Source of the DNA: Pedobacter steynii
Lineage (GTDB): Bacteria > Bacteroidota > Bacteroidia > Sphingobacteriales > Sphingobacteriaceae
DNA: 64,000 nt
Assembly (NCBI RefSeq): GCF_001721645.1
Contig: NZ_CP017141.1
Coordinates: 4,402,001 to 4,466,000 of the forward strand
Reading direction: 5' to 3'
In this document: positions 1 through 64,000 of the stretch, in pieces
How the letters are laid out: every line of letters starts with the position of its first letter
Position numbering within the stretch: position 1 is the stretch's first letter
The notes under the pieces: model-generated
Told to the model about the DNA's origin: nothing
The model's input: the letters and a program-made list of their open reading frames with translations, nothing else
Databases searched by the model: none
Translations under genes and position numbers: made by a program

Positions 1-32
1 TAATAATTTATTTATAAAATAAATCTGGCGCT

Positions 33-1559
33 TTATTTAGTCAGTTTGCGGGCATTTAATTGTGCCTGAAACAGAGATGCGGGTTGCAAACCTTTCTGAT
101 CCTGACCTTCCCATTCTCCATCCGGTTTATCTTTTAGTCGCCCGGACAGTTTCTGGCCCTGCAGGCCTATCGAATAATTTTTGCCTGATACCCAGGGGTT
201 TTGAATGGCCGCGGATTTCACTTTGCAATTCCAGACCACCTGTGTTACTCCGGCCCAGCCATGCCCGCTTCCCCAGTTTCCGCGGTCCTGAACGTTAATC
301 TCTCCGTCGGTATCGATGTTATCGTATAAGGTTCCGCTGGCCCAGCGGTGATGAGGGCCGATATCGGCATGGGTATTTCTGGATTTGCATCGGTAAAATA
401 CATTCGGGCCGCAGGTCTTGGCTCCGGTTACGTAATCGTGCCTGCCTTCTGTGGTTTCCAGGTCCATAAAAAGGTTTTGCTGCCCGTTATTATTGAATGA
501 ATACCTTTTTCCGCCCGTAATCACTGATTTTGCATCCAGACATCTGGAATTCTTTACGGTGATGTTCTTTGCGCCGCCATCCAGACTAACGCAGGCATAG
601 CCAAAAAAGCGGGAAGTGACACCTGTAACCCATCCGTTCTCGATGTGGTTAAAGTCTGCCGCGATCCAGCCATGATCTTCATCTGTATCGCTGGCATATT
701 CGGATTCAAAAAGTATGTTTTCTATCCCAACCTCGCTGATTCGGCCCTTGTATTCGTATTTGAAGATGTTTCCACCGCCGTATTGCTGATCCATAGCCAT
801 GACTACAGGATTGTCAATGAAGACCGTGTTGCCCTGAATGCGCAGGATCTCACGCTCATAGCTGAGGTTATAATCTGCCCCTGTCCACTGTTTGGTGCCT
901 TCTCTCGCTACAATCTGATCCATTTGAAGGTCATGTATCCACTTGTCTGTTCCTGGTCTGAACAGGATAATGCGATCGCCGGTTTTTAAGCCTTTCGAAT
1001 CACTCACTTTGAAGGATTTGGCTCCTGTAGGTACATATTGGTCGGTAATCTGAACCCTGGTTCCGGGGATTTCAGTGATTTTTCCTTTACCCTGTATTTT
1101 CAGCAGGGAGCGCAATCCTTTTCCGGATGCAATCAGCCTGGTTGCATCTCCTTCGCTTCCGGCACCTCTCAACACAATGCCGCTGGTTTCAATTGTTAAA
1201 GTGCCGGCAATGGAATAATCCCCTTTTGTCAGAAAAATGGCACCCCGATGTCCATTTGCATCAGCCGGCAGGGCAGAAACCTCATTTATTGCGTTCTGGA
1301 TCATCTTTCCTGCATCTCCTTTTACAGGATTCAGGGTTTTAACGACTTTCAGTTTAGGAATGTTTTTTAGTCCGTGGTGATAACCTACTCCGCTAAAATC
1401 GGGAATGGTATTGCCTTTTTCGTCCGGATGATACTTGATGCTGCCGTCTTTATTGATGCTCAGGAACCTGGAAGTCCAGGTGCCGCTATGCTGGATAAAA
1501 GAAAAGAGAAAGAGGCTGACCGGGAGGATCAGCAGGCAGAAAATGGATTTGTATTTCAT
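33..1559 (-). CDS. Secreted right-handed beta-helix protein (pectate-lyase-like fold)
   Basis: The product is an exported protein of about 508 residues. A basic MKYK start precedes a hydrophobic stretch (residues 7-20) that fits a signal peptide or anchor. The body has the short repeats rich in Asn, Gly and hydrophobic residues typical of right-handed parallel beta-helices, as in GGAKNITVKNSRC. This fold is common in pectate lyases and other polysaccharide-acting enzymes, but I see no diagnostic catalytic motif, so the substrate is unknown. An in-frame ATG lies 22 codons upstream (1625). I rejected it because that stretch overlaps a perfect 16-bp inverted repeat and would bury the signal sequence inside the protein. 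It is downstream of the metal ATPase on the same strand with no evident functional link. Confidence 0.6.
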   Translation of the reverse strand: MKYKSIFCLLILPVSLFLFSFIQHSGTWTSRFLSINKDGSIKYHPDEKGNTIPDFSGVGYHHGLKNIPKLKVVKTLNPVKGDAGKMIQNAINEVSALPADANGHRGAIFLTKGDYSIAGTLTIETSGIVLRGAGSEGDATRLIASGKGLRSLLKIQGKGKITEIPGTRVQITDQYVPTGAKSFKVSDSKGLKTGDRIILFRPGTDKWIHDLQMDQIVAREGTKQWTGADYNLSYEREILRIQGNTVFIDNPVVMAMDQQYGGGNIFKYEYKGRISEVGIENILFESEYASDTDEDHGWIAADFNHIENGWVTGVTSRFFGYACVSLDGGAKNITVKNSRCLDAKSVITGGKRYSFNNNGQQNLFMDLETTEGRHDYVTGAKTCGPNVFYRCKSRNTHADIGPHHRWASGTLYDNIDTDGEINVQDRGNWGSGHGWAGVTQVVWNCKVKSAAIQNPWVSGKNYSIGLQGQKLSGRLKDKPDGEWEGQDQKGLQPASLFQAQLNARKLTK

Positions 1560-1562
1560 CAG

Positions 1563-1612
1563 AATTCGGATATTATCGTTTGTAAATGCAATACCGCGAT
1601 AATATCCGAATT
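1563..1612. promoter_or_regulatory. 16-bp perfect inverted repeat upstream of the beta-helix gene
   Basis: AATTCGGATATTATCG at 1563-1578 is exactly reverse-complemented at 1597-1612, with an 18-bp spacer. It ends 3 bp before the preferred start codon (1559). There is no T-run on either side, so it is not a classical terminator. It could be an operator or a 5'-leader hairpin controlling translation. The arms are seen directly; the role is inference. Confidence 0.55.
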
Positions 1613-1654
1613 TCTTATTGCTCATATGAGCAGTTTAATCAACCGGATTGGCAT

Positions 1655-3670
1655 TTATATCTTCATGCGCTGGATGCGGACGGCGTTGAGGATGGCCACC
1701 AATGCGACTCCTACATCGGCAATTACCGCTTCCCATAGGGTGGCTACGCCACCTGCACCAAGGATCAGGACGATTATTTTTACACTCATGGCCAGAATGA
1801 TGTTTTGCCACACCACACTTCTGGTCACTTTTCCAATTTTAATGGCCGAAACGATTTTTGAAGGCTGGTCATTCTGAATCACGATATCGGCAGTTTCAAT
1901 AGTAGCATCACTTCCAAGGCCTCCCATGGCGATTCCTGCATCAGCCAGTGCCACCACAGGTGCATCGTTTACCCCATCTCCAACAAAGGCGATGGCTCTT
2001 CCTTCTTTTTTAAGGTTTTCCACTTTTTCTACTTTGTTTTCAGGAAGGAGGTCGCCAAATGCGAAATCAATTCCCAGAAAAGCAGCTACTTTTGCCACCA
2101 CGCTTTGCTTATCACCACTCAGCATGACGGTTTTGATGTTCAGGGCATGCAGGTCGGTAATGGCCTGTTTAGCATCTTCTTTAATCTCATCGGCAATGGT
2201 GACATATCCGGCAAACTGCTGATCGATGGCCACCACCACTACAGAGTCTACAATGGCATCCACTTCTTCAGGATAGGGGATATTGTGTTTTTTCAGAAGT
2301 TTGGCATTGCCAGCCAGCACCTCTTTGCCGCTGATCAGCCCTTTTAAGCCGTGTCCTGCAATTTCTTCCACCTCGCCGATATGATCCAGGTTCGGTTCCG
2401 TTCCGGCGTACTGAGCGATCGCTGTTGCGATCGGATGGGTAGATTTGCTTTCTATGGCGGCAACCAGCTGTATAAATTCTTTTTCTGCGATGCCCGCGGT
2501 AACGACTTGTTGCACCTGAAATACTCCTTTGGTCAGAGTTCCGGTTTTATCCATCACCACGGTATCAATTTTTGTCATCACATCCAGGAAGTTAGAACCT
2601 TTAAACAGGATTCCATTTCTCGAAGCCAGTCCGATTCCTCCAAAATAACCCAATGGAATAGAAACGACCAGGGCACATGGGCAACTGATCACCAGGAAGA
2701 CCAGGCCGCGGTAGAACCATTCTTTAAAGCTGTAATCGGCTACAATGAAATAGGGAAGGGCAACCACAAGCAGGGCAAGGAGGAATACAATTGGCGTATA
2801 CACCTTGGCAAAACGGGAAATGAATAGCTGGGTTTGTGATTTTCTGGCCGTGGCATCCTGTACCATTTCCAGAATTTTGCTCAGCTTACTGTCTTTGAAA
2901 AGAGATTTTACCTGTACCTGTGCCAGCTGGTTTAAGTTGATCATTCCGGCCAGGACCTGTTCGCCTCTGGCTTTGGAATCGGGTTTTGATTCACCAGTCA
3001 GCGCTGCAGTATTGAATGTTGCCTTATCAGAGTATAAAGTTCCGTCCAGGGCTACTTTTTCCCCTGGTTTTACCTGGATGATTTCTCCGATCTGCACTTC
3101 TGCGGGGGCAATGGTACTCACTTTCCCATCGCGGATCACATCTACACTTTCCGGTCTGATATCCAGTAAAGCTTTAATACTTCGTTTTGCCCGGTTTACG
3201 GCAGCATCCTGGAACCATTCTCCAATGGAGTAAAATACCATTACCGCCACGCCTTCACTATAAGAACCGATGGCGAAAGCCCCCAGGGTAGCTACGCTCA
3301 TCAGGAAAAATTCATTAAAGAAATCCAGTCTCAATGCCTTTCTGAAAGCCAGTTCCAGTACGTTATATCCGGCAAGTAAATAGGCAGGAATAAAGATTGC
3401 AAGTTGAATGAGGTTGTTAAAGGTGAGGTCAAAACCATATTCCAGGGTCAGCATCACGAGTACAATAGCCAGTGAGGTTAATAATGGCCAGTGATCTTTC
3501 CATCCTGAAGGGTCTTCGTCACCATGGTTGTGCCCGTCGTCATCGGAATGTTCTTCTGCGGCGTGCTGATGTCCTGTGTGGTTATGTTGATGTGGAGTAC
3601 GGGGAGTTGCGGCACTGTGTTCTTCTGTGGAGCAGCATTCTTTAAGTTTCTTAGATTCTTGCATCGTCAT
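1655..3670 (-). CDS. zntA: Heavy-metal (Zn/Cd/Co type) P1B-type ATPase
   Basis: Inner-membrane metal-exporting ATPase of about 671 residues. Residues 10-60 form a His/Asp-rich tail with HQHNHTGHQH instead of a classic ferredoxin-like metal-binding domain. The core motifs are all present: TGES near residue 226, the transmembrane CPC near 331, the phosphorylation motif DKTGT near 374, the HP dipeptide near 413 and GDGVND near 565. An Asp in the last membrane segment (ADVG) matches the Zn/Cd subgroup rather than the Cu subgroup. The start at 3670 was chosen because a TAnnTTTG -7 element sits at 3684-3691; the longer reading frame from 3709 would begin upstream of that promoter. ATG at 3664 is also possible. 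The gene follows a Fur/Zur-like regulator, which suggests metal-responsive control. Confidence 0.9.
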   Translation of the reverse strand: MTMQESKKLKECCSTEEHSAATPRTPHQHNHTGHQHAAEEHSDDDGHNHGDEDPSGWKDHWPLLTSLAIVLVMLTLEYGFDLTFNNLIQLAIFIPAYLLAGYNVLELAFRKALRLDFFNEFFLMSVATLGAFAIGSYSEGVAVMVFYSIGEWFQDAAVNRAKRSIKALLDIRPESVDVIRDGKVSTIAPAEVQIGEIIQVKPGEKVALDGTLYSDKATFNTAALTGESKPDSKARGEQVLAGMINLNQLAQVQVKSLFKDSKLSKILEMVQDATARKSQTQLFISRFAKVYTPIVFLLALLVVALPYFIVADYSFKEWFYRGLVFLVISCPCALVVSIPLGYFGGIGLASRNGILFKGSNFLDVMTKIDTVVMDKTGTLTKGVFQVQQVVTAGIAEKEFIQLVAAIESKSTHPIATAIAQYAGTEPNLDHIGEVEEIAGHGLKGLISGKEVLAGNAKLLKKHNIPYPEEVDAIVDSVVVVAIDQQFAGYVTIADEIKEDAKQAITDLHALNIKTVMLSGDKQSVVAKVAAFLGIDFAFGDLLPENKVEKVENLKKEGRAIAFVGDGVNDAPVVALADAGIAMGGLGSDATIETADIVIQNDQPSKIVSAIKIGKVTRSVVWQNIILAMSVKIIVLILGAGGVATLWEAVIADVGVALVAILNAVRIQRMKI

Positions 3671-3719
3671 AGATTTTGTACTACAAATGTACTTGCTATG
3701 ACGATGCAATGCTATTGCA
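3661..3719. promoter_or_regulatory. Dyad-rich promoter/operator of the P-type ATPase
   Basis: On the minus strand TACATTTG (3684-3691) fits the Bacteroidota -7 consensus. Around it lie three dyads: GCATCGTCATAG (3661-3672) inverted at 3696-3707; TTTGTA-C-TACAAA at 3675-3687, about at the expected start of transcription; and TGCAAT-GCT-ATTGCA at 3705-3719. The last has the 15-bp size of Fur-family boxes and lies directly beside the stop codon of the Fur-family gene. The arrangement is seen; binding by that regulator is inferred. Confidence 0.5.
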
Positions 3720-3722
3720 ATG

Positions 3723-4142
3723 TTAGCCCGGATGACACTGATCGCAAATTCCTTTAATAATCAGGTTCATTTCTTCGCTCTGAAATCTTTTAGGCAGGGA
3801 GATTTCAGGAATCTTTGTATTGGGTAGACAGAAGGTCTCTTTACAGGTATTGCAGTAAAAGTGGACATGAAGGTCATGGTGATGATCTCCATCACAGTTA
3901 TCCTCACATAGTGCATATTTCGTTGCACCGGTACCATCTTCAATGCTGTGGACCAGGCCTTTTTCCTCAAAAGTTTTTAAGGTACGGTACAAGGTAATCC
4001 GGTCTGAGGGGCCCATTCCTTTCTCCAGGTCGTTTAAGCTGATTGCCGCAACTTGTTTAGTCAAAAAATCCAGTACCAGTAAGCGCATCGCTGTAGGATT
4101 GATATCCTTATTTTTAAGCCGGTGTTCTATATCCTTTGTCAT
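3723..4142 (-). CDS. Fur/Zur-family metal-responsive repressor
   Basis: A 139-residue DNA-binding regulator of the ferric uptake family. The N-terminal half is a winged helix containing DRITLYRTLKTFEEKGLV, the recognition-helix region of the family. The second half carries a His cluster (DHHHDLHVHF, about residues 85-95) and two CxxC pairs, CNTC and CDQC, which form the structural zinc site. Length is normal. Position between the czc pump genes and the Zn/Cd ATPase, with a Fur-box-sized dyad at the downstream promoter, points to zinc or a similar divalent metal as effector. The family alone does not decide between Zur, Fur and PerR. It is separated from czcB by 75 bp. Confidence 0.85.
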   Translation of the reverse strand: MTKDIEHRLKNKDINPTAMRLLVLDFLTKQVAAISLNDLEKGMGPSDRITLYRTLKTFEEKGLVHSIEDGTGATKYALCEDNCDGDHHHDLHVHFYCNTCKETFCLPNTKIPEISLPKRFQSEEMNLIIKGICDQCHPG

Positions 4143-4217
4143 CGGTTATTTTGATTGTATGACGCGCTATAAGTTACCATTAAAATTTCTAAAAATTGTG
4201 GTTTCATGTGACTGGGG

Positions 4218-5450
4218 TTAATGGGCGTGTTCTGAAGGGCCTGAAGATTTGGATTGCAGGTAAAATGCGCCTTTAGTTACCAATCGTGTGTTTGGAGGTA
4301 GTTTTTCCAATGGGTTGATGTTGATATAACCCAATTCTGAAACTCCCGTTACGACTTCTACTTTTTTGAAATGAGTCCCGTGTCCGGCTTCTTTTGCTCC
4401 TGCTTTTTCTTCTTCCTCCACGATGAAAATGTATTCCTTTCCTTCTGCTTTTACTACTGCATCAATGGGTACTGCAGGAGAAAGTGCTGTTCCTACGCTG
4501 ATCAGTCCGGTTACGTACATTCCCGGGATCAGGTTACTCAATGGTTTGGTAATGACTGCATGAACAATGACCCCTTTGGTATCATCTTCAAAAGATTTGT
4601 TGATCCCGTTTAATACCCCTTCAATCTGCTGATTTTCCTGGTTGGTTAACCTGAAACTTACTTTCTGACCGATCTTCACTTTAAAAAGGTCTTTTTCATA
4701 GACCAGCAGATCGGCATGGATCTTGGAATTGTCTACGATATCCATCAGGGAAGTCCCGGGCTGGATGAAAGATCCGGTGGTGACCGAAATCGTTCCGATT
4801 GTACCTGCAATTGGTGCAATAACCGGAATTTCTGAGGTGATTTTACCGGAAGCAACTTTGGAAGGAGAGATACCCAATTGTTGTAGCTGACGTTCCAAAG
4901 CCTTGATTTTGGATAACTCCGAGCGGTAATTTGCTTCGGCAAGCTGATGGGATTTGCCTGTTCCAGCATCTGCCGCTTTTAATTGCTGCTGGCGTTTATA
5001 TTCTGCTTCCACAAAGCTGAACCCGTTCTTTGAAGAAAGGTAATCCTGTTGCAAACGGATCATATCCTGATTCTCCATAATGGCTAATACCTGTCCTTTA
5101 TGCACTTTTTGGCCTTCCAGAACACTGATTCTGCGGATGATCCCACCGGAAAGCAGATTTACTTTGGCTTCATTTTGTGGAGGTACGGCCAGTTGCCCGC
5201 TTGCTTTTACCACTGCGGTGAGGTTTTTCTCTTCAATTTTGCCGATCTGAATGTCTACAGCCTTCATTTGCTGTTCCGTCAATTCGATCTCATCACTGTG
5301 TCCTTCTTCGCCATGCCCTTCTCCTTCATGGGCTTCAGCGGTTTCTTTTGCGGCTGGTTTTGCTTTGTCGCCGGTGCAGGAATTCATACTGATGCTCATC
5401 GAAAGGGCGATCATAAGGGCGAGAGGGAATTGTTTTTTATATCGGTTCAT
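4218..5450 (-). CDS. czcB: RND efflux periplasmic adaptor lipoprotein (CzcB-like)
   Basis: Membrane-fusion protein that bridges the inner-membrane RND pump and the outer-membrane channel. The first 25 residues are a lipoprotein signal ending at Cys25 (SMNSC). Next comes a His/Glu-rich stretch (EAHEGEGHGEEGHSDE), a likely metal-binding tail. The body has the HlyD-type order of barrel-sandwich halves around an alpha-helical hairpin (about residues 115-190) and a beta-barrel with PGMYVTG. The length of 410 residues is normal. It starts 4 bp after the stop of the pump gene, so the two are one operon. Its His-rich tail, like that of the neighbouring ATPase, agrees with Zn/Co/Cd export. Confidence 0.9.
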   Translation of the reverse strand: MNRYKKQFPLALMIALSMSISMNSCTGDKAKPAAKETAEAHEGEGHGEEGHSDEIELTEQQMKAVDIQIGKIEEKNLTAVVKASGQLAVPPQNEAKVNLLSGGIIRRISVLEGQKVHKGQVLAIMENQDMIRLQQDYLSSKNGFSFVEAEYKRQQQLKAADAGTGKSHQLAEANYRSELSKIKALERQLQQLGISPSKVASGKITSEIPVIAPIAGTIGTISVTTGSFIQPGTSLMDIVDNSKIHADLLVYEKDLFKVKIGQKVSFRLTNQENQQIEGVLNGINKSFEDDTKGVIVHAVITKPLSNLIPGMYVTGLISVGTALSPAVPIDAVVKAEGKEYIFIVEEEEKAGAKEAGHGTHFKKVEVVTGVSELGYININPLEKLPPNTRLVTKGAFYLQSKSSGPSEHAH

Positions 5451-5454
5451 CTGA

Positions 5455-8400
5455 TTATTCTCCTTTGATAAATGCTAATTGAATGGTAGTTTGGTTTAAT
5501 TGATTCAATGTCTCCAGGTAAGTGATTTTACTTTGCACGGCCAGAGAGATGTTCTGGACATACTCCATATAGCCGATTTCTCCAAGGTCAAAAGACACCT
5601 GGGCAATGCGCAGCTGCTCTGCAGCCTGTTTTAATCCTTCTGAAGTATAATAGTCTACCGTCTGTTTGTTTTTCAGGTATTCCTGAAAGGCCTGTTCATA
5701 TTGGATTTCGAATTGCTGCTGTGTTTCCTGATACGCGGTTTCTGCGATCTGGGCAGCGATTTTTTCGCTTTTCACCTTTGCCCGGCCCGCGCCATTGAAT
5801 AGAGGAACCGCAATGCCGAACTGAAGGCCTGCAATTCTGGTTCCGGGTGTATAATCCCGGTTCAGTTTTGCGGGGTCAAAAGAGCGGATAACCAGCTGCT
5901 GGCTATAGCCTAGGGTGAAATCGGGTAAAGCTTTAGCTTTTTGAAGTCCGATTTTCGCTTTCGCAATTGCGATCTGTTGCTGCTGAACATCCATCAATGG
6001 ATTGGTGCTGTTGCCTAAAGCCTCATTCGTCCCGGGAGAAAGAATGGGAAGGCTTTTTTCTGCAAGAAGGATTGGAGCTCTGGTATTCAGCAGTTGCTGA
6101 AGCTGTAGTTCCTGAACCCTTAAGCCTGCTCTGGCCATATTTTTTAAGGTCTGTACCTCCTGATATTTGTTTCTTGCCGTCATGAGTTCCAGGTTGGAGG
6201 TTTCTCCGGATTTATACCTCACTTCTGCTTTCTTGATGAAGTTCCGGTATACACTGTCCTGAAAATCAAGGATTTTTAAACTCTCCTGGAAATATAGGTA
6301 ATGGTAATAGGCAATTTTAGTATCTCTGATGATTTCAGCACGGGTATAGCGGGCGGATTGTTCGGAGAGGGCAGTCTGCAGGTTTAAAACCTTTTGTTGG
6401 TTTTTATATAAACCCGGCCATGCAAAAGTCTGGGTGACATTAATGGCATTGTCATTACCGCCCCCACTGGTAGGATCCTGAGAAAGGGAAAATTCTGTTT
6501 TCCCCGGGTCGAAACCTGTCTTTTGCAAGGCTTTACTATGTGTACTTCCCAGGTTGGCAGATTTTAGCTTCAGGTTGTTTTTTACCGCGATAGAAAGAAC
6601 GCTGTCTAAACTAAGCGGATTATTCGTGTTTTGTACCCCGGTATTATTGCTTTGAGCCTGAGCGGAATTGCTGTTCGTTGTTAATGTAAAACCGAGGATT
6701 GCAAGAATGGCCAGTGCTTTTGCAGATTTTTCCGTTGAGATTTTTTTATCTCCAAACAGCAGGTATAAACAAGGCAGGACAAAGAGCGTCAGCAAGGTTG
6801 CCGAAAGCAGGCCTCCTATAACCACCGTAGCCAAAGGTTTTTGTACTTCTGCACCGGCACTACCCGATAAAGCCATAGGCAAGAAGCCCAGTGAAGCCAC
6901 TGCTGCGGTCATGATTACCGGACGAAGTCTGACTTTAGTCCCTTCAATCACACGTTGATAGATATCTGTCATTCCTTCTTCTTTTAATTGATTGAAATAT
7001 CCGATCAGGACAATTCCGTTGAGGACAGCCACTCCAAAAAGGGCGATAAATCCGACCCCTGCGGAAATACTGAAAGGCATGTCTCTGACTAATAAGGCGA
7101 ATACCCCGCCAATCGCAGACAGGGGAACAGCGGTAAAGATGAGGATCGTCTGTCCAAATGATTTAAATGTGGCGTATAGCAGCCCCATAATCAGCAATAA
7201 AGCAATAGGAACCGCTATAGAAAGCCTGTTTTTAGCTTTAGTCAGGTTTTCAAACTGGCCGCCATAGGTCAGGTAATAACCCGATGGAAGCTTTAGTTTC
7301 GCATCGAGGATTTGCTGGATCTCTGAAACCGTACGCTCCACATCGCGGCCTTTGACATTGAATCCTACATAAATCCTTCTTTTTCCATCTTCTCTGGAGA
7401 TCTGGGCCGGGGCATTTTTTAGTGCAATGCTCGCCACCTGGTTCAGGGGTACTTTATTTCCGGAAGGGAGGGGAAGGTACAGGTTTTCAATACTGGATAT
7501 GTTTTCTCTGAGTTCTCTTTCCAGCCGGACGACCATTTCAAAACGTTTTTCTCCTTCAAAGATCACCCCCGCAGTATTTCCGGCAAAGGCGGTTTTCAGT
7601 AAGGTGTTGACCTCGGAAATGCTCAGTCCATATTGGGCGATCTTATCGCGGTCGTATTCTACAACAATCTGAGGCAGGCCGGTCACTTGTTCTATAAAAG
7701 GTTCATTTACGCCCGACACAGGTGCGATCAGAGCCGCAATTTTATTGGCCTGCTGGGTCAGTATATCCAGGTCTTCTCCGTAAATTTTGATGGCTACATC
7801 CTGACGAACACCAGTCATCAGTTCATTAAAACGCATTTGCATTGGTTGAGTGATTTCAATATTCACACCTGGAAGGATGGAAAGTGCTTCCTCTATTTTT
7901 TCCGACATCTCTGGTTTTGATGAGGCTGTTTTCCATTCTTCCTTTGGTTTCATTGCCACCATCATGTCTCCGCGTTCTACGGGCATGGGATCGGTTGGAA
8001 TCTCTGCACTTCCGATTCTGGTGACCACCTGTTTTACTTCAGGGAATTGTTCCTTCAGGATCTTTTCTGCTTTGCCAAAGGTCTCTACCACCTGGGTGAG
8101 CGAGGTTCCCTGCGACATTGAGATTTCTACCGCCAGGTCACCTTCTTCCAGTTGCGGAAGGAATTCTCCTCCCATCTGGTTAAATACCCATAGGGTGAAG
8201 GCGAACAGCAATATGGCGAAGGCCACTGTAAGTTTCTTGAATTTCAGCACCAGTACCAGGGCGGGTTGATAAGCCTTACGCAAGGCATCCATGATTTTGT
8301 CTGAAATGTTCCTCTTGTGTGTGGTGTTCTTGCTCAGGAATAAAGCCGTCATCATCGGGACATAGGTCATGGACAGGATGAAAGCCCCTACAATTGCAAA

Positions 8401-9852
8401 TACCACGGTCTGTGCCATTGGTTTAAACATTTTTCCTTCAATTCCGACCAATGATAAAAGGGGAAGGTAAACGATGAGGATAATGATTTCCCCGAAAGCC
8501 GCACTGTTCCTGATTTTGGAGGATGCAGTATAGACTTCTTCGTCCATCTGACTTTGAGTTAAAGGAAGTGCTTCATTGTTCGCATTTCTTGCACTTAACC
8601 TGAAAATAATGGCTTCCACAATGATCACTGCACCATCTACAATTAATCCAAAATCTATCGCACCGAGGCTCATCAGGTTACCGGACACTCCAAACAAGCG
8701 CATCATGGCAAAGGCAAATAGCATGGATAAGGGGATAACCGAAGCTACCACCAGACCGGCCCGCCAATTGCCCAGCAAGAGCAGAAGGACAAAAATAACG
8801 ATCAGGGCACCTTCTATCAGGTTTTTCTGAACGGTACTGATGGATCTGCCCACCAACTCTGTACGGTCGATGAAAGGTTCAATAACCACCCCTTCAGGAA
8901 GTGATTTCTGAATCTGGACAATGCGTTGTTTGACGTTTTTGATTACTTCATTGAAGTTTTCTCCTTTTAGCATGAGGGTGATTCCTGCCACCACTTCGCC
9001 TTCACCATCCCGGGTAACGGCTCCATATCTGGTGGCTGATCCAAACTGAACGGTAGCCACATCACGGATCAGAATGGGCACGCCGCCCATATTTTTGACG
9101 ACGATTTTTTCGATATCCGCCAGGCTTTTCACCTGACCAACACCCCTGATGGTATAGGAGTTGCTTTGCTGCTCGATATAAGAGCCTCCGGTATTTTCAT
9201 TGTTGTTTTCCAGGGCTTTATAAATGTCTGCGATGGTAATGTTCAGGGAGTTCAGTTTGTCGTTGTCGAGTGCAATTTCATACTGTTTTACATATCCTCC
9301 CCATCCGCTTACTTCCGCAACGCCTTTGGTTCCTGCCAGTTGGGTCCGTACCACCCAGTCCTGCAAGGTTCTGAGGTCGGTTGCAGAGTATTTTTTCTCG
9401 TAGCCTTTTTTGGTATGGAGTACATATTGGTAAATTTCCCCCAATCCGGTAGTAATGGGGGCAAGGGTAGGCGAAGCCAGGCCTTTAGGGATATTGGCTT
9501 CTGCTTCTTTTAGCTGTGCGCCAACCTGTTGCCTGGCCCAATAAATGTCTGTTTCGTCTTCAAAAACAATGGTGATCACGGAAATTCCTGATCTGGAAAT
9601 GGATCGTTTTTCGATCACTTCGGGGATATTGGCCATGGCCAGCTCTATAGGAGCGGTAATGAATTGTTCTACTTCCTGGGCACCTAAACTCGGGGCCTGG
9701 GTGATGATCTGTACCTGGTTATTGGTGATGTCGGGTACCGCATCAATAGGAAGTTTTGTTAAGGAATAAATGCCCCAGATGATGAGGGAAAGGGTCATTA
9801 AACCAATTGCCAGTTTATTCTTTATAGAGAAATAAATAATCTTATCAAACAT
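5455..9852 (-). CDS. czcA: CzcA-type RND metal pump fused to a TolC-like outer-membrane factor
   Basis: Proton-driven metal efflux pump with its outer-membrane channel encoded in the same frame (about 1465 residues). Residues 1-1035 are a full heavy-metal RND transporter. The proton-relay motif DFGLIVDGAVIIVE has both Asp and the Glu expected of Zn/Co/Ni/Cd pumps (HME1-like) rather than Cu/Ag pumps. Residues about 1090-1465 match an outer-membrane efflux protein (CzcC/TolC family) with its long alternating helices. Between them, residues about 1038-1065 look like a signal peptide: basic KKISTEK, a hydrophobic run, then NSNSAQAQ. I chose the start MFDKIIYF at 9852. The frame stays open to 9975, but that extension overlaps the preceding gene and lacks pump homology. 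Confidence 0.9.
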   Translation of the reverse strand: MFDKIIYFSIKNKLAIGLMTLSLIIWGIYSLTKLPIDAVPDITNNQVQIITQAPSLGAQEVEQFITAPIELAMANIPEVIEKRSISRSGISVITIVFEDETDIYWARQQVGAQLKEAEANIPKGLASPTLAPITTGLGEIYQYVLHTKKGYEKKYSATDLRTLQDWVVRTQLAGTKGVAEVSGWGGYVKQYEIALDNDKLNSLNITIADIYKALENNNENTGGSYIEQQSNSYTIRGVGQVKSLADIEKIVVKNMGGVPILIRDVATVQFGSATRYGAVTRDGEGEVVAGITLMLKGENFNEVIKNVKQRIVQIQKSLPEGVVIEPFIDRTELVGRSISTVQKNLIEGALIVIFVLLLLLGNWRAGLVVASVIPLSMLFAFAMMRLFGVSGNLMSLGAIDFGLIVDGAVIIVEAIIFRLSARNANNEALPLTQSQMDEEVYTASSKIRNSAAFGEIIILIVYLPLLSLVGIEGKMFKPMAQTVVFAIVGAFILSMTYVPMMTALFLSKNTTHKRNISDKIMDALRKAYQPALVLVLKFKKLTVAFAILLFAFTLWVFNQMGGEFLPQLEEGDLAVEISMSQGTSLTQVVETFGKAEKILKEQFPEVKQVVTRIGSAEIPTDPMPVERGDMMVAMKPKEEWKTASSKPEMSEKIEEALSILPGVNIEITQPMQMRFNELMTGVRQDVAIKIYGEDLDILTQQANKIAALIAPVSGVNEPFIEQVTGLPQIVVEYDRDKIAQYGLSISEVNTLLKTAFAGNTAGVIFEGEKRFEMVVRLERELRENISSIENLYLPLPSGNKVPLNQVASIALKNAPAQISREDGKRRIYVGFNVKGRDVERTVSEIQQILDAKLKLPSGYYLTYGGQFENLTKAKNRLSIAVPIALLLIMGLLYATFKSFGQTILIFTAVPLSAIGGVFALLVRDMPFSISAGVGFIALFGVAVLNGIVLIGYFNQLKEEGMTDIYQRVIEGTKVRLRPVIMTAAVASLGFLPMALSGSAGAEVQKPLATVVIGGLLSATLLTLFVLPCLYLLFGDKKISTEKSAKALAILAILGFTLTTNSNSAQAQSNNTGVQNTNNPLSLDSVLSIAVKNNLKLKSANLGSTHSKALQKTGFDPGKTEFSLSQDPTSGGGNDNAINVTQTFAWPGLYKNQQKVLNLQTALSEQSARYTRAEIIRDTKIAYYHYLYFQESLKILDFQDSVYRNFIKKAEVRYKSGETSNLELMTARNKYQEVQTLKNMARAGLRVQELQLQQLLNTRAPILLAEKSLPILSPGTNEALGNSTNPLMDVQQQQIAIAKAKIGLQKAKALPDFTLGYSQQLVIRSFDPAKLNRDYTPGTRIAGLQFGIAVPLFNGAGRAKVKSEKIAAQIAETAYQETQQQFEIQYEQAFQEYLKNKQTVDYYTSEGLKQAAEQLRIAQVSFDLGEIGYMEYVQNISLAVQSKITYLETLNQLNQTTIQLAFIKGE

Positions 9853-9937
9853 ACGAAAGTTTGTTTTATAGCCTGTTAAATGGCAGGAAGTCCTGACCAT
9901 GAACAGATGGGTAAATAAATCGAAGAAAAAAAATGAT

Positions 9938-10258
9938 TTACACCAACTGAGGCGGTTGCCAGATGTCGCCGGCAAATAAGATTACAGGAGAAATAGGTAA
10001 TTCAGAATAACTGATTTCCTTTTTAAATGGAGCTGCAGATTGCACCAGATAAGCTACACTGGTTAGGGCAAAAGCCTGACAGCTGCTGCAATGAAAAAAT
10101 GGAGAACAGGTATGTGAGCTGTTTTCAGCATCACAAGGAATCTCTTTTACCTGATTGTATTGTGCTTCCTGAGAACTGAGGTTAGCTTCATCGTCACAGC
10201 ATGGCCATACTGAAAGGGCCAGAACGCAGAAAGTAAACAGGTAAGCTAAGTATCTCAC
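9938..10258 (-). CDS. Small Cys-rich exported protein, DUF6660-like
   Basis: A 106-residue protein with an N-terminal hydrophobic segment (YLAYLFTFCVLALSVWPCC) and a Cys/His cluster TCSPFFHCSSC in the middle. It resembles small proteins annotated DUF6660 that precede Bacteroidota CzcA genes; I recall this rather than checked it. The start codon is GTG, because no ATG lies in frame and stops occur upstream. A -7-like element ends only 4 bp before it. Position at the head of the czc operon and the paired cysteines suggest metal binding or sensing in the periplasm, but no function is established. Confidence 0.65.
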   Translation of the reverse strand: MRYLAYLFTFCVLALSVWPCCDDEANLSSQEAQYNQVKEIPCDAENSSHTCSPFFHCSSCQAFALTSVAYLVQSAAPFKKEISYSELPISPVILFAGDIWQPPQLV

Positions 10259-10262
10259 ATTA

Positions 10263-10270
10263 CAAACTTA
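10263..10270 (-). promoter_or_regulatory. Candidate -7 element upstream of the czc operon
   Basis: TAAGTTTG on the minus strand fits TAnnTTTG and is 4 bp from the GTG start, implying an almost leaderless transcript. No -33 TTTG was seen, so this could be chance. Confidence 0.35.
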
Positions 10271-10318
10271 TATATTTTTTTAAAATTGTGATTAACTTTC
10301 GTGTTTTTTTATTAGAAC

Positions 10319-11416
10319 TTAAGAAGTTATCTCTTCGATCGGGCTGTCTCCTGACCTGGGATAGTATTTCTTTCTGAACCAGAAAGCAACATTGACCAAT
10401 GCAATCAGGGCCGGTACCTCAACCAATGGCCCGATTACACCTGCAAAGGCTTGTCCGGAGTTGATGCCAAAAACGCCAATCGCCACGGCAATGGCCAGTT
10501 CGAAGTTGTTCCCCGTAGCTGTAAATGCAATAGAAGCGCTCCTTGAATAATCTGCACCAAAGTATTTTCCAGCAAAGAAGCTGCAAACGAACATCAGTAC
10601 AAAATAAATGGTTAAAGGAATGGCAATGCGGACCACATCCATTGGAATCTGAACAATCAGCTCTCCTTTAAGGCTAAACATCACCACGATCGTAAACAAC
10701 AAGGCAATCAGGGTGATCGGAGAGATAAAAGGTACAAATTTCTCCTGGAACCATTCTTCTCCTTTTAAACGAATCAGGCTATACCTGCTGATGATGCCTA
10801 AGGCAAAGGGAATTCCCAGATAAATGGCTACACTTTCGGCAATTTGCCCGATGGTGATATTTACTTCCAATCCTTTTAATCCGAATAAGGGAGGGAGAAC
10901 GGTAATAAAAACATAAGCATATACACTGTATAACAACACCTGGAAAATACTGTTCAGGGCAATTAATCCGGCAGCATATTCCCGGTTTCCCTCTGCCAGT
11001 TCATTCCATACCACTACCATGGCAATACACCTCGCCAGCCCGATCAGGATCAGCCCGATCATATATTCCGGATAATCCCTGAGAAAGGTGATCGCCAGAA
11101 TAAACATCAATACCGGGCCTACAATCCAGTTCAACACCAGCGAGGTGCTCAGCACTTTAACGTCTTTAAACACTTTTCCCATATTTTCATATTTCACTTT
11201 CGCCAGTGGCGGGTACATCATCAGGATCAGGCCGATGGCCAGGGGAATATTTGTGGTTCCGCTGGAGAAGGAATTGATCAGCTCCGAAGAGGATGGTATG
11301 AAGTAACCGGCACTTACGCCGATAGCCATCGCCAGGAAGATCCATAAAGTGAGGTAACGGTCCAGAAAACTAAGTTTTTTTCTTTCACTTACCGGAAAAC
11401 ATTGGTTTGCAGACAT
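10319..11416 (-). CDS. acr3: ACR3-family arsenite exporter
   Basis: Inner-membrane arsenite/antimonite efflux carrier of 365 residues with about ten hydrophobic segments. The family's conserved Cys lies in [19 protein letters not shown], and the late segment [19 protein letters not shown] is also typical of ACR3 (bile acid/Na symporter superfamily). It is unrelated to the ArsB type. It starts 4 bp after the arsenate reductase stop, so arsenate is reduced and the arsenite exported by products of one operon. Length is normal and no key residue appears missing. Confidence 0.92.
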
Positions 11417-11420
11417 GGGA

Positions 11421-11837
11421 TTAATGGAGGTTTTCGTTTACAAAATTCTGAGTATAGCTTTTAATCATTTCGCGCACTTCCGCAAATTGCGATTTGATTT
11501 CTTCTTCTGTTCCCTGTGCTTTTGCAGGATCAGGGAAATTATAATGAAACTTAACCGCTTTTGTGGGGAAGTAAGGGCAGCTTTCTTTAGCATTATCGCA
11601 TACCGTGATTACAAAGTCGAAATCGATGTCCAGGTATTCCTCAATGTTATTGGAGGTATGACCGGAGAGGTCTATTCCATCTGCCTTCATGGTTTCAATG
11701 GCTCTGGGATTTACCCCATGGGTTTCTATTCCTGCGCTGTAAATGACGGCTTTATCGCCTGCAAAATGTTTCAAATAGCCTTCTGCAATCTGACTGCGAC
11801 AACTGTTTCCGGTACACAATACCAATACTTTTTTCAT
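11421..11837 (-). CDS. arsC: Arsenate reductase, thioredoxin-coupled LMW-PTP type
   Basis: Cytoplasmic enzyme reducing arsenate to arsenite for ACR3 to export. The N-terminus has the CX5R phosphatase loop CTGNSCRS (Cys8 as nucleophile). Two further cysteines, seven residues apart in VCDNAKESC, match the redox relay of the Bacillus/Staphylococcus-type ArsC. The DP of NFPDPAKA supplies the general acid. I prefer the ATG at 11837 ([10 protein letters not shown]) over the one two codons earlier (11843). The gene sits 21 bp after the DUF6428-like gene in the ars operon. Confidence 0.92.
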
Positions 11838-11858
11838 GTTCAATGTTTTATTATAAGG

Positions 11859-12428
11859 TTAGCAGCATCCCGAATCAGGTCCACAGGTGGGGCCGCTGGA
11901 AGCCAGGTTGATCAATTGGATTTTAGGTTTTGCCTCCGTAGCGGCAGGTGCACAGCATTCCTCTCCGCTGTCTGTAGTGCCACAGCTGCCACCACGATTA
12001 ATGGCTTTGCATTGTGTCGCATCAGGGATCAGGTTTACAATCAGGTCTTCTCCTGCGATGGTCAGTTCTCCCGGGTACATCTGTCTGGTGTCAAACTGAG
12101 AGTTTCCGAATTCAATCTTTACAATGCCTAAAGGATTCAGGGGCAATGTTTTTTCTACAAGCTTGACAATAGACAAAGCTTTGCCAACCTGCATTGCTCT
12201 TTCACTGTCTTTTTGACTAGGTTCCCAGAGCTGAACAATGATTTCTGTCCAGGAGTTCATCACCCCGCCGCAGTCTACCGAAACAATCGGAGCCTGTTTG
12301 ATTTCTGTAATGTGATAGGAAGCATCTACCCATTTGTTTTCTGCATATTGAAATTGCAGGGTCAGCTCCGGATGTTCCTCCAGCTTTGTTTTAAAGCTTT
12401 GCCAGTTCATAAATGTGGTTGTATTCAT
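11859..12428 (-). CDS. Cys-rich DUF6428-like protein of the ars operon
   Basis: A 189-residue soluble protein of unknown function. It looks like the DUF6428 family found in Bacteroidota arsenic operons; the name is from memory. The first 150 residues are a compact alpha/beta-like domain with no signal peptide. The last 45 residues are unusually Cys-rich: CGTTDSGEECC, then a tail ending CGPDSGCC. Such Cys pairs could bind As(III) or a soft metal, which is inference. Translation could begin at ATG 12428 or at 12410 (MNWQSF). The conserved 20-bp box at 12431-12450 sits only 2 bp upstream of the first ATG, which slightly favours the second. Confidence 0.75.
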   Translation of the reverse strand: MNTTTFMNWQSFKTKLEEHPELTLQFQYAENKWVDASYHITEIKQAPIVSVDCGGVMNSWTEIIVQLWEPSQKDSERAMQVGKALSIVKLVEKTLPLNPLGIVKIEFGNSQFDTRQMYPGELTIAGEDLIVNLIPDATQCKAINRGGSCGTTDSGEECCAPAATEAKPKIQLINLASSGPTCGPDSGCC

Positions 12429-12430
12429 AA

Positions 12431-12450
12431 TATTGCAATTTTACGATTGA
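12431..12450 (-). promoter_or_regulatory. Ars box copy A
   Basis: The minus strand reads TCAATCGTAAAATTGCAATA. It matches the box before arsR (12813-12832) at 17 of 20 positions. It directly precedes the DUF6428 gene and probably binds the ArsR-type repressor, giving a second control point inside the cluster. Confidence 0.55.
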
Positions 12451-12465
12451 TTTAGACAATTTTTT

Positions 12466-12795
12466 TTAACAGCATTTGACTTCGCCTTTGTAAGAAGAGA
12501 AAAAGGCTCCCAGTTGATGCTCCATCATTTTCCAGGTAGTAGGGTTGATGCAATAACATACACTCACGCCTTCGATCGTTCCCTGGATTATTCCTGCTGT
12601 TTTTAGTTCTTTTAAATGTTGTGATATGGTGGCCTGAGCAAGACCAAGTTCTTCCACCAGATCTCCGCAGATACAGGTGTTGGAGATCAGGATTCTTTGC
12701 AAAATGGCAATCCTGGCAGGGTGTGCCATGGCTTTCAGGAGCTGCGACAACTGATTCTGCTCGTCGGTAAAGATCTCTGATTTGGTAAGTCCCAT
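12466..12795 (-). CDS. arsR: ArsR/SmtB-family metalloregulatory repressor
   Basis: A 109-residue winged-helix repressor. AHPARIAILQRIL and the recognition-helix region AQATISQHLKELKTAG are typical of the family. The pair in NTCICGDL matches the ELCVCDL-like As(III) site of ArsR, and the protein ends in CC, offering an extra thiol ligand. It heads the ars operon (DUF6428, arsC, acr3). A 20-bp box lies 17 bp upstream and recurs before the next gene, which fits autoregulation and release on arsenite binding. ATG at 12795 was chosen; other overlapping frames here lack homology. Confidence 0.92.
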   Translation of the reverse strand: MGLTKSEIFTDEQNQLSQLLKAMAHPARIAILQRILISNTCICGDLVEELGLAQATISQHLKELKTAGIIQGTIEGVSVCYCINPTTWKMMEHQLGAFFSSYKGEVKCC

Positions 12796-12812
12796 TTTTA
12801 TCTTGATTAATA

Positions 12813-12832
12813 TATTGCAATAATACGATTAA
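12813..12832 (-). promoter_or_regulatory. Ars box copy B upstream of arsR
   Basis: The minus strand reads TTAATCGTATTATTGCAATA, 17/20 identical to the copy at 12431-12450. Conserved parts are AATCGTA and ATTGCAATA. It lies 17 bp upstream of the arsR start, a usual place for an autorepressor operator. Confidence 0.6.
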
Positions 12833-12903
12833 TATGAGAATTCAAAGTCATTTTAATGTTTTATCTGAAATTATTTCAAAATTCGGTGTTAAGGTGGCCT
12901 GGA

Positions 12904-14442
12904 TTAACCTTTTTCAGTTGCGATCCTGTAGGTAGGATCTTCCAGAATGTTCACCACAATCACTTCTTCTGCATCTTTTAACAATCTCCTGCAATCTTCG
13001 CTCAAATGGGTCAGCTGCAGTTTCTTTCCCGCTTTATGGTACCGTTCGGTTAGTTTATTGACTGCATCAATCCCGGACATATCTGCAATGCGGCTATCTT
13101 TGAAATCAATGAGGACTTCCTGAGGGTCATTATGGACATCGAATTTCTCGTTAAAAGCAGTTACGGAGCCAAAAAATAGAGGTCCATAGATTTCATAATG
13201 TCTGACGCCGTTTTCGTCAATGTATTTTTTTGCCCTGATCCTTTTTGCACTTTCCCAGGCAAAAACCAATGCCGAAACAATGACACCAATCAAAACTGCT
13301 AAAGCAAGGTTGTGAAGCCATACGGTAATCCCGGCTACCAGGATACCAACAAATATATCCTGTTTAGGCATTTTATTAATGATCCGGAAACTCATCCATT
13401 CGAAGGTTCCGATGGCTACCATGATCATAACCCCGGTTAAAGCAGCCATAGGTACCTTTTCTATAATGGGCGCACCAAAAAGAATGATCATTAAAATCGT
13501 CAATGCTGCAATGATGCCGGATAAACGTGCCCTTGCTCCGGAAGAGAGGTTGACCAGGGTTTGAGCAATCATCGGACAGCCGCCCATACCAAAGAAAAAC
13601 CCATTGAGCATATTGGCACTTCCCTGGGCAATGCATTCCCTGTTGCTGTTTCCTTTGCTATCGGTTATCTCATCCACCAGGTTTAGGGTCAGAAGTCCTT
13701 CTGTTAAGCCTACAGCAGCCATAATCAGGGCATACGGAAAGATAACCTGAAGTGTTTGCAGGTTAAATGGCACTTCTGGAATATGAAAAGGGGGAAATCC
13801 ACCAGCGACTGAAGCAATGTCTTTGACCGTTTTGGTATCTATGTTAAATCCAAGGACCAGGAGAAATACGACCATAATGGCTACCAGAGAAGGAGGGACA
13901 GCCCTGGTGATTTTTGGAAGCATCACCACGATGGCGATGGTTAAGGCAACGAGCCCGAGCATAAGGTAAAGGGCATTGCCACTTAGCCAGACCATTTCTC
14001 CGTTTACCTTGATCTTAAACTGCTCCAGCTGCGCCATAAAGATGACGATGGCGAGGCCGTTTACGAAACCAAACATCACAGGTTGCGGAACAAGGCGTAC
14101 AAATTTTCCAAGCTTAAACAGACCAATGCTGATCTGAAAAATACCAGCCAGAACAACTGCCGCAAAAACATAATCCAGTCCATGTGATTTCATAAGGGCA
14201 ATCAGAACGATTACAGTGGCTCCTGCTCCACCGGAGATCAGTCCGGGCCTTCCGCCAAAAATAGCAGTGACCAGCCCCATGATGAATGCGGCATATAAAC
14301 CCACTAAAGGAGGGAAGCCTGCAAGAATAGCAAAAGAAAGAGATTCTGGCATCATAGTCATAGCTACCGTAAGGCCAGCCAGGATTTCAACTTTGTAGTT
14401 GATTTTCTGAGAAAAATCGAATAGTCGGAGATAGGGCTTCAT
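12904..14442 (-). CDS. SulP-family anion transporter with STAS domain
   Basis: Inner-membrane anion transporter of 512 residues. The first 400 residues carry the multi-segment SulP core, starting with YKVEILAGLTVAMTMMPESL and including GGAGATVIVLIALM. The last 85 residues are a cytoplasmic STAS domain (FKDSRIADMSGIDAVNKL). SulP proteins move sulfate, bicarbonate or other oxyanions; the substrate cannot be read from the sequence. It lies just upstream of the ars genes on the same strand but is separated from arsR by 108 bp, so a role in oxyanion balance during arsenate stress is only a guess. A TAnnTTTG element lies 8 bp before the ATG. Confidence 0.88.
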   Translation of the reverse strand: MKPYLRLFDFSQKINYKVEILAGLTVAMTMMPESLSFAILAGFPPLVGLYAAFIMGLVTAIFGGRPGLISGGAGATVIVLIALMKSHGLDYVFAAVVLAGIFQISIGLFKLGKFVRLVPQPVMFGFVNGLAIVIFMAQLEQFKIKVNGEMVWLSGNALYLMLGLVALTIAIVVMLPKITRAVPPSLVAIMVVFLLVLGFNIDTKTVKDIASVAGGFPPFHIPEVPFNLQTLQVIFPYALIMAAVGLTEGLLTLNLVDEITDSKGNSNRECIAQGSANMLNGFFFGMGGCPMIAQTLVNLSSGARARLSGIIAALTILMIILFGAPIIEKVPMAALTGVMIMVAIGTFEWMSFRIINKMPKQDIFVGILVAGITVWLHNLALAVLIGVIVSALVFAWESAKRIRAKKYIDENGVRHYEIYGPLFFGSVTAFNEKFDVHNDPQEVLIDFKDSRIADMSGIDAVNKLTERYHKAGKKLQLTHLSEDCRRLLKDAEEVIVVNILEDPTYRIATEKG

Positions 14443-14449
14443 TCAAAAG

Positions 14450-14457
14450 CAAAGATA
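14450..14457 (-). promoter_or_regulatory. Candidate -7 element of the SulP gene
   Basis: TATCTTTG on the minus strand, 7 bp before the ATG at 14442, implies a leader of only a few bases. Confidence 0.45.
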
Positions 14458-14594
14458 ATAGATCAGCATAACTTTGCAGGCAAGAATAGTGCGGGAGTCC
14501 TGATTGCATCTGTTAATAGTTGATATTTCTTGGTAAATCGCGCAACCAACCGTATAAAACTGTATTAATAAAAGAGATGATGACAAATGAAACT

Positions 14595-14633
14595 AAAAAA
14601 AACGGCTGTCCAATTTGAGCAGCCGTTTTTTTT
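14595..14633 (-). terminator. Intrinsic terminator after the nuclease gene
   Basis: Stem CGGCTG/CAGCCG with A8 and T8 flanks and an 11-base loop, 19 bp past the stop of the nuclease gene. The symmetric A/T tracts would let it work in both directions. Confidence 0.85.
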
Positions 14634-14651
14634 ATGGATTTGATTCAGGAC

Positions 14652-16040
14652 TTAAATACCTGTATCTTTTTTCAATTCTATTACATCCTGAACGTCTTGA
14701 GGTAGGTTCGAAAGCAGGTTATAACCCGTTGCTTTCTCGATATCTCTTACCGTTACCGTATATTTTTTCCAATCCGGATCAATGGTGTTGATGTTCGGTG
14801 TATTTATAGCGATTACCCTGGTAGAAGTACTTACTCTCTGCACGTCGCCATTTCCGTTAGGAATAACTACGGCAACTTTCCATACGTTACTTGGTACAGT
14901 TACTTTTCCGTTATCAATAGTACTGGTCATGGCTCCTGAACTTCCAACGCCACCAACTCCGTAACTACCCATAATAATGTATACCTCATTTCCTGCAGTC
15001 ACCTGCGAACGGAGGTAGCTTTCCAGACCTTCCCATGTTTTTTGATTATTCATCGGTGCCTGAGGGATCATGTTGTTCATTAAGAAAGTGGCACCATTCG
15101 CTTCTTTGGAACTGATGCGGTCGGCAGAAGGACAGTTATGACCTCGGTCAAAACCAGATCCGGAATAGCTGCTGCTTAATACCTGGTAAAAACCGGAAGG
15201 TAGGCCGGTATAGCCTGCAAAATTATCTAGTCTTTCTGTTCCTTTGGTGATGCTTTTGGCATCCAGATGCCAGCTTACCCAGTTTGGTGTGCCTCTGCCG
15301 CTGCTATAGGATTGGGTGTAATAACGCATATCTAAGAGGTAGTTCTCTGGTGTAACTGTACTTGCGCCTGAAGGATTTCCGAAAAGTGCATTGCTGTCAT
15401 CTCCGGTGAGAGGTTGTGCATCCGGGCCAACTACCAGGTCGCGGGAAGGCAAGGTAGGGTTAGGATTACCACCTTCTCCCGGATCGGTATCAGGTTTTCC
15501 TAAAATGATTCCCGACTCTCCGGTTCCCTTAAAGATGATGTCATCTATGTTTACTCTGGTACTCGCACTTGTTTTTTGGATCTGGAAACGTACCTTTCCT
15601 TGTGTGTTGATCTGGAAGGAATCGGTAACCAGGGTGGTATTGGTTTCCTGAATCTCTGCACCCAGTGGGGTAAAAGTGGTACCGCCATCTGTAGACATTA
15701 ATAATTGCCAGGAAGAGTTGGCGTCTTTACCATATTTACCATGGCTGATATATAAAGTCTTTAATCCGCTCACATCAAAATTCATGGTGATTTTTCCGGT
15801 TCTTAACCTGGCGCTTTTCAGACCGGTTTTCAAATCGGCAGGCAGGTTACCAACCAATGCGTCTTCGAAATTCCATACCCCGGTGATCAGCGTATCCGTT
15901 TTAGCCGCATAAGCAGTTTTACTGCCATTTTCGAAATCTTCTGTAATTTTGTAGGTGACTGGAGTGTCGTCTCTTTTGGAACAACCTGCTAAAGTGAAGA
16001 TAGTCAGGGAGCTGTAGATAAGTAAATGTTTGATTCTCAT
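14652..16040 (-). CDS. Surface lipoprotein with DNA/RNA non-specific endonuclease domain
   Basis: A 462-residue lipoprotein (signal ending LAGC at residue 19), probably exposed outside the inner membrane. Residues 30-175 look like a jelly-roll-type domain of the kind seen in Bacteroidota cell-surface proteins (MNFDVSGLKTLYISHGKYG). Residues about 210-445 are the NUC endonuclease domain: DRGHNCPSADR contains the DRGH motif with the catalytic His, and FLMNNMIPQAPMNNQ holds the Mg-binding Asn. It degrades DNA and RNA, likely for nutrient scavenging. It stands alone, with its own terminator, divergent from a small gene at 16220. Confidence 0.88.
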   Translation of the reverse strand: MRIKHLLIYSSLTIFTLAGCSKRDDTPVTYKITEDFENGSKTAYAAKTDTLITGVWNFEDALVGNLPADLKTGLKSARLRTGKITMNFDVSGLKTLYISHGKYGKDANSSWQLLMSTDGGTTFTPLGAEIQETNTTLVTDSFQINTQGKVRFQIQKTSASTRVNIDDIIFKGTGESGIILGKPDTDPGEGGNPNPTLPSRDLVVGPDAQPLTGDDSNALFGNPSGASTVTPENYLLDMRYYTQSYSSGRGTPNWVSWHLDAKSITKGTERLDNFAGYTGLPSGFYQVLSSSYSGSGFDRGHNCPSADRISSKEANGATFLMNNMIPQAPMNNQKTWEGLESYLRSQVTAGNEVYIIMGSYGVGGVGSSGAMTSTIDNGKVTVPSNVWKVAVVIPNGNGDVQRVSTSTRVIAINTPNINTIDPDWKKYTVTVRDIEKATGYNLLSNLPQDVQDVIELKKDTGI

Positions 16041-16126
16041 ATTTTGATGTTTGATACAAAATAATGAGTTTAAATATTACTACAGTGTTAAATTACTCGA
16101 ATGTGGATAATATTTTTTAACAAACT

Positions 16127-16146
16127 GGTTTAAAAGTCGTTAAACC
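16127..16146. promoter_or_regulatory. Dyad in the divergent intergenic region
   Basis: GGTTTAA-AAGTCG-TTAAACC is a perfect 7-bp dyad lying between the nuclease gene (minus) and the small gene at 16220 (plus). It could be an operator for either; AT-richness makes chance possible. Confidence 0.3.
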
Positions 16147-16207
16147 TGTGTTAAATTCAGGTGATTTGTTAATATAATGATAATTTAACATTAAAAGCGG
16201 CTTGCTT

Positions 16208-16215
16208 TACCTTTG
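16208..16215 (+). promoter_or_regulatory. Candidate -7 element abutting a GTG start
   Basis: TACCTTTG fits TAnnTTTG and ends 4 bp before the GTG of the small gene, so its transcript would be almost leaderless. Confidence 0.4.
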
Positions 16216-16219
16216 AGGC

Positions 16220-16450
16220 GTGAGTATTCCCGTTTTTGTATTTTATGAGCTGTTGATCAGGCTATCCGAACTGAACCCCAATGTGGGAGATTATTTTTCG
16301 CATACCCTGCTGGAAAAAGAAGTGATTTTGCAAACCACCACCGGCCTGGTGAAGGTTCCCCGCAATTTATTGAAAAAGCAATTTACTGATCCCAGGTTAA
16401 TCGCTGAGTCCGAACTTTCTGCCCTGATCACACATTTTAAAGCGAGCTGA
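16220..16450 (+). CDS. Small hypothetical protein (GTG start)
   Basis: A 76-residue soluble protein I do not recognise. It opens MSIPVFVFYELLIRLSEL and has a balanced composition with a plausible helix, strand, helix pattern and no signal peptide. There is no in-frame ATG near the start; GTG follows a -7-like element. It is convergent with the SRAP-like gene, ending 9 bp before that gene's stop. Support comes from the promoter position and sensible protein composition, not homology. Confidence 0.5.
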   Translation: MSIPVFVFYELLIRLSELNPNVGDYFSHTLLEKEVILQTTTGLVKVPRNLLKKQFTDPRLIAESELSALITHFKAS

Positions 16451-16459
16451 GTTAAAGGA

Positions 16460-17131
16460 TCAGGCCGGAACATGATTCAAAGGTTTGATCAGGCTGGGAT
16501 CATTGATGTTTCTATCCGCGATATCTCTGGATACCAGAAACTTCAGCATCTGTTCTTCAGGGTAAGCGGTACATACCGACAGCAGTTCTTCTTCGGATGC
16601 TCCTTTGCTGAGCCATAATTTTTCGGTTTCCGGAGTTAAAATAACCGGCATGGATTTACGGATATCCCTCACTAATGGATTGGCAGGGGTAGTGACGATA
16701 CAAAAGGACTCGTACCTTTCTTTGGTTTCAGGATCTATCCAGGCAGACCATAATCCAGCCATTGCAAACACCTGACGGTCCTTCAATTGAAACCGGAAAG
16801 GGTATTTGTCTGCTCCAAACCTTTGCCAGATATAGAATGCATCAGCCAGAATCAGACATCTTTTGTTGGCGGTTACCAATTGTTTAAATACTGGTTTGAC
16901 CATGATCTGGGAGCTTCGGGCATCGCACATGGATGATTTTCGTTCTTTAAAGAAGAAAGGAACCATCGAGAAATGCATTTTTCTGATCAGCTGGGGCTGA
17001 TCAGCAGCGATGACCATTCCGGGCATATATATACCTATATTATAGGTAGGGGTATAATCCCCCTCAAGCTGGTAAGGATAGTATTGTTGGAGTGTTGAGA
17101 GTCCTTCAGCAAGAGAATAAGATGAAGCCAT
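16460..17131 (-). CDS. Degenerate SRAP (YedK/HMCES-like) protein, probable pseudoenzyme
   Basis: The 223-residue protein has the SRAP fold signature throughout: YNIG, CDARSSQIMVKPVF, RCLILADAFYIW, AMAGLWSAW, IVTTPANPLV and MPVIL. Active SRAP proteins open MCGR, with Cys2 forming the DNA-protein crosslink at abasic sites. This one opens MASSYSL, so Cys2 is replaced by Ala. The conserved Asn (NAR) is Asp70, the Glu of FYEW is Ile101, and the His of IHDRMP is Arg158. All four residues needed for crosslinking and reversal are therefore lost while the scaffold is intact. It may still bind DNA or have a new role. Upstream sequence offers no alternative MCGR start. Confidence 0.82.
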   Translation of the reverse strand: MASSYSLAEGLSTLQQYYPYQLEGDYTPTYNIGIYMPGMVIAADQPQLIRKMHFSMVPFFFKERKSSMCDARSSQIMVKPVFKQLVTANKRCLILADAFYIWQRFGADKYPFRFQLKDRQVFAMAGLWSAWIDPETKERYESFCIVTTPANPLVRDIRKSMPVILTPETEKLWLSKGASEEELLSVCTAYPEEQMLKFLVSRDIADRNINDPSLIKPLNHVPA

Positions 17132-17171
17132 CTGTGAAGTTAATATTTTTTTGTAAAATGGAAGCAGAATT

Positions 17172-17459
17172 CTATTCGTGCAGATGAAGCTTTTTGTTCA
17201 AGTCTCTGATCTCCTCCTGCATCCGACTGACCTTTTGTAATAAATGTCTGATTGCGTCGATTCCCTCCATATTAATGTGCAGGTCGTAATGTAAATGAAT
17301 GTATTTATCCAGTTCGCTGAACTGCTCCTGATGAACGCACTTTTCTTCCCCGATAAGGGTGAATATAATGATACCCGACTCTTCCAGAGAAACCATAAAA
17401 GAAGGGTCTATGTCGTAATTGATACAATATTCAGTGATGGTGATGAATTCTGTTTCCAT
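17172..17459 (-). CDS. cbpM: Chaperone modulator CbpM
   Basis: A 95-residue MerR-like helical protein that binds the J-domain of CbpA and restrains it. The C-terminal third (about residues 65-93) is a coiled-coil-like helix, AIRHLLQKVSRMQEEIRDLN, as in the family. It starts 11 bp after the stop of the cbpA-like gene, the standard pairing. Length is normal. Confidence 0.8.
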   Translation of the reverse strand: METEFITITEYCINYDIDPSFMVSLEESGIIIFTLIGEEKCVHQEQFSELDKYIHLHYDLHINMEGIDAIRHLLQKVSRMQEEIRDLNKKLHLHE

Positions 17460-17470
17460 AGTTGCAGGGG

Positions 17471-18373
17471 TTAACTCAGGTTTTGTAATTCCCTGAAGAG
17501 TTCTTTTTGCTTGTCGGTCAGGTCGGATGGGATCTTTACGGTGTAAGTGATAAACATATTCCCGAATTCTCCTTCTTTCTTATAAACAGGAAAGCCCTTG
17601 TTTTTTAGCCTCACCTTTGTTCCGTTCTGGGTTCCGGCAGGTACTTTCAGTTTTACCTTTCCATCCAGTGTTTCAATGGTGACTTCGCCCCCCAGAATGG
17701 CGGTATAGAGGTCAATCTCCTGTTGGATATAAAGGTCGTTGTTCAGTCTTTTAAACATAGCATCTTCTTCAATATTGATAGTAATGTAGAGGTCGCCGGC
17801 CGGGCCTCCGTTTACGCCGGGGCCGCCATGTCCGCTTAATTTAATGACCTGCTCGTCTGCGATACCTGCAGGAATGGTGATGCGTATGTTCTTTCCGTTA
17901 ACGGTTAAAGTTTGTTTATGGGTTTGATAAGCGCTTCTCAGTTTCAGGCTTAGTGATGCCTGATAATCCTGACCTTTATATTTTACGCTGTTTCTTCCTG
18001 ATCTTCCGCTTCCGCCGCCAAACATCGATTCAAAGAAATCTGAAAAGTCTCCGCCTCCGAAATCAGCACTGCCATATCCTCCTCCGGAGAAGGGATTTTG
18101 GGTACGTTGTCTGGATTGGGACCTTTTAGACTGCTCAAACTGTTCGGAATTTTTCCAGTGTTCTCCGTAATCGTCGTATTTCTTTCTTTTGTCCGGATCG
18201 CTAAGCGCCTCATTGGCTTCGTTGATCTCCTGAAACCTCTTATTGGCCTCCTTATCATTAGGGTTGAGGTCCGGATGATATTTTCTTGCCAATTTTCGGT
18301 AGGCTTTTTTTATATCGTCCTGAGAAGCCTTCTTGTCGATACCCAGAATCTTATAATAGTCTATGAATGCCAT
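17471..18373 (-). CDS. cbpA: DnaJ-family co-chaperone (CbpA-like)
   Basis: A 300-residue Hsp40. Residues 1-70 form the J-domain with the DnaK-activating HPD ([10 protein letters not shown]). A Gly/Phe-rich linker ([15 protein letters not shown], about 93-118) follows, then two C-terminal peptide-binding domains (residues about 130-295) including [19 protein letters not shown]. There is no Cys-rich zinc-finger domain, which separates CbpA from DnaJ. It is co-transcribed with CbpM. A TAAATTTG -7 element lies 20 bp upstream of the ATG. Confidence 0.9.
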
Positions 18374-18393
18374 GTAAATAACTGATCTGTTCT

Positions 18394-18401
18394 CAAATTT
18401 A
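18394..18401 (-). promoter_or_regulatory. Candidate -7 element of cbpA-cbpM
   Basis: TAAATTTG on the minus strand, 20 bp before the cbpA ATG. Confidence 0.45.
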
Positions 18402-18486
18402 AGATAATATTTTCAGGCTTTATCAAATTGTAGCCAATTGGTTTAAGTTAGTGTTTTTAATACACCCGTTTTCTCAGGAATAATAA

Positions 18487-18494
18487 TAAATTTG
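18487..18494 (+). promoter_or_regulatory. Candidate -7 element upstream of the Gfo/Idh/MocA cluster
   Basis: TAAATTTG lies 130 bp before the remnant ORF at 18625. It is the only clear -7-like element in the 251-bp gap 18374-18624, which otherwise shows nothing I can name. Confidence 0.3.
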
Positions 18495-18624
18495 AAAATG
18501 AACCAAATGTAATCTGTCCCTGTGCGCATCTGCCTGTTCCAGGTAAATGCCGATCCGTGCCTGTTTTGCGGACTGTATTGCATTGCGTTGAATGATTAGA
18601 AAACCATGAACACACATACAATAT

Positions 18625-18819
18625 ATGAAACCAAACCAAATCAATTTAAGAAGAGATTTTATGAAGAACTCTGAGTTGGGAGTCGCCGCATTCAGCATGA
18701 TGCCCCGATATGTCCCTGATGGTACCGGCTATTTAGCTTCCGGCGGGATCAAAACCTTTAGCGATAATCAGGAACTGATCAGACTTAATGAATTAGCTGT
18801 CAATCAGATTAAAAGATAA
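18625..18819 (+). pseudogene. Internally deleted remnant of a Gfo/Idh/MocA oxidoreductase gene
   Basis: A 64-codon frame immediately before an intact Gfo/Idh/MocA gene. Its first 40 residues resemble that family's Tat leader: LRRDFMKN with PRYVPDGTGYLA here, against SRRNFIKT with PRHVLGGKGFLA in the next gene. Its last 24 residues resemble the same protein's C-terminus: IK...D...L...N....VNQIKR against IK...D...L...N....VNQFVKR, and the 9-mer GTCAATCAG is shared at the DNA level. About 400 central codons are missing. A Glu in the leader's hydrophobic core would weaken export. It looks like a decayed duplicate; a small expressed peptide is the alternative. Confidence 0.65.
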
Positions 18820-18821
18820 AA

Positions 18822-20279
18822 ATGATGGAAGAAAAAAAGAACCCGACTGCAGATCATTCCAGAAGAAATTTTATTAAAACAACTGCTTTAGCTGCAGCCG
18901 GTTTTATGATTGTGCCGAGACATGTATTGGGTGGAAAAGGATTTCTTGCGCCCAGCGACCGATTGATGGTTGCCGGAGTAGGAGTTGGAGGAAAAGGTCA
19001 AAGCAACCTGAGTAATATATATAAAGGTGGAAAGGCTGATATCGCCTTTTTATGTGATGTAGACGATCGCCGGGCTGCAAATTCAGTGAAGAATTTTCCG
19101 GCAGCAAAATATTATAAGGATTACCGGCAGATGCTGGATAAGGAAGCGAAGCATATTGATGGGGTAGTCGTTTCTACACCAGATCATAACCATGCCATGA
19201 TTGCGATGGCCGCGATGCAACTGGGTAAACATGTGTATGTCGAAAAACCGCTGACGCACGATATATTTGAGGCCCGAAAGCTGACCGAAGCGGCAGGCCG
19301 TTATCAGGTGGTTACCCAAATGGGAAATCAGGGTTCTTCCGGAGATGGTGTACGGCAGCTTCAGGACTGGTGTGATGCCGGTCTGATTGGAAAAGTTCAT
19401 ACCGTGTATTGCTGGACAGACCGTCCATCCTGGCCACAGGGAATTTTATGGCCGTCTGCAACAGGTGTTGTTCCTCCGGAACTGGACTGGGACCTTTGGC
19501 TGGGAAGTGCACCCTATAAACCTTTTATCGATAAACTGGTGCCCTTTAACTGGAGAGGTTGGTGGGATTACGGAACAGGGGCAATCGGCGATATGGGTTG
19601 TCATCTGGTGGAACCTCCTTTTCGGATTCTGGGACTGGATACCCCGATTGATGTGCAGTGTAGCGTTGGAAGTATTTATGTGGATGAATTTAAAAGAGGC
19701 TATTTTCCGGATAGCTGTCCGCCTTCCAGTCATGTCATCATGACCTTTAAGAAAACAAAGAAGACCAAGGGAGATCTGCAGATCCATTGGATGGATGGAG
19801 GAATTAAACCAGCCCGTCCGGAAGAACTGGCTGCGAACGAGCCTTTTGGGACAAATGGGGTGCTGTTTGAAGGCACCAGAGGGAAAATGATGTGCGATGT
19901 CTATGGAGCGAACCCTCGCTTGTTGCCTTTGAGCAGGAATAATGAGGTACACATCAAGCCAAGGGCAGAGAGAGTAACCGGTGGTGTGGACGGACATTAC
20001 TGGGACTGGGCAGAAGCCTGTATTGCTGGTTATGGAAAGAAACAGCTGAGTTCTCCTTTTGAAATTGCGGGGCCACTTACAGAAACCCTGCTGATCGCAA
20101 ATCTGGCGATAAGAGGGACAGATGTTCAGGTACCCCGGTCTACCGGAAATGGTTTTGATTATCCTGGTCGGGACATTAAACTGATCTGGGATAAAGAGAA
20201 CCTGAGGGTAACTAATTTTGATGAAGTCAATCAGTTTGTGAAACGGGAATACCGTAAAGGCTGGAGTTTAGGTGTATAA
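18822..20279 (+). CDS. Tat-exported Gfo/Idh/MocA-family oxidoreductase
   Basis: NAD(P)-dependent oxidoreductase of about 485 residues acting probably on a sugar or polyol in the periplasm. The twin-arginine leader is SRRNFIKTTALAAAGF (residues 13-28). The Rossmann domain has GVGVGGKG, with FLCDVDDR at the second strand, and the family motif EKPLTH near residue 140. The C-terminal half shows the Trp-rich stretch NWRGWWDYGTGAIGDMGCH typical of the secreted Bacteroidota subgroup. A second Gfo/Idh/MocA gene starts 17 bp later, so they are an operon, and a decayed copy lies just upstream. ATG at 18825 is equally possible. The substrate cannot be read. Confidence 0.88.
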   Translation: MMEEKKNPTADHSRRNFIKTTALAAAGFMIVPRHVLGGKGFLAPSDRLMVAGVGVGGKGQSNLSNIYKGGKADIAFLCDVDDRRAANSVKNFPAAKYYKDYRQMLDKEAKHIDGVVVSTPDHNHAMIAMAAMQLGKHVYVEKPLTHDIFEARKLTEAAGRYQVVTQMGNQGSSGDGVRQLQDWCDAGLIGKVHTVYCWTDRPSWPQGILWPSATGVVPPELDWDLWLGSAPYKPFIDKLVPFNWRGWWDYGTGAIGDMGCHLVEPPFRILGLDTPIDVQCSVGSIYVDEFKRGYFPDSCPPSSHVIMTFKKTKKTKGDLQIHWMDGGIKPARPEELAANEPFGTNGVLFEGTRGKMMCDVYGANPRLLPLSRNNEVHIKPRAERVTGGVDGHYWDWAEACIAGYGKKQLSSPFEIAGPLTETLLIANLAIRGTDVQVPRSTGNGFDYPGRDIKLIWDKENLRVTNFDEVNQFVKREYRKGWSLGV

Positions 20280-20296
20280 TAAAGAAATCAGTAGAT

Positions 20297-21379
20297 ATGT
20301 CATCAGAAAAGACGATTAGCGTATTGGTTGTGGGTTGTGGCAATATGGGGAAGTCTCATGCTGCTGCATACCATGAACTGGAGGGGTTTGAAATTTGTGG
20401 ATTGGTATCCAGAGGAGATAGTAAAAAACTGTTAAATGAAAAGCTGGGTGGAACTTATGCTTTGTTTAACGACTACGAAGAGGCTTTGGAGCGCACAAAT
20501 CCTGATGCGGTCTGCATCTCAACTTATCCGGATACCCATGAATCGTTTGCCATCAGGGCAATGGAAAAAGGCTGTCATGTTTTTATAGAAAAACCGCTGG
20601 CAGATAGTATGGAAGCTGCTTATAGGGTAGCTGATGCGGCGAAGAAATACAACAGGAAGTTATTGGTCGGTTATATCCTGCGGTATCATCCGTCCTGGAA
20701 ACGGTTTATTGAATTGTCTCAGGAGATGGGCAAACCGTTGGTGATGCGGATGAACCTGAATCAACAAAGTCAGGGAGCAAAATGGGCGGTACACCGGAAC
20801 CTGATGGAAAGCTTAAGCCCGATTGTAGATTGTGGCGTTCATTATATTGATGTGATGTGCCAGATGACCCGGTCTAAACCGGTTCAGGTGACAGCTATAG
20901 GTGCACGCCTGACGGAGGACATTCCTGAGGGTAATTATAATTACGGACATTTGCAGATCCGTTTTGAAGATGGGTCTGTGGGTTGGTATGAGGCTGGTTG
21001 GGGACCGATGATCAGTGAAACTGCTTTTTTTGTGAAGGATGTGATCGGACCGAAAGGGGCAGTCTCTATTGTTGCAAAAGAAGCCGCTGCGGCAGGTAAC
21101 TCGGACCAGATTGATGCACACACGAAAACGGAGTCTATTAAAGTTCATTATGCGGACCTGAATGCAAAAGGAGAATTCTCAAGACCTGACGAATGGGTTG
21201 ATCTGAGAGATGAACCTGATCATCAGGAATTGTGCAGCCGGGAGCAACGTCATTTTCTCAGGGCAATACGGGAAGATCTGGACCTTAGTGGTCCTACCGA
21301 AGATGCGCTCAATAGTCTGAGTGTAGCCTTTGCCAGCGACGAATCTGTGAGGACAGGAGCGGTGGTTAGGATTAAGTAA
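20297..21379 (+). CDS. Cytoplasmic Gfo/Idh/MocA-family oxidoreductase
   Basis: A 360-residue NAD(P)-dependent oxidoreductase without a leader peptide. The Rossmann motif VVGCGNMGKSHAAAY opens the protein and EKPLADS near residue 98 is the family's catalytic-lysine motif. The C-terminal domain is the usual alpha/beta half with DCGVHYIDVM, where the conserved His lies. It is co-transcribed with the exported paralogue before it, suggesting one sugar-modification route split between compartments. The operon ends at a strong terminator 24 bp downstream. Confidence 0.88.
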   Translation: MSSEKTISVLVVGCGNMGKSHAAAYHELEGFEICGLVSRGDSKKLLNEKLGGTYALFNDYEEALERTNPDAVCISTYPDTHESFAIRAMEKGCHVFIEKPLADSMEAAYRVADAAKKYNRKLLVGYILRYHPSWKRFIELSQEMGKPLVMRMNLNQQSQGAKWAVHRNLMESLSPIVDCGVHYIDVMCQMTRSKPVQVTAIGARLTEDIPEGNYNYGHLQIRFEDGSVGWYEAGWGPMISETAFFVKDVIGPKGAVSIVAKEAAAAGNSDQIDAHTKTESIKVHYADLNAKGEFSRPDEWVDLRDEPDHQELCSREQRHFLRAIREDLDLSGPTEDALNSLSVAFASDESVRTGAVVRIK

Positions 21380-21402
21380 TTTCAGCGTGATTAAGTGTAA
21401 AT

Positions 21403-21430
21403 AAAAAGCCGGCCGACAAGCCGGCTTTTT
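21403..21430 (+). terminator. Intrinsic terminator of the Gfo/Idh/MocA operon
   Basis: Stem AAAAAGCCGGC/GCCGGCTTTTT with loop CGACAA, 24 bp after the stop codon. Confidence 0.88.
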
Positions 21431-21778
21431 ATTTACCATATAAATTCATGTTTTGTCAAAAGTTTTACTTAGTGTATATTATTTTGTATTTGTATGTTTT
21501 GTTTATGCTTTAAAAACGCGTTTATTGTGTCATTTATCAATAAAAATTATTTTTATAATTTATGCTTAGTGTATTAATTTTTTATATGTTTGTTTCAGGA
21601 TGCGCTGCTGGTCATACTTGTGATGTCTTTTGGGGCTTCTGTTTGCGATACTGATTCATGATGTCTTACGCTCTTAAAAAATGTAACATATCTGATTTTT
21701 ATGGAACGTAAATCTCTATGGGTTGAGGTCGCAGGTTTTAAATTAAGTCAACTGAATAATTAATCTATTGCAGCTTTT
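21431..21778 (+). other. Gene-free AT-rich region before the sigma factor gene
   Basis: About 350 bp with no credible ORF. The 10-mer CTTAGTGTAT occurs at 21468-21477 and 21565-21574, each followed within 25 bp by a TATGTTT(T)G block. The second block, TATGTTTG at 21585-21592, fits the -7 consensus and could drive the sigma gene with a long leader. These look like two related promoter-like blocks; neither has a clear -33 TTTG. Confidence 0.35.
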
Positions 21779-22642
21779 ATGAGACACTTGAGGATATCGC
21801 CTTCCATCACCAACAGGAAAACAGATTCATTGGAAAGGTATTTAAATGAAATTGGAAAAATTGAGTTGTTAACCACAGAGGAGGAGCTTTCCCTGGCACT
21901 CAGGATCAGTGAGGGGGATGAGGAGGCTGCGGCGAGGCTGATTAAGTCGAACCTGCGCTTTGTCGTCTCTGTAGCAAAGAAGTATCAGGATAAGGGCTTA
22001 AGGCTTGCTGATTTGATCAGTGAAGGGAATAAAGGTCTGATCAGGGCGAGCGGTCGTTATGATGTAACTAAGGGCTTTAAATTCATCTCCTTTGCAGTAT
22101 GGTGGATTCGTCAGAGCATCATGGTGGCTATTGCAGAGCAAAAGCGTCTGGTCAGGTTACCTGGCAATCAGATTGTGGGGATTACCAAGACCCATCGGGC
22201 GATTGACCAGCTGGAGCAGGAATTGGAGCGGCTTCCAAGTACAGAGGAGATTGCGGAGTTGCTGGGGATCTCTGAAGAACGGGTATTGGATTATATCTCC
22301 AACTCCCCATTGTCACATTCCTTAGATATGCTGTTAGGTGAAGATAGCGAAACCACTGTAAAAGACCTTATCCCTAATGAGAATGCTCCTGCTGCGGATC
22401 ATGGATTGCTCCAGGAATCGATGATTCTGGATATGAAGCGGTATCTGAAGATATTGTCGGAAAGAGAGCAAAAGATCCTTTTTTATTATTACGGTTTGTA
22501 TGACCATCCCCAGACTACACTTGATGATATGGTGTGCATTTTTAAACTGAGCAAAGAAAGAATCAGGCAATTAAAAGATAAAGCATTGAAGACTTTAAAA
22601 AACAGTTCGAAAGCAGAGATGCTGAGGTCTTATTTGCACTAA
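21779..22642 (+). CDS. Divergent RpoD-like (group 2) sigma factor
   Basis: A 287-residue sigma-70 protein. It keeps the Bacteroidota primary-sigma N-terminus (MRHLRISPSITNR) and regions 2, 3 and 4. Region 2 has NLRFVVSVAKKYQ and GFKFISFAVWWIRQSI, the core- and -10-binding parts. Region 4.2 reads LSKERIRQLKDKALKTLK, whereas primary factors of this phylum usually have LTRERVRQIKEKAIRRLK. The spacer before it (TLDDMVCIFK) also departs from the usual TLEEIGE. Overall it is close to, but clearly not, the housekeeping factor, so an alternative RpoD paralogue for stress or stationary phase is likely. No anti-sigma gene is adjacent. Confidence 0.85.
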   Translation: MRHLRISPSITNRKTDSLERYLNEIGKIELLTTEEELSLALRISEGDEEAAARLIKSNLRFVVSVAKKYQDKGLRLADLISEGNKGLIRASGRYDVTKGFKFISFAVWWIRQSIMVAIAEQKRLVRLPGNQIVGITKTHRAIDQLEQELERLPSTEEIAELLGISEERVLDYISNSPLSHSLDMLLGEDSETTVKDLIPNENAPAADHGLLQESMILDMKRYLKILSEREQKILFYYYGLYDHPQTTLDDMVCIFKLSKERIRQLKDKALKTLKNSSKAEMLRSYLH

Positions 22643-22889
22643 GGATACCTGGATTAGGCCTTTTTTTAGTCCTCAGGCTATTTTTTGAAAATTTATTTGC
22701 ACTGTTTTGTTTATACTTTTTCTTGTTTTATTTAAACGAAATCGGGCTTTACGCGGGTTTTTTGAAGAAAAGTAGCCGTTTTGAACAAAAAAAGAGCATT
22801 GTCAATAAATATTCATTTGGAGGAAATCCAATAATTATTACCTTTAAAGCGTTATATCATATATTTAAAATCTTAAACGAAAGAAAAAC

Positions 22890-23066
22890 ATGGAAAAATT
22901 CTCGAAACTTAAAGAACTTATTGCAGGCGTTGAAGCTGATGCAGACAAATTTTATAATTCAGGTAACGGTGCTGCTGGTACAAGAGTACGTAAAGCAATG
23001 CAAGATTTAAAAGGCCTTGCTCAGGAGATCCGTACTGAAGTGACTGAGAAAAAAAACACAAAGTAA
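22890..23066 (+). CDS. Histone H1-like small protein
   Basis: A 58-residue Lys-rich protein starting MEKFSKLKELIAGVEADAD. Its composition and the central KFYNSGN..AGTRVRKAMQDLK match the small Hc1-like histone H1 proteins common in Bacteroidota, which bind DNA and help compact the nucleoid. It is shorter than most gene finders' cutoff but is well supported: it has its own downstream terminator with a perfect 12-bp stem. The 247-bp gap before it shows no other gene and no clear TAnnTTTG element. dinB follows 97 bp later but lies beyond the terminator. Confidence 0.82.
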   Translation: MEKFSKLKELIAGVEADADKFYNSGNGAAGTRVRKAMQDLKGLAQEIRTEVTEKKNTK

Positions 23067-23085
23067 TCTACTTTGAATGTCAATA

Positions 23086-23112
23086 GAAAGGCCTGCAAAT
23101 TGCAGGCCTTTC
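23086..23112 (+). terminator. Intrinsic terminator of the histone-like gene
   Basis: Perfect 12-bp stem GAAAGGCCTGCA/TGCAGGCCTTTC with loop AAT, 19 bp after the stop. Confidence 0.8.
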
Positions 23113-23163
23113 TTGTTTATAGCTATTGAGGATTTTATTTTATAATTTTAAGGCTTCAGCCTT

Positions 23164-24261
23164 ATGGATTCTTTGTCGCAACCAGCCCAACGTAAGATTA
23201 TACATATTGATATGGATTCATTTTATGCTTCTGTAGAACAAAGGGACAATTCTGCACTCAGGGGAAAGCCTGTAGCAGTTGGTGGTGGGCCTGAAGGACG
23301 TGGCGGGGTAGTGGCAACCGCCAGCTATGAAGCAAGGGCATTTGGAGTACATTCAGCCATGTCGTCCAAAAGGGCACAGCAATTATGCCCTCATCTTTTA
23401 TTTGTTTATCCCAGATTTGCGGTCTATAAGGAGGTTTCCAGGCAAATCCGTGAAATCTTTAGCAGATATACTGACTTGATAGAGCCTTTATCGCTGGACG
23501 AAGCCTACCTTGATGTCAGTCATGATAAACTTGGAATCGGATCAGCAATTGAAATTGCAAAAGCCATCAAAGCAGCAATCAAAGAAGAACTGAATCTGAC
23601 CGCCTCTGCAGGTGTTTCTATTAATAAATTTGTGGCTAAGGTTGCTTCCAATATGAATAAGCCGGATGGCCTTACCTTCATTGGCCCTTCTAAAGTGGAG
23701 GATTTTATTGGAAAATTGCCGGTTGAGAAGTTTCATGGAGTAGGTAAGGTGACCGCTGAAAAGATGAAAATCAGAGGTTTACATACTGGTGCAGATCTGA
23801 AAAAACTAACCGAGGCAGAGCTGGTCCATCTTTTTGGAAAGAGTGGGCGTTTTTTTTATAAAATTGTGAGGGGGCTGGACCACCGCAAGGTCGAACCCAA
23901 TCAGGAGACAAAATCCATCGGGGCCGAAGATACTTTTTCCTTTGATCTGGAAGAGTTGTCGGAAATGAAGCCTGAACTGGAAAGGATTGCGCAAATTGTA
24001 TTCCAGCGGATGAGCCTTTACCGGCTCTATGGAAGGACATTGACTGTGAAAATTAAGTTTAGTGATTTTAAGCAGATTACGAGGAGTAAATCTTTTGCGG
24101 AAGAAATTACGACCATCGAGATGGTCAATGAGGTATCCTGGTCATTGTTAACTGCTGCTGATCTGGAAGGAAGAAAGGTCAGGTTGCTGGGGGTCTCTGT
24201 TTCTAACTTCAATCCCGCGCCGGAGAAGGGAATGTTATATCAGCCGAGGCTTTTCCCATAG
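23164..24261 (+). CDS. dinB: DNA polymerase IV (Y-family, DinB)
   Basis: Translesion polymerase of 365 residues. The catalytic acidic motifs are DMDSFYASVE near residue 16 and SLDEAYLDV near 112. The steric gate region and the thumb HhH motif (KFHGVGKVTAEKMKIRG) are intact. The C-terminus ends MLYQPRLFP, where QPRLF fits the sliding-clamp binding consensus QxxLF. A short palindrome, AAGGCT-TC-AGCCTT, directly abuts the ATG. No LexA-like box was recognised, so SOS control cannot be claimed. The neighbouring histone-like gene ends at a terminator, so dinB should have its own promoter. Confidence 0.94.
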   Translation: MDSLSQPAQRKIIHIDMDSFYASVEQRDNSALRGKPVAVGGGPEGRGGVVATASYEARAFGVHSAMSSKRAQQLCPHLLFVYPRFAVYKEVSRQIREIFSRYTDLIEPLSLDEAYLDVSHDKLGIGSAIEIAKAIKAAIKEELNLTASAGVSINKFVAKVASNMNKPDGLTFIGPSKVEDFIGKLPVEKFHGVGKVTAEKMKIRGLHTGADLKKLTEAELVHLFGKSGRFFYKIVRGLDHRKVEPNQETKSIGAEDTFSFDLEELSEMKPELERIAQIVFQRMSLYRLYGRTLTVKIKFSDFKQITRSKSFAEEITTIEMVNEVSWSLLTAADLEGRKVRLLGVSVSNFNPAPEKGMLYQPRLFP

Positions 24262-24434
24262 CCTGATTTTGCCTCTGAATCTGCTCTTTTATAACCTGAT
24301 GGTTTCCAGATTCATAGGTCAGAATCACTTTTTCTAAATAATGTTGCCTGCTATTTAACTTATTCCAGAAATCTCTGATAAGAAGGATTGTTTTTGGGTT
24401 ATTTATGTAAATTGACCGCAGCATCTAAAGAATA

Positions 24435-26858
24435 ATGTTTTTATCTATGCGATCTTTTGCTGATTTTTCTAATAACTACCTGACACAGCCCGATCTTGTT
24501 TTTTTTAACAGGATTTTGCAGTTTCAGAATGCTTATTATTCAAATGGTCAGAAAGAACGGGTGCTGGAGCAGTTATTACACGAGTTATGTGAGCTCACGC
24601 AAAGCGATTCGGCAGGTTTGATCAATAATAAAAACCGGTTGAAAGATGTTTTCGTGAACAATGGTCAGGTTGGTCTGGTTCATGCTACCTTTAAAAATAC
24701 TGGAACCGGAACCGGAAATTATCAGATAAAAAAGATCGGCGAGCAAAGTATGCTGATTTGCAGCATCAAAGATGCCGAAGGTATTGTGGGACTGATTTAT
24801 CTGATTCGTTCGAACCAGCCTTTTACTGTTGAGAATTATGCCATGATCAAGCCCGCAATTCCTATCCTGAATGGAATGCTGGCCTATATGAACCTGTATG
24901 GCAAGAGTGTTCCGGAGCTGGATATTCAATTGAAAAAGACCGCCAGTCTGCAATTACTGATAGAATCCCTTGATGACATCATCCTGGAGCTGGATGAAAA
25001 TACGGTCATTAAAAAAGTTTGGGTAAAAGATAAGAGTAAGCTGTTTATGCCGCCGGAACTCTTTATCGGGAAAACCTTAACAGAGGTGATGGGCGGTTTT
25101 GCCTATGTCTTTATGGAGTGTATACACGAGCTGCTCATTACCGGAGAACGACAGGAGTGTGTGTATCCGGATTTTGATGTGAACAAGGATTTCTGGTACA
25201 GTGCGAAGTTCCAGAAAATTGATGGAGAAAACGACGCTGATGCAGTCCGGGTGATCTGTGTGATTGAAGATATCACTGCTAAGAAGTTAATGAGCGATCA
25301 ATTACAGCAAAGTACAACGGAATTAAAAAGGATCAATAACTTATTGGATATTGGCCTGGATATCTCTAAGATGGGGGGCTGGGAATACCAGTTGCAAAAC
25401 AGGGAGCTTTTTGTGACCAAACAGATCAATGACATTAAAGATCTGGACCATCAGGTGGTACTTGACTATAAAACTATCCTTGATTACTTTGATCACGATA
25501 ATAAAATTATCCTGTTAAATACGCTTAACGAAGCCTTTAAAGGTTTCCAGCCTTTTGATATCGAGCTGGAGTTGACTTCTGCAACTTACCAGAAAAAATG
25601 GGTTAGGATCGCAGGAGTTCCGGTCTCAGAGAATGGATATGTTCAGTCCTTCAGGGGAATTCTGAAGGATATCACCCACAATAAAAAAAATCAGGAAGAG
25701 CTTATTGCAGCGAAGAATCTGGCAGAGCAGATTGCAAGAAAGAGAACGGAAATCCTTTCTATCATGAGTCATGAAATACGTACTCCGTTGAATGGGATTA
25801 TCGGAATCTGTAATCTGTTGAACCAGAATGATTTTCCTGATCCCCAGATCAGAGAGTATCTGGATCACCTGAGTTTTTCCTCTAACCATTTACTGAGTCT
25901 GGTAAATGATATCCTTGATCTGGAGAAAATTGAGAACAAGAAAATGGAACTCAATGAAACGGAGGGAGATCTGGTTGGTCTGGTTGGAAATATCATTAAA
26001 CAATTCCAGTCGCTGGCCGAAGTGAAGGGGCTTGAGCTAAAGTTTTATGCGGATCATGGAATTCCTTCTTCTGTTATCTTTGATGAGCTCCGGCTCGGAA
26101 GGATTTTGAATAACCTCATCGGGAATGCAATTAAATTTACCGAAAAGGGAGAAGTCCGGATTAGCCTTAAAGCGGTCAGACAAGAAGGAAGAATGATAAG
26201 GGTGCTTTTTAAGATTGAAGATACTGGAATTGGAATTCCCGAGCACCTTCATAACCTGGTGTTTGATAAGTTTCATCAGGTCCAGCAGGCGAGCCATAGA
26301 CAACAACAGGGAACTGGTCTTGGATTAAGTATCACCAAGGGCCTGGTTAGTTTATTTAAGAGTGAAATATTCCTGCGAAGCCGTGTAAATGAAGGGACTA
26401 CATTTGAATTTGAGATAGAATTCGAGGTGGTTAAAGGCCCCGACCTTCGTAGGGTAATTAAAGGAGAGCGGCGTATAAAGGATATTCTGCCTGGATTAAG
26501 GCTATTGGTCGTGGATGATAATCCTGTTAATTTGCTCGTTGCCAAGCGTCAATTGTGGAATTTTGGTATCGATGCGGAGCAGGCTGATAATGGATATACT
26601 GCTCTGGCCATGTTGAAAGCAGAGGAATTTGACATCATCCTGATTGATCTTCATATGCCGGGGATGGATGGTTATCAACTGGCAAGGCAGGTACAGGTAG
26701 ATTATCCGGAAACAAAAGTGATCATTTTTACTGCGGATATTCTGGAAGAGGTCAGGATGCGCCTGGCAGAAATGGGGATCACCTATGTTTTGTCTAAACC
26801 TTTTAATCCCGATGAAATGCATGAGCTGCTGTTGGAAGTCATCAATAACACCGGCTAG
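24435..26858 (+). CDS. Cytoplasmic hybrid histidine kinase/response regulator
   Basis: An 807-residue signalling protein without membrane segments. In order it has a GAF-like N-terminal domain (about 20-165), two PAS-like domains (about 170-285 and 295-420, the latter ending in a PAC-like QSFRGILKDITHNK), a HisKA dimerisation helix with the phospho-accepting His in IMSHEIRTPLNGIIG (about 445), an ATPase domain with DTGIGIPEH and GTGLGLSITKGL, and a C-terminal receiver domain whose acceptor Asp lies in IDLHMPGMDGY. The conserved receiver Thr and Lys are in IFTAD and LSKPF. No DNA-binding domain or partner regulator lies nearby, so its output passes to a phosphorelay elsewhere. The stimulus is unknown. 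Confidence 0.9.
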   Translation: MFLSMRSFADFSNNYLTQPDLVFFNRILQFQNAYYSNGQKERVLEQLLHELCELTQSDSAGLINNKNRLKDVFVNNGQVGLVHATFKNTGTGTGNYQIKKIGEQSMLICSIKDAEGIVGLIYLIRSNQPFTVENYAMIKPAIPILNGMLAYMNLYGKSVPELDIQLKKTASLQLLIESLDDIILELDENTVIKKVWVKDKSKLFMPPELFIGKTLTEVMGGFAYVFMECIHELLITGERQECVYPDFDVNKDFWYSAKFQKIDGENDADAVRVICVIEDITAKKLMSDQLQQSTTELKRINNLLDIGLDISKMGGWEYQLQNRELFVTKQINDIKDLDHQVVLDYKTILDYFDHDNKIILLNTLNEAFKGFQPFDIELELTSATYQKKWVRIAGVPVSENGYVQSFRGILKDITHNKKNQEELIAAKNLAEQIARKRTEILSIMSHEIRTPLNGIIGICNLLNQNDFPDPQIREYLDHLSFSSNHLLSLVNDILDLEKIENKKMELNETEGDLVGLVGNIIKQFQSLAEVKGLELKFYADHGIPSSVIFDELRLGRILNNLIGNAIKFTEKGEVRISLKAVRQEGRMIRVLFKIEDTGIGIPEHLHNLVFDKFHQVQQASHRQQQGTGLGLSITKGLVSLFKSEIFLRSRVNEGTTFEFEIEFEVVKGPDLRRVIKGERRIKDILPGLRLLVVDDNPVNLLVAKRQLWNFGIDAEQADNGYTALAMLKAEEFDIILIDLHMPGMDGYQLARQVQVDYPETKVIIFTADILEEVRMRLAEMGITYVLSKPFNPDEMHELLLEVINNTG

Positions 26859-26860
26859 CT

Positions 26861-27211
26861 TTATTCCATATCGCTCCAGTTGGAAAGATTCACCAGGATT
26901 GGCATTAAGGCTTTTCCTTTTTCAGTCAGATGATAATCTACACGCACCGGGATTTCGGCAATGATCTCTTTGCTAAGCAATCCATCTCTTTCCATATCTT
27001 TCAATTGTTTGCCCAGTGTCTGATCCGATATTCCCGGCAGAACGCTTTTCAGCAGACTGAACCGGTTTGTTTCTTCATAAATGTGAATCAGGATCAGTGC
27101 CTTCCATCTTCCGGAAATGGCGTCCAGAGCGGTATTAATCCTGCATGACCTTAGAAGAAAGGCTTTATTAACGGCATTTGATGAGGTTTCTTTAATCATT
27201 ACGCGGCTCAT
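26861..27211 (-). CDS. HxlR-family transcriptional regulator
   Basis: A winged-helix regulator of about 116 residues. The family core is present: CRINTALDAISGRWKALIL, then SLLKSVLPGISDQTLGKQLK (recognition helix) and the wing YHLTEKGKAL. The frame continues upstream to 27556, but those codons cover the divergent promoter and the start of the opposite gene, so ATG 27211 (or 27199) is right. It is divergent from a quinone-oxidoreductase-like gene, the classic layout in which HxlR proteins respond to quinones, aldehydes or other electrophiles and control the neighbour. A dyad CTCCC-AAATAA-GGGAG lies in between. Confidence 0.85.
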   Translation of the reverse strand: MSRVMIKETSSNAVNKAFLLRSCRINTALDAISGRWKALILIHIYEETNRFSLLKSVLPGISDQTLGKQLKDMERDGLLSKEIIAEIPVRVDYHLTEKGKALMPILVNLSNWSDME

Positions 27212-27225
27212 TTTTTTATGAGTTA

Positions 27226-27241
27226 CTCCCAAATAAGGGAG
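27226..27241. promoter_or_regulatory. Dyad between HxlR regulator and oxidoreductase
   Basis: CTCCC-AAATAA-GGGAG lies 14 bp upstream of the HxlR start and 26 bp upstream of the opposing -7 element, a good place for an operator of the HxlR protein. Binding is inferred. Confidence 0.4.
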
Positions 27242-27267
27242 CTCTGAGTATTTATTCTTTTGTGCTG

Positions 27268-27275
27268 TAGTTTTG
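27268..27275 (+). promoter_or_regulatory. Candidate -7 element of the oxidoreductase gene
   Basis: TAGTTTTG fits TAnnTTTG and lies 41 bp before the ATG at 27317, giving a leader of about 37 bases. Confidence 0.45.
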
Positions 27276-27316
27276 TGAGAGGGGTTTTCCCTAACAAATA
27301 TAAAAATAAAGTTACG

Positions 27317-28318
27317 ATGAAAGCAATTGTATTGGATGGCTTTGGCGGACTGGATAATTTCCGTCTTGCCGATATAGAAATGCCTGTAATGAAAGCAGAA
27401 GAGGTATTGATTCAGATTAAAGCGGCTGCATTTAATCCTATAGATTATCAAATGAGACTGGGCCGTAGAGAGAAGCACCGGATGACTTCTCCGATTCTGG
27501 GAAGAGAGTTGTCGGGGGTGATTATTGCGGTGGGAGATCTTGTACGGGGTTTTCAAGCTGGTGATGAAGTGTTGGCTGCTTCGGGTAGTATGGGTTCCAA
27601 CGGTAGTTATGCGGAATATATGGCCTTAAACCCGAAAATGATTGCGCATAAGCCTTCCAATATCAGTTTCGAGGAGGCAGCAGCGATTCCTTCTGCGGGA
27701 TTAACTGCATGGCAATGTTTTAAAAGGATGGATGTGAAACCAGGACAATCGGTTTTTATTACCGGAGGATCCGGAGCGGTAGGAAGTTTTCTAATTAGAA
27801 TTTTGAAGCAGCAAGGCATTCATCAGATCATTACAACTGCCGGTAACAGAAGGAGCATGGAAGCTTTATTTGCCCTTGGATTGGACGAGCATAATGTAAT
27901 TGATTATAAAACAGCACATTTGAAAGATCAGGTTATCGCAGCTAATGGTGGAAAGTCTTTTGATTTTGCGGTGGAGATTGTCGGAGGAGAGAGCTCAGAG
28001 CTTGCTGCGGAAGTGCTTAGGGTAAACGGAATCTATCTTGATGTGACTTTTCTGGGAACAGAGCAGGCCAGAGGGGTATTGTTTGATAAAGGATGTATCG
28101 TGGTCAATATCTCTAATTATGCTTATATCCTCGATAACAACATGATGTATTACGAGGAAACACTTCGTCAGGTTGTCGATCTGATTGAAGAAAATAAAAT
28201 CAGTCCTCCGGCGATAAATATAGTGGGAGAGCTTAGTATTAAGACGGTGCAGGAAGCTCATTCCCTGATGGAGAATAACCAGGTTCATGGAAAGAAAATC
28301 GTGATGAAAATCAGTTAA
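27317..28318 (+). CDS. Quinone-oxidoreductase-like medium-chain dehydrogenase (zinc-independent)
   Basis: NADPH-dependent oxidoreductase of 333 residues in the medium-chain dehydrogenase superfamily. The GroES-like half holds FNPIDYQMRLG and PILGRELSGVI; the Rossmann half holds the nucleotide motif ITGGSGAVGSF (about residue 150). The zinc-ligand Cys/His pattern of alcohol dehydrogenases is absent, so it fits the quinone oxidoreductase/enone reductase branch. ATG 27317 was chosen over the open frame from 27260, because the -7 element lies between them. Divergent from the HxlR regulator, which probably controls it. Confidence 0.87.
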   Translation: MKAIVLDGFGGLDNFRLADIEMPVMKAEEVLIQIKAAAFNPIDYQMRLGRREKHRMTSPILGRELSGVIIAVGDLVRGFQAGDEVLAASGSMGSNGSYAEYMALNPKMIAHKPSNISFEEAAAIPSAGLTAWQCFKRMDVKPGQSVFITGGSGAVGSFLIRILKQQGIHQIITTAGNRRSMEALFALGLDEHNVIDYKTAHLKDQVIAANGGKSFDFAVEIVGGESSELAAEVLRVNGIYLDVTFLGTEQARGVLFDKGCIVVNISNYAYILDNNMMYYEETLRQVVDLIEENKISPPAINIVGELSIKTVQEAHSLMENNQVHGKKIVMKIS

Positions 28319-28339
28319 GTACAAAGACTGATTGATAAA

Positions 28340-28372
28340 GCGCCCTCAAAAAGTGTCTGACTTTTGGGGGCA
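28340..28372 (+). terminator. Possible weak terminator after the oxidoreductase gene
   Basis: GCCCTCAAAAAG pairs imperfectly with CTTTTGGGGGC around a 7-base loop. No T-run follows, so the call is weak. Confidence 0.25.
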
Positions 28373-28397
28373 CTGCAGACGCTTATTGGGGTGCTTT

Positions 28398-28904
28398 TTA
28401 ATAAAAAGACACGCTTGATTTTATGTTTAGCACCTGGCATAAGGCCATAATTCTCGAGGTATCTGCGCGGTTAACGATAATGCCTTGTAAATCATCTCCA
28501 TAGCTGTCTCCAAATGAAATCAGCTGATGACCTGGAGGTATGCCTTTCAGGATCTTATTGATCCAGATAAAGTATTCGTCTGAGGAAGAGAAGTGGTTAT
28601 GTGGGAAGTCGGGAATGGGGCCGCCTGGGAATTCATCCTGTACTTGTTCGTGAAACTCGTCTATTTTATCGGAACGGAGCAAAAGGTCAAATAATTCTGA
28701 GCCGATTGACCAGGTCGCGATTCCTTCCGGATCTACCTCTAATAACCAGGTATATTCTTCACCTGCTTCCGAATTAAGGTATGCTTGAGGATCCTGATAA
28801 GCAAGGCAGATAATTTCTGTAATTCTGCTAATTTCTTCCTGTTCCAGCCGGCCATTTGCCAGAAGGCCGATAAGTTCTTTGATTAAATTCTGATCTGTGC
28901 TCAT
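28398..28904 (-). CDS. Hypothetical protein, possibly DUF6630-like
   Basis: A 168-residue soluble acidic protein with no signal peptide. Its C-terminal part, KGIPPGHQLISFGDSYGDDL followed by a hydrophobic strand and ALCQVLNIK, resembles the end of DUF6630 proteins, but this is from memory and uncertain. The N-terminal half is helical with an EEISRITEII heptad-like run. It is single, between two genes on different strands. No function can be given. Confidence 0.65.
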   Translation of the reverse strand: MSTDQNLIKELIGLLANGRLEQEEISRITEIICLAYQDPQAYLNSEAGEEYTWLLEVDPEGIATWSIGSELFDLLLRSDKIDEFHEQVQDEFPGGPIPDFPHNHFSSSDEYFIWINKILKGIPPGHQLISFGDSYGDDLQGIIVNRADTSRIMALCQVLNIKSSVSFY

Positions 28905-29004
28905 TTCTGATTGGTGTTTTCGCCAGTAATTTTTCTAATGAATTTCAGTTGACCGAAATAACTGAAAATTTTTTCTAAAATAAGAAAACGTATGGTCGTG
29001 GCAT

Positions 29005-29041
29005 AAAAAAAAGCATCCGGTTTTTAGGCGGATGCTTTTTA
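29005..29041 (-). terminator. Intrinsic terminator of the acyl-CoA dehydrogenase gene
   Basis: Stem AAGCATCCG/CGGATGCTT with A- and T-tracts outside, 20 bp after the stop on the minus strand. Confidence 0.85.
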
Positions 29042-29058
29042 AACTAGGTATTGATGGA

Positions 29059-30558
29059 TTAGGCGAAGTTCAGCCAGGAGCTGTCTGCCGAATAATCATC
29101 TATTACTTTAACGGTATTGTCGAACTGGAAGGATGCAATTAAAGCGGATACTTCTTGTTGAACCATCGTAATACAATTGTCAACCAGGTCTTTTCTGAAT
29201 CCTTTTTTCTGTAGGTTTAATACGTATCCGATGCAAATAATCCTTGTTAAAACCTTACCCAGATCCACCATTTTACGTTGTGACAAGCTTTCTGAAAGTG
29301 TGAAGGATAAGTCTTTCTTAAAATACTGGCAAGCTTCTGCAGTCAGGCTGAACATATTTAGGAAATCAAACAGATGTGATTGTTTCTGTTTTTTCATCGT
29401 TCTGGTGATCATTTCAGCGGTCTGGTTATACAGCATTTCATTAGAACCTTCAAAGATCTGGAATGGCCTGCTGTCCATAATTCCGCGGCCGCCGATATGA
29501 GTTGTTCTGTATCCGTTGGCACCGGAAAGTTGTACCAGCAATTGAGCTGATTCCTGCATCAGGTCAGTCACCACTGCTTTCATGGTATTTGCTTCCAGTC
29601 CCTCAGTCGCTAAATTGTGTTGAATACCACTAATTTCGCTACTGTGTGCACACATGGCAGAACAGATGGTATAAGCCGATTGTATTCTTGAAATCTGAAA
29701 CTGTACATTGTCTATCGCCATTAAATTACCAGCACCTACGATACGGCTATGGCAATGTTGCATGGCTTCGTCCAGCATTCGCTTGATAAAGCCCATTCCC
29801 ATTCCCGGGAATTGCATCCTGCTTCGGTGAAGAATGTCCAGCATCATTTTTATTCCGGTCGTTTCCGGTTTCAATCTGAAATGCTGAGGCACTACAAGAT
29901 CGAGCTTGTTTAGGCCGTATGGGATCATATAAAGACCGGCATTGTCAAAATATTCTTCCACAACAATGTGTTGTTTTGGCTGGGTGATGTCGCATAAAAA
30001 GAAGTCAATATCTCTGGCCAGGTCGCCATTTTCATTTTCATTTCTTGCGGCAATGATCCAGTAATCTGCCATTCCGGTAAGCCCCTGCCAGTGTTTGGTA
30101 CCTTTAATCTGGTAACCTTCCTGAATTTCTTTGCTGGTAGTCTTCATGTTAAGGGCATCGCTACCGTAATCAGGTTCGGTAATCATGAGGCCACCCATTT
30201 GTCCTTTTTCAAGGAAATTATTGAAAATTCCGGATTTAACTGATTCATCTGCATATTTAGAAACCGGTTCTAAAAAGAGGGCAATATTGATTCCAAAGGT
30301 TAAAGAAAGGGGAAGCGACTCATAAGATGCTGCAGCTAAAACGCCCAGACATTCCTTAACGATACTTCCACGGCCACCATATTGAGTTGGAATAGCTACC
30401 GAAAGCGGTTGCTGATCCATGATCCCCCGAAGTATTTCAGGAGGCAAGCCTCTCTCCAGACTAAGTTTGTCTATGTCAGATTGTACGTGGAATAAATTTT
30501 TTAAGGTTTGCTCGAAGTCTCTGATGTAATCAGAAAATCGGATGTCGGTTGATGTCAT
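29059..30558 (-). CDS. Acyl-CoA dehydrogenase family protein
   Basis: FAD-dependent dehydrogenase of 499 residues, expected to introduce a double bond into an acyl-CoA or related thioester. The middle domain has MITEPDYGSDA and GYQIKGTKHWQGLTGMADYW, the flavin- and substrate-binding strands. The C-terminal helical bundle has RGIMDSRPFQIFEGSNEML, in which the Glu of FEGSN is the usual catalytic base. About 100 residues follow the standard end of a short-chain enzyme, so it is longer than the common 380-residue type. No other beta-oxidation gene is nearby, so the substrate is open. Confidence 0.85.
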   Translation of the reverse strand: MTSTDIRFSDYIRDFEQTLKNLFHVQSDIDKLSLERGLPPEILRGIMDQQPLSVAIPTQYGGRGSIVKECLGVLAAASYESLPLSLTFGINIALFLEPVSKYADESVKSGIFNNFLEKGQMGGLMITEPDYGSDALNMKTTSKEIQEGYQIKGTKHWQGLTGMADYWIIAARNENENGDLARDIDFFLCDITQPKQHIVVEEYFDNAGLYMIPYGLNKLDLVVPQHFRLKPETTGIKMMLDILHRSRMQFPGMGMGFIKRMLDEAMQHCHSRIVGAGNLMAIDNVQFQISRIQSAYTICSAMCAHSSEISGIQHNLATEGLEANTMKAVVTDLMQESAQLLVQLSGANGYRTTHIGGRGIMDSRPFQIFEGSNEMLYNQTAEMITRTMKKQKQSHLFDFLNMFSLTAEACQYFKKDLSFTLSESLSQRKMVDLGKVLTRIICIGYVLNLQKKGFRKDLVDNCITMVQQEVSALIASFQFDNTVKVIDDYSADSSWLNFA

Positions 30559-30887
30559 AAATAGAATACAAATATTTTAATAAGATCGTTTCGCAAATAA
30601 GTGAATATTTATCTAGAATTCTTATAAATAATAAACAATTTTTGCTGAGTATCAAATTCAAAATAATGACAATGTAACGAATCATAAAATGATGCTGATC
30701 ACATTAGTCTATTTAGTATGATAAAGTAGGTCCCTATCCCTTCTTATACAGCTGTTTAATCCCCACATCGGTTCGCCGGAGGAAAGACATTTTTCCTTTG
30801 CGCACCGATGAGTGTAGGGAAATATACAAAAAATATTAGGTTACATGTATTTTTCTCCATTTTGGCGATTTATTTATATTTACCATT
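30559..30887. other. Gene-free region with a long nested hairpin
   Basis: This 329-bp region has no credible ORF. At 30766-30772 CATCGGT pairs with ACCGATG at 30804-30810. Inside, CGC/GCG (30774-30776 with 30800-30802), two G-T pairs, and AGGAAA/TTTCCT (30780-30785 with 30792-30797) continue the stem to a GACATT loop. TCCCTA (30731-30736) and TAGGGA (30815-30820) could close an outer stem. This is much more structure than expected in AT-rich spacer DNA. It could be a small RNA, a leader element for the following acetyltransferase, or a repeat palindrome. Confidence 0.5.
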
Positions 30888-31442
30888 ATGCTGAAAATTC
30901 CGACATTAAATACTGAGCGGCTTGTGCTGAAAGGGGTAACGATGGAAGATGTGCCTTCTTATTCGGGGTACTTCGTTGATTATGATGTGATCCGGTTCTT
31001 ATCTGCTGAAGTGCCATGGCCATATCCTGAAAATGGAGTTAGAGATTATATTGAGCATGTTCTTTTGCCTCAACAAGGTAAAGACCGTTGGGCATGGGGG
31101 ATCTTTCTGAAGGAGCAGCCTGATCAGCTGATTGGTTGTATCGATTTATGGCGTGAAGGCAAGCCTGAACACCGGGGTTTTTGGCTGGCTAAGCCATTTT
31201 GGGGTAGGGGAATCATGACCGAAGCAAACTTTCCGGTGATCGATGTTGCTTTTAATGAGCTTGGTTTTGAGCGACTGGTATTTGCAAATGCGCTTGGGAA
31301 CATCGCTTCCAGGAGAATCAAAGAAAAAACAGGTTGCGAACTCATCGGACTTAAAGCCACAGCCTTTGTTGATCCTTTATTAAAAGAAAGCGAAATCTGG
31401 GAATTAAGCAAGGAAAACTGGTTGAGGTTTAAAAATAGGTAA
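30888..31442 (+). CDS. GNAT-family N-acetyltransferase (RimJ/RimL type)
   Basis: A 184-residue acetyl-CoA-dependent acetyltransferase. TERLVLKGVTMED opens the protein, as in ribosomal-protein and amino-group acetyltransferases of the RimJ/RimL type. The acetyl-CoA-binding region is AKPFWGRGIMTEA (about residues 100-115), close to the usual Q/RxxGxG/A pattern. The C-terminal strand pair contains NIASRRIKEKTGCELIG, typical of the family. The acceptor is unknown. A conspicuous hairpin lies 78 bp upstream. Confidence 0.87.
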   Translation: MLKIPTLNTERLVLKGVTMEDVPSYSGYFVDYDVIRFLSAEVPWPYPENGVRDYIEHVLLPQQGKDRWAWGIFLKEQPDQLIGCIDLWREGKPEHRGFWLAKPFWGRGIMTEANFPVIDVAFNELGFERLVFANALGNIASRRIKEKTGCELIGLKATAFVDPLLKESEIWELSKENWLRFKNR

Positions 31443-31558
31443 TTCTTCCAGTTTTCTCTATGGAGAAGGAATCTGGAAAATATAGCAGTTGCAAGCGTTA
31501 ATAGTGCTTATTAAATCCTGCAGCTGCCTTTGTTATTGCCTGTAAGGTTCCTATGGAA

Positions 31559-31834
31559 TTACTTTTTGTTTACGAAAACGCCTTTAAAAGCAGACCAGCA
31601 TGCGTTTTTGATATCGATAGGAAGTCCATCTTTTACATAAAACTGAATTCCATTTGCATCGTAGAAATAACGGAAGTAATTACCCAGTTTGTCTGGTTTC
31701 TCTCCGGTATGGATATTTTCACGGTTCAGTAACCAGCGGGAATAAGTTACTTCAACACCATTTAAGGCATCTTCAAGGTCCTTAATTCTGCCAGAACTTT
31801 TATCGTTATTAATCAATTCACTATAATCTATCAT
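31559..31834 (-). CDS. Small hypothetical protein
   Basis: A soluble protein of about 91 residues that I do not recognise. Its C-terminal half is rich in aromatic residues (GNYFRYFYDANGIQFYVKD). The start at 31834 (MIDYSEL) was chosen because a clear -7 element, TATCTTTG at 31856-31863, overlaps the alternative ATG at 31858. It lies between a GNAT gene and an exonuclease gene, with its own promoter. Confidence 0.65.
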   Translation of the reverse strand: MIDYSELINNDKSSGRIKDLEDALNGVEVTYSRWLLNRENIHTGEKPDKLGNYFRYFYDANGIQFYVKDGLPIDIKNACWSAFKGVFVNKK

Positions 31835-31855
31835 ATTACATATTACTTTAATTGA

Positions 31856-31863
31856 CAAAGATA
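31856..31863 (-). promoter_or_regulatory. -7 element deciding the start of the small gene
   Basis: TATCTTTG on the minus strand, 21 bp upstream of ATG 31834. It rules out the upstream ATG at 31858, which would lie inside the promoter. Confidence 0.5.
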
Positions 31864-32033
31864 CGGATAATATAATGGTCCGGCGACTAAGCTCTGGTTT
31901 ATGACCGGCATCCGACTATTCTGCAGATATTTAAGGGATTCTGAAAGGCCGGAGAAAAGATATTTTAATTCGCTTCAGTTATACTAAATTTATTAGCATA
32001 TTTACAGCCTGAAATCACGTTTTTTAATAAATC

Positions 32034-33404
32034 ATGCTGTACGCTGTTGTAGATATAGAGACCACCGGTGGTTATGCCTCAGGAAATGGAATTACGGAAA
32101 TTGCAATCCTGATTCATGATGGGGTATCAGTGGTCAATTCATTTGAAACACTGATTAATCCGAAGCAATATATTCCCGATCATATTGAGGCTTTAACAGG
32201 AATCAGCAATGATATGGTTGAAAATGCCCCTGTATTTGCAGAGGTGGCTTCAGAAATCTACGATTTGCTTCATGATAAAGTGTTTGTAGCCCACAATGTG
32301 AATTTCGATTTTTCTTTTATCCGGCATCAGCTTGGTGAAGCCGGATATGATTTACAATGTAATAAACTGTGTACGGTAAGGCTGAGCCGTAAAATATTGC
32401 CAGGTCATAAATCCTATAGTCTGGGTAAGCTATGTGCTGCATTAAAAATTTCATTGAACAACCACCACAGGGCGGGGGGAGATGCGAAGGCTACTGCGGA
32501 ATTGTTGAGCATGCTGCTACAGAACGATACGGAAGGCATCATCCATCAATCCCTTAAAATTACTTCGAAAGAGCAGGCATTGCCCCCTAATTTATCGAAA
32601 TCCAAGATCGATCAGCTACCCCAGAATCCGGGGGTCTATTATTTTAAAGATCAGAAAGGAAAGGTCATTTATATCGGAAAAGCGAAAAGCTTAAAGAAAA
32701 GAGTGTGTTCCCATTTCAGTGGAAATAATGCAGGTAAGCAACGTCAGGATTTCCTGAAGAACATTTATAGTGTGGATTTTGAAGTGTGCGGAACAGAATT
32801 GATGGCTTTCATCCTGGAGGCGACGGAAATCAAAAGACTATGGCCGGAAAATAACCGGGCATTGAAACGTTACGAACAAAAGTATGCTTTGTATTCTTTT
32901 GAAGACCAGAAAGGTTACCTCCGATTGGGAATTGATACGTTCAAGAAGAACTTACCGGTATTGTATAGTTTCAATACGATTCTTGAAGGGCATCACCTTT
33001 TAAAGATCCTGATAAAAGATCATTTTCTATGTGAAAAGCTGTGTTATATTCAGAAAAACAGAATGGCCTGTACTGGTCATGAGGAGGGTAATTGCAGTGG
33101 GGCATGTGTGGGTAAGGAATCTGCTCCTGCCTATAATGTGCGGGTTAAATATGCAATTGCGCAACTGAAATCTATGCTTCCGAGCTTCGCCATTATAGAT
33201 GCAGGAAGAACGGAGGATGAGCAGAGCTGTATTTTAGTGGAGCAGGGTAAATTATATGGAATGGGGTATATATCTCAGTACTCAGATGTTCAGGAGCCTG
33301 AGCTCCTGAAATCTGCTTTAAAAGCTTATCCTTCGAATGATTACATCATGCACCTGATTCTGACGCATACGGAACAACACCCGCATAAGCGAATCGCTGT
33401 TTAA
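32034..33404 (+). CDS. DEDDh exonuclease fused to a GIY-YIG (UvrC/Cho-like) nuclease
   Basis: A 456-residue two-nuclease protein. Residues 1-165 are an epsilon-type 3'-5' exonuclease: VVDIETTGG (first DE), HNVNFDFSFI (second D) and HHRAGGDAKAT (H and last D). Residues about 195-275 are a GIY-YIG endonuclease: PGVYYFKDQKGKVIYIGKA. The C-terminal part has the Cys pattern CEKLCYIQ and GNCSGACVG, matching the Cys-bearing tail of Cho/UvrC. This fusion suggests excision-type DNA repair, cutting and then trimming. It ends 4 bp inside the opposite convergent gene. Confidence 0.88.
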   Translation: MLYAVVDIETTGGYASGNGITEIAILIHDGVSVVNSFETLINPKQYIPDHIEALTGISNDMVENAPVFAEVASEIYDLLHDKVFVAHNVNFDFSFIRHQLGEAGYDLQCNKLCTVRLSRKILPGHKSYSLGKLCAALKISLNNHHRAGGDAKATAELLSMLLQNDTEGIIHQSLKITSKEQALPPNLSKSKIDQLPQNPGVYYFKDQKGKVIYIGKAKSLKKRVCSHFSGNNAGKQRQDFLKNIYSVDFEVCGTELMAFILEATEIKRLWPENNRALKRYEQKYALYSFEDQKGYLRLGIDTFKKNLPVLYSFNTILEGHHLLKILIKDHFLCEKLCYIQKNRMACTGHEEGNCSGACVGKESAPAYNVRVKYAIAQLKSMLPSFAIIDAGRTEDEQSCILVEQGKLYGMGYISQYSDVQEPELLKSALKAYPSNDYIMHLILTHTEQHPHKRIAV

Positions 33405-33871
33405 TGACTTTTTTTCTCGATTTTGCTGTGGATCTTTAAGGTTTCCTTTAAAGCTGCAGAACCATACCATACAATCAGATCTACGTCCAATAATTTTGAT
33501 TGGATGGCCGGATCGGTGTCAACAAGCTTTTTTGCTTCTTCTATGGTAGGTACATCAAGCACAAAAATACCCCTGTAATTCTTATCATTTTTACCCAAGG
33601 GACCTGCAACAACCAGTTTTCCGTCTGTCACTAATTTTCCAATATTGGTCATGTGTCCCCTGAAAATACTGTCTTGTTTTGCTTTCGGAAGACTTTTTTG
33701 AGTGCCTGTTTTTAAAATTGCCAGAACATAGGTCTTCATTCCGTATTCATCGGCATTTAATTCCTTTGCCAGCTTCTCATCGTAGTTTTTGTTGGTTTCC
33801 TGTGCTTTAAGGCTTCCGTAAAAAGCTGTCAAACAAATAATTAATGTGGTTATTAGGTAGTGTTTTTTCAT
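33401..33871 (-). CDS. Exported YCII-like domain protein
   Basis: A 156-residue protein with a signal peptide (residues 1-23, ending SLKAQ). The rest resembles a YCII (YciI-like) domain: YVLAILKTGTQ at the first strand, FRGHMTNIGKLVTDGKLVVAGP with the conserved His and GP, and GIFVLDVPTIEEAKKLVDTDPA. YCII proteins are small alpha-beta barrels, sometimes enzymes, sometimes of unknown role; the exported form is common in Bacteroidota. It overlaps the convergent exonuclease gene by 4 bp. Confidence 0.8.
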   Translation of the reverse strand: MKKHYLITTLIICLTAFYGSLKAQETNKNYDEKLAKELNADEYGMKTYVLAILKTGTQKSLPKAKQDSIFRGHMTNIGKLVTDGKLVVAGPLGKNDKNYRGIFVLDVPTIEEAKKLVDTDPAIQSKLLDVDLIVWYGSAALKETLKIHSKIEKKSH

Positions 33872-33998
33872 GTGATGTTAAATTGTAGTGAATCCCCCGT
33901 GATATTTCTGTATTTCGAAATTACATTTTTTTTTGCATCCTATCGTGCTTAAAAGCAGTGAAATACGCATTAATGGTAAATAAAATTGTAAAATAGAT

Positions 33999-34029
33999 TT
34001 GTTGTTATTCATTTTTACTTCTATCTTTG
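33999..34029 (+). promoter_or_regulatory. Complete Bacteroidota sigma promoter of tRNA-Arg
   Basis: TTTG at 33999-34002, exactly 19 bp, then TATCTTTG at 34022-34029: a perfect match to the TTTG-N19-TAnnTTTG consensus. The tRNA begins 19 bp downstream. Confidence 0.8.
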
Positions 34030-34048
34030 GCGCTCCAACAAGGGAAAC

Positions 34049-34122
34049 GCATCCATAGCTCAGCTGGATAGAGCAACGGTTTTCTAAACCGTAGGTCATA
34101 GGTTCGAATCCTATTGGGTGTA
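34049..34122 (+). tRNA. tRNA-Arg (anticodon TCT)
   Basis: A full cloverleaf can be folded. The acceptor GCATCCA pairs with TGGGTGT (two G-T pairs), followed by discriminator A. The D-arm contains AGCTCAGCTGGATAGAGC, the anticodon arm is ACGGT-TTTCTAA-ACCGT, which gives TCT, and the T-arm is ATAGG-TTCGAAT-CCTAT. CCA is not encoded. It reads AGA (and by wobble AGG) codons. It has a perfect promoter upstream and a terminator 25 bp downstream. Confidence 0.96.
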
Positions 34123-34146
34123 CAAGGGATTTATCTCTTAATTAAA

Positions 34147-34177
34147 GGCGAAGTTGCTCCAGACTTCGTCTTTTTTT
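34147..34177 (+). terminator. Intrinsic terminator after tRNA-Arg
   Basis: GGCGAAGT (34147-34154) pairs with ACTTCGTC (34063+100 to 34170) around an 8-base loop and is followed by a T7 tract. Confidence 0.8.
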
Positions 34178-34276
34178 GTTTAATGGGTTTTTGGACTCAT
34201 ATTTCTCTTCTTCACAAATTGTAAAGAATAAATTTTATCTTGAATTAAATAAAAATCAGATTTAAGATCTTCCAAT

Positions 34277-34471
34277 ATGAAAGTGCTATTTTACATCCTG
34301 ATTGTAGTAGTTGCAATCTGCCTGATCAACTTTTGGTATCAGATTTACATTCTCGGTCAATACTACAAAAGTGCCGGCCTATTTTTTACGGTCATAGTGG
34401 CATTAATTCCAATTGTGGTTGCTATTATCTCCTATAAATTAATAAATTACATCAAAAATAATAAACGATGA
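34277..34471 (+). CDS. Small two-segment membrane protein
   Basis: A 64-residue protein almost wholly hydrophobic, with two predicted membrane helices (about 3-22 and 34-57) and a basic C-terminus (KNNKR). I do not recognise it. Its stop codon overlaps the start of the next gene (ATGA at 34468), so the two are translationally coupled. That link, rather than homology, is the main evidence that it is real. The partner is an SPFH-like lipoprotein, so it may anchor or regulate that protein. Confidence 0.68.
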   Translation: MKVLFYILIVVVAICLINFWYQIYILGQYYKSAGLFFTVIVALIPIVVAIISYKLINYIKNNKR

Positions 34472-35178
34472 AAAATCTATTTTTACCGCTCTCTGCTTGC
34501 CTGATGGCATTGTCTCTTTCTTCCTGCGATCGCGCTCAATCCAATGTACAAACCCTCTATACCAGTAATTGTGGGGTAAGCTGGGAATTAATCAAAGCCG
34601 GTGAAACCGTGCCAAAAGGTGTGGGCATGTGTTCCTATAAAATTACCGTACCAGACTATCCAATGCAGGGTGAAAGTGTTTTTAAAAGCGCATTTAAAAA
34701 CCGTGTAATGGCTAAAATCGAAGTTACCTATGATTATTCAATAACAGACGCGCGGCTTTATATCGGAGAAGCCAAGTACCTGGGTAAAATGAATAGCGAC
34801 AGCGATAGCGAAGTGAACAGTTCCCAAGCCTATGAAACTGCTGAGAATTCGGTCATTGATAAAAGGATTAAAGAAATCGCAAGAGATCTATTGTTAAATG
34901 AGGATATTGTTGATTTCAATCAAAATGAGTTTGAAGCAGACCTGCTAAAAAATGTAAACAACCTGCTAAAAACAAAAGGAGTGACTTTAAACTTCCTTTC
35001 TTTTGTTCCAATTCCTGAAGAGCAAACCAGACAGGCTATTGATGTGGTTACTGCAATGAAAATCTATGAATCAAAAGGACTTACTGAAATCGGAAAAGCA
35101 GTTTCATCTGCAAGGGCAGGAGCAACCAAAGTCGAGGTTAAGGTGACTAAAGACGACGAAGTAGTAAAAGAGGATTAA
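34468..35178 (+). CDS. Lipoprotein with a prohibitin/SPFH-like domain
   Basis: A 236-residue protein with a lipoprotein signal ending SLSSC (Cys20). The mature part looks like a band-7/SPFH domain: a beta-rich first half (KIEVTYDYSITDARLYIG), then the helix-strand end of the fold with FEADLLKNVNNLLKTKGVTLNFLSFVPIP, followed by a helix with EQTRQAIDVVTAMKIYESKG. SPFH proteins form membrane-bound rings or scaffolds. The assignment rests on pattern rather than a sure motif. It is coupled to the small membrane protein before it. Confidence 0.65.
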   Translation: MKNLFLPLSACLMALSLSSCDRAQSNVQTLYTSNCGVSWELIKAGETVPKGVGMCSYKITVPDYPMQGESVFKSAFKNRVMAKIEVTYDYSITDARLYIGEAKYLGKMNSDSDSEVNSSQAYETAENSVIDKRIKEIARDLLLNEDIVDFNQNEFEADLLKNVNNLLKTKGVTLNFLSFVPIPEEQTRQAIDVVTAMKIYESKGLTEIGKAVSSARAGATKVEVKVTKDDEVVKED

Positions 35179-35183
35179 AATAT

Positions 35184-35206
35184 AGGGGCACTCCAGGTGC
35201 CCCTTT
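35184..35206. terminator. Bidirectional terminator between convergent genes
   Basis: AGGGGCAC/GTGCCCCT with loop TCCAG, followed by TTT on the plus strand and TATATTTT on the minus strand. It serves the SPFH-like and OsmC genes. Confidence 0.75.
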
Positions 35207-35211
35207 AACAT

Positions 35212-35613
35212 TTATCTGGTTTCAATCTTTATCGGATTGCTTAAGATTTTATGAATCGGACATTTATCTGCGATTTGCATCAGGCGATCATGTTGTTCGC
35301 CGGTCAGCACTCCGGTTAACTCCACCTTCCTGGTGATGACAGTAGCTTCGTTCATGTCCTTTTCCTTACAGATGGCCAGCTCAATCCGGATGTGTTCCAG
35401 ATTTAACCCCTTGCGGTCGGCATACATTCTTATGGTAATGGCTGTACAACTCCCCAGACTTGCAAGCAGCAAGGCGCCTGGTGCCATTCCTTCATTTGTA
35501 CCACCCAGATCTTCCGGTTCATCCGCATAAATAAAATGTCCATCTGAGTACACTTTCGTTTTGTAATTTGATCTGTCCAGTTCGGTTACTGCGGTGATTT
35601 GCTTGTCTGACAT
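35212..35613 (-). CDS. OsmC-family peroxiredoxin-like protein
   Basis: A 133-residue OsmC/Ohr-family thiol protein. The two redox cysteines are in LASLGSCTAITIRMYA (about residue 56) and ADKCPIHKIL (about 118). The GTNEGMAPGALLLASLG motif is the usual dimer and active-site segment, giving peroxide or hydroperoxide reduction. Its layout matches the OsmC general family rather than Ohr. No regulator of the OhrR type lies nearby. Length is normal. Confidence 0.9.
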   Translation of the reverse strand: MSDKQITAVTELDRSNYKTKVYSDGHFIYADEPEDLGGTNEGMAPGALLLASLGSCTAITIRMYADRKGLNLEHIRIELAICKEKDMNEATVITRKVELTGVLTGEQHDRLMQIADKCPIHKILSNPIKIETR

Positions 35614-35732
35614 AATGAAAATAAGAATGATGGTTAAACTGATGTAAACATTGGAACAACTGGAAGTACAAAACGTTTGGTCACTTCACAATTAAATGTT
35701 AATTAGTTAAAATTACTTAAACATTTCAACTA

Positions 35733-35740
35733 TAGATTTG
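35733..35740 (+). promoter_or_regulatory. Candidate -7 element of the small gene at 35767
   Basis: TAGATTTG fits TAnnTTTG, 26 bp before the ATG. Confidence 0.45.
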
Positions 35741-35766
35741 TTGTCAATACCTAACCTCATATAAAT

Positions 35767-36003
35767 ATGCTAAGTAATTATCTCAACTTTCAGTTTGATG
35801 TTCAGGGAAAACCCGTGAAAGGTTTCTGCATGAGGATTCAGGACGATTTTCATGAAACTTATGCCGTAGTATTGGATGGCTACCATTCCTTTTGTGTATG
35901 GCTGGATTCCTCCAGCACCTGGAGATCCTCAAAATATACCAGTGTAGAGCCGGGAGTTCTGGAGCAAATTATCAGTCGCTTATCCCTAAGCAAACCCGTT
36001 TAA
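35767..36003 (+). CDS. Small hypothetical protein
   Basis: A 78-residue soluble protein that I do not recognise. It begins MLSNYLNFQFDVQGKPVKGF and has an alternating hydrophobic pattern suggesting a small beta fold, then a short C-terminal helix (LEQIISRLSL). A -7 element sits 26 bp upstream of the ATG. It lies before the SusC gene by 139 bp but is probably an independent unit. Confidence 0.65.
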   Translation: MLSNYLNFQFDVQGKPVKGFCMRIQDDFHETYAVVLDGYHSFCVWLDSSSTWRSSKYTSVEPGVLEQIISRLSLSKPV

Positions 36004-36142
36004 AATTTTCTTCTTCTTTACCTTCTTTAATAAGGTTCATTTTAATGGTATTTGTGTATCAATTTGGCTAATAGTATCCAAATAATTAACAATACAGTCA
36101 TTTTTTTAGTATTTTCCTTTATAGAACTTAAATACTAACCAA

Positions 36143-39100
36143 ATGAACAAAAGATTTATCCTTATTTGTTCCTGTTTTATTTTATTCGCATTTAGTGGTT
36201 TTTCTCAGCAAATTGTCCGGGGAAAAGTAAGTGATGCAGGTAATGGAGCAGGCATTCCGGGTGCAAGTGTCCTTGTTAAAGGCAGCAGCTCCGGAACTTC
36301 AACTCAACCGGATGGTAGTTATAGCATTACTTTGCCGGCAAATGCTACAACACTGGTTGTAAAGTACCTCGGATATTTAAGTCAGGAGGTCCCGATTAAT
36401 AACCGTAGCCTGATCAATATCAGCTTAACAGCGGATGAAACATCCCTGACGGAAGTGGTAGTGACCGCATTGGGCATTAAACGCAGTGAAAAGTCTATCG
36501 GTTATTCTACTCAAACCGTCAAAGGAGATAACCTTACGCTAACAAAAGAGCAAAATGTTCTGGGCTCCCTGGCCGGAAAGGTAGCCGGTGTGCAGGTGGT
36601 CGGATCTTCCGGAGCAAGCATGGGAGGAACACAGAAGATCAAAATCCGAGGAGTGAATTCCTTAAGTGGCAGCAGCTCTCCGTTGATCGTTGTAGATGGC
36701 ACACCGATCTCTGATGCCAATTTCAGTACCGACAACGGAAATGGTGTGGATCTTGGAAATATCTCTCAGGACATCAATCCAGAAGATATTGAATCGCTCA
36801 ACGTCCTAAAAGGTCCAACCGCCTCTGCACTCTATGGAATCCGCGGACAGAATGGAGTGATCATGATCACGACCCGAAAGGGGAGTAAAGGTGCTAAAAA
36901 AGTGGAGGTACGTTTCAATTCGGGTTTCTCTATCGAAAAAGTTGCCAATTTTATGCCTTTGCAAAACCTCTATGGAGTTGGTAATAACCAGACTTTTCTT
37001 ACGCTCGCTAACGGAGAGAAATATATCAATGGAAATGACGAAAGCTGGGGGCCAAAGATGGATGGAACCCCGGTAAGAATGTATTATAGCTTTTATCCTC
37101 AGGACGCAGACTATGGAAAATCAACACCATTTGTTCCTCAACCAGATAATATCCGTGATTTTTATGAAACGGGAAAAAATATCAATAACAGCATATCGGT
37201 AACGGGGGGAAATGAGAATTCTTCTTATCGCTTGAGTTATAACAACGCTTATATTAATGGAACGATCCCGAATACATGGCTGAAAAGAAATAACCTGAGC
37301 CTAAGCTCAGATCTGAAGCTGAACGATAAACTCACCGTTGGTGTCAATGCGAATTATGCGAATAACAGTGGGCAACGGCCGGAACAAGGGTATCAGGGAT
37401 CTTTCTCCGGTGCAACCCAGTGGTTTCAACGCAATATAGACATCAACAGATTAAGAAATTATCAATATGCTGATGGTACGATTATGAACTGGAATGTTAA
37501 CCCGAACACGAACACGGGGATGATTACCAGTGCAAACAACAAGCCCAGCGACTGGAATAATCCATTCTTTGATGCTTATAAGAGTTTAAATAATGATGAT
37601 CGTGACCGTTTATTTGGTGATGTAAGCCTGAACTATCAGGTTTTACCGGAATTGAAATTGAGTGCCTTCGTACGTTCAGACCGTTATACTCAGAATATCT
37701 CTCATAAAGAGGCTTTTGGAGGCCGTCTGGATGATGCCTATTCGGTGGGGAAATACCAGGGAATAGATAACAATTATGAGTTCCTGGGGCAATATAACAA
37801 GCAGTTTGGGGATATTTCCTTAACAGGAAATTTAGGCGCCAATCTCTATACGGAGAAGTTTACTCAAACTTTTCAGGCTACCGTGGGTGGTTTATCAAGC
37901 CCTGATTATTACAGCATGGCTGCCTCGGTAGATCGTCCGGAAAGCACTTCTTTTCTGCGTAGAAAGGAAGTTCGCAGCGCTTATGCGATGGCTTCTGTGG
38001 GGTATAAGGACACCTATTTTCTGGATGCTTCCCTTAGGAACGACAATTCTTCGACATTACCGAAAAACAACAATTCCTATTGGTATTACTCTGTTTCAGG
38101 TAGTTTTGTTTTCAGTCAGTTAGTGAAATGGGAACCGCTTTCTTTTGGGAAACTCAGGGCTAGTTATGCAGTAGCAGGTTCTGATAGTAAGCCTTATCAG
38201 GTTAATCCTTTCTACTCTCCTGGCAGTGTATATAAAAATACGACCATTAATATCAATACCTTATTTGTTCCGGACAGGCTGAACAATTCTGACCTCAAGC
38301 CTGCTTTTGCCAACTCTTTTGAAATAGGAACAGACCTGAAATTTCTGGACAACAGACTGGGTTTTGAATTCAGTTATTATCAGCAGAAAAATAAAAACCA
38401 GATCCTCAATCTTTCTGTATCAGGAGCAAGCGGGTATACGTCAAATGTAGTCAATGCAGGAATGATTCAGAACCAGGGGATTGAATTCTCCTTATCCGGT
38501 ACACCCATCCGTTCCAAGCTGTTTAGCTGGGATGCGACATTGAATTTTAACCGTAATAAAAGTATCATCAAGGAATTGTATCAGGACTTGCCGGTCTACC
38601 AGTTAGACGTAAATACCTATTCCAGTGTCAACATGTACCTGAATGCGACAGTGAATAAGGGGTTTGGAAGCCTGGTCGGACAAGCCTATGCGCGTGATCC
38701 CCAAACCGGAAAAATTCTTTTAGGTTCGGATAACCTACCTTTGGTGGAAACCAATCATGATTTTGGAAGTGTACTGCCTAAGTTTACCGGTGGATTCCTG
38801 AATAATTTTAAAATAGGGCAGTTTGACGTCTCGGCAATGATCGACTTCCAAAAGGGCGGTCAGTTTTTTAGCTGGACAAAAATGTTGGCCACAAAATCAG
38901 GACAGGCAGCAGAAACTGCGGTGATGAATGACAGAGGTGCAAATGTACGTGATCCTCTTGCCGATGGCGGAGGGGTAAAGCTGAATGGAATCTATGGACC
39001 TGGAACAAAAATAGCGGGGGTAGATGTAAGTGGACAGGAATTTAACGGTTATGTAGATGCAAGATCCTATTTCAGAAATTCTATCGGCACTAAAATCTAC

Positions 39101-39367
39101 GAGGAATGGTTATATGATGCTTCTTATATCAAGTTGAGAGAGGTGAGTATCGGCTATAACTTTAGCGGTGATTTCATGAAAAAAACTCCTTTCAAATCAG
39201 CTAAACTGGCAGTGATAGCCAGAAACCCTGTAATGATCTGGCAAAAAGCACCAAAAGGATTGGATCCTTCCGAATTGTCTACCGGAAGTGCCTCGATCAG
39301 CTGGCTGGAAAAAGGAGAACTGCAAACCGTACGCTCTTATGGTATTAACCTGAATCTGACATTTTAA
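36143..39367 (+). CDS. SusC/RagA-family TonB-linked outer membrane transporter
   Basis: A 1074-residue outer-membrane transporter that takes up large ligands, usually glycans, using TonB energy. A signal peptide (residues 1-21, ending FSQQ) precedes a carboxypeptidase-regulatory-like domain (GKVSDAGNGAGIPGASVLVKG), then a TonB-box-like region (LTEVVVTALG) and the plug with VDGTPISDANF and LKGPTASALYGIRGQNGVI. The remaining 800 residues are the beta-barrel, ending in a Phe (LNLTF). The SusD partner follows 11 bp later. No glycoside hydrolase or sensor gene lies close by, so the ligand is unknown. Confidence 0.94.
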   Translation: MNKRFILICSCFILFAFSGFSQQIVRGKVSDAGNGAGIPGASVLVKGSSSGTSTQPDGSYSITLPANATTLVVKYLGYLSQEVPINNRSLINISLTADETSLTEVVVTALGIKRSEKSIGYSTQTVKGDNLTLTKEQNVLGSLAGKVAGVQVVGSSGASMGGTQKIKIRGVNSLSGSSSPLIVVDGTPISDANFSTDNGNGVDLGNISQDINPEDIESLNVLKGPTASALYGIRGQNGVIMITTRKGSKGAKKVEVRFNSGFSIEKVANFMPLQNLYGVGNNQTFLTLANGEKYINGNDESWGPKMDGTPVRMYYSFYPQDADYGKSTPFVPQPDNIRDFYETGKNINNSISVTGGNENSSYRLSYNNAYINGTIPNTWLKRNNLSLSSDLKLNDKLTVGVNANYANNSGQRPEQGYQGSFSGATQWFQRNIDINRLRNYQYADGTIMNWNVNPNTNTGMITSANNKPSDWNNPFFDAYKSLNNDDRDRLFGDVSLNYQVLPELKLSAFVRSDRYTQNISHKEAFGGRLDDAYSVGKYQGIDNNYEFLGQYNKQFGDISLTGNLGANLYTEKFTQTFQATVGGLSSPDYYSMAASVDRPESTSFLRRKEVRSAYAMASVGYKDTYFLDASLRNDNSSTLPKNNNSYWYYSVSGSFVFSQLVKWEPLSFGKLRASYAVAGSDSKPYQVNPFYSPGSVYKNTTININTLFVPDRLNNSDLKPAFANSFEIGTDLKFLDNRLGFEFSYYQQKNKNQILNLSVSGASGYTSNVVNAGMIQNQGIEFSLSGTPIRSKLFSWDATLNFNRNKSIIKELYQDLPVYQLDVNTYSSVNMYLNATVNKGFGSLVGQAYARDPQTGKILLGSDNLPLVETNHDFGSVLPKFTGGFLNNFKIGQFDVSAMIDFQKGGQFFSWTKMLATKSGQAAETAVMNDRGANVRDPLADGGGVKLNGIYGPGTKIAGVDVSGQEFNGYVDARSYFRNSIGTKIYEEWLYDASYIKLREVSIGYNFSGDFMKKTPFKSAKLAVIARNPVMIWQKAPKGLDPSELSTGSASISWLEKGELQTVRSYGINLNLTF

Positions 39368-39378
39368 TTTCTACTTCA

Positions 39379-40809
39379 ATGAAACAACTTTATATAGGTC
39401 TGGCCGCCATGTTTGTCTTAACAGCAACGGGCTGCAACAAATTTGATGACGACATCAACAAGGAACCCAATAATCCCGAAAAAGCATCTGCGACACAATT
39501 GATTGCCAGTGCACAGCAGTCTCTCCCGGATATCGGCTCTGCATTTGATAAGAATGCCTCTCCTTATGGTATTCATTATCCTCAATATATTTCCGGGACT
39601 ACCTTTACCGAAAATAGCCGCTACAATACAGTCAACTTTAATTTTTATCCCATTTATGCAGGGCCGCTGATGAATTTGCAAGAGGCAATCAGAGTGGCCT
39701 CCAACCCAAACGAAGGGCCGGTTCCGAATCAGATTGCGGTAGCAACGATACTGAAAGCTTATTACTTCTGGCATATTACCGATCGTTGGGGAGCGGTTCC
39801 CTATACCGATGCACTTAAAGGACGTGAAGACTTTACACCTGCATACAATACACAACAGCAGATTTATACCGATCTCTTTAAATCACTGGACGAAGCAAAT
39901 GCAGCTTTTGTTGCGGGTAGCATTAAGAATGATATCATCTATAATGGTGACGTGAGCAAATGGAAGAAATTAGGGAATACCATTCATCTGTTAATGGCAT
40001 TACGTCTTTCTAAGATAGATCCTGTAAAAGGTGCGGAAGAGTTTAAAAAGGCACTGGCAAATGGAATCATGGAAAGTAACACAGACAATTTTAATTATGT
40101 TCATCTGGTGGATAAGGTGAATGAAAACTTCTGGTATACTTCCTTTACCCGTTTAAAAAGAAACTGGTTTGCAGTGAGCAAGCCGGTTATTGACTATATG
40201 CAGCCCTTAAATGATCCCCGTTTGCCTGTTTTTGCTGACAAAAATGTAGCAGGTAATTATGTAGGATTAGAATACGGTCTTCCGGGATCCGTTTCGGTGG
40301 TGATCAATAACATTTCTTTATTGGGCACTGCACTTCGTCAGCAAAATTCACCGGTATATCTGGTAACTCATGCCCAGGCCTTGTTTGCAAAAGCAGAAGC
40401 AGCCAAGCTGGGCTGGATTCCTGGTGGAGATGGGGAGGCTAAAGCCAATTATGATATGGCGATTCAGCAATCCATCCTTCAGTGGACCAACAGCAGCAAT
40501 GGTGCAGCAGAATTTTTGGAGCAGTCGCAGGTCGCATACAATGCGGCTACAGGTTTGCGTCAGATTGCAGAACAACGCTGGATCCATCTCTTTATGCATG
40601 GTTATGAAGGTTGGGCAGAATGGAGAAGAACTGGATATCCGCTGTTGAGTCCTGCACCAAATAATAACAGCCAGGAGATTCCAAGAAGAGAAGGTTATCC
40701 TACTCAGGAAATCGCCAATAATGGGGTAAACTACAGTGCTGCAGTATCCGCCTTCCCGTATGGAGGAGCAGATAACCTGGACAGCAGGGTCTGGTGGGAT
40801 AAACCATAA
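39379..40809 (+). CDS. SusD/RagB-family nutrient-binding lipoprotein
   Basis: A 476-residue surface lipoprotein that caps the SusC barrel and binds its ligand. The signal ends TATGC (Cys19). It has the helical repeats and the ELRALRLS-like segment of the family (NTIHLLMALRLSKIDP), and the C-terminal ALFAKAEAAKLGWIPGG and QRWIHLFMHGYEGWAEWRRTGYP. This places it in the SusD-like group with the EGWAEWRRTGYP motif. It is in an operon with the preceding SusC gene and ends at a strong terminator. Confidence 0.94.
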   Translation: MKQLYIGLAAMFVLTATGCNKFDDDINKEPNNPEKASATQLIASAQQSLPDIGSAFDKNASPYGIHYPQYISGTTFTENSRYNTVNFNFYPIYAGPLMNLQEAIRVASNPNEGPVPNQIAVATILKAYYFWHITDRWGAVPYTDALKGREDFTPAYNTQQQIYTDLFKSLDEANAAFVAGSIKNDIIYNGDVSKWKKLGNTIHLLMALRLSKIDPVKGAEEFKKALANGIMESNTDNFNYVHLVDKVNENFWYTSFTRLKRNWFAVSKPVIDYMQPLNDPRLPVFADKNVAGNYVGLEYGLPGSVSVVINNISLLGTALRQQNSPVYLVTHAQALFAKAEAAKLGWIPGGDGEAKANYDMAIQQSILQWTNSSNGAAEFLEQSQVAYNAATGLRQIAEQRWIHLFMHGYEGWAEWRRTGYPLLSPAPNNNSQEIPRREGYPTQEIANNGVNYSAAVSAFPYGGADNLDSRVWWDKP

Positions 40810-40815
40810 CCACAT

Positions 40816-40852
40816 AAAAAAGGCAGGGATTTTTCAAATACCTGCCTTTTTT
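40816..40852. terminator. Bidirectional terminator between SusD and SpmAB genes
   Basis: AAAAAAGGCAGG/CCTGCCTTTTTT with a 13-base loop, lying between convergent genes. Confidence 0.88.
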
Positions 40853-40867
40853 AATGAGATAGCGGAA

Positions 40868-42139
40868 CTATCCGAAGAACAGATAACATAAACTGATTGC
40901 AGTACAAACACCTACCAAATCCGCCAGCAACATTGCACCAATGGCGTATCGGGTATTGGTGATACTTACTGAGCCGAAATATACGGCAATCACATAAAAG
41001 GTAGTATCTGAAGAGCCTTGTAAAATACTGGACAACCTTCCTGCAAAGGAATCTGGTCCATGTGCGGTCATGGTATCAATCATCATTCCTCTGGCGCCAC
41101 TTCCACTCAATGGCCTGATCAGCGCGGTCGGAATTCCATCGATAAAACGGGAATCAGCACCCAATATAGTACATAAATGTTTTAATCCGTTGATGACCAT
41201 ATCAAAGGTGCCGCTGGTGCGTAGTAAACTAATAGCAATCAACATGCCCACCAGGTAGGGAATGATGCGGATAGCGGTCTCAAAACCACCTTTAGCACCT
41301 TCTACGAAAGCATCGTATACATTGATCTTCTTATACAATCCGCCGAGAACGATAAGAAAGAAAATCAATAGCAGTAACCCGTTACTCAGAATTCCTGAAA
41401 ATTGCTGGAGGCCGGAAGTACTCAGGCTCGTTAAATATAAAACCAGTAAGGCAATTATAGAAGAAAGGCTCAGTACCCAACCCAGAATCACCGGTTGAAA
41501 AACATTGATCTTTTGTTTGAAGGAAACAATGAACATCGCAGCCATAGTGGCAACAAAAGTGGCGATCATACAAGGGATAAAAATATCTGTAGGATTGGCC
41601 GAATTTAAAGAAGCACGGACGGCAATGATGCTTACCGGAATCAGGGTTAAGCCAGAGGCATGTAGACAAAGGAACATGATCTGAGCATTGGAAGCGGTAT
41701 CTTTACTCGGATTTAGTTCCTGTAAACTCTCCATGCTTTTTAATCCGAAAGGGGTAGCGGCATTGTCAAGGCCTAATAAATTGGCCGAAAAATTCATTAC
41801 CATATGTCCGGTAGCAGGATGCCCCTTAGGAATGTCAGGAAAGAGTTTTGAGAAGAATGGTCCAATAATTCTGGACAACAAACGGATACCTCCTGCTTTT
41901 TCGGCAATGCTCATAAACCCCATAAACAAGGCCATAATACCGATCAGTTTTAAGCAGATGTTGACTGCTGTCCAGCAGGTTTCAATTACGCCGTCTACTT
42001 TGAGCAGATTTCCGGGATCACTGGCTTTTCCAATAATCATCAGGTTGAAAATTTCGGTTTCGCCCAAAAAGAAACATTTTATACTGGCAACCACAATCGC
42101 AATGATGATGAAAGCGGACCAGATTCTACTTAATGCCAT
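40868..42139 (-). CDS. SpmA-SpmB fusion (nucleoside-recognition-domain membrane protein)
   Basis: A 423-residue inner-membrane protein in which the two spore-maturation-type proteins of Firmicutes are joined. The first half has SANLLGLDNAATPFGLKSM, the SpmA/nucleoside-recognition (Gate) motif. The second half has IRPLSGSGARGMMIDTM and LQGSSDTTFYVIAVYFGSVSI, the SpmB repeat of the same fold. The organism does not sporulate, so the role is presumably small-molecule transport or a gating function that is not defined. Fused forms are known in Bacteroidota. Confidence 0.85.
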   Translation of the reverse strand: MALSRIWSAFIIIAIVVASIKCFFLGETEIFNLMIIGKASDPGNLLKVDGVIETCWTAVNICLKLIGIMALFMGFMSIAEKAGGIRLLSRIIGPFFSKLFPDIPKGHPATGHMVMNFSANLLGLDNAATPFGLKSMESLQELNPSKDTASNAQIMFLCLHASGLTLIPVSIIAVRASLNSANPTDIFIPCMIATFVATMAAMFIVSFKQKINVFQPVILGWVLSLSSIIALLVLYLTSLSTSGLQQFSGILSNGLLLLIFFLIVLGGLYKKINVYDAFVEGAKGGFETAIRIIPYLVGMLIAISLLRTSGTFDMVINGLKHLCTILGADSRFIDGIPTALIRPLSGSGARGMMIDTMTAHGPDSFAGRLSSILQGSSDTTFYVIAVYFGSVSITNTRYAIGAMLLADLVGVCTAISLCYLFFG

Positions 42140-42252
42140 TAAAATAAAATTAGTTGAATGGTTAAATTTATAGTTTTGATTCTAATAATCCGTTTTTAAA
42201 GCATAATAAAATGCAGGAACAGGTAAAAGATTTAAAAAAGAGCTTAAAAAAC

Positions 42253-42283
42253 AAAAGGTCCTGCACATCATGCAGGACCTTTT
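42253..42283 (-). terminator. Intrinsic terminator of the S9 peptidase gene
   Basis: Perfect 13-bp stem AAAAGGTCCTGCA/TGCAGGACCTTTT with loop CATCA, 17 bp after the stop. Confidence 0.88.
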
Positions 42284-42299
42284 GAATAATGGAGAATCT

Positions 42300-45143
42300 C
42301 TATGGTTTTTCGTCTGTCAGTTCAAAACCCCATGTTTTTCCTTTTTCCGTAGCAGGAATCCCTGAGGTCATCCATGCAGGAGCTTTTGCCCCTTTCAGGT
42401 AATAATCAAAGAATTGTTGTTCGCGAATCTGAATGTCTTTTCTGTTCTGACGTTGTACCAGGTTGTGTGCTTCGTTATTGTAGTTTAACATCCATACTGG
42501 TTTTCCTAAGCGTCTGAGACCGGTAAACATCTCTATTCCCTGGTACCATGGTACGGCACCATCGGCGTCATTAGCCATAATCACTACCGGAGTGTTGACT
42601 TTCGGTAAGGAGAATAAAGGAGAGTTCTCTATGTACAGTTCTGGTTTCTCCCATAAGGTTGCACCAATCCTGCTCTGTGTTTTCTCATATTGGAACTGTC
42701 TGTTCATACCGCTTTCCCAACGCATTCCGCCATAGGCAGAAGTCATGTTTACCACTGGTGCACCAGACCAGGCAGCAGCATACATATTGGTGCGTGTAAT
42801 CAGGTGAGCAACCTGGTAACCGCCCCAGCTTTGTCCCTGGATTCCGATCTTGCTACCGTCTATCCATGAATTTTTCTTTAAGGATTCTACACCCGAATTG
42901 ATAAACTCTTCAGCAGATTTTCCAGGATATCCTTTTTCATAGCTGATATCCGGAGCGAAAACCAGGTAACCATTGCTCACAAAGAAAGGAATGTTTAAGC
43001 GGGATGGGGTAGGAGCCGGTGCTTGGTAAGCATATAATCCATCAGATAGTTTTTCATAGAAATAAACGATCATAGGATATTTTTTTGCCGGATCAAAGTT
43101 TTCCGGTTTATAGAGAATTCCATTGGATTTATATCCTTTAGGGGTCTCCCATTTTACCAGTTCTGCTGTTCCCCAGTTGTAGTTTTGTTGCTGCGGATTG
43201 GTATTGCTCAGCTTGATTTCTGTTTTCAGATCTTTGGAAACATACACGTCAGGAGAGATGCTGTAATTTCCTTTATCGTAGATGTATTCCTCTGCGTCTT
43301 TGGCTTTTACCAGATTCGAGTATTTGAATTTCCCCATAACGATCAACTCGGGATTCTTCGTATCGCCGACATTGGTTTTATAGAAACCATTCTCTTTGTT
43401 GAGGTTGTTTAATACATCCATAATAATCGTTTCTTTCTTTCCAAGGAAGCGGCTTTCCGGATCTAATTTCTGGTAACGGAAAGTCAGGCTGTTTTGTCTG
43501 CCAAAACCATTGGTCATATTCTTAGCTGGGTTTTTCCCTTCGGGAGAGAATTCCCAGATGTCGTACCTGTCGTAAATCAGAACAGTCTTATCTTCTTCAG
43601 TCCAGGCTGCAAGTCCATAAGCGGAAGGATCATCCGGAACATCGTTTTCTTCGTCTACCAGTTTAACTGTCATGCCGTTGTTTAAGTGGGTCACTTTTCC
43701 AGTCGCGATGGCATAGGTATACCAGTTGGAATTGGTCTGATCAAAATAAATCACATATTTTCCATTAGGGGATGCCATGGCATTGCCACTCAGGCCTTCA
43801 ATGATTTTCTTTCTTGCTCCGGTTTTGACATCTACAAGATAATAGTCTCTGATCGAATTTGCTGTCCATTGTTGTTGAATCCTGTTGCCAAAATCAGTAG
43901 CAGCCAATGCATAAGGGGCATTTCCTTCATTGATCATCGTGGCATCAGGTAATTTAAGGTCAGTAAGCGGAATGATTCTGGGATCGCTGTTGAAGATTTC
44001 AATGGTACTTAGGTAGGATCTTTTTGATTCGCGTTCCGCATTCTTCAACTGCATGGGCTGAAGATAATCGTCCTTATAGCCCCAAACATCCAGCTTTGCA
44101 TTTTCAAAATCTACCAAAGTCGTGTCCTTGGCTTTTTTAACCGGAGCAATGCCAAAGAATAACCTGGTTCCGTCTTTGCTGAAGTTTACTTTTCCATCAC
44201 CACTTACGGCCCATTTTGCAGGCATTCCAGGAATTTCATTGTCTACCAAAATCTGAGCAGTATCTAAGGAAAGGGAATTGTAATATACATTATAGGTTTT
44301 GATTTCTGTCTTTTCCGGACTTTGTTCTCCTACAAAAGCAAGGTAATCTCCGTCTTCAGTAAAGCTAAAGTTTTTAAAGGTTCCTTTTCCTTTAACCAAA
44401 GTTTTCAGGGTCCCTTTTTCCGTATTCAATACAAAGACACCTGCGGGAGCAGATTTGTCTTTTTTAGCTCCTGTGCAAGCAAAAATAAGCTGTTTTCCAT
44501 TTTTGCTGAAAGCGTATTCGCTAACATATTTGAAGCTGCGCTCCAGACCGGTAGTCAGGTTTTTTAGAATCAGATCTGTGCCTTCCTGTTTTGAAGCTGT
44601 TGCAGATTCCTCATCGGCGAAGAAATCCTGATTGTCTTTTTTATCGGGACTAGTGGAAGCACCAGCCTTTTTCGTGGTATCTACTGGTTTTTCCAGTTGA
44701 TAGGCCAGGAAGCCTCCGCTTTTCTCCGGCATTTTGAAAGATTTTACCCGCGCAACTTTTACAATCCCGAGATTGGTTAAGTTGGCTAAACCAAGACTGT
44801 CTTTCGGCATGTCATCGGCTTTTTTCTTTTTGATCTTAGCCTGGCGGATGTCTTTTTGAAATGCCTTGATTGCAAAGACCGCATATTTTGAATCTGCACT
44901 GAATTGTGCATTTGTAGCCCGGTGAACTTTTATTTTAGAGTTATTGATCAGGTTGTTCAGGTATAGATTGGCATCTCCTTCCTGTTGGTTCACCCCATAC
45001 ATCGCCCATTGTCCGTTATTGGAGAGTTGTTTCGCTCCAACAGATTCCCAGGTATCATAGACACTATGATCCAGCGGTTTTTTCTGCGCCAGAGCGACGC
45101 TGGAAAACAATAGAAAAGTTAGGGTAAGTTTTTTGTGCATCAT
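42300..45143 (-). CDS. S9-family (prolyl oligopeptidase-like) exported serine peptidase
   Basis: A 947-residue peptidase. The signal peptide is residues 1-19 (SSVALAQ). Residues about 20-660 are a beta-propeller-type domain, and about 690-920 an alpha/beta-hydrolase. The nucleophile is Ser772 in GQSWGG, the acid Asp859 or Asp861 in ANDADGAV, and His893 in NNEAHN. It probably cleaves oligopeptides in the periplasm. The first two codons are both ATG; either could start. Longer than the typical 700 residues because of an expanded N-terminal region with a Lys/Ser-rich linker around 150-180. Confidence 0.92.
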   Translation of the reverse strand: MMHKKLTLTFLLFSSVALAQKKPLDHSVYDTWESVGAKQLSNNGQWAMYGVNQQEGDANLYLNNLINNSKIKVHRATNAQFSADSKYAVFAIKAFQKDIRQAKIKKKKADDMPKDSLGLANLTNLGIVKVARVKSFKMPEKSGGFLAYQLEKPVDTTKKAGASTSPDKKDNQDFFADEESATASKQEGTDLILKNLTTGLERSFKYVSEYAFSKNGKQLIFACTGAKKDKSAPAGVFVLNTEKGTLKTLVKGKGTFKNFSFTEDGDYLAFVGEQSPEKTEIKTYNVYYNSLSLDTAQILVDNEIPGMPAKWAVSGDGKVNFSKDGTRLFFGIAPVKKAKDTTLVDFENAKLDVWGYKDDYLQPMQLKNAERESKRSYLSTIEIFNSDPRIIPLTDLKLPDATMINEGNAPYALAATDFGNRIQQQWTANSIRDYYLVDVKTGARKKIIEGLSGNAMASPNGKYVIYFDQTNSNWYTYAIATGKVTHLNNGMTVKLVDEENDVPDDPSAYGLAAWTEEDKTVLIYDRYDIWEFSPEGKNPAKNMTNGFGRQNSLTFRYQKLDPESRFLGKKETIIMDVLNNLNKENGFYKTNVGDTKNPELIVMGKFKYSNLVKAKDAEEYIYDKGNYSISPDVYVSKDLKTEIKLSNTNPQQQNYNWGTAELVKWETPKGYKSNGILYKPENFDPAKKYPMIVYFYEKLSDGLYAYQAPAPTPSRLNIPFFVSNGYLVFAPDISYEKGYPGKSAEEFINSGVESLKKNSWIDGSKIGIQGQSWGGYQVAHLITRTNMYAAAWSGAPVVNMTSAYGGMRWESGMNRQFQYEKTQSRIGATLWEKPELYIENSPLFSLPKVNTPVVIMANDADGAVPWYQGIEMFTGLRRLGKPVWMLNYNNEAHNLVQRQNRKDIQIREQQFFDYYLKGAKAPAWMTSGIPATEKGKTWGFELTDEKP

Positions 45144-45232
45144 AAAAAGCTATTTTTTTCTAAAAATTGTGATTTTTTGACAGATATTCTCATTACGAAC
45201 CAAATTTTTACAATAATGAAAGGTCATTAAAC

Positions 45233-45260
45233 AAAAAAAGCACCCCTGAGGGTGCTTTTT
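45233..45260 (-). terminator. Intrinsic terminator of yidC
   Basis: Stem GCACCC/GGGTGC with loop CTGA, flanked by A- and T-tracts, 15 bp after the stop. Confidence 0.88.
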
Positions 45261-45275
45261 AAGGTCTGTAAAAGA

Positions 45276-47081
45276 CTATTTGTTCTTTTTCGACTGGATC
45301 TGCGTTTGTTGTTGTTGACGCATATAATCGTCTAATCTCGACTGAAATTTAGATTTCTTTTTTGTTTCTACAGGTTTTGTTTTGTTCTCCTGTAAAGTGC
45401 GGTGAATTTTCTCATCATCAACCATAGATTTGATCAGGAACTGCTGAGCAAAAGTCAACATATTTGCCAGGAAGTAATAATAGTTTAATCCTGATGGATA
45501 GCTGTTCAGTACGCCTAAGAAAATGATTGGCATAATGTATCCGATGTACTTCATCTGTCCGGTTGCACCAGAGATCTGGTTGTTGAAATAAGTATAGATC
45601 AATGTTGAAATCGTCATCAACACACACATCAGACTCAGGTGATCTCCGATAAATGGAATGGTGAAACCAAATTTGATGAAATCATCATAAGTGGAAAGAT
45701 CTTTCATCCATAGGAAGCTTTCTCCTCTTAACTCGAATAAGTTCGGGAAAAAGAAGAAGAAGGCCATTACAAAAGGAAGCTGAAGGAGCATTGGTAAACA
45801 ACCTCCCAAAGGATTTACACCCACCTGTTTGTAGAGTTTCAGGTATTCCTGTTGTAATAGGGTAGGGTTATCATCGCCAACCTTAGCCTTGATCTCATCC
45901 ATCTCCGGTTTAAGAATTCTCATCTTAGCCATCGAGATATATGATTTGTAAGTCAAAGGAGACATCGCTACTTTCAAAAGAATGGTCAGGATCAGAATGA
46001 TCAGGCCATAGTTCCATCCAAAACCTTCCAAAAATTTAAATACCGGCAGTACAATAAATCTGTTGATGTATTTCAATGGCCAGTAACCCATATCTACCTG
46101 TTTCTCAATTTCGTGACCCTGCTTTTTCAATACATCGAACTTATTGGTACCGAAGTAGAAATCCATCGCATAATTTTGCGAAGCCAGTTGTCCGAAATGC
46201 ATTTTCATATCTGCCGCATAACGTTTGATTTCACCAGGCTGAGTCAATACGGTAACACCCAGTTTTCCGCTTTCAAAAGCTACTTTAGGGATCAATACCG
46301 CAGAGAAAAACTGTTGTTTAAAGGAGAACCATTCGATCTTTCCTTTTTTCAACTCTTCAGTTTCATCTTTAGCAATGCTCAAATGATCAGGAGTTTCATT
46401 TACGTATTTATAGAAAGGAGCAGCATGCTCTTTCTCTTTTTTACCTGATTTCTCCTGCTCCAGTAGTGTAGTTTCCCAGTTCAGGGCTACAGAGTCTGTT
46501 TGAATCACCTGATTTAAACCATTCAGGTTGATATTGAAGGCCACGTTATTGCTTTTAGGCTTCAGGTCATAAGTATACTCAATGTATTTATCACCCAGGT
46601 AATTCGCACGCATACTTACCAGGTTTCCGGTTTTTGTAGCCGTAAAATAAAGATCATTGGTATTTACTTCTTTACCGGCAATATTCATTTTTAAGCCAAA
46701 CTTATTCTGGTTTCCGTCAAATAAGATGACCGGCTTACCGTCATAGGTTTTTTGATCTTTTACCTCTACAGATAAGATTTTACCACCTTTATTGGTTAGC
46801 GTCAACTTCAGGTTCTCATTTTCAAGAACAGTAGTCTGAACAGTACCTGCGATGCTGCCACCGAAAGGTCCTGATAATGTAGCTGAATCAACTGCAGGAG
46901 TTGTGGCTGCTGCGGTTGAGGGAGCAGTAGTTTTTGTGGCTGCTGCGACTTTTTTCAAAGAATCTGCAGCAATTCTTTCCTTTTCTTTATTGATTTCAGT
47001 CTGACTGGGACCAAAAAAGTAAAAAGAACCGGCCAAAACGATCATGATCAGGAACAGGCCTGTAAACGTATTTCTATCCAT
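45276..47081 (-). CDS. yidC: Membrane protein insertase YidC
   Basis: A 601-residue Oxa1-family insertase placing proteins in the inner membrane. Residue range 6-22 is the first membrane helix (GLFLIMIVLAGSFYFFG), about 75-330 the periplasmic beta domain, and 350-560 the conserved five-helix core with SPLTYKSYISMAKM, LYKQVGVNPLGGCLPMLLQ and SYPSGLNYYYFLANM. The C-terminus is basic (KKKSKFQSRLD.. KKNK), suited to ribosome contact. It lies 21 bp after pyrG and may be co-transcribed with it. Confidence 0.95.
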   Translation of the reverse strand: MDRNTFTGLFLIMIVLAGSFYFFGPSQTEINKEKERIAADSLKKVAAATKTTAPSTAAATTPAVDSATLSGPFGGSIAGTVQTTVLENENLKLTLTNKGGKILSVEVKDQKTYDGKPVILFDGNQNKFGLKMNIAGKEVNTNDLYFTATKTGNLVSMRANYLGDKYIEYTYDLKPKSNNVAFNINLNGLNQVIQTDSVALNWETTLLEQEKSGKKEKEHAAPFYKYVNETPDHLSIAKDETEELKKGKIEWFSFKQQFFSAVLIPKVAFESGKLGVTVLTQPGEIKRYAADMKMHFGQLASQNYAMDFYFGTNKFDVLKKQGHEIEKQVDMGYWPLKYINRFIVLPVFKFLEGFGWNYGLIILILTILLKVAMSPLTYKSYISMAKMRILKPEMDEIKAKVGDDNPTLLQQEYLKLYKQVGVNPLGGCLPMLLQLPFVMAFFFFFPNLFELRGESFLWMKDLSTYDDFIKFGFTIPFIGDHLSLMCVLMTISTLIYTYFNNQISGATGQMKYIGYIMPIIFLGVLNSYPSGLNYYYFLANMLTFAQQFLIKSMVDDEKIHRTLQENKTKPVETKKKSKFQSRLDDYMRQQQQTQIQSKKNK

Positions 47082-47101
47082 TATTGTTATTTAAACTCGT
47101 A

Positions 47102-48718
47102 TTATTTTATTTTCTTCTTCGCAAATTCCATCGCGGCGGCGACAAATTTAACAAAAAGTGGGTGAGGATTAGCAACTGTTGATTTTAATTCCGGGTGAAA
47201 CTGTCCGCCTACGAAGAAAGGGTGGTTTTTCAACTCTACAATCTCCACCAAATGGCTATCCGGATTTAATCCTGAAGCAATCATTCCACCTGCTTCATAT
47301 TGAGCCAGGTAATCATTATTGAATTCATAACGATGTCTGTGACGCTCAGTGATGTGGGTTTTTCCATAGGCAGCATAAGCCTTGGTTCCCTTTTTAAGAT
47401 CACATGGATAAGATCCTAAACGCATGGTACCACCTTTATTGGTCACACTTTTCTGATCTTCCATCATGTTGATTACCGGATTTTCTGTGTTTTCATCAAT
47501 TTCTGTGGTATTGGCATTTTTTAAACCCAATACATTTCTGCCATATTCGATTACCGCACACTGCATACCCAAACAGATACCAAAGAATGGAACATCATGC
47601 TCACGTACATATTGGATCGCGTCAATCTTTCCTTCAATACCACGGCTTCCAAAACCGGGAGCAACCAGCACACCATCAAGGTGCATTAGTCTTTCTTTAG
47701 CATTTTCAGGATGTATTCCTTCAGAATGGATGTATTCTACTTTTACTTTACATTCATTTTTAGCTCCTGCGTGTACAAAAGATTCAATGATTGACTTGTA
47801 AGCATCAGGAAGCTCAACGTATTTACCAATCAGACCGATCTTCACCTCAGCAGTTGGATTTTTTAAACGGCCAAGGAAATCTTTCCAGCTTTCCATATCC
47901 GGCTCGTTCTTCTGAGCAAGCTTCAATTTGCTCAATACTGTTTTATCCAGTTGCTCTTTCATCATTAGCAATGGAACATCATAAATGGTAGACGCATCAA
48001 TAGATTCTACTACGGCATTTACGTTTACATTACAGAACAGGGCAATCTTTTTACGGATATCAGCATTGATTCTATGTTCTGTACGGCATACAAGAATATC
48101 TGGTTGAATACCATATTCCAATAATGCTTTTACAGAGTGTTGTGTTGGTTTTGTTTTTAGCTCACCTGCAGCGGCCAGGAAAGGAATCAGCGTTAAGTGA
48201 ATTACGATGGCATTGTTTGCACCTTCTTCCCATTTGAACTGACGTACAGCTTCAATAAATGGTAAAGACTCAATATCGCCAACAGTTCCACCCAATTCAG
48301 TGATTACAATATCGTATTTGCCGCTATCGCCCAGAATGCGCATGTTGCGTTTGATCTCATCAGTAATGTGAGGAACAACCTGAACCGTTTTTCCAAGATA
48401 TTCTCCTTGTCTTTCTTTATTGATTACATTCTGATAAATCCGGCCGGTAGTGATGTTGTTTGCTTGTGAAGTAGGGACATTCAGAAAGCGTTCGTAGTGA
48501 CCAAGGTCAAGATCTGTTTCAGCACCGTCTTCAGTAACATAGCATTCCCCATGTTCATACGGATTTAATGTTCCCGGATCAATGTTGATATAGGGATCAA
48601 ATTTTTGAATGGCTACACTGTAACCTCTTGCTTGTAATAATTTGGCTAATGAAGCGGAGATGATGCCCTTACCTAATGAGGAAGTAACACCGCCCGTAAC
48701 AAAAATATACTTAGTCAT
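47102..48718 (-). CDS. pyrG: CTP synthase
   Basis: A 538-residue enzyme making CTP from UTP, ATP and glutamine. The N-terminal synthase domain has [14 protein letters not shown] (P-loop) and [20 protein letters not shown]. The C-terminal class-I glutaminase has the nucleophile in [13 protein letters not shown] and the His-Glu pair in FHPELKS. All motifs are intact and length is normal. It is followed by yidC on the same strand. A TAACTTTG element lies 64 bp upstream. Confidence 0.96.
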
Positions 48719-48781
48719 GCTTTGTGAGTTTCTGATATAAAAGCAGCTTTTATGCTACTTTTATTGTTTTTGTACGGGATA

Positions 48782-48789
48782 CAAAGTTA
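48782..48789 (-). promoter_or_regulatory. Candidate -7 element of pyrG
   Basis: TAACTTTG on the minus strand, 63 bp upstream of the pyrG ATG, leaving a leader of about 60 bases. Confidence 0.45.
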
Positions 48790-48874
48790 GCAAATAAAAC
48801 GGAAGCTAAAGGGCTAATTGTACAAATAAAATTGCACGCCTAAAAGTGGAGGTAAGCGCTTATCGCTGAAAATG

Positions 48875-49636
48875 TTACAGGACGAAACCGTAGAGCCGCT
48901 TTTTCAGGTCCTCAGGTTTTTCCTTTTTTTGTTCATCATATCGGGTAAATAATTCCAGCAATTTCCTGAAATCTTTTTCCGTCTGTGTTTTCTTTCCTTT
49001 TGAAGGTGGAACAATATCTGCAACGGGATTGCTGAAAGCATTGACTTTAGTTGCAAACCAGGTGGTGTAATAACGGGGAATGGCAAGACCAAGAATCATT
49101 CCCGGTAATCCACTGAATCCTTCCGGCCCCCCTCTTAATAAAATCTCATCGGTATAAAAAGCAACGACATAAACCGTATCATTAATCCTGCCAATAGCCT
49201 TTCTGCATTCATAGCCTGCAATATTGCGCACGTCGTGCATGATCTTCCAGTCTACCTTAGGGATGGTATCATTCAGGAGGTAATCTTCTCCCATGATTCT
49301 CTTTTTTAATACCCTGCTTTGTTTTTGATAATCAGCATACAGCTCATTTTCCGGCTCTCCTGCGAAATCGAAAAAAAGGTTGTTGTTGTCCTCAGACTCT
49401 TGTTTTATGGATTTGAAAATTGATTTTGTCCGGTCAAAGGACAATTCCCAGTTCGTCACTTTATATTTTTTTATTTTTTCCTTGGCTTCATCGGGAATAT
49501 CCCACTCTGCCAGACTTCGCTGCAGATTGATCTTTTTCTCAAAGCTGATCTTGCCATAAGGAATGAATAGCTGCTGTGCCTTCATACCTGTACAGGTGCA
49601 GATAAAAAATAAGAAGGGAGCGAGCCTTTTCATCAT
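48875..49636 (-). CDS. GLPGLI-family exported protein
   Basis: A secreted protein of about 253 residues. The signal peptide is MMKRLAPFLFFICTCTGMKAQ. The family's hallmark is seen in GFSGLPGMILGLAIP (about residue 185 of the mature frame), with the preceding CRKAIG and VVAFYTDEI of the same family. Function is not established; these proteins usually travel with a TonB-linked outer-membrane receptor. The ATG at 49636 sits 1 bp past the receptor's stop codon; 49633 is also possible. The open frame from 49672 overlaps the receptor and was rejected. Confidence 0.88.
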   Translation of the reverse strand: MMKRLAPFLFFICTCTGMKAQQLFIPYGKISFEKKINLQRSLAEWDIPDEAKEKIKKYKVTNWELSFDRTKSIFKSIKQESEDNNNLFFDFAGEPENELYADYQKQSRVLKKRIMGEDYLLNDTIPKVDWKIMHDVRNIAGYECRKAIGRINDTVYVVAFYTDEILLRGGPEGFSGLPGMILGLAIPRYYTTWFATKVNAFSNPVADIVPPSKGKKTQTEKDFRKLLELFTRYDEQKKEKPEDLKKRLYGFVL

Positions 49637-49637
49637 C

Positions 49638-52418
49638 TTATGGGTTAACAACAGTTTTGGTAAAATTACCACTTAAATTCCAGCTTACACCAAATAATAC
49701 ATAACGCGGAATATAGCTAAATGTGTTTTCACTAATCACGTTACCCCCAACAAAACGGTTGTATCCAATCTTCTGGTTCAGGATATCGGTTACTGTTAAT
49801 TTAAGTTCCAGGGCCTCACCTTTACCCATTTTCATGGCCAGATAGCTGTTCCAGATCACCACATTCAGGTCCTGGCCAAAAGAGGCATTTGCAGGTCTTA
49901 AGGAAACAGAAACCGTACTGTTGAATTCTGTCCGGTAAGGAAGCTGCACCGTACCTGAAAATTCATGGTTATGGGTGATGCTTTTTCCGTCATTAATGCC
50001 ACCGATGGATGATTTACCATACATAATTGTTGCTGATGGCGAATAACTGACATCTACTTTGGAGGTATAATAGTTAAACGAGCCTTTGACGTTATATTGT
50101 GTGTTTGCAGTCCGGTTTTTTACTGCATTGATGATGGCGATATTGTTGGATCTGTAGAAACTCATATCAAGGCCCATCCGGAAATGAAGTTTGGAAAATC
50201 CTTTTGAATAATAGACGTTTCCGCTTAAGGAATTGTTCCCGTCTAGATTGACGAAGCTGGATATCCTTTTGTTGAACTCATCTACATTTTCTGAGTTTGC
50301 AATTGCATTATTGGTGAAACCGTAATTCAGGTACCCGGAGATATACTGATCGGAGTTCATTAAAAAGCTATTGTAGGAAACCCCGAAATTATTGGTAAAA
50401 GAAGGCCTGAGCAGTGGATTTCCGATCACCTGAAACAAGGGGTTATTAATCTGTCTTACCGGCTGGATCTGTTCAATACTTGGCTGCTGGGTAAACCCAT
50501 TGTAATTCACCGCGAGACTGGTATTGTTGCTGAGTTTATAATACAGATTGGTACGCGGGGAAAGGTTCAGGTATTTGCGCTGAAAATTACTGCCAAGGTC
50601 AAGATCTTTCAGCTCAAATGTTGTAATAGTGGCTTCCAGTCCGCTGGAAATGGAGAAATTTTTTGCTTTATACTGAAAAATCATTTTTCCAATGTTCGAG
50701 AAATTGATGAATTTAAAGTCATTACTCAGGGAATCTATTTTTGTTTTGATTCCGGTAGTATAATTCTGAACAAGTCTGTTGCTGCTGGAAGAAATGGTTT
50801 TGAAAGTATAACCTGCTTCCAAAGACCACCTTTTGGTGAGTGTTTCCGCATAACTGATCCTGGTCCCGATAGAGTTTTGTGTTCCCGAATTGTTCTTTAT
50901 CAGGTTGATGTCTTCACTTCGGTTCCAGTTTCCATTGTTATCATAATATTCGGTATGGTTTAAACTTCGTTCCAATCCTTTATTGTTCAGATTTTCCGGC
51001 TGAATATCGATAGACAAAGCCCGTCCCTTTTTTTTGAACCTTCTTGACCAGTTGATGTTTCCATTAAAGGTATCACTGAAGCCATTTCCGATATTAGACT
51101 GGTTATTCTGACTAATGATCTGTCCGGTTTCACTGCTACTTCCGTTAATGGTGCCGGATTCGGTATAATTCCGGTTCTTTTTCAGTCCGAAAGAAATTTT
51201 TAAGGTAGACAAAGAATCGATATGATAGTTGTAAGTACCACGGATGTTTTCTCCGGTAACCTTGGAACGGTCGTCGGTTTTCCCCTGACTAAAAAAACGT
51301 TTTCCATCGGGCAGGAGCTCCTGAGAATTGGAGGTTTTGATATTGGTGTTCTTGTTGTCAAAGACCTTGAAGTTTAATTTCAGGCCCATTTTATTGCTAT
51401 AGAATTTATCAGAGAAATGAGCTCCCAGATTTAGATTGCTGGGTAAACCTCCTGTAGAAGAATAATAATCGTCGTCGTCATCTCCGCCGGAAGAATACAT
51501 AATAGAGCTCCCATCATCACCAACCTCTATCTGATCATACTCTTCGCCTTTTAATTTTCTCATGGAATTGTTAATCTTGGACTCATTGTCCAGAGTAGAA
51601 TAAGTGCCGAAAATGGCAGTTTTGAGTTTATTCTTAAAAATACCCATCATTCCGCCATAATCCTGAAAATTGGAGCTGCCGGCATTGGCATCAAGAGTAG
51701 ACAGGTATCCGTTCCTGGCGTTCTCTTTTAATTTAATATTGATGGTTTTATTTTTTATCCCGTCATCAATGCCGGTTAGTTCTGCTGTTTTACTTTTTCT
51801 ATCGTATACCTGAACCTCATCCACCGCATTGGCCTTGAGGTATTTTGTAGCCAGCAGGGGATCATCTCCGAAAAACTCATCTCCATCAACGAGCACCGTT
51901 TTTACTTCCTTGCCCTGAGCTTTAATTGTTCCGTTTTTATCTACATTTATTCCGGGAAGTCTTTTTAAAAGTTCCTGTACATTGGCATTGGTGCGTACGG
52001 CAAAACTATCGGCCTGAAAGACAAGTGTATCACCCCGCATGCGGACGGCATTCTTTGTTGCCGCGATGACTACTTCATTGAGCAGCTTGGATTTCAGCTC
52101 CATATTGATCCTGCCCAGATCCAGCACTGTATTTTCTGATAACCTTAAATTACGGACATAATCGGCCATTTTCGGATAGCTGATTAGAAGCTTGTAGTCG
52201 CCTTTGGCCAGATTACTCCATTCAAAACGCCCCTCTTTATCGGCACGTACTGTTCTGACCAATATAGAATCGGCAGAACGGAGCAGTAACACCGAGCTAT
52301 TTTCCAGAACCTTTTTCTCCAATGTATCAGCAACTATTCCTTTGATACTTGCTCTTTGTGCTAAAACGGTAAAAGAAAATAAAGTGAAAAGTATATAAAT
52401 GAAAAATTTTTTCAGCAT
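49638..52418 (-). CDS. Outer-membrane beta-barrel receptor (TonB-linked, plug plus barrel)
   Basis: A 926-residue outer-membrane protein. The signal peptide is residues 1-20 (TVLAQ). A carboxypeptidase-regulatory-like domain (GIVADTLEKKVLENSSVLL) is followed by a plug-like region with VQELLKRLPGINVDKNGTI and VKTVLVDGDEFFGDD, typical of the OMP_b-brl_3 group. The rest is a 14- to 22-strand barrel. It forms an operon with the GLPGLI protein, 1 bp apart. A palindrome TTACC-G-GGTAA is at 52423-52433, just before the start. The ligand is unknown. Confidence 0.9.
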   Translation of the reverse strand: MLKKFFIYILFTLFSFTVLAQRASIKGIVADTLEKKVLENSSVLLLRSADSILVRTVRADKEGRFEWSNLAKGDYKLLISYPKMADYVRNLRLSENTVLDLGRINMELKSKLLNEVVIAATKNAVRMRGDTLVFQADSFAVRTNANVQELLKRLPGINVDKNGTIKAQGKEVKTVLVDGDEFFGDDPLLATKYLKANAVDEVQVYDRKSKTAELTGIDDGIKNKTINIKLKENARNGYLSTLDANAGSSNFQDYGGMMGIFKNKLKTAIFGTYSTLDNESKINNSMRKLKGEEYDQIEVGDDGSSIMYSSGGDDDDDYYSSTGGLPSNLNLGAHFSDKFYSNKMGLKLNFKVFDNKNTNIKTSNSQELLPDGKRFFSQGKTDDRSKVTGENIRGTYNYHIDSLSTLKISFGLKKNRNYTESGTINGSSSETGQIISQNNQSNIGNGFSDTFNGNINWSRRFKKKGRALSIDIQPENLNNKGLERSLNHTEYYDNNGNWNRSEDINLIKNNSGTQNSIGTRISYAETLTKRWSLEAGYTFKTISSSSNRLVQNYTTGIKTKIDSLSNDFKFINFSNIGKMIFQYKAKNFSISSGLEATITTFELKDLDLGSNFQRKYLNLSPRTNLYYKLSNNTSLAVNYNGFTQQPSIEQIQPVRQINNPLFQVIGNPLLRPSFTNNFGVSYNSFLMNSDQYISGYLNYGFTNNAIANSENVDEFNKRISSFVNLDGNNSLSGNVYYSKGFSKLHFRMGLDMSFYRSNNIAIINAVKNRTANTQYNVKGSFNYYTSKVDVSYSPSATIMYGKSSIGGINDGKSITHNHEFSGTVQLPYRTEFNSTVSVSLRPANASFGQDLNVVIWNSYLAMKMGKGEALELKLTVTDILNQKIGYNRFVGGNVISENTFSYIPRYVLFGVSWNLSGNFTKTVVNP

Positions 52419-52759
52419 AAATTACCGGGTAACAATCCTAGAGAGTTCCTAAATCTAATAACTATTTTTTTGTAAGTATTAATTTTTAGGAATATTATTG
52501 GTTTTTGAGAGAAAATTTAAGCGGATATAAAAAATGCCCGGAATTTTCCGGGCACCTTCGTTAAATTATATTTGGTTAGAATATGCTGGTTTTGGTTGTT
52601 TATTTTTAGTTCTTTACATTTTGATTATCTAAATATAATGTAAAATATATTTTAATCACAATATAATTTTCAACTTTTTTTATAAAACGAACAAAAATAT
52701 GCTGTTTTTGTACCAGGAAGCCTTTTTTGGCAGAATGCTGTGGATAGTTTTATAAAATG
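52419..52759 (-). other. Gene-free region with an isolated terminator and a promoter-like element
   Basis: Apart from the hairpin at 52535-52554, this 341-bp AT-rich region holds no ORF. On the minus strand TATTTTTG (52692-52699) fits the -7 consensus, and the hairpin with its T-run lies 140 bp downstream, too far from the lipoprotein stop (52760) to be its usual terminator. A short untranslated RNA of about 150 bases is possible, or a long 3' untranslated tail. Evidence is thin. Confidence 0.3.
52535..52554 (-). terminator. Intrinsic terminator, 205 bp after the lipoprotein gene
   Basis: TGCCCGGAA/TTCCGGGCA (9 bp, loop TT) with a T-run on the minus strand. Confidence 0.7.
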
Positions 52760-53308
52760 TTATTTGCAGCAACTATAGTAAGGCAGCACTTTCTGTTCCC
52801 TGGCAGACCAGGCAATATATACTTTTTGCTCATTTGATAAACGGTATTTGAAACCATTTAATCCGGATAGCTTTAACTCCTTAAAAAAGTTTTTATCAGG
52901 GGTATTGGCGTCAGGGCTTTCATTTTCTGTTACTGCCGGCTCCAAAAAGTTTTCATCCTCAAAGAACGATTTAAATTCCTGTTGAATAAATTCCTTTTGT
53001 TTCGACTCCTTATTCAGATCAAGTGTCGATTCATAATTTTTTATAAGATCTGTTGCCTTAAAATCTTTTTGATAGATTTTAATCCCGTTATGCGCGATAA
53101 TATTAAAGCTCATCACCATATCTTTCGGAGATTCGCCATTAAGTACGACTTTAAACGTATCCACTTTTACAGAGTCACTGAAAGGTTTCAACACCTTGAA
53201 ACCCGCTGCATCAGCCCCTGAGCTTTTTGCAGCGTCTGTTCCCTTATTGCCGTTGCAGGCCGCAAGAAATCCTAAAAAGAGTAAGATGCAGGTATAGCGG
53301 TTTTTCAT
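52760..53308 (-). CDS. Hypothetical lipoprotein
   Basis: A 182-residue lipoprotein (signal ending LAAC at Cys18). The mature part has a Ser/Ala/Asp-rich linker (residues 24-36), a beta-rich middle with KVVLNGESPKDMVMSFNII, and a C-terminus with YIAWSAREQKVLPYYSCC. I do not recognise the family. It overlaps the kdsB stop by 4 bp, so it is translated with that gene, but the protein gives no hint of a role in lipopolysaccharide synthesis. Confidence 0.75.
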   Translation of the reverse strand: MKNRYTCILLFLGFLAACNGNKGTDAAKSSGADAAGFKVLKPFSDSVKVDTFKVVLNGESPKDMVMSFNIIAHNGIKIYQKDFKATDLIKNYESTLDLNKESKQKEFIQQEFKSFFEDENFLEPAVTENESPDANTPDKNFFKELKLSGLNGFKYRLSNEQKVYIAWSAREQKVLPYYSCCK

Positions 53309-54036
53309 GAGCGAATGATTTTATTCAGGTCTTCCGGAGTATCTATGGAAATGGTTTCTATGGCCGTTACCCTGGTCTGAATGGCATAACCGTTTTCTAC
53401 CCATCTCAATTGCTCCAGGCTTTCGGCAATTTCCAAAGCAGAGGGTGGAAGCTGGGTAATTTCCAGTAATGCAGAAACAGTATAGCCATAAATACCAATG
53501 TGTTTATAGAACTGATGTGTTTTTAACCAGTTTTCCTTTTCTGCATTGCGGAGATAAGGAATGGTTTGCCGGCTAAAATAAACCGCTTCCTTTTTGTTGT
53601 TCAGAATAACTTTTGGAATATTATGGTTAAATAATTCTTCGGCAGTATGGATCTCTTTAATCAGGGTTGCCAGCTGGACTTCCCTGTCTTCAAAGCAGGA
53701 GATGAGCAGGTCAATCTGTGCAGGATCGATAAAAGGCTCGTCGCCCTGGATATTGATGACCACATCAAAGCCGGAAACCTGCCCTACAACTTCTGCACAG
53801 CGGTCTGTACCGCTCTGATGTGACGTGCCGGTCATGATGAATTCCCCGCCAAATTTTTTCACCTCTGCAGCGATGCGTTCATCATCGGTAGCAACTACAA
53901 CCTGGTCTATTCCTGAAGCTTTAACCGCCTGTTCATAAACCCGGCGGATCATGCTTTTCCCCTGAATGTCTACCAGCGGTTTCCCCGGGAAACGGGTAGA
54001 GGCATAACGGGCAGGGATAACACCTAATACTTTCAT
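53305..54036 (-). CDS. kdsB: 3-deoxy-manno-octulosonate cytidylyltransferase
   Basis: A 243-residue enzyme joining Kdo to CMP for lipopolysaccharide. The nucleotide-binding start GVIPARYASTRFPGKPLVDI, the SHQSGTDRCAEV segment and NIQGDEPFIDP are the family motifs. Length is normal. It overlaps the deoxynucleoside kinase gene region by only 1 bp of spacing and the lipoprotein gene by 4 bp, so the three probably share a transcript. Confidence 0.95.
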   Translation of the reverse strand: MKVLGVIPARYASTRFPGKPLVDIQGKSMIRRVYEQAVKASGIDQVVVATDDERIAAEVKKFGGEFIMTGTSHQSGTDRCAEVVGQVSGFDVVINIQGDEPFIDPAQIDLLISCFEDREVQLATLIKEIHTAEELFNHNIPKVILNNKKEAVYFSRQTIPYLRNAEKENWLKTHQFYKHIGIYGYTVSALLEITQLPPSALEIAESLEQLRWVENGYAIQTRVTAIETISIDTPEDLNKIIRS

Positions 54037-54037
54037 C

Positions 54038-54652
54038 TTAAAATAATCCGTTTATTTCCGCATCAATAGATTGAATAATACTGCCAAGATCTTCCGGATT
54101 GTTCGTGAAATCAAGCTTGTCTTTATCCAGAATAAGCAATTTCCCAAGACTGTAATCTTTAATCCAGGCTTCATATTTTTCATTTAACTTGGAAAGATAA
54201 TCAATTCGGATGCTGGCTTCATATTCACGGCCGCGACGTTGGATGTTGTTAACCAGGGTAGGAACAGAAGCACGAAGGTAAACCAGTACATCAGGAGGTT
54301 TGATAAATGAAGTGATGTTCTCAAAGATTGCCCGGTAATTGTGGTGGTCTCTGGTGGTCATCAGGCCCATTTCATGCAGGTTTTCCGCAAAGATATGGGC
54401 ATCTTCATAAATCGTCCTGTCCTGAATGACATTGCGCTTATTGCTTTCAATCTCTACAATCTGTTGAAAACGGCTATTCAAAAAGTAAATCTGCAGGTTA
54501 AAACTCCAGCGTTTCATGTCGCTGTAAAAATCCTCCAGATATGGATTGTCTTCCACCGCTTCATACAAAGCTTCCCAGCCATAATGTTTGGCCAGTAAGC
54601 CTGTCAATGTGGTTTTTCCGGCACCAATGTTTCCAACTATAGCTATATGCAT
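54038..54652 (-). CDS. Deoxynucleoside kinase (dNK family)
   Basis: A 204-residue kinase phosphorylating deoxynucleosides (dAdo/dGuo/dCyd-type). The P-loop is GNIGAGKTTLTG (residues 7-18). The substrate-lid and base-binding segments are VEDNPYLEDFY and IQDRTIYEDAHIF; the LID is RRGREYEASIRIDYL. The exact nucleoside specificity cannot be read. It lies next to kdsB on the same strand. Confidence 0.9.
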   Translation of the reverse strand: MHIAIVGNIGAGKTTLTGLLAKHYGWEALYEAVEDNPYLEDFYSDMKRWSFNLQIYFLNSRFQQIVEIESNKRNVIQDRTIYEDAHIFAENLHEMGLMTTRDHHNYRAIFENITSFIKPPDVLVYLRASVPTLVNNIQRRGREYEASIRIDYLSKLNEKYEAWIKDYSLGKLLILDKDKLDFTNNPEDLGSIIQSIDAEINGLF

Positions 54653-54700
54653 ATATTTTATTTTAAGGTAGCTGTTATAGCTATATCATTAATAGTAAGA

Positions 54701-55699
54701 TTAAAAGGATCTGAACCCGATTAATTCTCTTGCTTCTTTAATTGTTTTCTGGGCACTTTCTCTGGCTTTTAATGCGCCATGTTTGGCTACCTGACGCAGG
54801 TATGAAGTGTCTTTTGCAATGTCTTCAATCTTTTCACGGATAGGGGTGTTAAATACAATCATATCTTCAGCAAGCTGTTTCTTGAAATCACCGTAACGAA
54901 TTGCGCAGCTGTTATAAAGGTCATCAAAGTGCTTCATGGTATCTGCCGGAGAAACGATTTTCATCAGGTCAAACAGATTCTGGATCGCCTCTGGTTTTTG
55001 CTGATTCTCTTCAGTTGGTCCGCCATCAGTTACCGCACGGGAAACTTTCTTACGGATCACTTCCGGGCTGTCTGATAAATAAATGCAATTGCCTTCTCCG
55101 GAAGACTTGCTCATTTTTCCGCTTCCATCCAGACCAGGTACTTTTACCAGGTTTTCAGAATAGTTGAAGGCCTGAGCTTCCGGAAAGAAGTCTGCATTAT
55201 ACAGCCTGTTGAAACGGTTCCCGAAAGTACGGGTCATTTCCAGGTGTTGTTCCTGATCTTTACCTACCGGTACTTTCACTGCTTTATGGATCAGAATATC
55301 TGCAGCCATTAAGGTCGGATAAGTCAGCAAACCTGCGTTTACATTGTCCGGTTGTGTCCTCACTTTATCTTTGAATGAAGTACTGCGCTCCAATTCGCCC
55401 ATATAGGCGTTCATATTCAGATATAAATACAACTCTGCTACTTCAGGAACGTCAGATTGAATATAGATGGTGGTTTCTTCGGGATTGATTCCGCAAGCCA
55501 GGTATTCTACTAAAACATGTTTTACATAACCATGAAGATCGCCGGGAGTTGGATGGGTCGTTAAAGAATGAAGGTCTGCTATAAAAAAGAAGCAATTGAA
55601 ATCATATTGCATCTTTACAAAGTTCTTTACTGCACCAAAATAATTTCCAAGGTGTAATTTTCCTGTAGGACGTATCCCGCTAACTACCGTTTCTTTCAT
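54701..55699 (-). CDS. trpS: Tryptophanyl-tRNA synthetase
   Basis: A 332-residue class-I synthetase. The first signature is in TGKLHLGNYFG and the second is KMSKSSGEG. VGKDQEQHLEMTR is the tryptophan and ATP contact region. Length is normal for a bacterial TrpS. The gene stands alone on its strand before a divergent gene at 55841. Confidence 0.95.
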   Translation of the reverse strand: MKETVVSGIRPTGKLHLGNYFGAVKNFVKMQYDFNCFFFIADLHSLTTHPTPGDLHGYVKHVLVEYLACGINPEETTIYIQSDVPEVAELYLYLNMNAYMGELERSTSFKDKVRTQPDNVNAGLLTYPTLMAADILIHKAVKVPVGKDQEQHLEMTRTFGNRFNRLYNADFFPEAQAFNYSENLVKVPGLDGSGKMSKSSGEGNCIYLSDSPEVIRKKVSRAVTDGGPTEENQQKPEAIQNLFDLMKIVSPADTMKHFDDLYNSCAIRYGDFKKQLAEDMIVFNTPIREKIEDIAKDTSYLRQVAKHGALKARESAQKTIKEARELIGFRSF

Positions 55700-55827
55700 A
55701 GGGACGAAATTAATAAAAAACAGGTATTAGGTCTGCCTATAATTTTATTTTTATGCGTTATAAATAGCTATTGTCCTGAATTTACATTTGCATGAACGTT
55801 TTCATCGGGCTTACTGCTTAATTTTTG

Positions 55828-55835
55828 TAGTTTTG
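55828..55835 (+). promoter_or_regulatory. Candidate -7 element abutting the plsC start
   Basis: TAGTTTTG fits TAnnTTTG, 5 bp before the ATG at 55841, implying a nearly leaderless transcript. Confidence 0.4.
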
Positions 55836-55840
55836 GCGCA

Positions 55841-56575
55841 ATGATTCGCCTGCTTAAGCACACCCATCGCCTCTATTCGATAACCGTTATTTTGTTGCTG
55901 TCTGCACTTTTCTATCCTTTTTATTACCTCGCCGCGAAATCGCCCAAAGGCTACGGAGCCTTAAACCAGCTGCGCAAAGTAAACAGCATCCTGAGCAGCT
56001 GGCTGAGCGGAATATTCTTTAAGTTTACCTATGAACAGCCGCTGGATCGGAACCAGACTTATATTTATTGCGCCAATCATGCTTCCAGTCTGGACATCAT
56101 GGTATTTTGTATTCTGGCAAGGGGGAAATTTCATTTTATGGGGAAGGACGAACTTCGGAGCAACCCGGTATTGAAGATTTTCTTTAACACAATTGACATT
56201 TCCGTAGACCGTAAAAGTAAAATTTCTGCATTCCGGGCTTTCAAGAGAGCCGGTGAAACGCTGGAAAAGGGATGGAGCCTCATTATCTTCCCCGAAGGAG
56301 GGATTGATGGGGTACATTATCCTCCGGTATTGCATCCTTTTAAAAACGGACCTTTCCGCCTGGCCATTGAAAAGAATATCCCTGTTGTGGCAGTCAGCCT
56401 GACTGATGTATGGAAAAAAATGTGGGATGATGGTTCAAAATATGGTAGTACGCCGGGAATTTGTGATATTTACATCCATAAGCCAGTGGACACAACCGGT
56501 TTAACCATCGCAGATGCAGATTTTTTAAAGGATCGCATCTTTAATTTAATAAATAGTAAACTCATTAGAGCATGA
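55841..56575 (+). CDS. 1-acyl-sn-glycerol-3-phosphate acyltransferase (PlsC-like)
   Basis: A 244-residue membrane acyltransferase making phosphatidate. The catalytic NHASSLDIMV (NHx4D) lies near residue 80, and the second motif is FPEGGIDG near 150. The N-terminal hydrophobic segment (VILLLSALFYPFYYLAA) anchors it. It overlaps gatC by 4 bp (56572-56575), so the two are translationally coupled. Confidence 0.92.
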   Translation: MIRLLKHTHRLYSITVILLLSALFYPFYYLAAKSPKGYGALNQLRKVNSILSSWLSGIFFKFTYEQPLDRNQTYIYCANHASSLDIMVFCILARGKFHFMGKDELRSNPVLKIFFNTIDISVDRKSKISAFRAFKRAGETLEKGWSLIIFPEGGIDGVHYPPVLHPFKNGPFRLAIEKNIPVVAVSLTDVWKKMWDDGSKYGSTPGICDIYIHKPVDTTGLTIADADFLKDRIFNLINSKLIRA

Positions 56576-56862
56576 CCATAGATAAGCAGACGATACATAA
56601 AGTTGCAGACCTGGCAAGAATCGCGATCGAAGATAAAGAAGTCGATACATTGATGACGGATATGAATAAGATCCTTACATTTATGGAAAAGCTCAATGAG
56701 CTGGACACGACAGGTGTTGCCCCCCTTGTTTATATGAACGCTGAAGAGAATGTATGGCGTGAGGACCAGATAAAGCAGGAGATTTCCGTTGAAGACGGAC
56801 TGAAGAATGCGGCGCGGCACAACGAAAACTTCTTTATGGTTCCAAAGATCATAGAAAAATAG
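56572..56862 (+). CDS. gatC: Asp-tRNA(Asn)/Glu-tRNA(Gln) amidotransferase subunit C
   Basis: A 96-residue subunit that stabilises the GatA/GatB complex correcting misacylated tRNAs. The family core is VADLARIAIEDKE and NKILTFMEKLNELDTTGV. Length is normal. gatA and gatB are not in the window. Its start overlaps the plsC stop. Confidence 0.92.
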   Translation: MTIDKQTIHKVADLARIAIEDKEVDTLMTDMNKILTFMEKLNELDTTGVAPLVYMNAEENVWREDQIKQEISVEDGLKNAARHNENFFMVPKIIEK

Positions 56863-56926
56863 GGGCAGAGTGTAACATCCCGGGGTGGCCGATTGTCTAA
56901 AACGAAACAGGAATAAATAAATTTCA

Positions 56927-57685
56927 ATGGAAAAAGCGTTAATCAACATCAAAGATATAGGTCGTAAGTACGTGATAGGGTCGGAAGTAATCCATGCCCT
57001 GAAATCAGTTTCATTGGATATACATAAAGGAGAGTTTGTCGCATTGATGGGCCCCTCTGGTTCCGGTAAATCTACTCTGATGAATATTCTTGGTTGTCTG
57101 GATACACCTAGCAAGGGTGATTACGTGCTGAACGGGATCAATGTTAGCCAGATGACAGATAATGAGCTTGCAGAGGTGCGTAACAAAGAAATCGGGTTTG
57201 TTTTTCAGACCTTTAACTTATTACCCCGTTCTACTTCTTTGGATAATGTAGCGCTGCCATTAATTTACGCAGGAGCAAATAAAAAGGAAAGAGATGCAAG
57301 GGCACAGAAGGCATTGGAAAATGTAGGCCTGGGCAACAGGGTTACGCATAAACCCAATGAACTTTCCGGCGGCCAGCGCCAAAGGGTAGCCGTTGCACGG
57401 GCGCTGATCAACAACCCTTCTATTATTCTTGCGGATGAGCCAACAGGTAACCTGGATACGAAGACGTCCATAGAAATTATGGGTTTGCTGGAAGAGATTC
57501 ACAGTAAGGGAAATACCATTATTCTGGTTACGCACGAAGAGGACATCGCTCAGCATGCACACCGTATCGTCAGGATGCGCGATGGATTGATTGAAAAAGA
57601 TTATCAGAATACTGATGTAAAAACAGTTTCTCCACGTCTCACCAAGCTGGAGGCAAAAGGCGATGATTTTGAAAAAATAAGCTAA
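56927..57685 (+). CDS. ABC transporter ATPase (LolD/MacB type)
   Basis: A 252-residue ATPase. Walker A is GPSGSGKST (about residue 45), the signature [10 protein letters not shown] (about 147) and Walker [21 protein letters not shown] is the Q-loop of the LolD/MacB/FtsE group. It has no fused membrane domain. A matching MacB/FtsX-type permease lies 3.3 kb downstream (61009), so they may pair. Confidence 0.93.
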
Positions 57686-57694
57686 TATTTCTTC

Positions 57695-58243
57695 ATGAAG
57701 ATATATACCAAGACCGGGGATAAGGGGCTAACCTCCCTGATTGGAGGCACCCGGGTACCTAAGTTCCATCTGCGTATAGAATGTTATGGAACTGTAGATG
57801 AACTGAACTCTTATATCGGGCTGATCATGTGTCAGGATATTGACGTTCATCATCAGAAAATACTAAAAGAAATCCAGGACAGGTTGTTTACGGTGGGCGC
57901 TTCTCTTGCGGCAGATCCGGAGAAATCAAGAATGAAAATCCCCGATTTGCACGAAAGTGACATCCATTTGCTCGAACAGGAAATGGATGATATGAATGAA
58001 GTGCTACCTGAATTGAAACATTTTGTATTGCCGGGCGGAACTACTGTGGTTTCTTTTTGTCATGTTGCACGCTGTATTTGTCGCCGTGCAGAGCGTTTAA
58101 CCGTGCATTTGGCCTCAGAAAGCTTTGTTGACGAAAAAATGACTATATATTTAAACCGTTTAAGTGATTATTTATTTGTTTTGGCACGAAAACTGAATTT
58201 AGATGCAAAAACGGATGAAAACATCTGGATTCCGCGACTATAA
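57695..58243 (+). CDS. Cob(I)yrinic acid a,c-diamide adenosyltransferase (PduO type)
   Basis: A 182-residue enzyme that adenosylates cobalamin. The ATP-binding start is YTKTGDKGLTSLIGGTRVPK, and FCHVARCICRRAERLTVHL carries the conserved Arg/Glu residues. The fold is a helical bundle. It starts 9 bp after the ABC ATPase gene and could be co-transcribed with it. No other cobalamin gene is near. Confidence 0.93.
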   Translation: MKIYTKTGDKGLTSLIGGTRVPKFHLRIECYGTVDELNSYIGLIMCQDIDVHHQKILKEIQDRLFTVGASLAADPEKSRMKIPDLHESDIHLLEQEMDDMNEVLPELKHFVLPGGTTVVSFCHVARCICRRAERLTVHLASESFVDEKMTIYLNRLSDYLFVLARKLNLDAKTDENIWIPRL

Positions 58244-58285
58244 ATTGGTTGAAAAAAAGTTTGTTTTGCTCATGTTTTTTAATAT

Positions 58286-58293
58286 ACTTTTGC
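58286..58293 (+). promoter_or_regulatory. -7 element of the DUF2795 gene
   Basis: TACTTTTG fits TAnnTTTG, with TTTG copies 16 and 21 bp upstream, near the ideal 19. It lies 35 bp before the ATG. Confidence 0.55.
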
Positions 58294-58328
58294 GAAACGA
58301 ATTAGAATAACTTAATAGTATAAGAAAT

Positions 58329-58550
58329 ATGTATTGGACATTAGAACTCGCATCGCATTTGGAAGACGCTCCATGGCCTGCAACAAAAGACGAATTAATT
58401 GATTACGGTATAAGATCAGGTGCGCCTGTAGAGGTGATCGAAAATTTACAAGCTTTGGAAGATGATGGGGAACCATATGAAACCATTGAAGAAATCTGGC
58501 CTGATTATCCTACTAAAGATGATTTCTTCTTCAATGAAGATGAATATTAA
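58329..58550 (+). CDS. DUF2795 domain protein
   Basis: A 73-residue acidic protein starting MYWTLELASHLEDAPWPATK. WPATKDELIDYGIRSGAP and LQALEDDGEPYETIEEIWPDYP are the DUF2795 core, common and short in Bacteroidota. The function is unknown. A good -7 element precedes it and a terminator hairpin follows 29 bp after the stop. Confidence 0.9.
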   Translation: MYWTLELASHLEDAPWPATKDELIDYGIRSGAPVEVIENLQALEDDGEPYETIEEIWPDYPTKDDFFFNEDEY

Positions 58551-58578
58551 TCTTTAAGATTTTCTTAATGATGATTTA

Positions 58579-58605
58579 AAAGGCCCTGTGAATAACGGGG
58601 CCTTT
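58579..58605 (+). terminator. Terminator of the DUF2795 gene
   Basis: AAAGGCCC/GGGCCTTT with an 11-base interior; the T-rich tail CTTG is short. Confidence 0.6.
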
Positions 58606-58734
58606 CTTGTACAATTTGCTGTACGATTTTTTTAAGGTAAACTTTTTGGAACGAAGATTGTTTATGTAATGTCATGAGAATGTTTGACAGTTCTCTTCAT
58701 TTTATCTAAAAAACATATCTAAAAATTAAACGTT

Positions 58735-58896
58735 ATGGGAAATTTACTTTATTTAGTAGCCGTAGTACTAGTGATACTATGGGTCATTGGCTTCTTTTTT
58801 CAAGGCTTCGGTCCGAATGTGGGGAACTTAATTCATGTGCTTCTGGTGATTGCTGTGATTGCGATCCTGTTGAAAGTCATCAACAGGGCTGCATAA
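58735..58896 (+). CDS. Lmo0937-like small membrane protein
   Basis: A 53-residue hydrophobic protein: MGNLLYLVAVVLVILWVIGF then FFQGFGPNVGNLIHVLLVIA. It has two membrane helices separated by a short loop with GFGPNVG, as in the lmo0937 family of tiny membrane proteins, whose function is unknown. The frame is too short for many gene finders. It ends 11 bp before a strong shared terminator. Confidence 0.8.
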   Translation: MGNLLYLVAVVLVILWVIGFFFQGFGPNVGNLIHVLLVIAVIAILLKVINRAA

Positions 58897-58907
58897 TCAG
58901 ATGATAT

Positions 58908-58946
58908 AAAAAGAAAAGCTCCTGATTTCAGGAGCTTTTCTTTTTT
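58908..58946. terminator. Bidirectional terminator, 18-bp perfect stem
   Basis: AAAAAGAAAAGCTCCTGA (58908-58925) is exactly inverted at 58928-58945 around TT. It overlaps the ispD stop codon (58928-58930) and serves the small membrane gene as well. Confidence 0.88.
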
Positions 58947-59602
58947 AAAAAGGAAGCCATCTCCAGGTCTTCCGGATAAGTGATTTTAATGTTATCCCGG
59001 GCACCTTCAATGATATTGATGGTAAACCCGGAGTATTCGGCAACAGAAGCATCGTCTGTAAATTCATTTCTGAAGGGTTGCTGGTAGGCTTTTCTCAATA
59101 AGTCTATGTTAAAAGTCTGAGGAGTTTGAATCAGCAACAGCTCATTCCGGTTCAAAGCTTCAGTCTTTCCATCAAAATTGATCTTTCTGACAGAGTCTGT
59201 AGGCTGGATACCTGCAACCGCATTTCCTTCGGCTTCTGCAGCTTCAAAAGATCTTGAAATTAGCTCCGGACTCACTAATGGCCTGACGGCATCATGTATA
59301 GCTACAATACCTTTGCCTTTAATGGCCTTAAGGCCGTTCTTAACGGAGTGAAAGCGTTGCTCTCCGCCTTTGATCAGTTGGTGGGGAATCGTGAAGCTAT
59401 GGGCTTTACAAAGCTCTTCCCAGTATTGATGCTGATGGATATTCAGGACAAGCAGAATTTCGGGATTCAAGGCGCAGGCGGCAAAGGCCTCCATAGTATG
59501 CATCAGGACTGGCTTTCCATCCAGTAATAAAAACTGCTTGGCAATTTTATTCTGCATCCTGCTTCCGGATCCACCTGCAACGATAACTGCGTAATATTTC
59601 AT
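58928..59602 (-). CDS. ispD: 2-C-methyl-D-erythritol 4-phosphate cytidylyltransferase
   Basis: A 224-residue enzyme of the MEP isoprenoid pathway. The nucleotide loop AGGSGSRMQNKIAKQF and VAIHDAVRPLVSPELI hold the CTP- and substrate-binding residues. The C-terminus, VEYSGFTINIIEGARDNIKIT, is typical. The gene is separate from other MEP genes. A TATTTTTG -7 element lies 20 bp upstream. Confidence 0.94.
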   Translation of the reverse strand: MKYYAVIVAGGSGSRMQNKIAKQFLLLDGKPVLMHTMEAFAACALNPEILLVLNIHQHQYWEELCKAHSFTIPHQLIKGGEQRFHSVKNGLKAIKGKGIVAIHDAVRPLVSPELISRSFEAAEAEGNAVAGIQPTDSVRKINFDGKTEALNRNELLLIQTPQTFNIDLLRKAYQQPFRNEFTDDASVAEYSGFTINIIEGARDNIKITYPEDLEMASFLKKKSS

Positions 59603-59621
59603 TTGTGCTGTATCTTTAAAA

Positions 59622-59629
59622 CAAAAATA
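59622..59629 (-). promoter_or_regulatory. Candidate -7 element of ispD
   Basis: TATTTTTG on the minus strand, 19 bp before the ATG. Confidence 0.45.
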
Positions 59630-59685
59630 GGAGATCTAAACCAAAATGGTTCAAAATCTCCTATTTCTATGTTTTTATATTTTAC

Positions 59686-60735
59686 TTAGATGATCAACAT
59701 CGCATCTCCATAACTGTAGAAACGGTATTTTTCTTTCAATGCTACATCATAAGCATTCCTCACATAGTCATAACCGCCAAATGCACTCACCATCATCAAT
59801 AAAGTAGACTCAGGAGTATGGAAGTTTGTGATCATTGAATTGGCAATGCTGAAATCATAAGGAGGGAAGATGAATTTGCTGGTCCAGTCGTTGGCCGCTT
59901 TAAGCATTCTTCCTGAAGAAACAGCAGATTCAATTGCACGCATGGAAGTCGTACCTACCGCACAGATCTTTCTCTTTTCTTCAATCGCCTTATTTACGAT
60001 ATCTGCATCTTTCTGCTCAATAATGAATTGCTCAGAATCCATTTTATGTTTGGTTAAATCTTCTACTTCAACAGATCTGAAAGTACCTAGTCCAACGTGT
60101 AAAGTCACCTCGGCGAAATTAACACCTTTCAGTTCCAGTCTTTTCATCAGCTCTCTGCTAAAGTGTAAACCTGCAGTTGGAGCAGCAACAGCACCTTCAT
60201 GCTTAGCGAAAATCGTTTGGTAACGCTCTTTATCCTGAGCAGTAGCCTTACGTTTGATGTATTTTGGTAGCGGAGTTTCTCCTAAAATTTCGATATTCTT
60301 TCTGAATTCTTCATCTGTACCGTCAAATAAGAAACGGATGGTACGCCCACGGGAAGTAGTATTGTCTACAACCTCAGCAACCAACAAATCGTCATCACCG
60401 AAATATAATTTATTTCCAACGCGGATTTTACGTGCAGGATCTACTAAAACATCCCATAAACGTAATTCTTTATTTAACTCTCTTAATAAAAAGACCTCAA
60501 TAGTCGCACCTGTCTTCTCTTTATTTCCGTATAAACGCGCAGGGAAAACCTTGGTGTTGTTTAAAATCATGACATCCTTGTCATCGAAATAACTCAAAAC
60601 ATCCTTGAATATTTTATGTTCAATTTTGCCACTATCTTTATGCAAAACCATTAAACGGGCTTCGTCCCTGTGTTCTGAAGGATTATTGGCAACTAATGAT
60701 TCAGGTAGATTAAACTTAAATTGAGATAACTTCAT
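59686..60735 (-). CDS. queA: S-adenosylmethionine:tRNA ribosyltransferase-isomerase
   Basis: A 349-residue enzyme of queuosine synthesis that attaches the ribosyl part of SAM to the modified tRNA base. [17 protein letters not shown] is the usual start; [14 protein letters not shown] and [15 protein letters not shown] are family motifs. ATG 60735 was preferred. The frame open to 60792 crosses the -7 element at 60762-60769 and lacks homology. No other queuosine gene is near. Confidence 0.94.
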
Positions 60736-60761
60736 ATTTTTCGATGTGATAATTAAGGGTG

Positions 60762-60769
60762 CAAATTTA
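60762..60769 (-). promoter_or_regulatory. -7 element of queA
   Basis: TAAATTTG on the minus strand, 26 bp before the ATG at 60735. It excludes the upstream in-frame start at 60792. Confidence 0.5.
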
Positions 60770-60787
60770 AGAAATATAATCTTCTTT

Positions 60788-60915
60788 TTCATTAGTATAC
60801 ATTTATTTTTTATCGGTTATGAAGCTATCATCAGCATATTGTTGCCATTTATAAACCGTATGCGGATAATGGTTTCATTAGTATACATTTATTTTTATCC
60901 GCTACGAAGCGATCA
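60788..60915. repeat. Two-copy 42-bp direct repeat between queA and the permease gene
   Basis: TTCATTAGTATACATTTATT opens both copies (60788-60830 and 60874-60915); the rest matches with several changes and one indel, ending GAAGC(T/G)ATCA. The copies are 86 bp apart. The second also takes part in an 8-bp dyad, GCGGATAA (60862-60869) with TTATCCGC (60895-60902). One copy lies just upstream of the queA promoter, the other 71 bp before the permease promoter, so a shared regulatory site is possible. Confidence 0.6.
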
Positions 60916-60985
60916 CAATTTTAAAAGATCTCGCTGTGTCATGTATTTTTTATATTATATAAGATTTTACTGTAACCTTTTTAGG

Positions 60986-60993
60986 TACTTTTG
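60986..60993 (+). promoter_or_regulatory. Candidate -7 element of the permease gene
   Basis: TACTTTTG fits TAnnTTTG, 15 bp before the ATG at 61009. Confidence 0.5.
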
Positions 60994-61008
60994 GTCTAAA
61001 CCTCAATT

Positions 61009-62250
61009 ATGATTATTTTCAGACTAATAGGCGAAAGTTTTCGGTTTGCATTAGATGCACTGCGCCAGAATAAAATGCGAACAATGCTCTCCTTATTAGG
61101 AATTACCATTGGTATCTTTACGATTATCTTCGTGTTCTCTGCTGTAGATACTCTTAGGAGTAAACTACAAGCCAGTATCGATAAACTGGGCTCCAGTACA
61201 GTATTTGTTCAAAAATGGCCTTGGGGTGGCTTTGGCGATTACCCATGGTGGAAATATATGAACAGACCTGAAGCTTCCTTAAGAGATTATGAAGGACTGA
61301 AAGACCGCCTGGAATATGTGGAGGGGGTATCTTACGAAATCTCTGCCAATGGCAGAACAATCAAATATAGAAGTAACTCTGTAGAGGGTGGAGGAATAAG
61401 AGCCGCCTCTCAGGATTTTAATAAAACATGGAACCTCGATTTTCAGGAAGGACGGTATTTTACCGATAATGAAGGTAAATCCGGATCCCCGGTAATTATT
61501 ATTGGTGCCGATATCGCCGAAGGTTTGTTTAATGGCCAGCCCGCCATCGGTAAATCTATCACAGTGATGGCCAGAAGGCTAACGGTAGTAGGGGTGTTTA
61601 AAAAAGAAGGCGAAGATATGATGGGCATGTCTCAGGATAAAAATATCCTGATCCCCCTGAACTTTGCCAAAGGAATAATGGATGTGGAAAGCGAACGTTA
61701 TGATCCGACAATCACCGTAAGAGGTAAAGATTATATCGCTTTGGAAGAAGTAGAAAGCGAAATCAGAGGGGCGATGAGAGCAATCCGTAGAACCAAGCCA
61801 GGTGCAGAGGATGATTTTGCCCTGAATAAAAGTACAATCGCCTCCAATCAACTCGATCAGATGTTCGGAGTAGTGGACATCGCCGGATGGGTAATCGGAG
61901 GTTTCTCCATTCTTGTCGGAGGCTTTGGAATCGCTAATATCATGTTCGTATCTGTCAAAGAAAGAACAAATATCATTGGAATTCAGAAGTCATTGGGCGC
62001 TAAAAACTATTTTATACTTCTGCAGTTTCTGTTTGAAGCAATAGCACTATGCCTGCTTGGAGGGGCATTGGGACTATTACTCGTCTATTTACTGACTTTA
62101 GCATTAACGGCGGGTGGGTTTGAAATGATCCTGTTCTGGAAGAATGTGATGTTAGGCGTAACAATATCGGTTGTCATTGGTACGATTTCAGGGTTCTGGC
62201 CAGCGTTTTCGGCATCACGACTAGACCCTGTTGAAGCAATTCGCTCCTAA
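61009..62250 (+). CDS. MacB/FtsX-type ABC transporter permease
   Basis: A 413-residue permease of the type-VII ABC group. The first helix follows LDALRQNKMRTMLSLLGITIG, the standard MacB_PCD opening. The periplasmic domain spans about residues 45-275, and three further helices with GGFGIANIMFVSVKERTNIIG, KSLGAKN and a final SRLDPVEAIRS end it. It has no ATPase domain of its own. The free-standing LolD/MacB-like ATPase at 56927 is a plausible partner. Substrate is unknown: a lipoprotein, peptide or drug. Confidence 0.92.
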   Translation: MIIFRLIGESFRFALDALRQNKMRTMLSLLGITIGIFTIIFVFSAVDTLRSKLQASIDKLGSSTVFVQKWPWGGFGDYPWWKYMNRPEASLRDYEGLKDRLEYVEGVSYEISANGRTIKYRSNSVEGGGIRAASQDFNKTWNLDFQEGRYFTDNEGKSGSPVIIIGADIAEGLFNGQPAIGKSITVMARRLTVVGVFKKEGEDMMGMSQDKNILIPLNFAKGIMDVESERYDPTITVRGKDYIALEEVESEIRGAMRAIRRTKPGAEDDFALNKSTIASNQLDQMFGVVDIAGWVIGGFSILVGGFGIANIMFVSVKERTNIIGIQKSLGAKNYFILLQFLFEAIALCLLGGALGLLLVYLLTLALTAGGFEMILFWKNVMLGVTISVVIGTISGFWPAFSASRLDPVEAIRS

Positions 62251-62265
62251 CGAAATCCTGCCCCC

Positions 62266-62366
62266 TCTTCAGGAAAAACAGCATACTCATCAAAGGCTGA
62301 AATCTTTTGCGCTGAAGGGCGCAAAATTTTCTATGCCTTTTCAGAGCAAGCTGTTTTTCCTGAAGA
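62266..62366. repeat. 101-bp imperfect palindrome after the permease gene
   Basis: The outer arms TCTTCAGGAAAAACAG (62266-62281) and CTGTTTTTCCTGAAGA (62351-62366) are perfectly inverted over 16 bp. The inner flanks also pair in part (AAAGGC with GCCTTT), and the centre is a perfect 8-bp hairpin TTTTGCGC/GCGCAAAA (62305-62326). About 38 of 48 arm positions match. Long palindromes of this kind are typical of small mobile repeats or strong 3' hairpins. The right arm recurs at 62438-62477. Confidence 0.6.
62305..62330 (+). terminator. Terminator-like hairpin after the permease gene
   Basis: TTTTGCGC/GCGCAAAA with loop TGAAGG followed by TTTT, 54 bp after the stop. It is also the centre of the longer palindrome. 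Confidence 0.5.
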
Positions 62367-62477
62367 AATGTTACACAGATTTGTTACTCGCTCCACTGAC
62401 AAACCTCGACCCGGGCAGGTATAGAGGTGTAGTTACCTTTTCTATGCCTTTTCAGAGCAAACTGTTTTTCCTGGAGA
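62327..62477. repeat. 40-bp direct repeat, two copies
   Basis: The copies at 62327-62366 and 62438-62477 agree at 38 of 40 positions. The core is CTATGCCTTTTCAGAGCAA followed by CTGTTTTTCCT. The frame across both copies is open, but it repeats the same peptide and is not a gene. Confidence 0.7.
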
Positions 62478-62554
62478 TTTTTCTGTGATTTACATTGACT
62501 CTTATCTTTAAGAGATATGCCGTTGTATCATGCGATGGAGCAATCATTGTTTCA

Positions 62555-62642
62555 GATCAAAATATCTATTTGCTTTGAAGACATTCGAATATTTGCCCTT
62601 CAGCAAAGATTCGGGGATGAAAAGGAGATAGATATTTTGATC
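62555..62642. repeat. 88-bp element bounded by 15-bp perfect inverted repeats
   Basis: GATCAAAATATCTAT (62555-62569) and ATAGATATTTTGATC (62628-62642) are exact reverse complements 58 bp apart. No target-site duplication is evident. It may be a tiny MITE-like element or an RNA stem between the convergent permease and aminotransferase genes. The rest of 62478-62690 shows no gene. Confidence 0.5.
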
Positions 62643-62691
62643 AACACTTAATTTCTCCTGAAAGATAAAACTAAATGAGCGCAGCCTAAAT

Positions 62692-62722
62692 AAAAAAAGC
62701 AGGTTCCTTTAAAGAAACCTGC
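62692..62722 (-). terminator. Intrinsic terminator of the aminotransferase gene
   Basis: GCAGGTT/AACCTGC continued by CTTT/AAAG across one mismatch, with a T7 tract on the minus strand, 25 bp after the stop. Confidence 0.8.
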
Positions 62723-62746
62723 CCTTATGATATATGAATGTCGTAA

Positions 62747-63940
62747 CTAGCTTAATTTTTCTAAAGCAGCTTTGATTCTGGAAACTGCATCTCTCAATTT
62801 ATCTTCTGCAGCAGCATAAGAAATTCTGATACAATCTTCGTTTCCGAAAGCTTCACCGGTAACGGTAGATACATGAGCTTCGTTTAACAGGTATAGACAA
62901 AGGTCCTCAGCATTGTTGATTTTGTAATCGCCGGTGCTCGTACCGAAGTATGCTTTAACTTCAGGGAAGAAATAAAATGCGCCGTCGGGAAGGTTTACTT
63001 TGATGTTGGGTATTTCTTTTAATAAGGCAAAAACGATGTCTCTGCGACTTTTAAATTCCTGTACCATTGCATTTACGGTATCTAATCCACCCTGGTATGC
63101 TGCCATAGCAGCACGTTGTGCGATAGAAGAAGTTCCTGAAGTGATCTGGCCCTGCATTTTGTCGCAGGCATTGGAAAGCTCTTTGTTAGCCGCCATATAA
63201 CCTACACGCCATCCGGTCATTGCATAGGATTTAGAGAATCCGTTAATCAGGACTACTCTGTCTTTGATCGAGTCAAACTCCGCAATCGAAGCATGTTTAC
63301 CTACAAAGTTGATGTGCTCGTAAATCTCGTCAGAGATGATATAAATGTTCGGGTATTTTTCGAATACAGCAACCAGGTCTGCCAGCTCTTCTTTGCTGTA
63401 TACAGATCCTGTAGGGTTACATGGAGAAGAGAACATGAACAATTTGGTTTTTGGCGTAATCGCTGCTTCCAGTTCTGCTCCTGTAATTTTGAAATTGTTT
63501 TCTACTGAGGCATTGATGAATACCGTTTCACCTTCTGCAAGTTTGATCATTTCAGAATAGGAAACCCAGTATGGAGTAGGTACAATAACCTCTTCTCCCG
63601 GATTTACCAGACACATGACTGCATTGGCCAGAGATTGTTTTGCACCCGTAGATACCACAATCTGATCAAAACTGTAGTTTAATCCATTTTCTCTCAATAA
63701 CTTTTCGGCAATCGCCTTACGCAACTCAGGATATCCTGAAACAGGGGTGTAATACGAATAGTTTTCGTCTACAGCAGTCTTTGCTGCTTCCTTAACGAAT
63801 TCAGGCGTAAAGAAGTCCGGCTCACCGAAGCTCAGATTGATTACATCTATCCCTTTTGCGGATAGTTCTCTGCCTAACTTAGCCATTTTAATGGTCTGTG
63901 ACTCTGAAAGGTTATTGATTCTTTTGGATAAAAATGTCAT
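62747..63940 (-). CDS. Class-I PLP-dependent aminotransferase (aspartate type)
   Basis: A 398-residue pyridoxal-phosphate enzyme. NLSFGEPDFFTPEFV opens the fold, the PLP Lys is in NGFSKSYAMTGWRVGY (about residue 235), SSPCNPTGSVY contacts the cofactor, and the substrate Arg is in CIRISYAA near the end. It resembles bacterial Ib-type aspartate aminotransferases. ATG 63940 (MTFLSKRINNLS) was chosen; the frame open to 63982 runs across two -7-like elements. Confidence 0.93.
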   Translation of the reverse strand: MTFLSKRINNLSESQTIKMAKLGRELSAKGIDVINLSFGEPDFFTPEFVKEAAKTAVDENYSYYTPVSGYPELRKAIAEKLLRENGLNYSFDQIVVSTGAKQSLANAVMCLVNPGEEVIVPTPYWVSYSEMIKLAEGETVFINASVENNFKITGAELEAAITPKTKLFMFSSPCNPTGSVYSKEELADLVAVFEKYPNIYIISDEIYEHINFVGKHASIAEFDSIKDRVVLINGFSKSYAMTGWRVGYMAANKELSNACDKMQGQITSGTSSIAQRAAMAAYQGGLDTVNAMVQEFKSRRDIVFALLKEIPNIKVNLPDGAFYFFPEVKAYFGTSTGDYKINNAEDLCLYLLNEAHVSTVTGEAFGNEDCIRISYAAAEDKLRDAVSRIKAALEKLS

Positions 63941-63957
63941 AATAATTTGTGCGCAAG

Positions 63958-63987
63958 CAAATATAATTTTGTGAGATAGCAAATATA
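63958..63987 (-). promoter_or_regulatory. Two tandem -7-like elements upstream of the aminotransferase
   Basis: TATATTTG occurs twice on the minus strand (63958-63965 and 63980-63987), 22 bp apart. The nearer lies 18 bp before the ATG. Confidence 0.45.
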
Positions 63988-64000
63988 GAAACCTAACCGA

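Follow-up and report, generated by a model that had tools for sequence, protein, structure and literature searches.

The SRAP gene and its neighbours

The window analysed here is a 64,000-nucleotide stretch of Pedobacter steynii DNA (NZ_CP017141.1, positions 4,402,001 to 4,466,000 of the forward strand). The features on which the analysis turns are listed below, in window coordinates.

16460..17131, minus strand: gene for a non-catalytic SRAP-fold protein of 223 amino acids (PF02586, AlphaFold, VIA)
17126..17128, minus strand: Ala2 codon; Cys2 in active SRAPs, Ala or Ser within the clade
17120..17122, minus strand: Ser4 codon; 34/34 active relatives have Arg4, 7/7 clade members Ser
16922..16924, minus strand: Asp70 codon, equivalent to YedK Asn75; Asp, Asn or Thr in the clade
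16829..16831, minus strand: Ile101 codon, equivalent to YedK Glu105; Ile or Leu in the clade
16658..16660, minus strand: Arg158 codon, equivalent to YedK His160; Arg, Ser or Gly in the clade
16652..16654, minus strand: Ser160 codon, equivalent to YedK Arg162; Ser in 7/7 clade members
17172..17459, minus strand: CbpM-like gene (MerR_2; PF13591, 89.9 bits), 40 bp upstream of the SRAP start
17471..18373, minus strand: gene for a CbpA-like J-domain protein (DnaJ and DnaJ_C), 11 bp upstream of the cbpM-like gene
18394..18427, minus strand: candidate promoter of the Bacteroidota type (TTTG-N22-TAAATTTG), immediately 5' of the cbpA-like gene
23164-24261, plus strand: gene for DNA polymerase IV, some 6 kb away from the SRAP gene

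The SRAP reading frame is free of internal stops, and its product matches the SRAP profile PF02586 with 147.3 bits against a cut-off of 27.1. An AlphaFold model, made from an input alignment of 19 rows, had a pLDDT of 90.7 and a pTM of 0.89. VIA-align gave this model a Z of 27.8 and an rmsd of 2.0 over 215 residues to BT_1218 (2f20, 2f20_B), and a Z of 24.4 to YedK C2A (8d2m); Foldseek and VIA-align grouped it with BT_1218 (2f20), HMCES and YedK. By descent and fold the window protein is a member of the SRAP superfamily, and its SRAP (BB1717-like) fold is predicted to be intact, which says nothing on function. A preliminary description of this DNA had reported an SRAP protein here that keeps the YedK/HMCES scaffold, with Ala2, Asp70, Ile101 and Arg158 at the catalytic positions; the profile match and model bear out the former, and alignment with YedK (C2 to A2, N75 to D70, E105 to I101, H160 to R158) the latter. 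Because the four catalytic features that define the SRAP cross-linker/autopeptidase class (Cys2, Asn75, Glu105 and His160) were tested and are all missing, the protein, as judged from its residues, would fall outside that class.

The CbpM-like protein scored just 23 bits against the NCBIfam CbpM model and the CbpA-like protein 179.5 bits against the NCBIfam 'curved DNA-binding protein' model, both under the model cut-offs. The cbpA-like, cbpM-like and SRAP genes lie in this order on one strand, with short gaps, in all seven genomes of the clade described below, and among the cbpM loci examined SRAP is the third gene after cbpA/cbpM in this Pedobacter clade only. The gap between the cbpM-like and SRAP genes held no terminator-like site, in a scan whose hits were at background frequency overall. 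The candidate promoter motif occurs in the window at chance level (4 found, 3.4 expected), and its position alone is suggestive. From this arrangement we infer that SRAP is co-transcribed with the cbpA-like and cbpM-like genes.

With regard to an SOS-associated context (umuCD, imuAB-dnaE2 or dinB as neighbours), the window has the DNA polymerase IV gene some 6 kb away. Such a gene is linked to the cbpM locus also in a species that lacks SRAP there (G209) and in one that carries only a relic (G251), so the linkage says nothing specific on SRAP; it either predates SRAP or is independent of it. A dependence on loss of a Y-family polymerase was rejected, as such polymerases were kept in all genomes searched. 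On its other side the SRAP gene is separated from sulP by a DNA/RNA non-specific endonuclease gene (14652-16040, minus strand) and a 76-residue open reading frame (16220-16450, plus strand); only the window strain and the four carriers closest to it have these two there, G359 and G281 do not. A short open reading frame at 18625-18819 (plus strand) resembles a decayed duplicate of the N-terminal signal region of the GFO_IDH_MocA gene immediately downstream (18822-20279).

Recurrence, selection and loss in Pedobacter

Intact orthologues with 66-88% identity were found at the same locus, following cbpA-like and cbpM-like genes, in six further Pedobacter species, which under their putative names are Pedobacter sp. 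KBW06 (G382), G296, P. steynii (G436), P. caeni (G401), P. polysacchareus (G359) and Pedobacter sp. PLR (G281). Across the seven members, position 2 reads A,A,A,A,A,S,S. In YedK numbering, position 105 is I or L in every member, position 160 reads R,R,R,R,R,S,G and position 75 reads D,D,N,N,N,T,T. The suggestion that the window's substitutions might recur in a clade thus holds for Cys2, Glu105 and His160, gone from 7/7, and not for Asn75, kept in 3/7; the clade signature is the loss of the first three residues, with loss of Asn75 no part of it.

Conservation was judged on the 65 columns with 90% conservation or more among 34 active relatives. Over half of these are unchanged in the clade, core motifs among them, while those lost include Cys2, Arg4, Ala39, Gly62, Glu79, Glu105, His160, Arg162 and two C-terminal Asn. 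Beyond the catalytic four, the replacements are R4 to S, E79 to S/T, R162 to S, A39 to G and those of the C-terminal Asn pair, with Arg4 and Arg162 invariant in all 34 active relatives and Ser in every clade member. Asn37, Trp106 and Thr149 are kept in 7/7, and position 77 is Arg or Lys. Within the clade 121 of the 223 positions are invariant, 26 of them clade-private, and the four catalytic columns are all variable. The seven sequences form a monophyletic group with 96% bootstrap support; its stem is about 1 substitution per site long, and its sister group consists of the main active Sphingobacteriaceae SRAPs in the sample.

A wider survey took in 116 distinct SRAP reading frames from all the loci collected, viral contigs included. 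In the 109 outside the clade, Cys2 was present wherever aligned and Glu105 wherever covered, and His160 was replaced in four (Tyr, Gly and two Gln). The N-terminus was unaligned in 17 of the 109, most of which have an MC start near the N-terminus, the exceptions being L137, L132 and L090. The residue-level survey found no Cys-less SRAP among the viral loci, and the viral structure library gave no match below E 0.001. Phage or plasmid origin was rejected, since the SRAPs of viral contigs and of plasmids were all distant, with at best 43% and about 38% identity, respectively.

Some further copies have irregular reading frames. L137 (G094) is a broken copy with Trp at position 2, and together with L088 (G326) and L090 (G388) it belongs to other Pedobacter SRAP copies of active type that are stop-bearing or truncated; SRAP copies seem to arise and decay often in this genus. 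The start of L125 (G145:C4) reads TCARYTLT against the MCARYTLT of its relatives, through a non-ATG or lost start codon.

Selection was measured with a GY-type one-ratio codon model in our own code, whose log-likelihood (−2930.9) matches that of IQ-TREE. The seven-member clade had an omega of 0.079, and setting omega to 1 gave a log-likelihood of −3229.1, about 298 units worse. Two sets of active SRAPs had omegas of 0.031 and 0.035, and the neighbours in the same seven genomes 0.098 (cbpM), 0.049 (cbpA) and 0.041 (sulP). Both subclades are constrained (0.076 for the window subclade, 0.065 for the G359-G281 pair). Because every member lacks the catalytic residues, parsimony places the divergence of the clade after the loss of catalysis; synonymous change on the stem is saturated, and the omega figures cover divergence after the loss, not the loss phase. 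The clade SRAP is clearly under strong purifying selection and is an old, selected pseudoenzyme, not fresh decay. The claim that this was not simple decay, for which a dN/dS check had been proposed, is upheld by this rejection of omega = 1, together with the seven-species clade, the predicted intact fold and the conserved locus.

This selection depends on lineage, as sister species have broken or lost the gene on at least three occasions. In a tree of cbpA plus cbpM the carriers grouped with G412, G251 and G209. The G412 copy (L075, minus strand, about 4930-5585) has three single-base deletions, beside intact cbpA, cbpM and sulP; it differs from G359 by 9, 8 and 50 changes at codon positions 1, 2 and 3, and because these are mostly at third positions its decay is recent. 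The G251 relic (L105, about 1358-1495, minus strand) consists of start and end pieces only in the interval from the cbpM-like gene to sulP (85-92 bp and 43 bp, E 1e-16 to 1e-17), and in G209 no SRAP trace is left at the cbpM locus. A recent gain, read from the genomes with an empty site, was rejected, since G209 and G251 nest among carriers and the G251 relic also points to losses. The simplest history is one old gain followed by three losses. G412 with its frameshifted copy, G251 with a relic and G209 without the gene show that some lineages can do without it and that the CbpA/CbpM module does not require it.

Other SRAPs are present in G412, G251 and G209, where they are of catalytic type, and also in G359 and G281; those inspected (L077-L080 and L094) have an MC start. 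The complete window genome (6.58 Mb) has no second SRAP at E up to 10, and none of the genomes of the five-species window subclade contains another. The active MCGR paralogue whose presence had been put forward for checking is therefore missing, the window gene being the sole SRAP, and in the window strain and its four relatives the protein cannot serve to regulate an active SRAP within the cell or act as its decoy. Losses occurred in 3/5 species with other SRAPs and 0/5 without, a sample too small and too clumped by phylogeny for the contrast to carry weight.

Possible functions of the clade protein

The SRAP chemistry known so far runs through Cys2, called 'absolutely conserved' in the family-defining paper (PMC3765255). 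When the Cys2 thiol is removed, as in YedK C2A, no stable cross-link is made and a weak lyase activity proceeds through the N-terminal amine; the C2A/E105Q lyase is 25-fold slower than that of C2A (PMC9436759). Glu105 is needed in Schiff-base formation, His160 aids ring opening, and Asn75 alone is of little weight at internal AP sites (PMC9436759). Given A2, I101 and R158 and these data for C2A and C2A/E105Q, the window protein is predicted to be nearly inert in AP-site chemistry, and by analogy with the YedK kinetics the thiazolidine cross-link of Cys2 with abasic sites would not be formed. The earlier term 'non-crosslinking' is what such residue losses would lead one to expect. The product of the window gene is a genuine pseudoenzyme within the SRAP superfamily, and the clade SRAP probably does a job other than covalent DNA capping.

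Our favoured explanation, to which we give about an even chance, is that the clade SRAP binds its ligand non-covalently and is co-expressed with the CbpA/CbpM co-chaperone module. The CbpA protein of E. coli is a co-chaperone associated with the nucleoid, and CbpM inhibits it (PMC4063869 and PMC4344490). SRAP, the CbpA-like co-chaperone and the CbpM-like modulator would be made from one transcript, with SRAP acting as a non-covalent binder inside the module. Its binding surfaces would be the clade-constant segments, such as KERYESFCI, SMPxILTPETEK and IADR; the old pocket would be out of use, its four catalytic positions drifting between species, and the ligand could be a protein partner or nucleic acid. 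Protein binding in the module is preferred because of the adjacency and because constraint lies away from the catalytic positions. The adjacency to cbpA/cbpM, which is the sole basis of the module link, could be passive, since neighbours are also kept by common descent. The fuller proposal, that the lineage left abasic-site chemistry to become a dedicated non-covalent component of a CbpA/CbpM co-chaperone-nucleoid module, is tentative and on balance doubtful; if true, it would give the SRAP fold a function of a new kind.

The module reading competes chiefly with residual DNA binding. In line with the preliminary description, which had suggested binding of single-stranded or abasic DNA, the protein would bind or protect such DNA non-covalently, its SRAP groove still holding DNA without the chemistry; this we consider somewhat unlikely. 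The retention of Asn37, Arg/Lys77, Trp106 and Thr149 in 7/7 would be compatible with it and counts against the favoured reading; the predicted fold also matches the SRAP-DNA complexes 6oov, 6kbz and 8d2m, and the mean pI of the clade, 7.7, is slightly over the 7.2 of active relatives. However, Arg4 and Arg162 have become Ser in every member, Glu79 and Ala39 are replaced too, and Arg162 is, by our mapping, probably one of the two arginines proposed as DNA contacts (PMC3765255), so that despite the retained residues the sequence lends the suggestion no support. It is improbable that the gene is a dispensable remnant, with catalysis lost first and the gene slowly vanishing. The frameshift in G412, the relic in G251 and the absence from G209 fit such a course, as does a clade omega about twice that of active SRAPs, but the intact lineages have omegas of 0.05-0.08, all accumulated after catalysis was lost, and the codon-position pattern of the G412-G359 differences (9, 8, 50) implies that even the G412 copy was selected until recently.

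A changed chemistry, in which the N-terminal amine of Ala2 or Ser2 forms Schiff bases after Met removal and supports a weak AP lyase or other aldehyde reaction, is very improbable. Residue 2 is always Ala or Ser, both of which permit Met removal. YedK C2A does cut AP-DNA via its N-terminal amine (PMC9436759), but Glu105, needed for the Schiff base, is Ile or Leu in 7/7, its loss in C2A/E105Q goes with the 25-fold drop from C2A, His160 is gone, and clade members differ from one another at the catalytic positions. An artefact of sequencing or annotation, such as a misplaced start codon that conceals MCGR, has a negligible probability and is refuted by the orthologues: the seven independent genomes agree, and replacement of Cys2, Glu105 and His160 in six independently sequenced genomes rules out sequencing error. 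The in-frame residues 5' of the SRAP start (TKSFICTNRILLPFYKKILTSQ-MASSYSL) contain no MCGR and no MC motif, which rules out a misread start.

A natural Cys-less SRAP is not described in the literature searched, outside which lie many subscription papers. That the clade has lost the Cys, Glu and His and two invariant arginines yet remains under strong selection suggests that the SRAP fold can be retained for non-covalent work. It also makes the clade SRAP a natural tool for telling apart the holding and the cross-linking of DNA by SRAPs.

Comparison with known systems

The window protein resembles YedK and HMCES in fold and length; structural alignment over about 200-216 residues gives 21-27% identity, and core motifs such as LADxFYxW and MPVIL are kept. 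Unlike them, it has no Cys2, Glu105, His160, Arg4 or Arg162, and its gene does not directly adjoin SOS polymerase genes. The active Sphingobacteriaceae SRAPs of the MCAR/MCGR type (e.g. G338, G402), its sister group, share about 40-44% identity with it but keep all the catalytic residues; some adjoin UmuD/UmuC-like genes (Peptidase_S24 and IMS in G338, IMS in G356). The laboratory mutants YedK C2A (PDB 8d2m) and C2A/E105Q share the loss at position 2, and the double mutant also that of the catalytic carboxylate, whereas the change in the clade is natural, more extensive and maintained by selection. The likeness to the CbpA-CbpM pair lies in the two genes directly upstream, one for a J-domain protein and one for a MerR_2/CbpM-like protein; what sets this Pedobacter clade apart, among the cbpM loci examined, is a third gene, of the SRAP fold.
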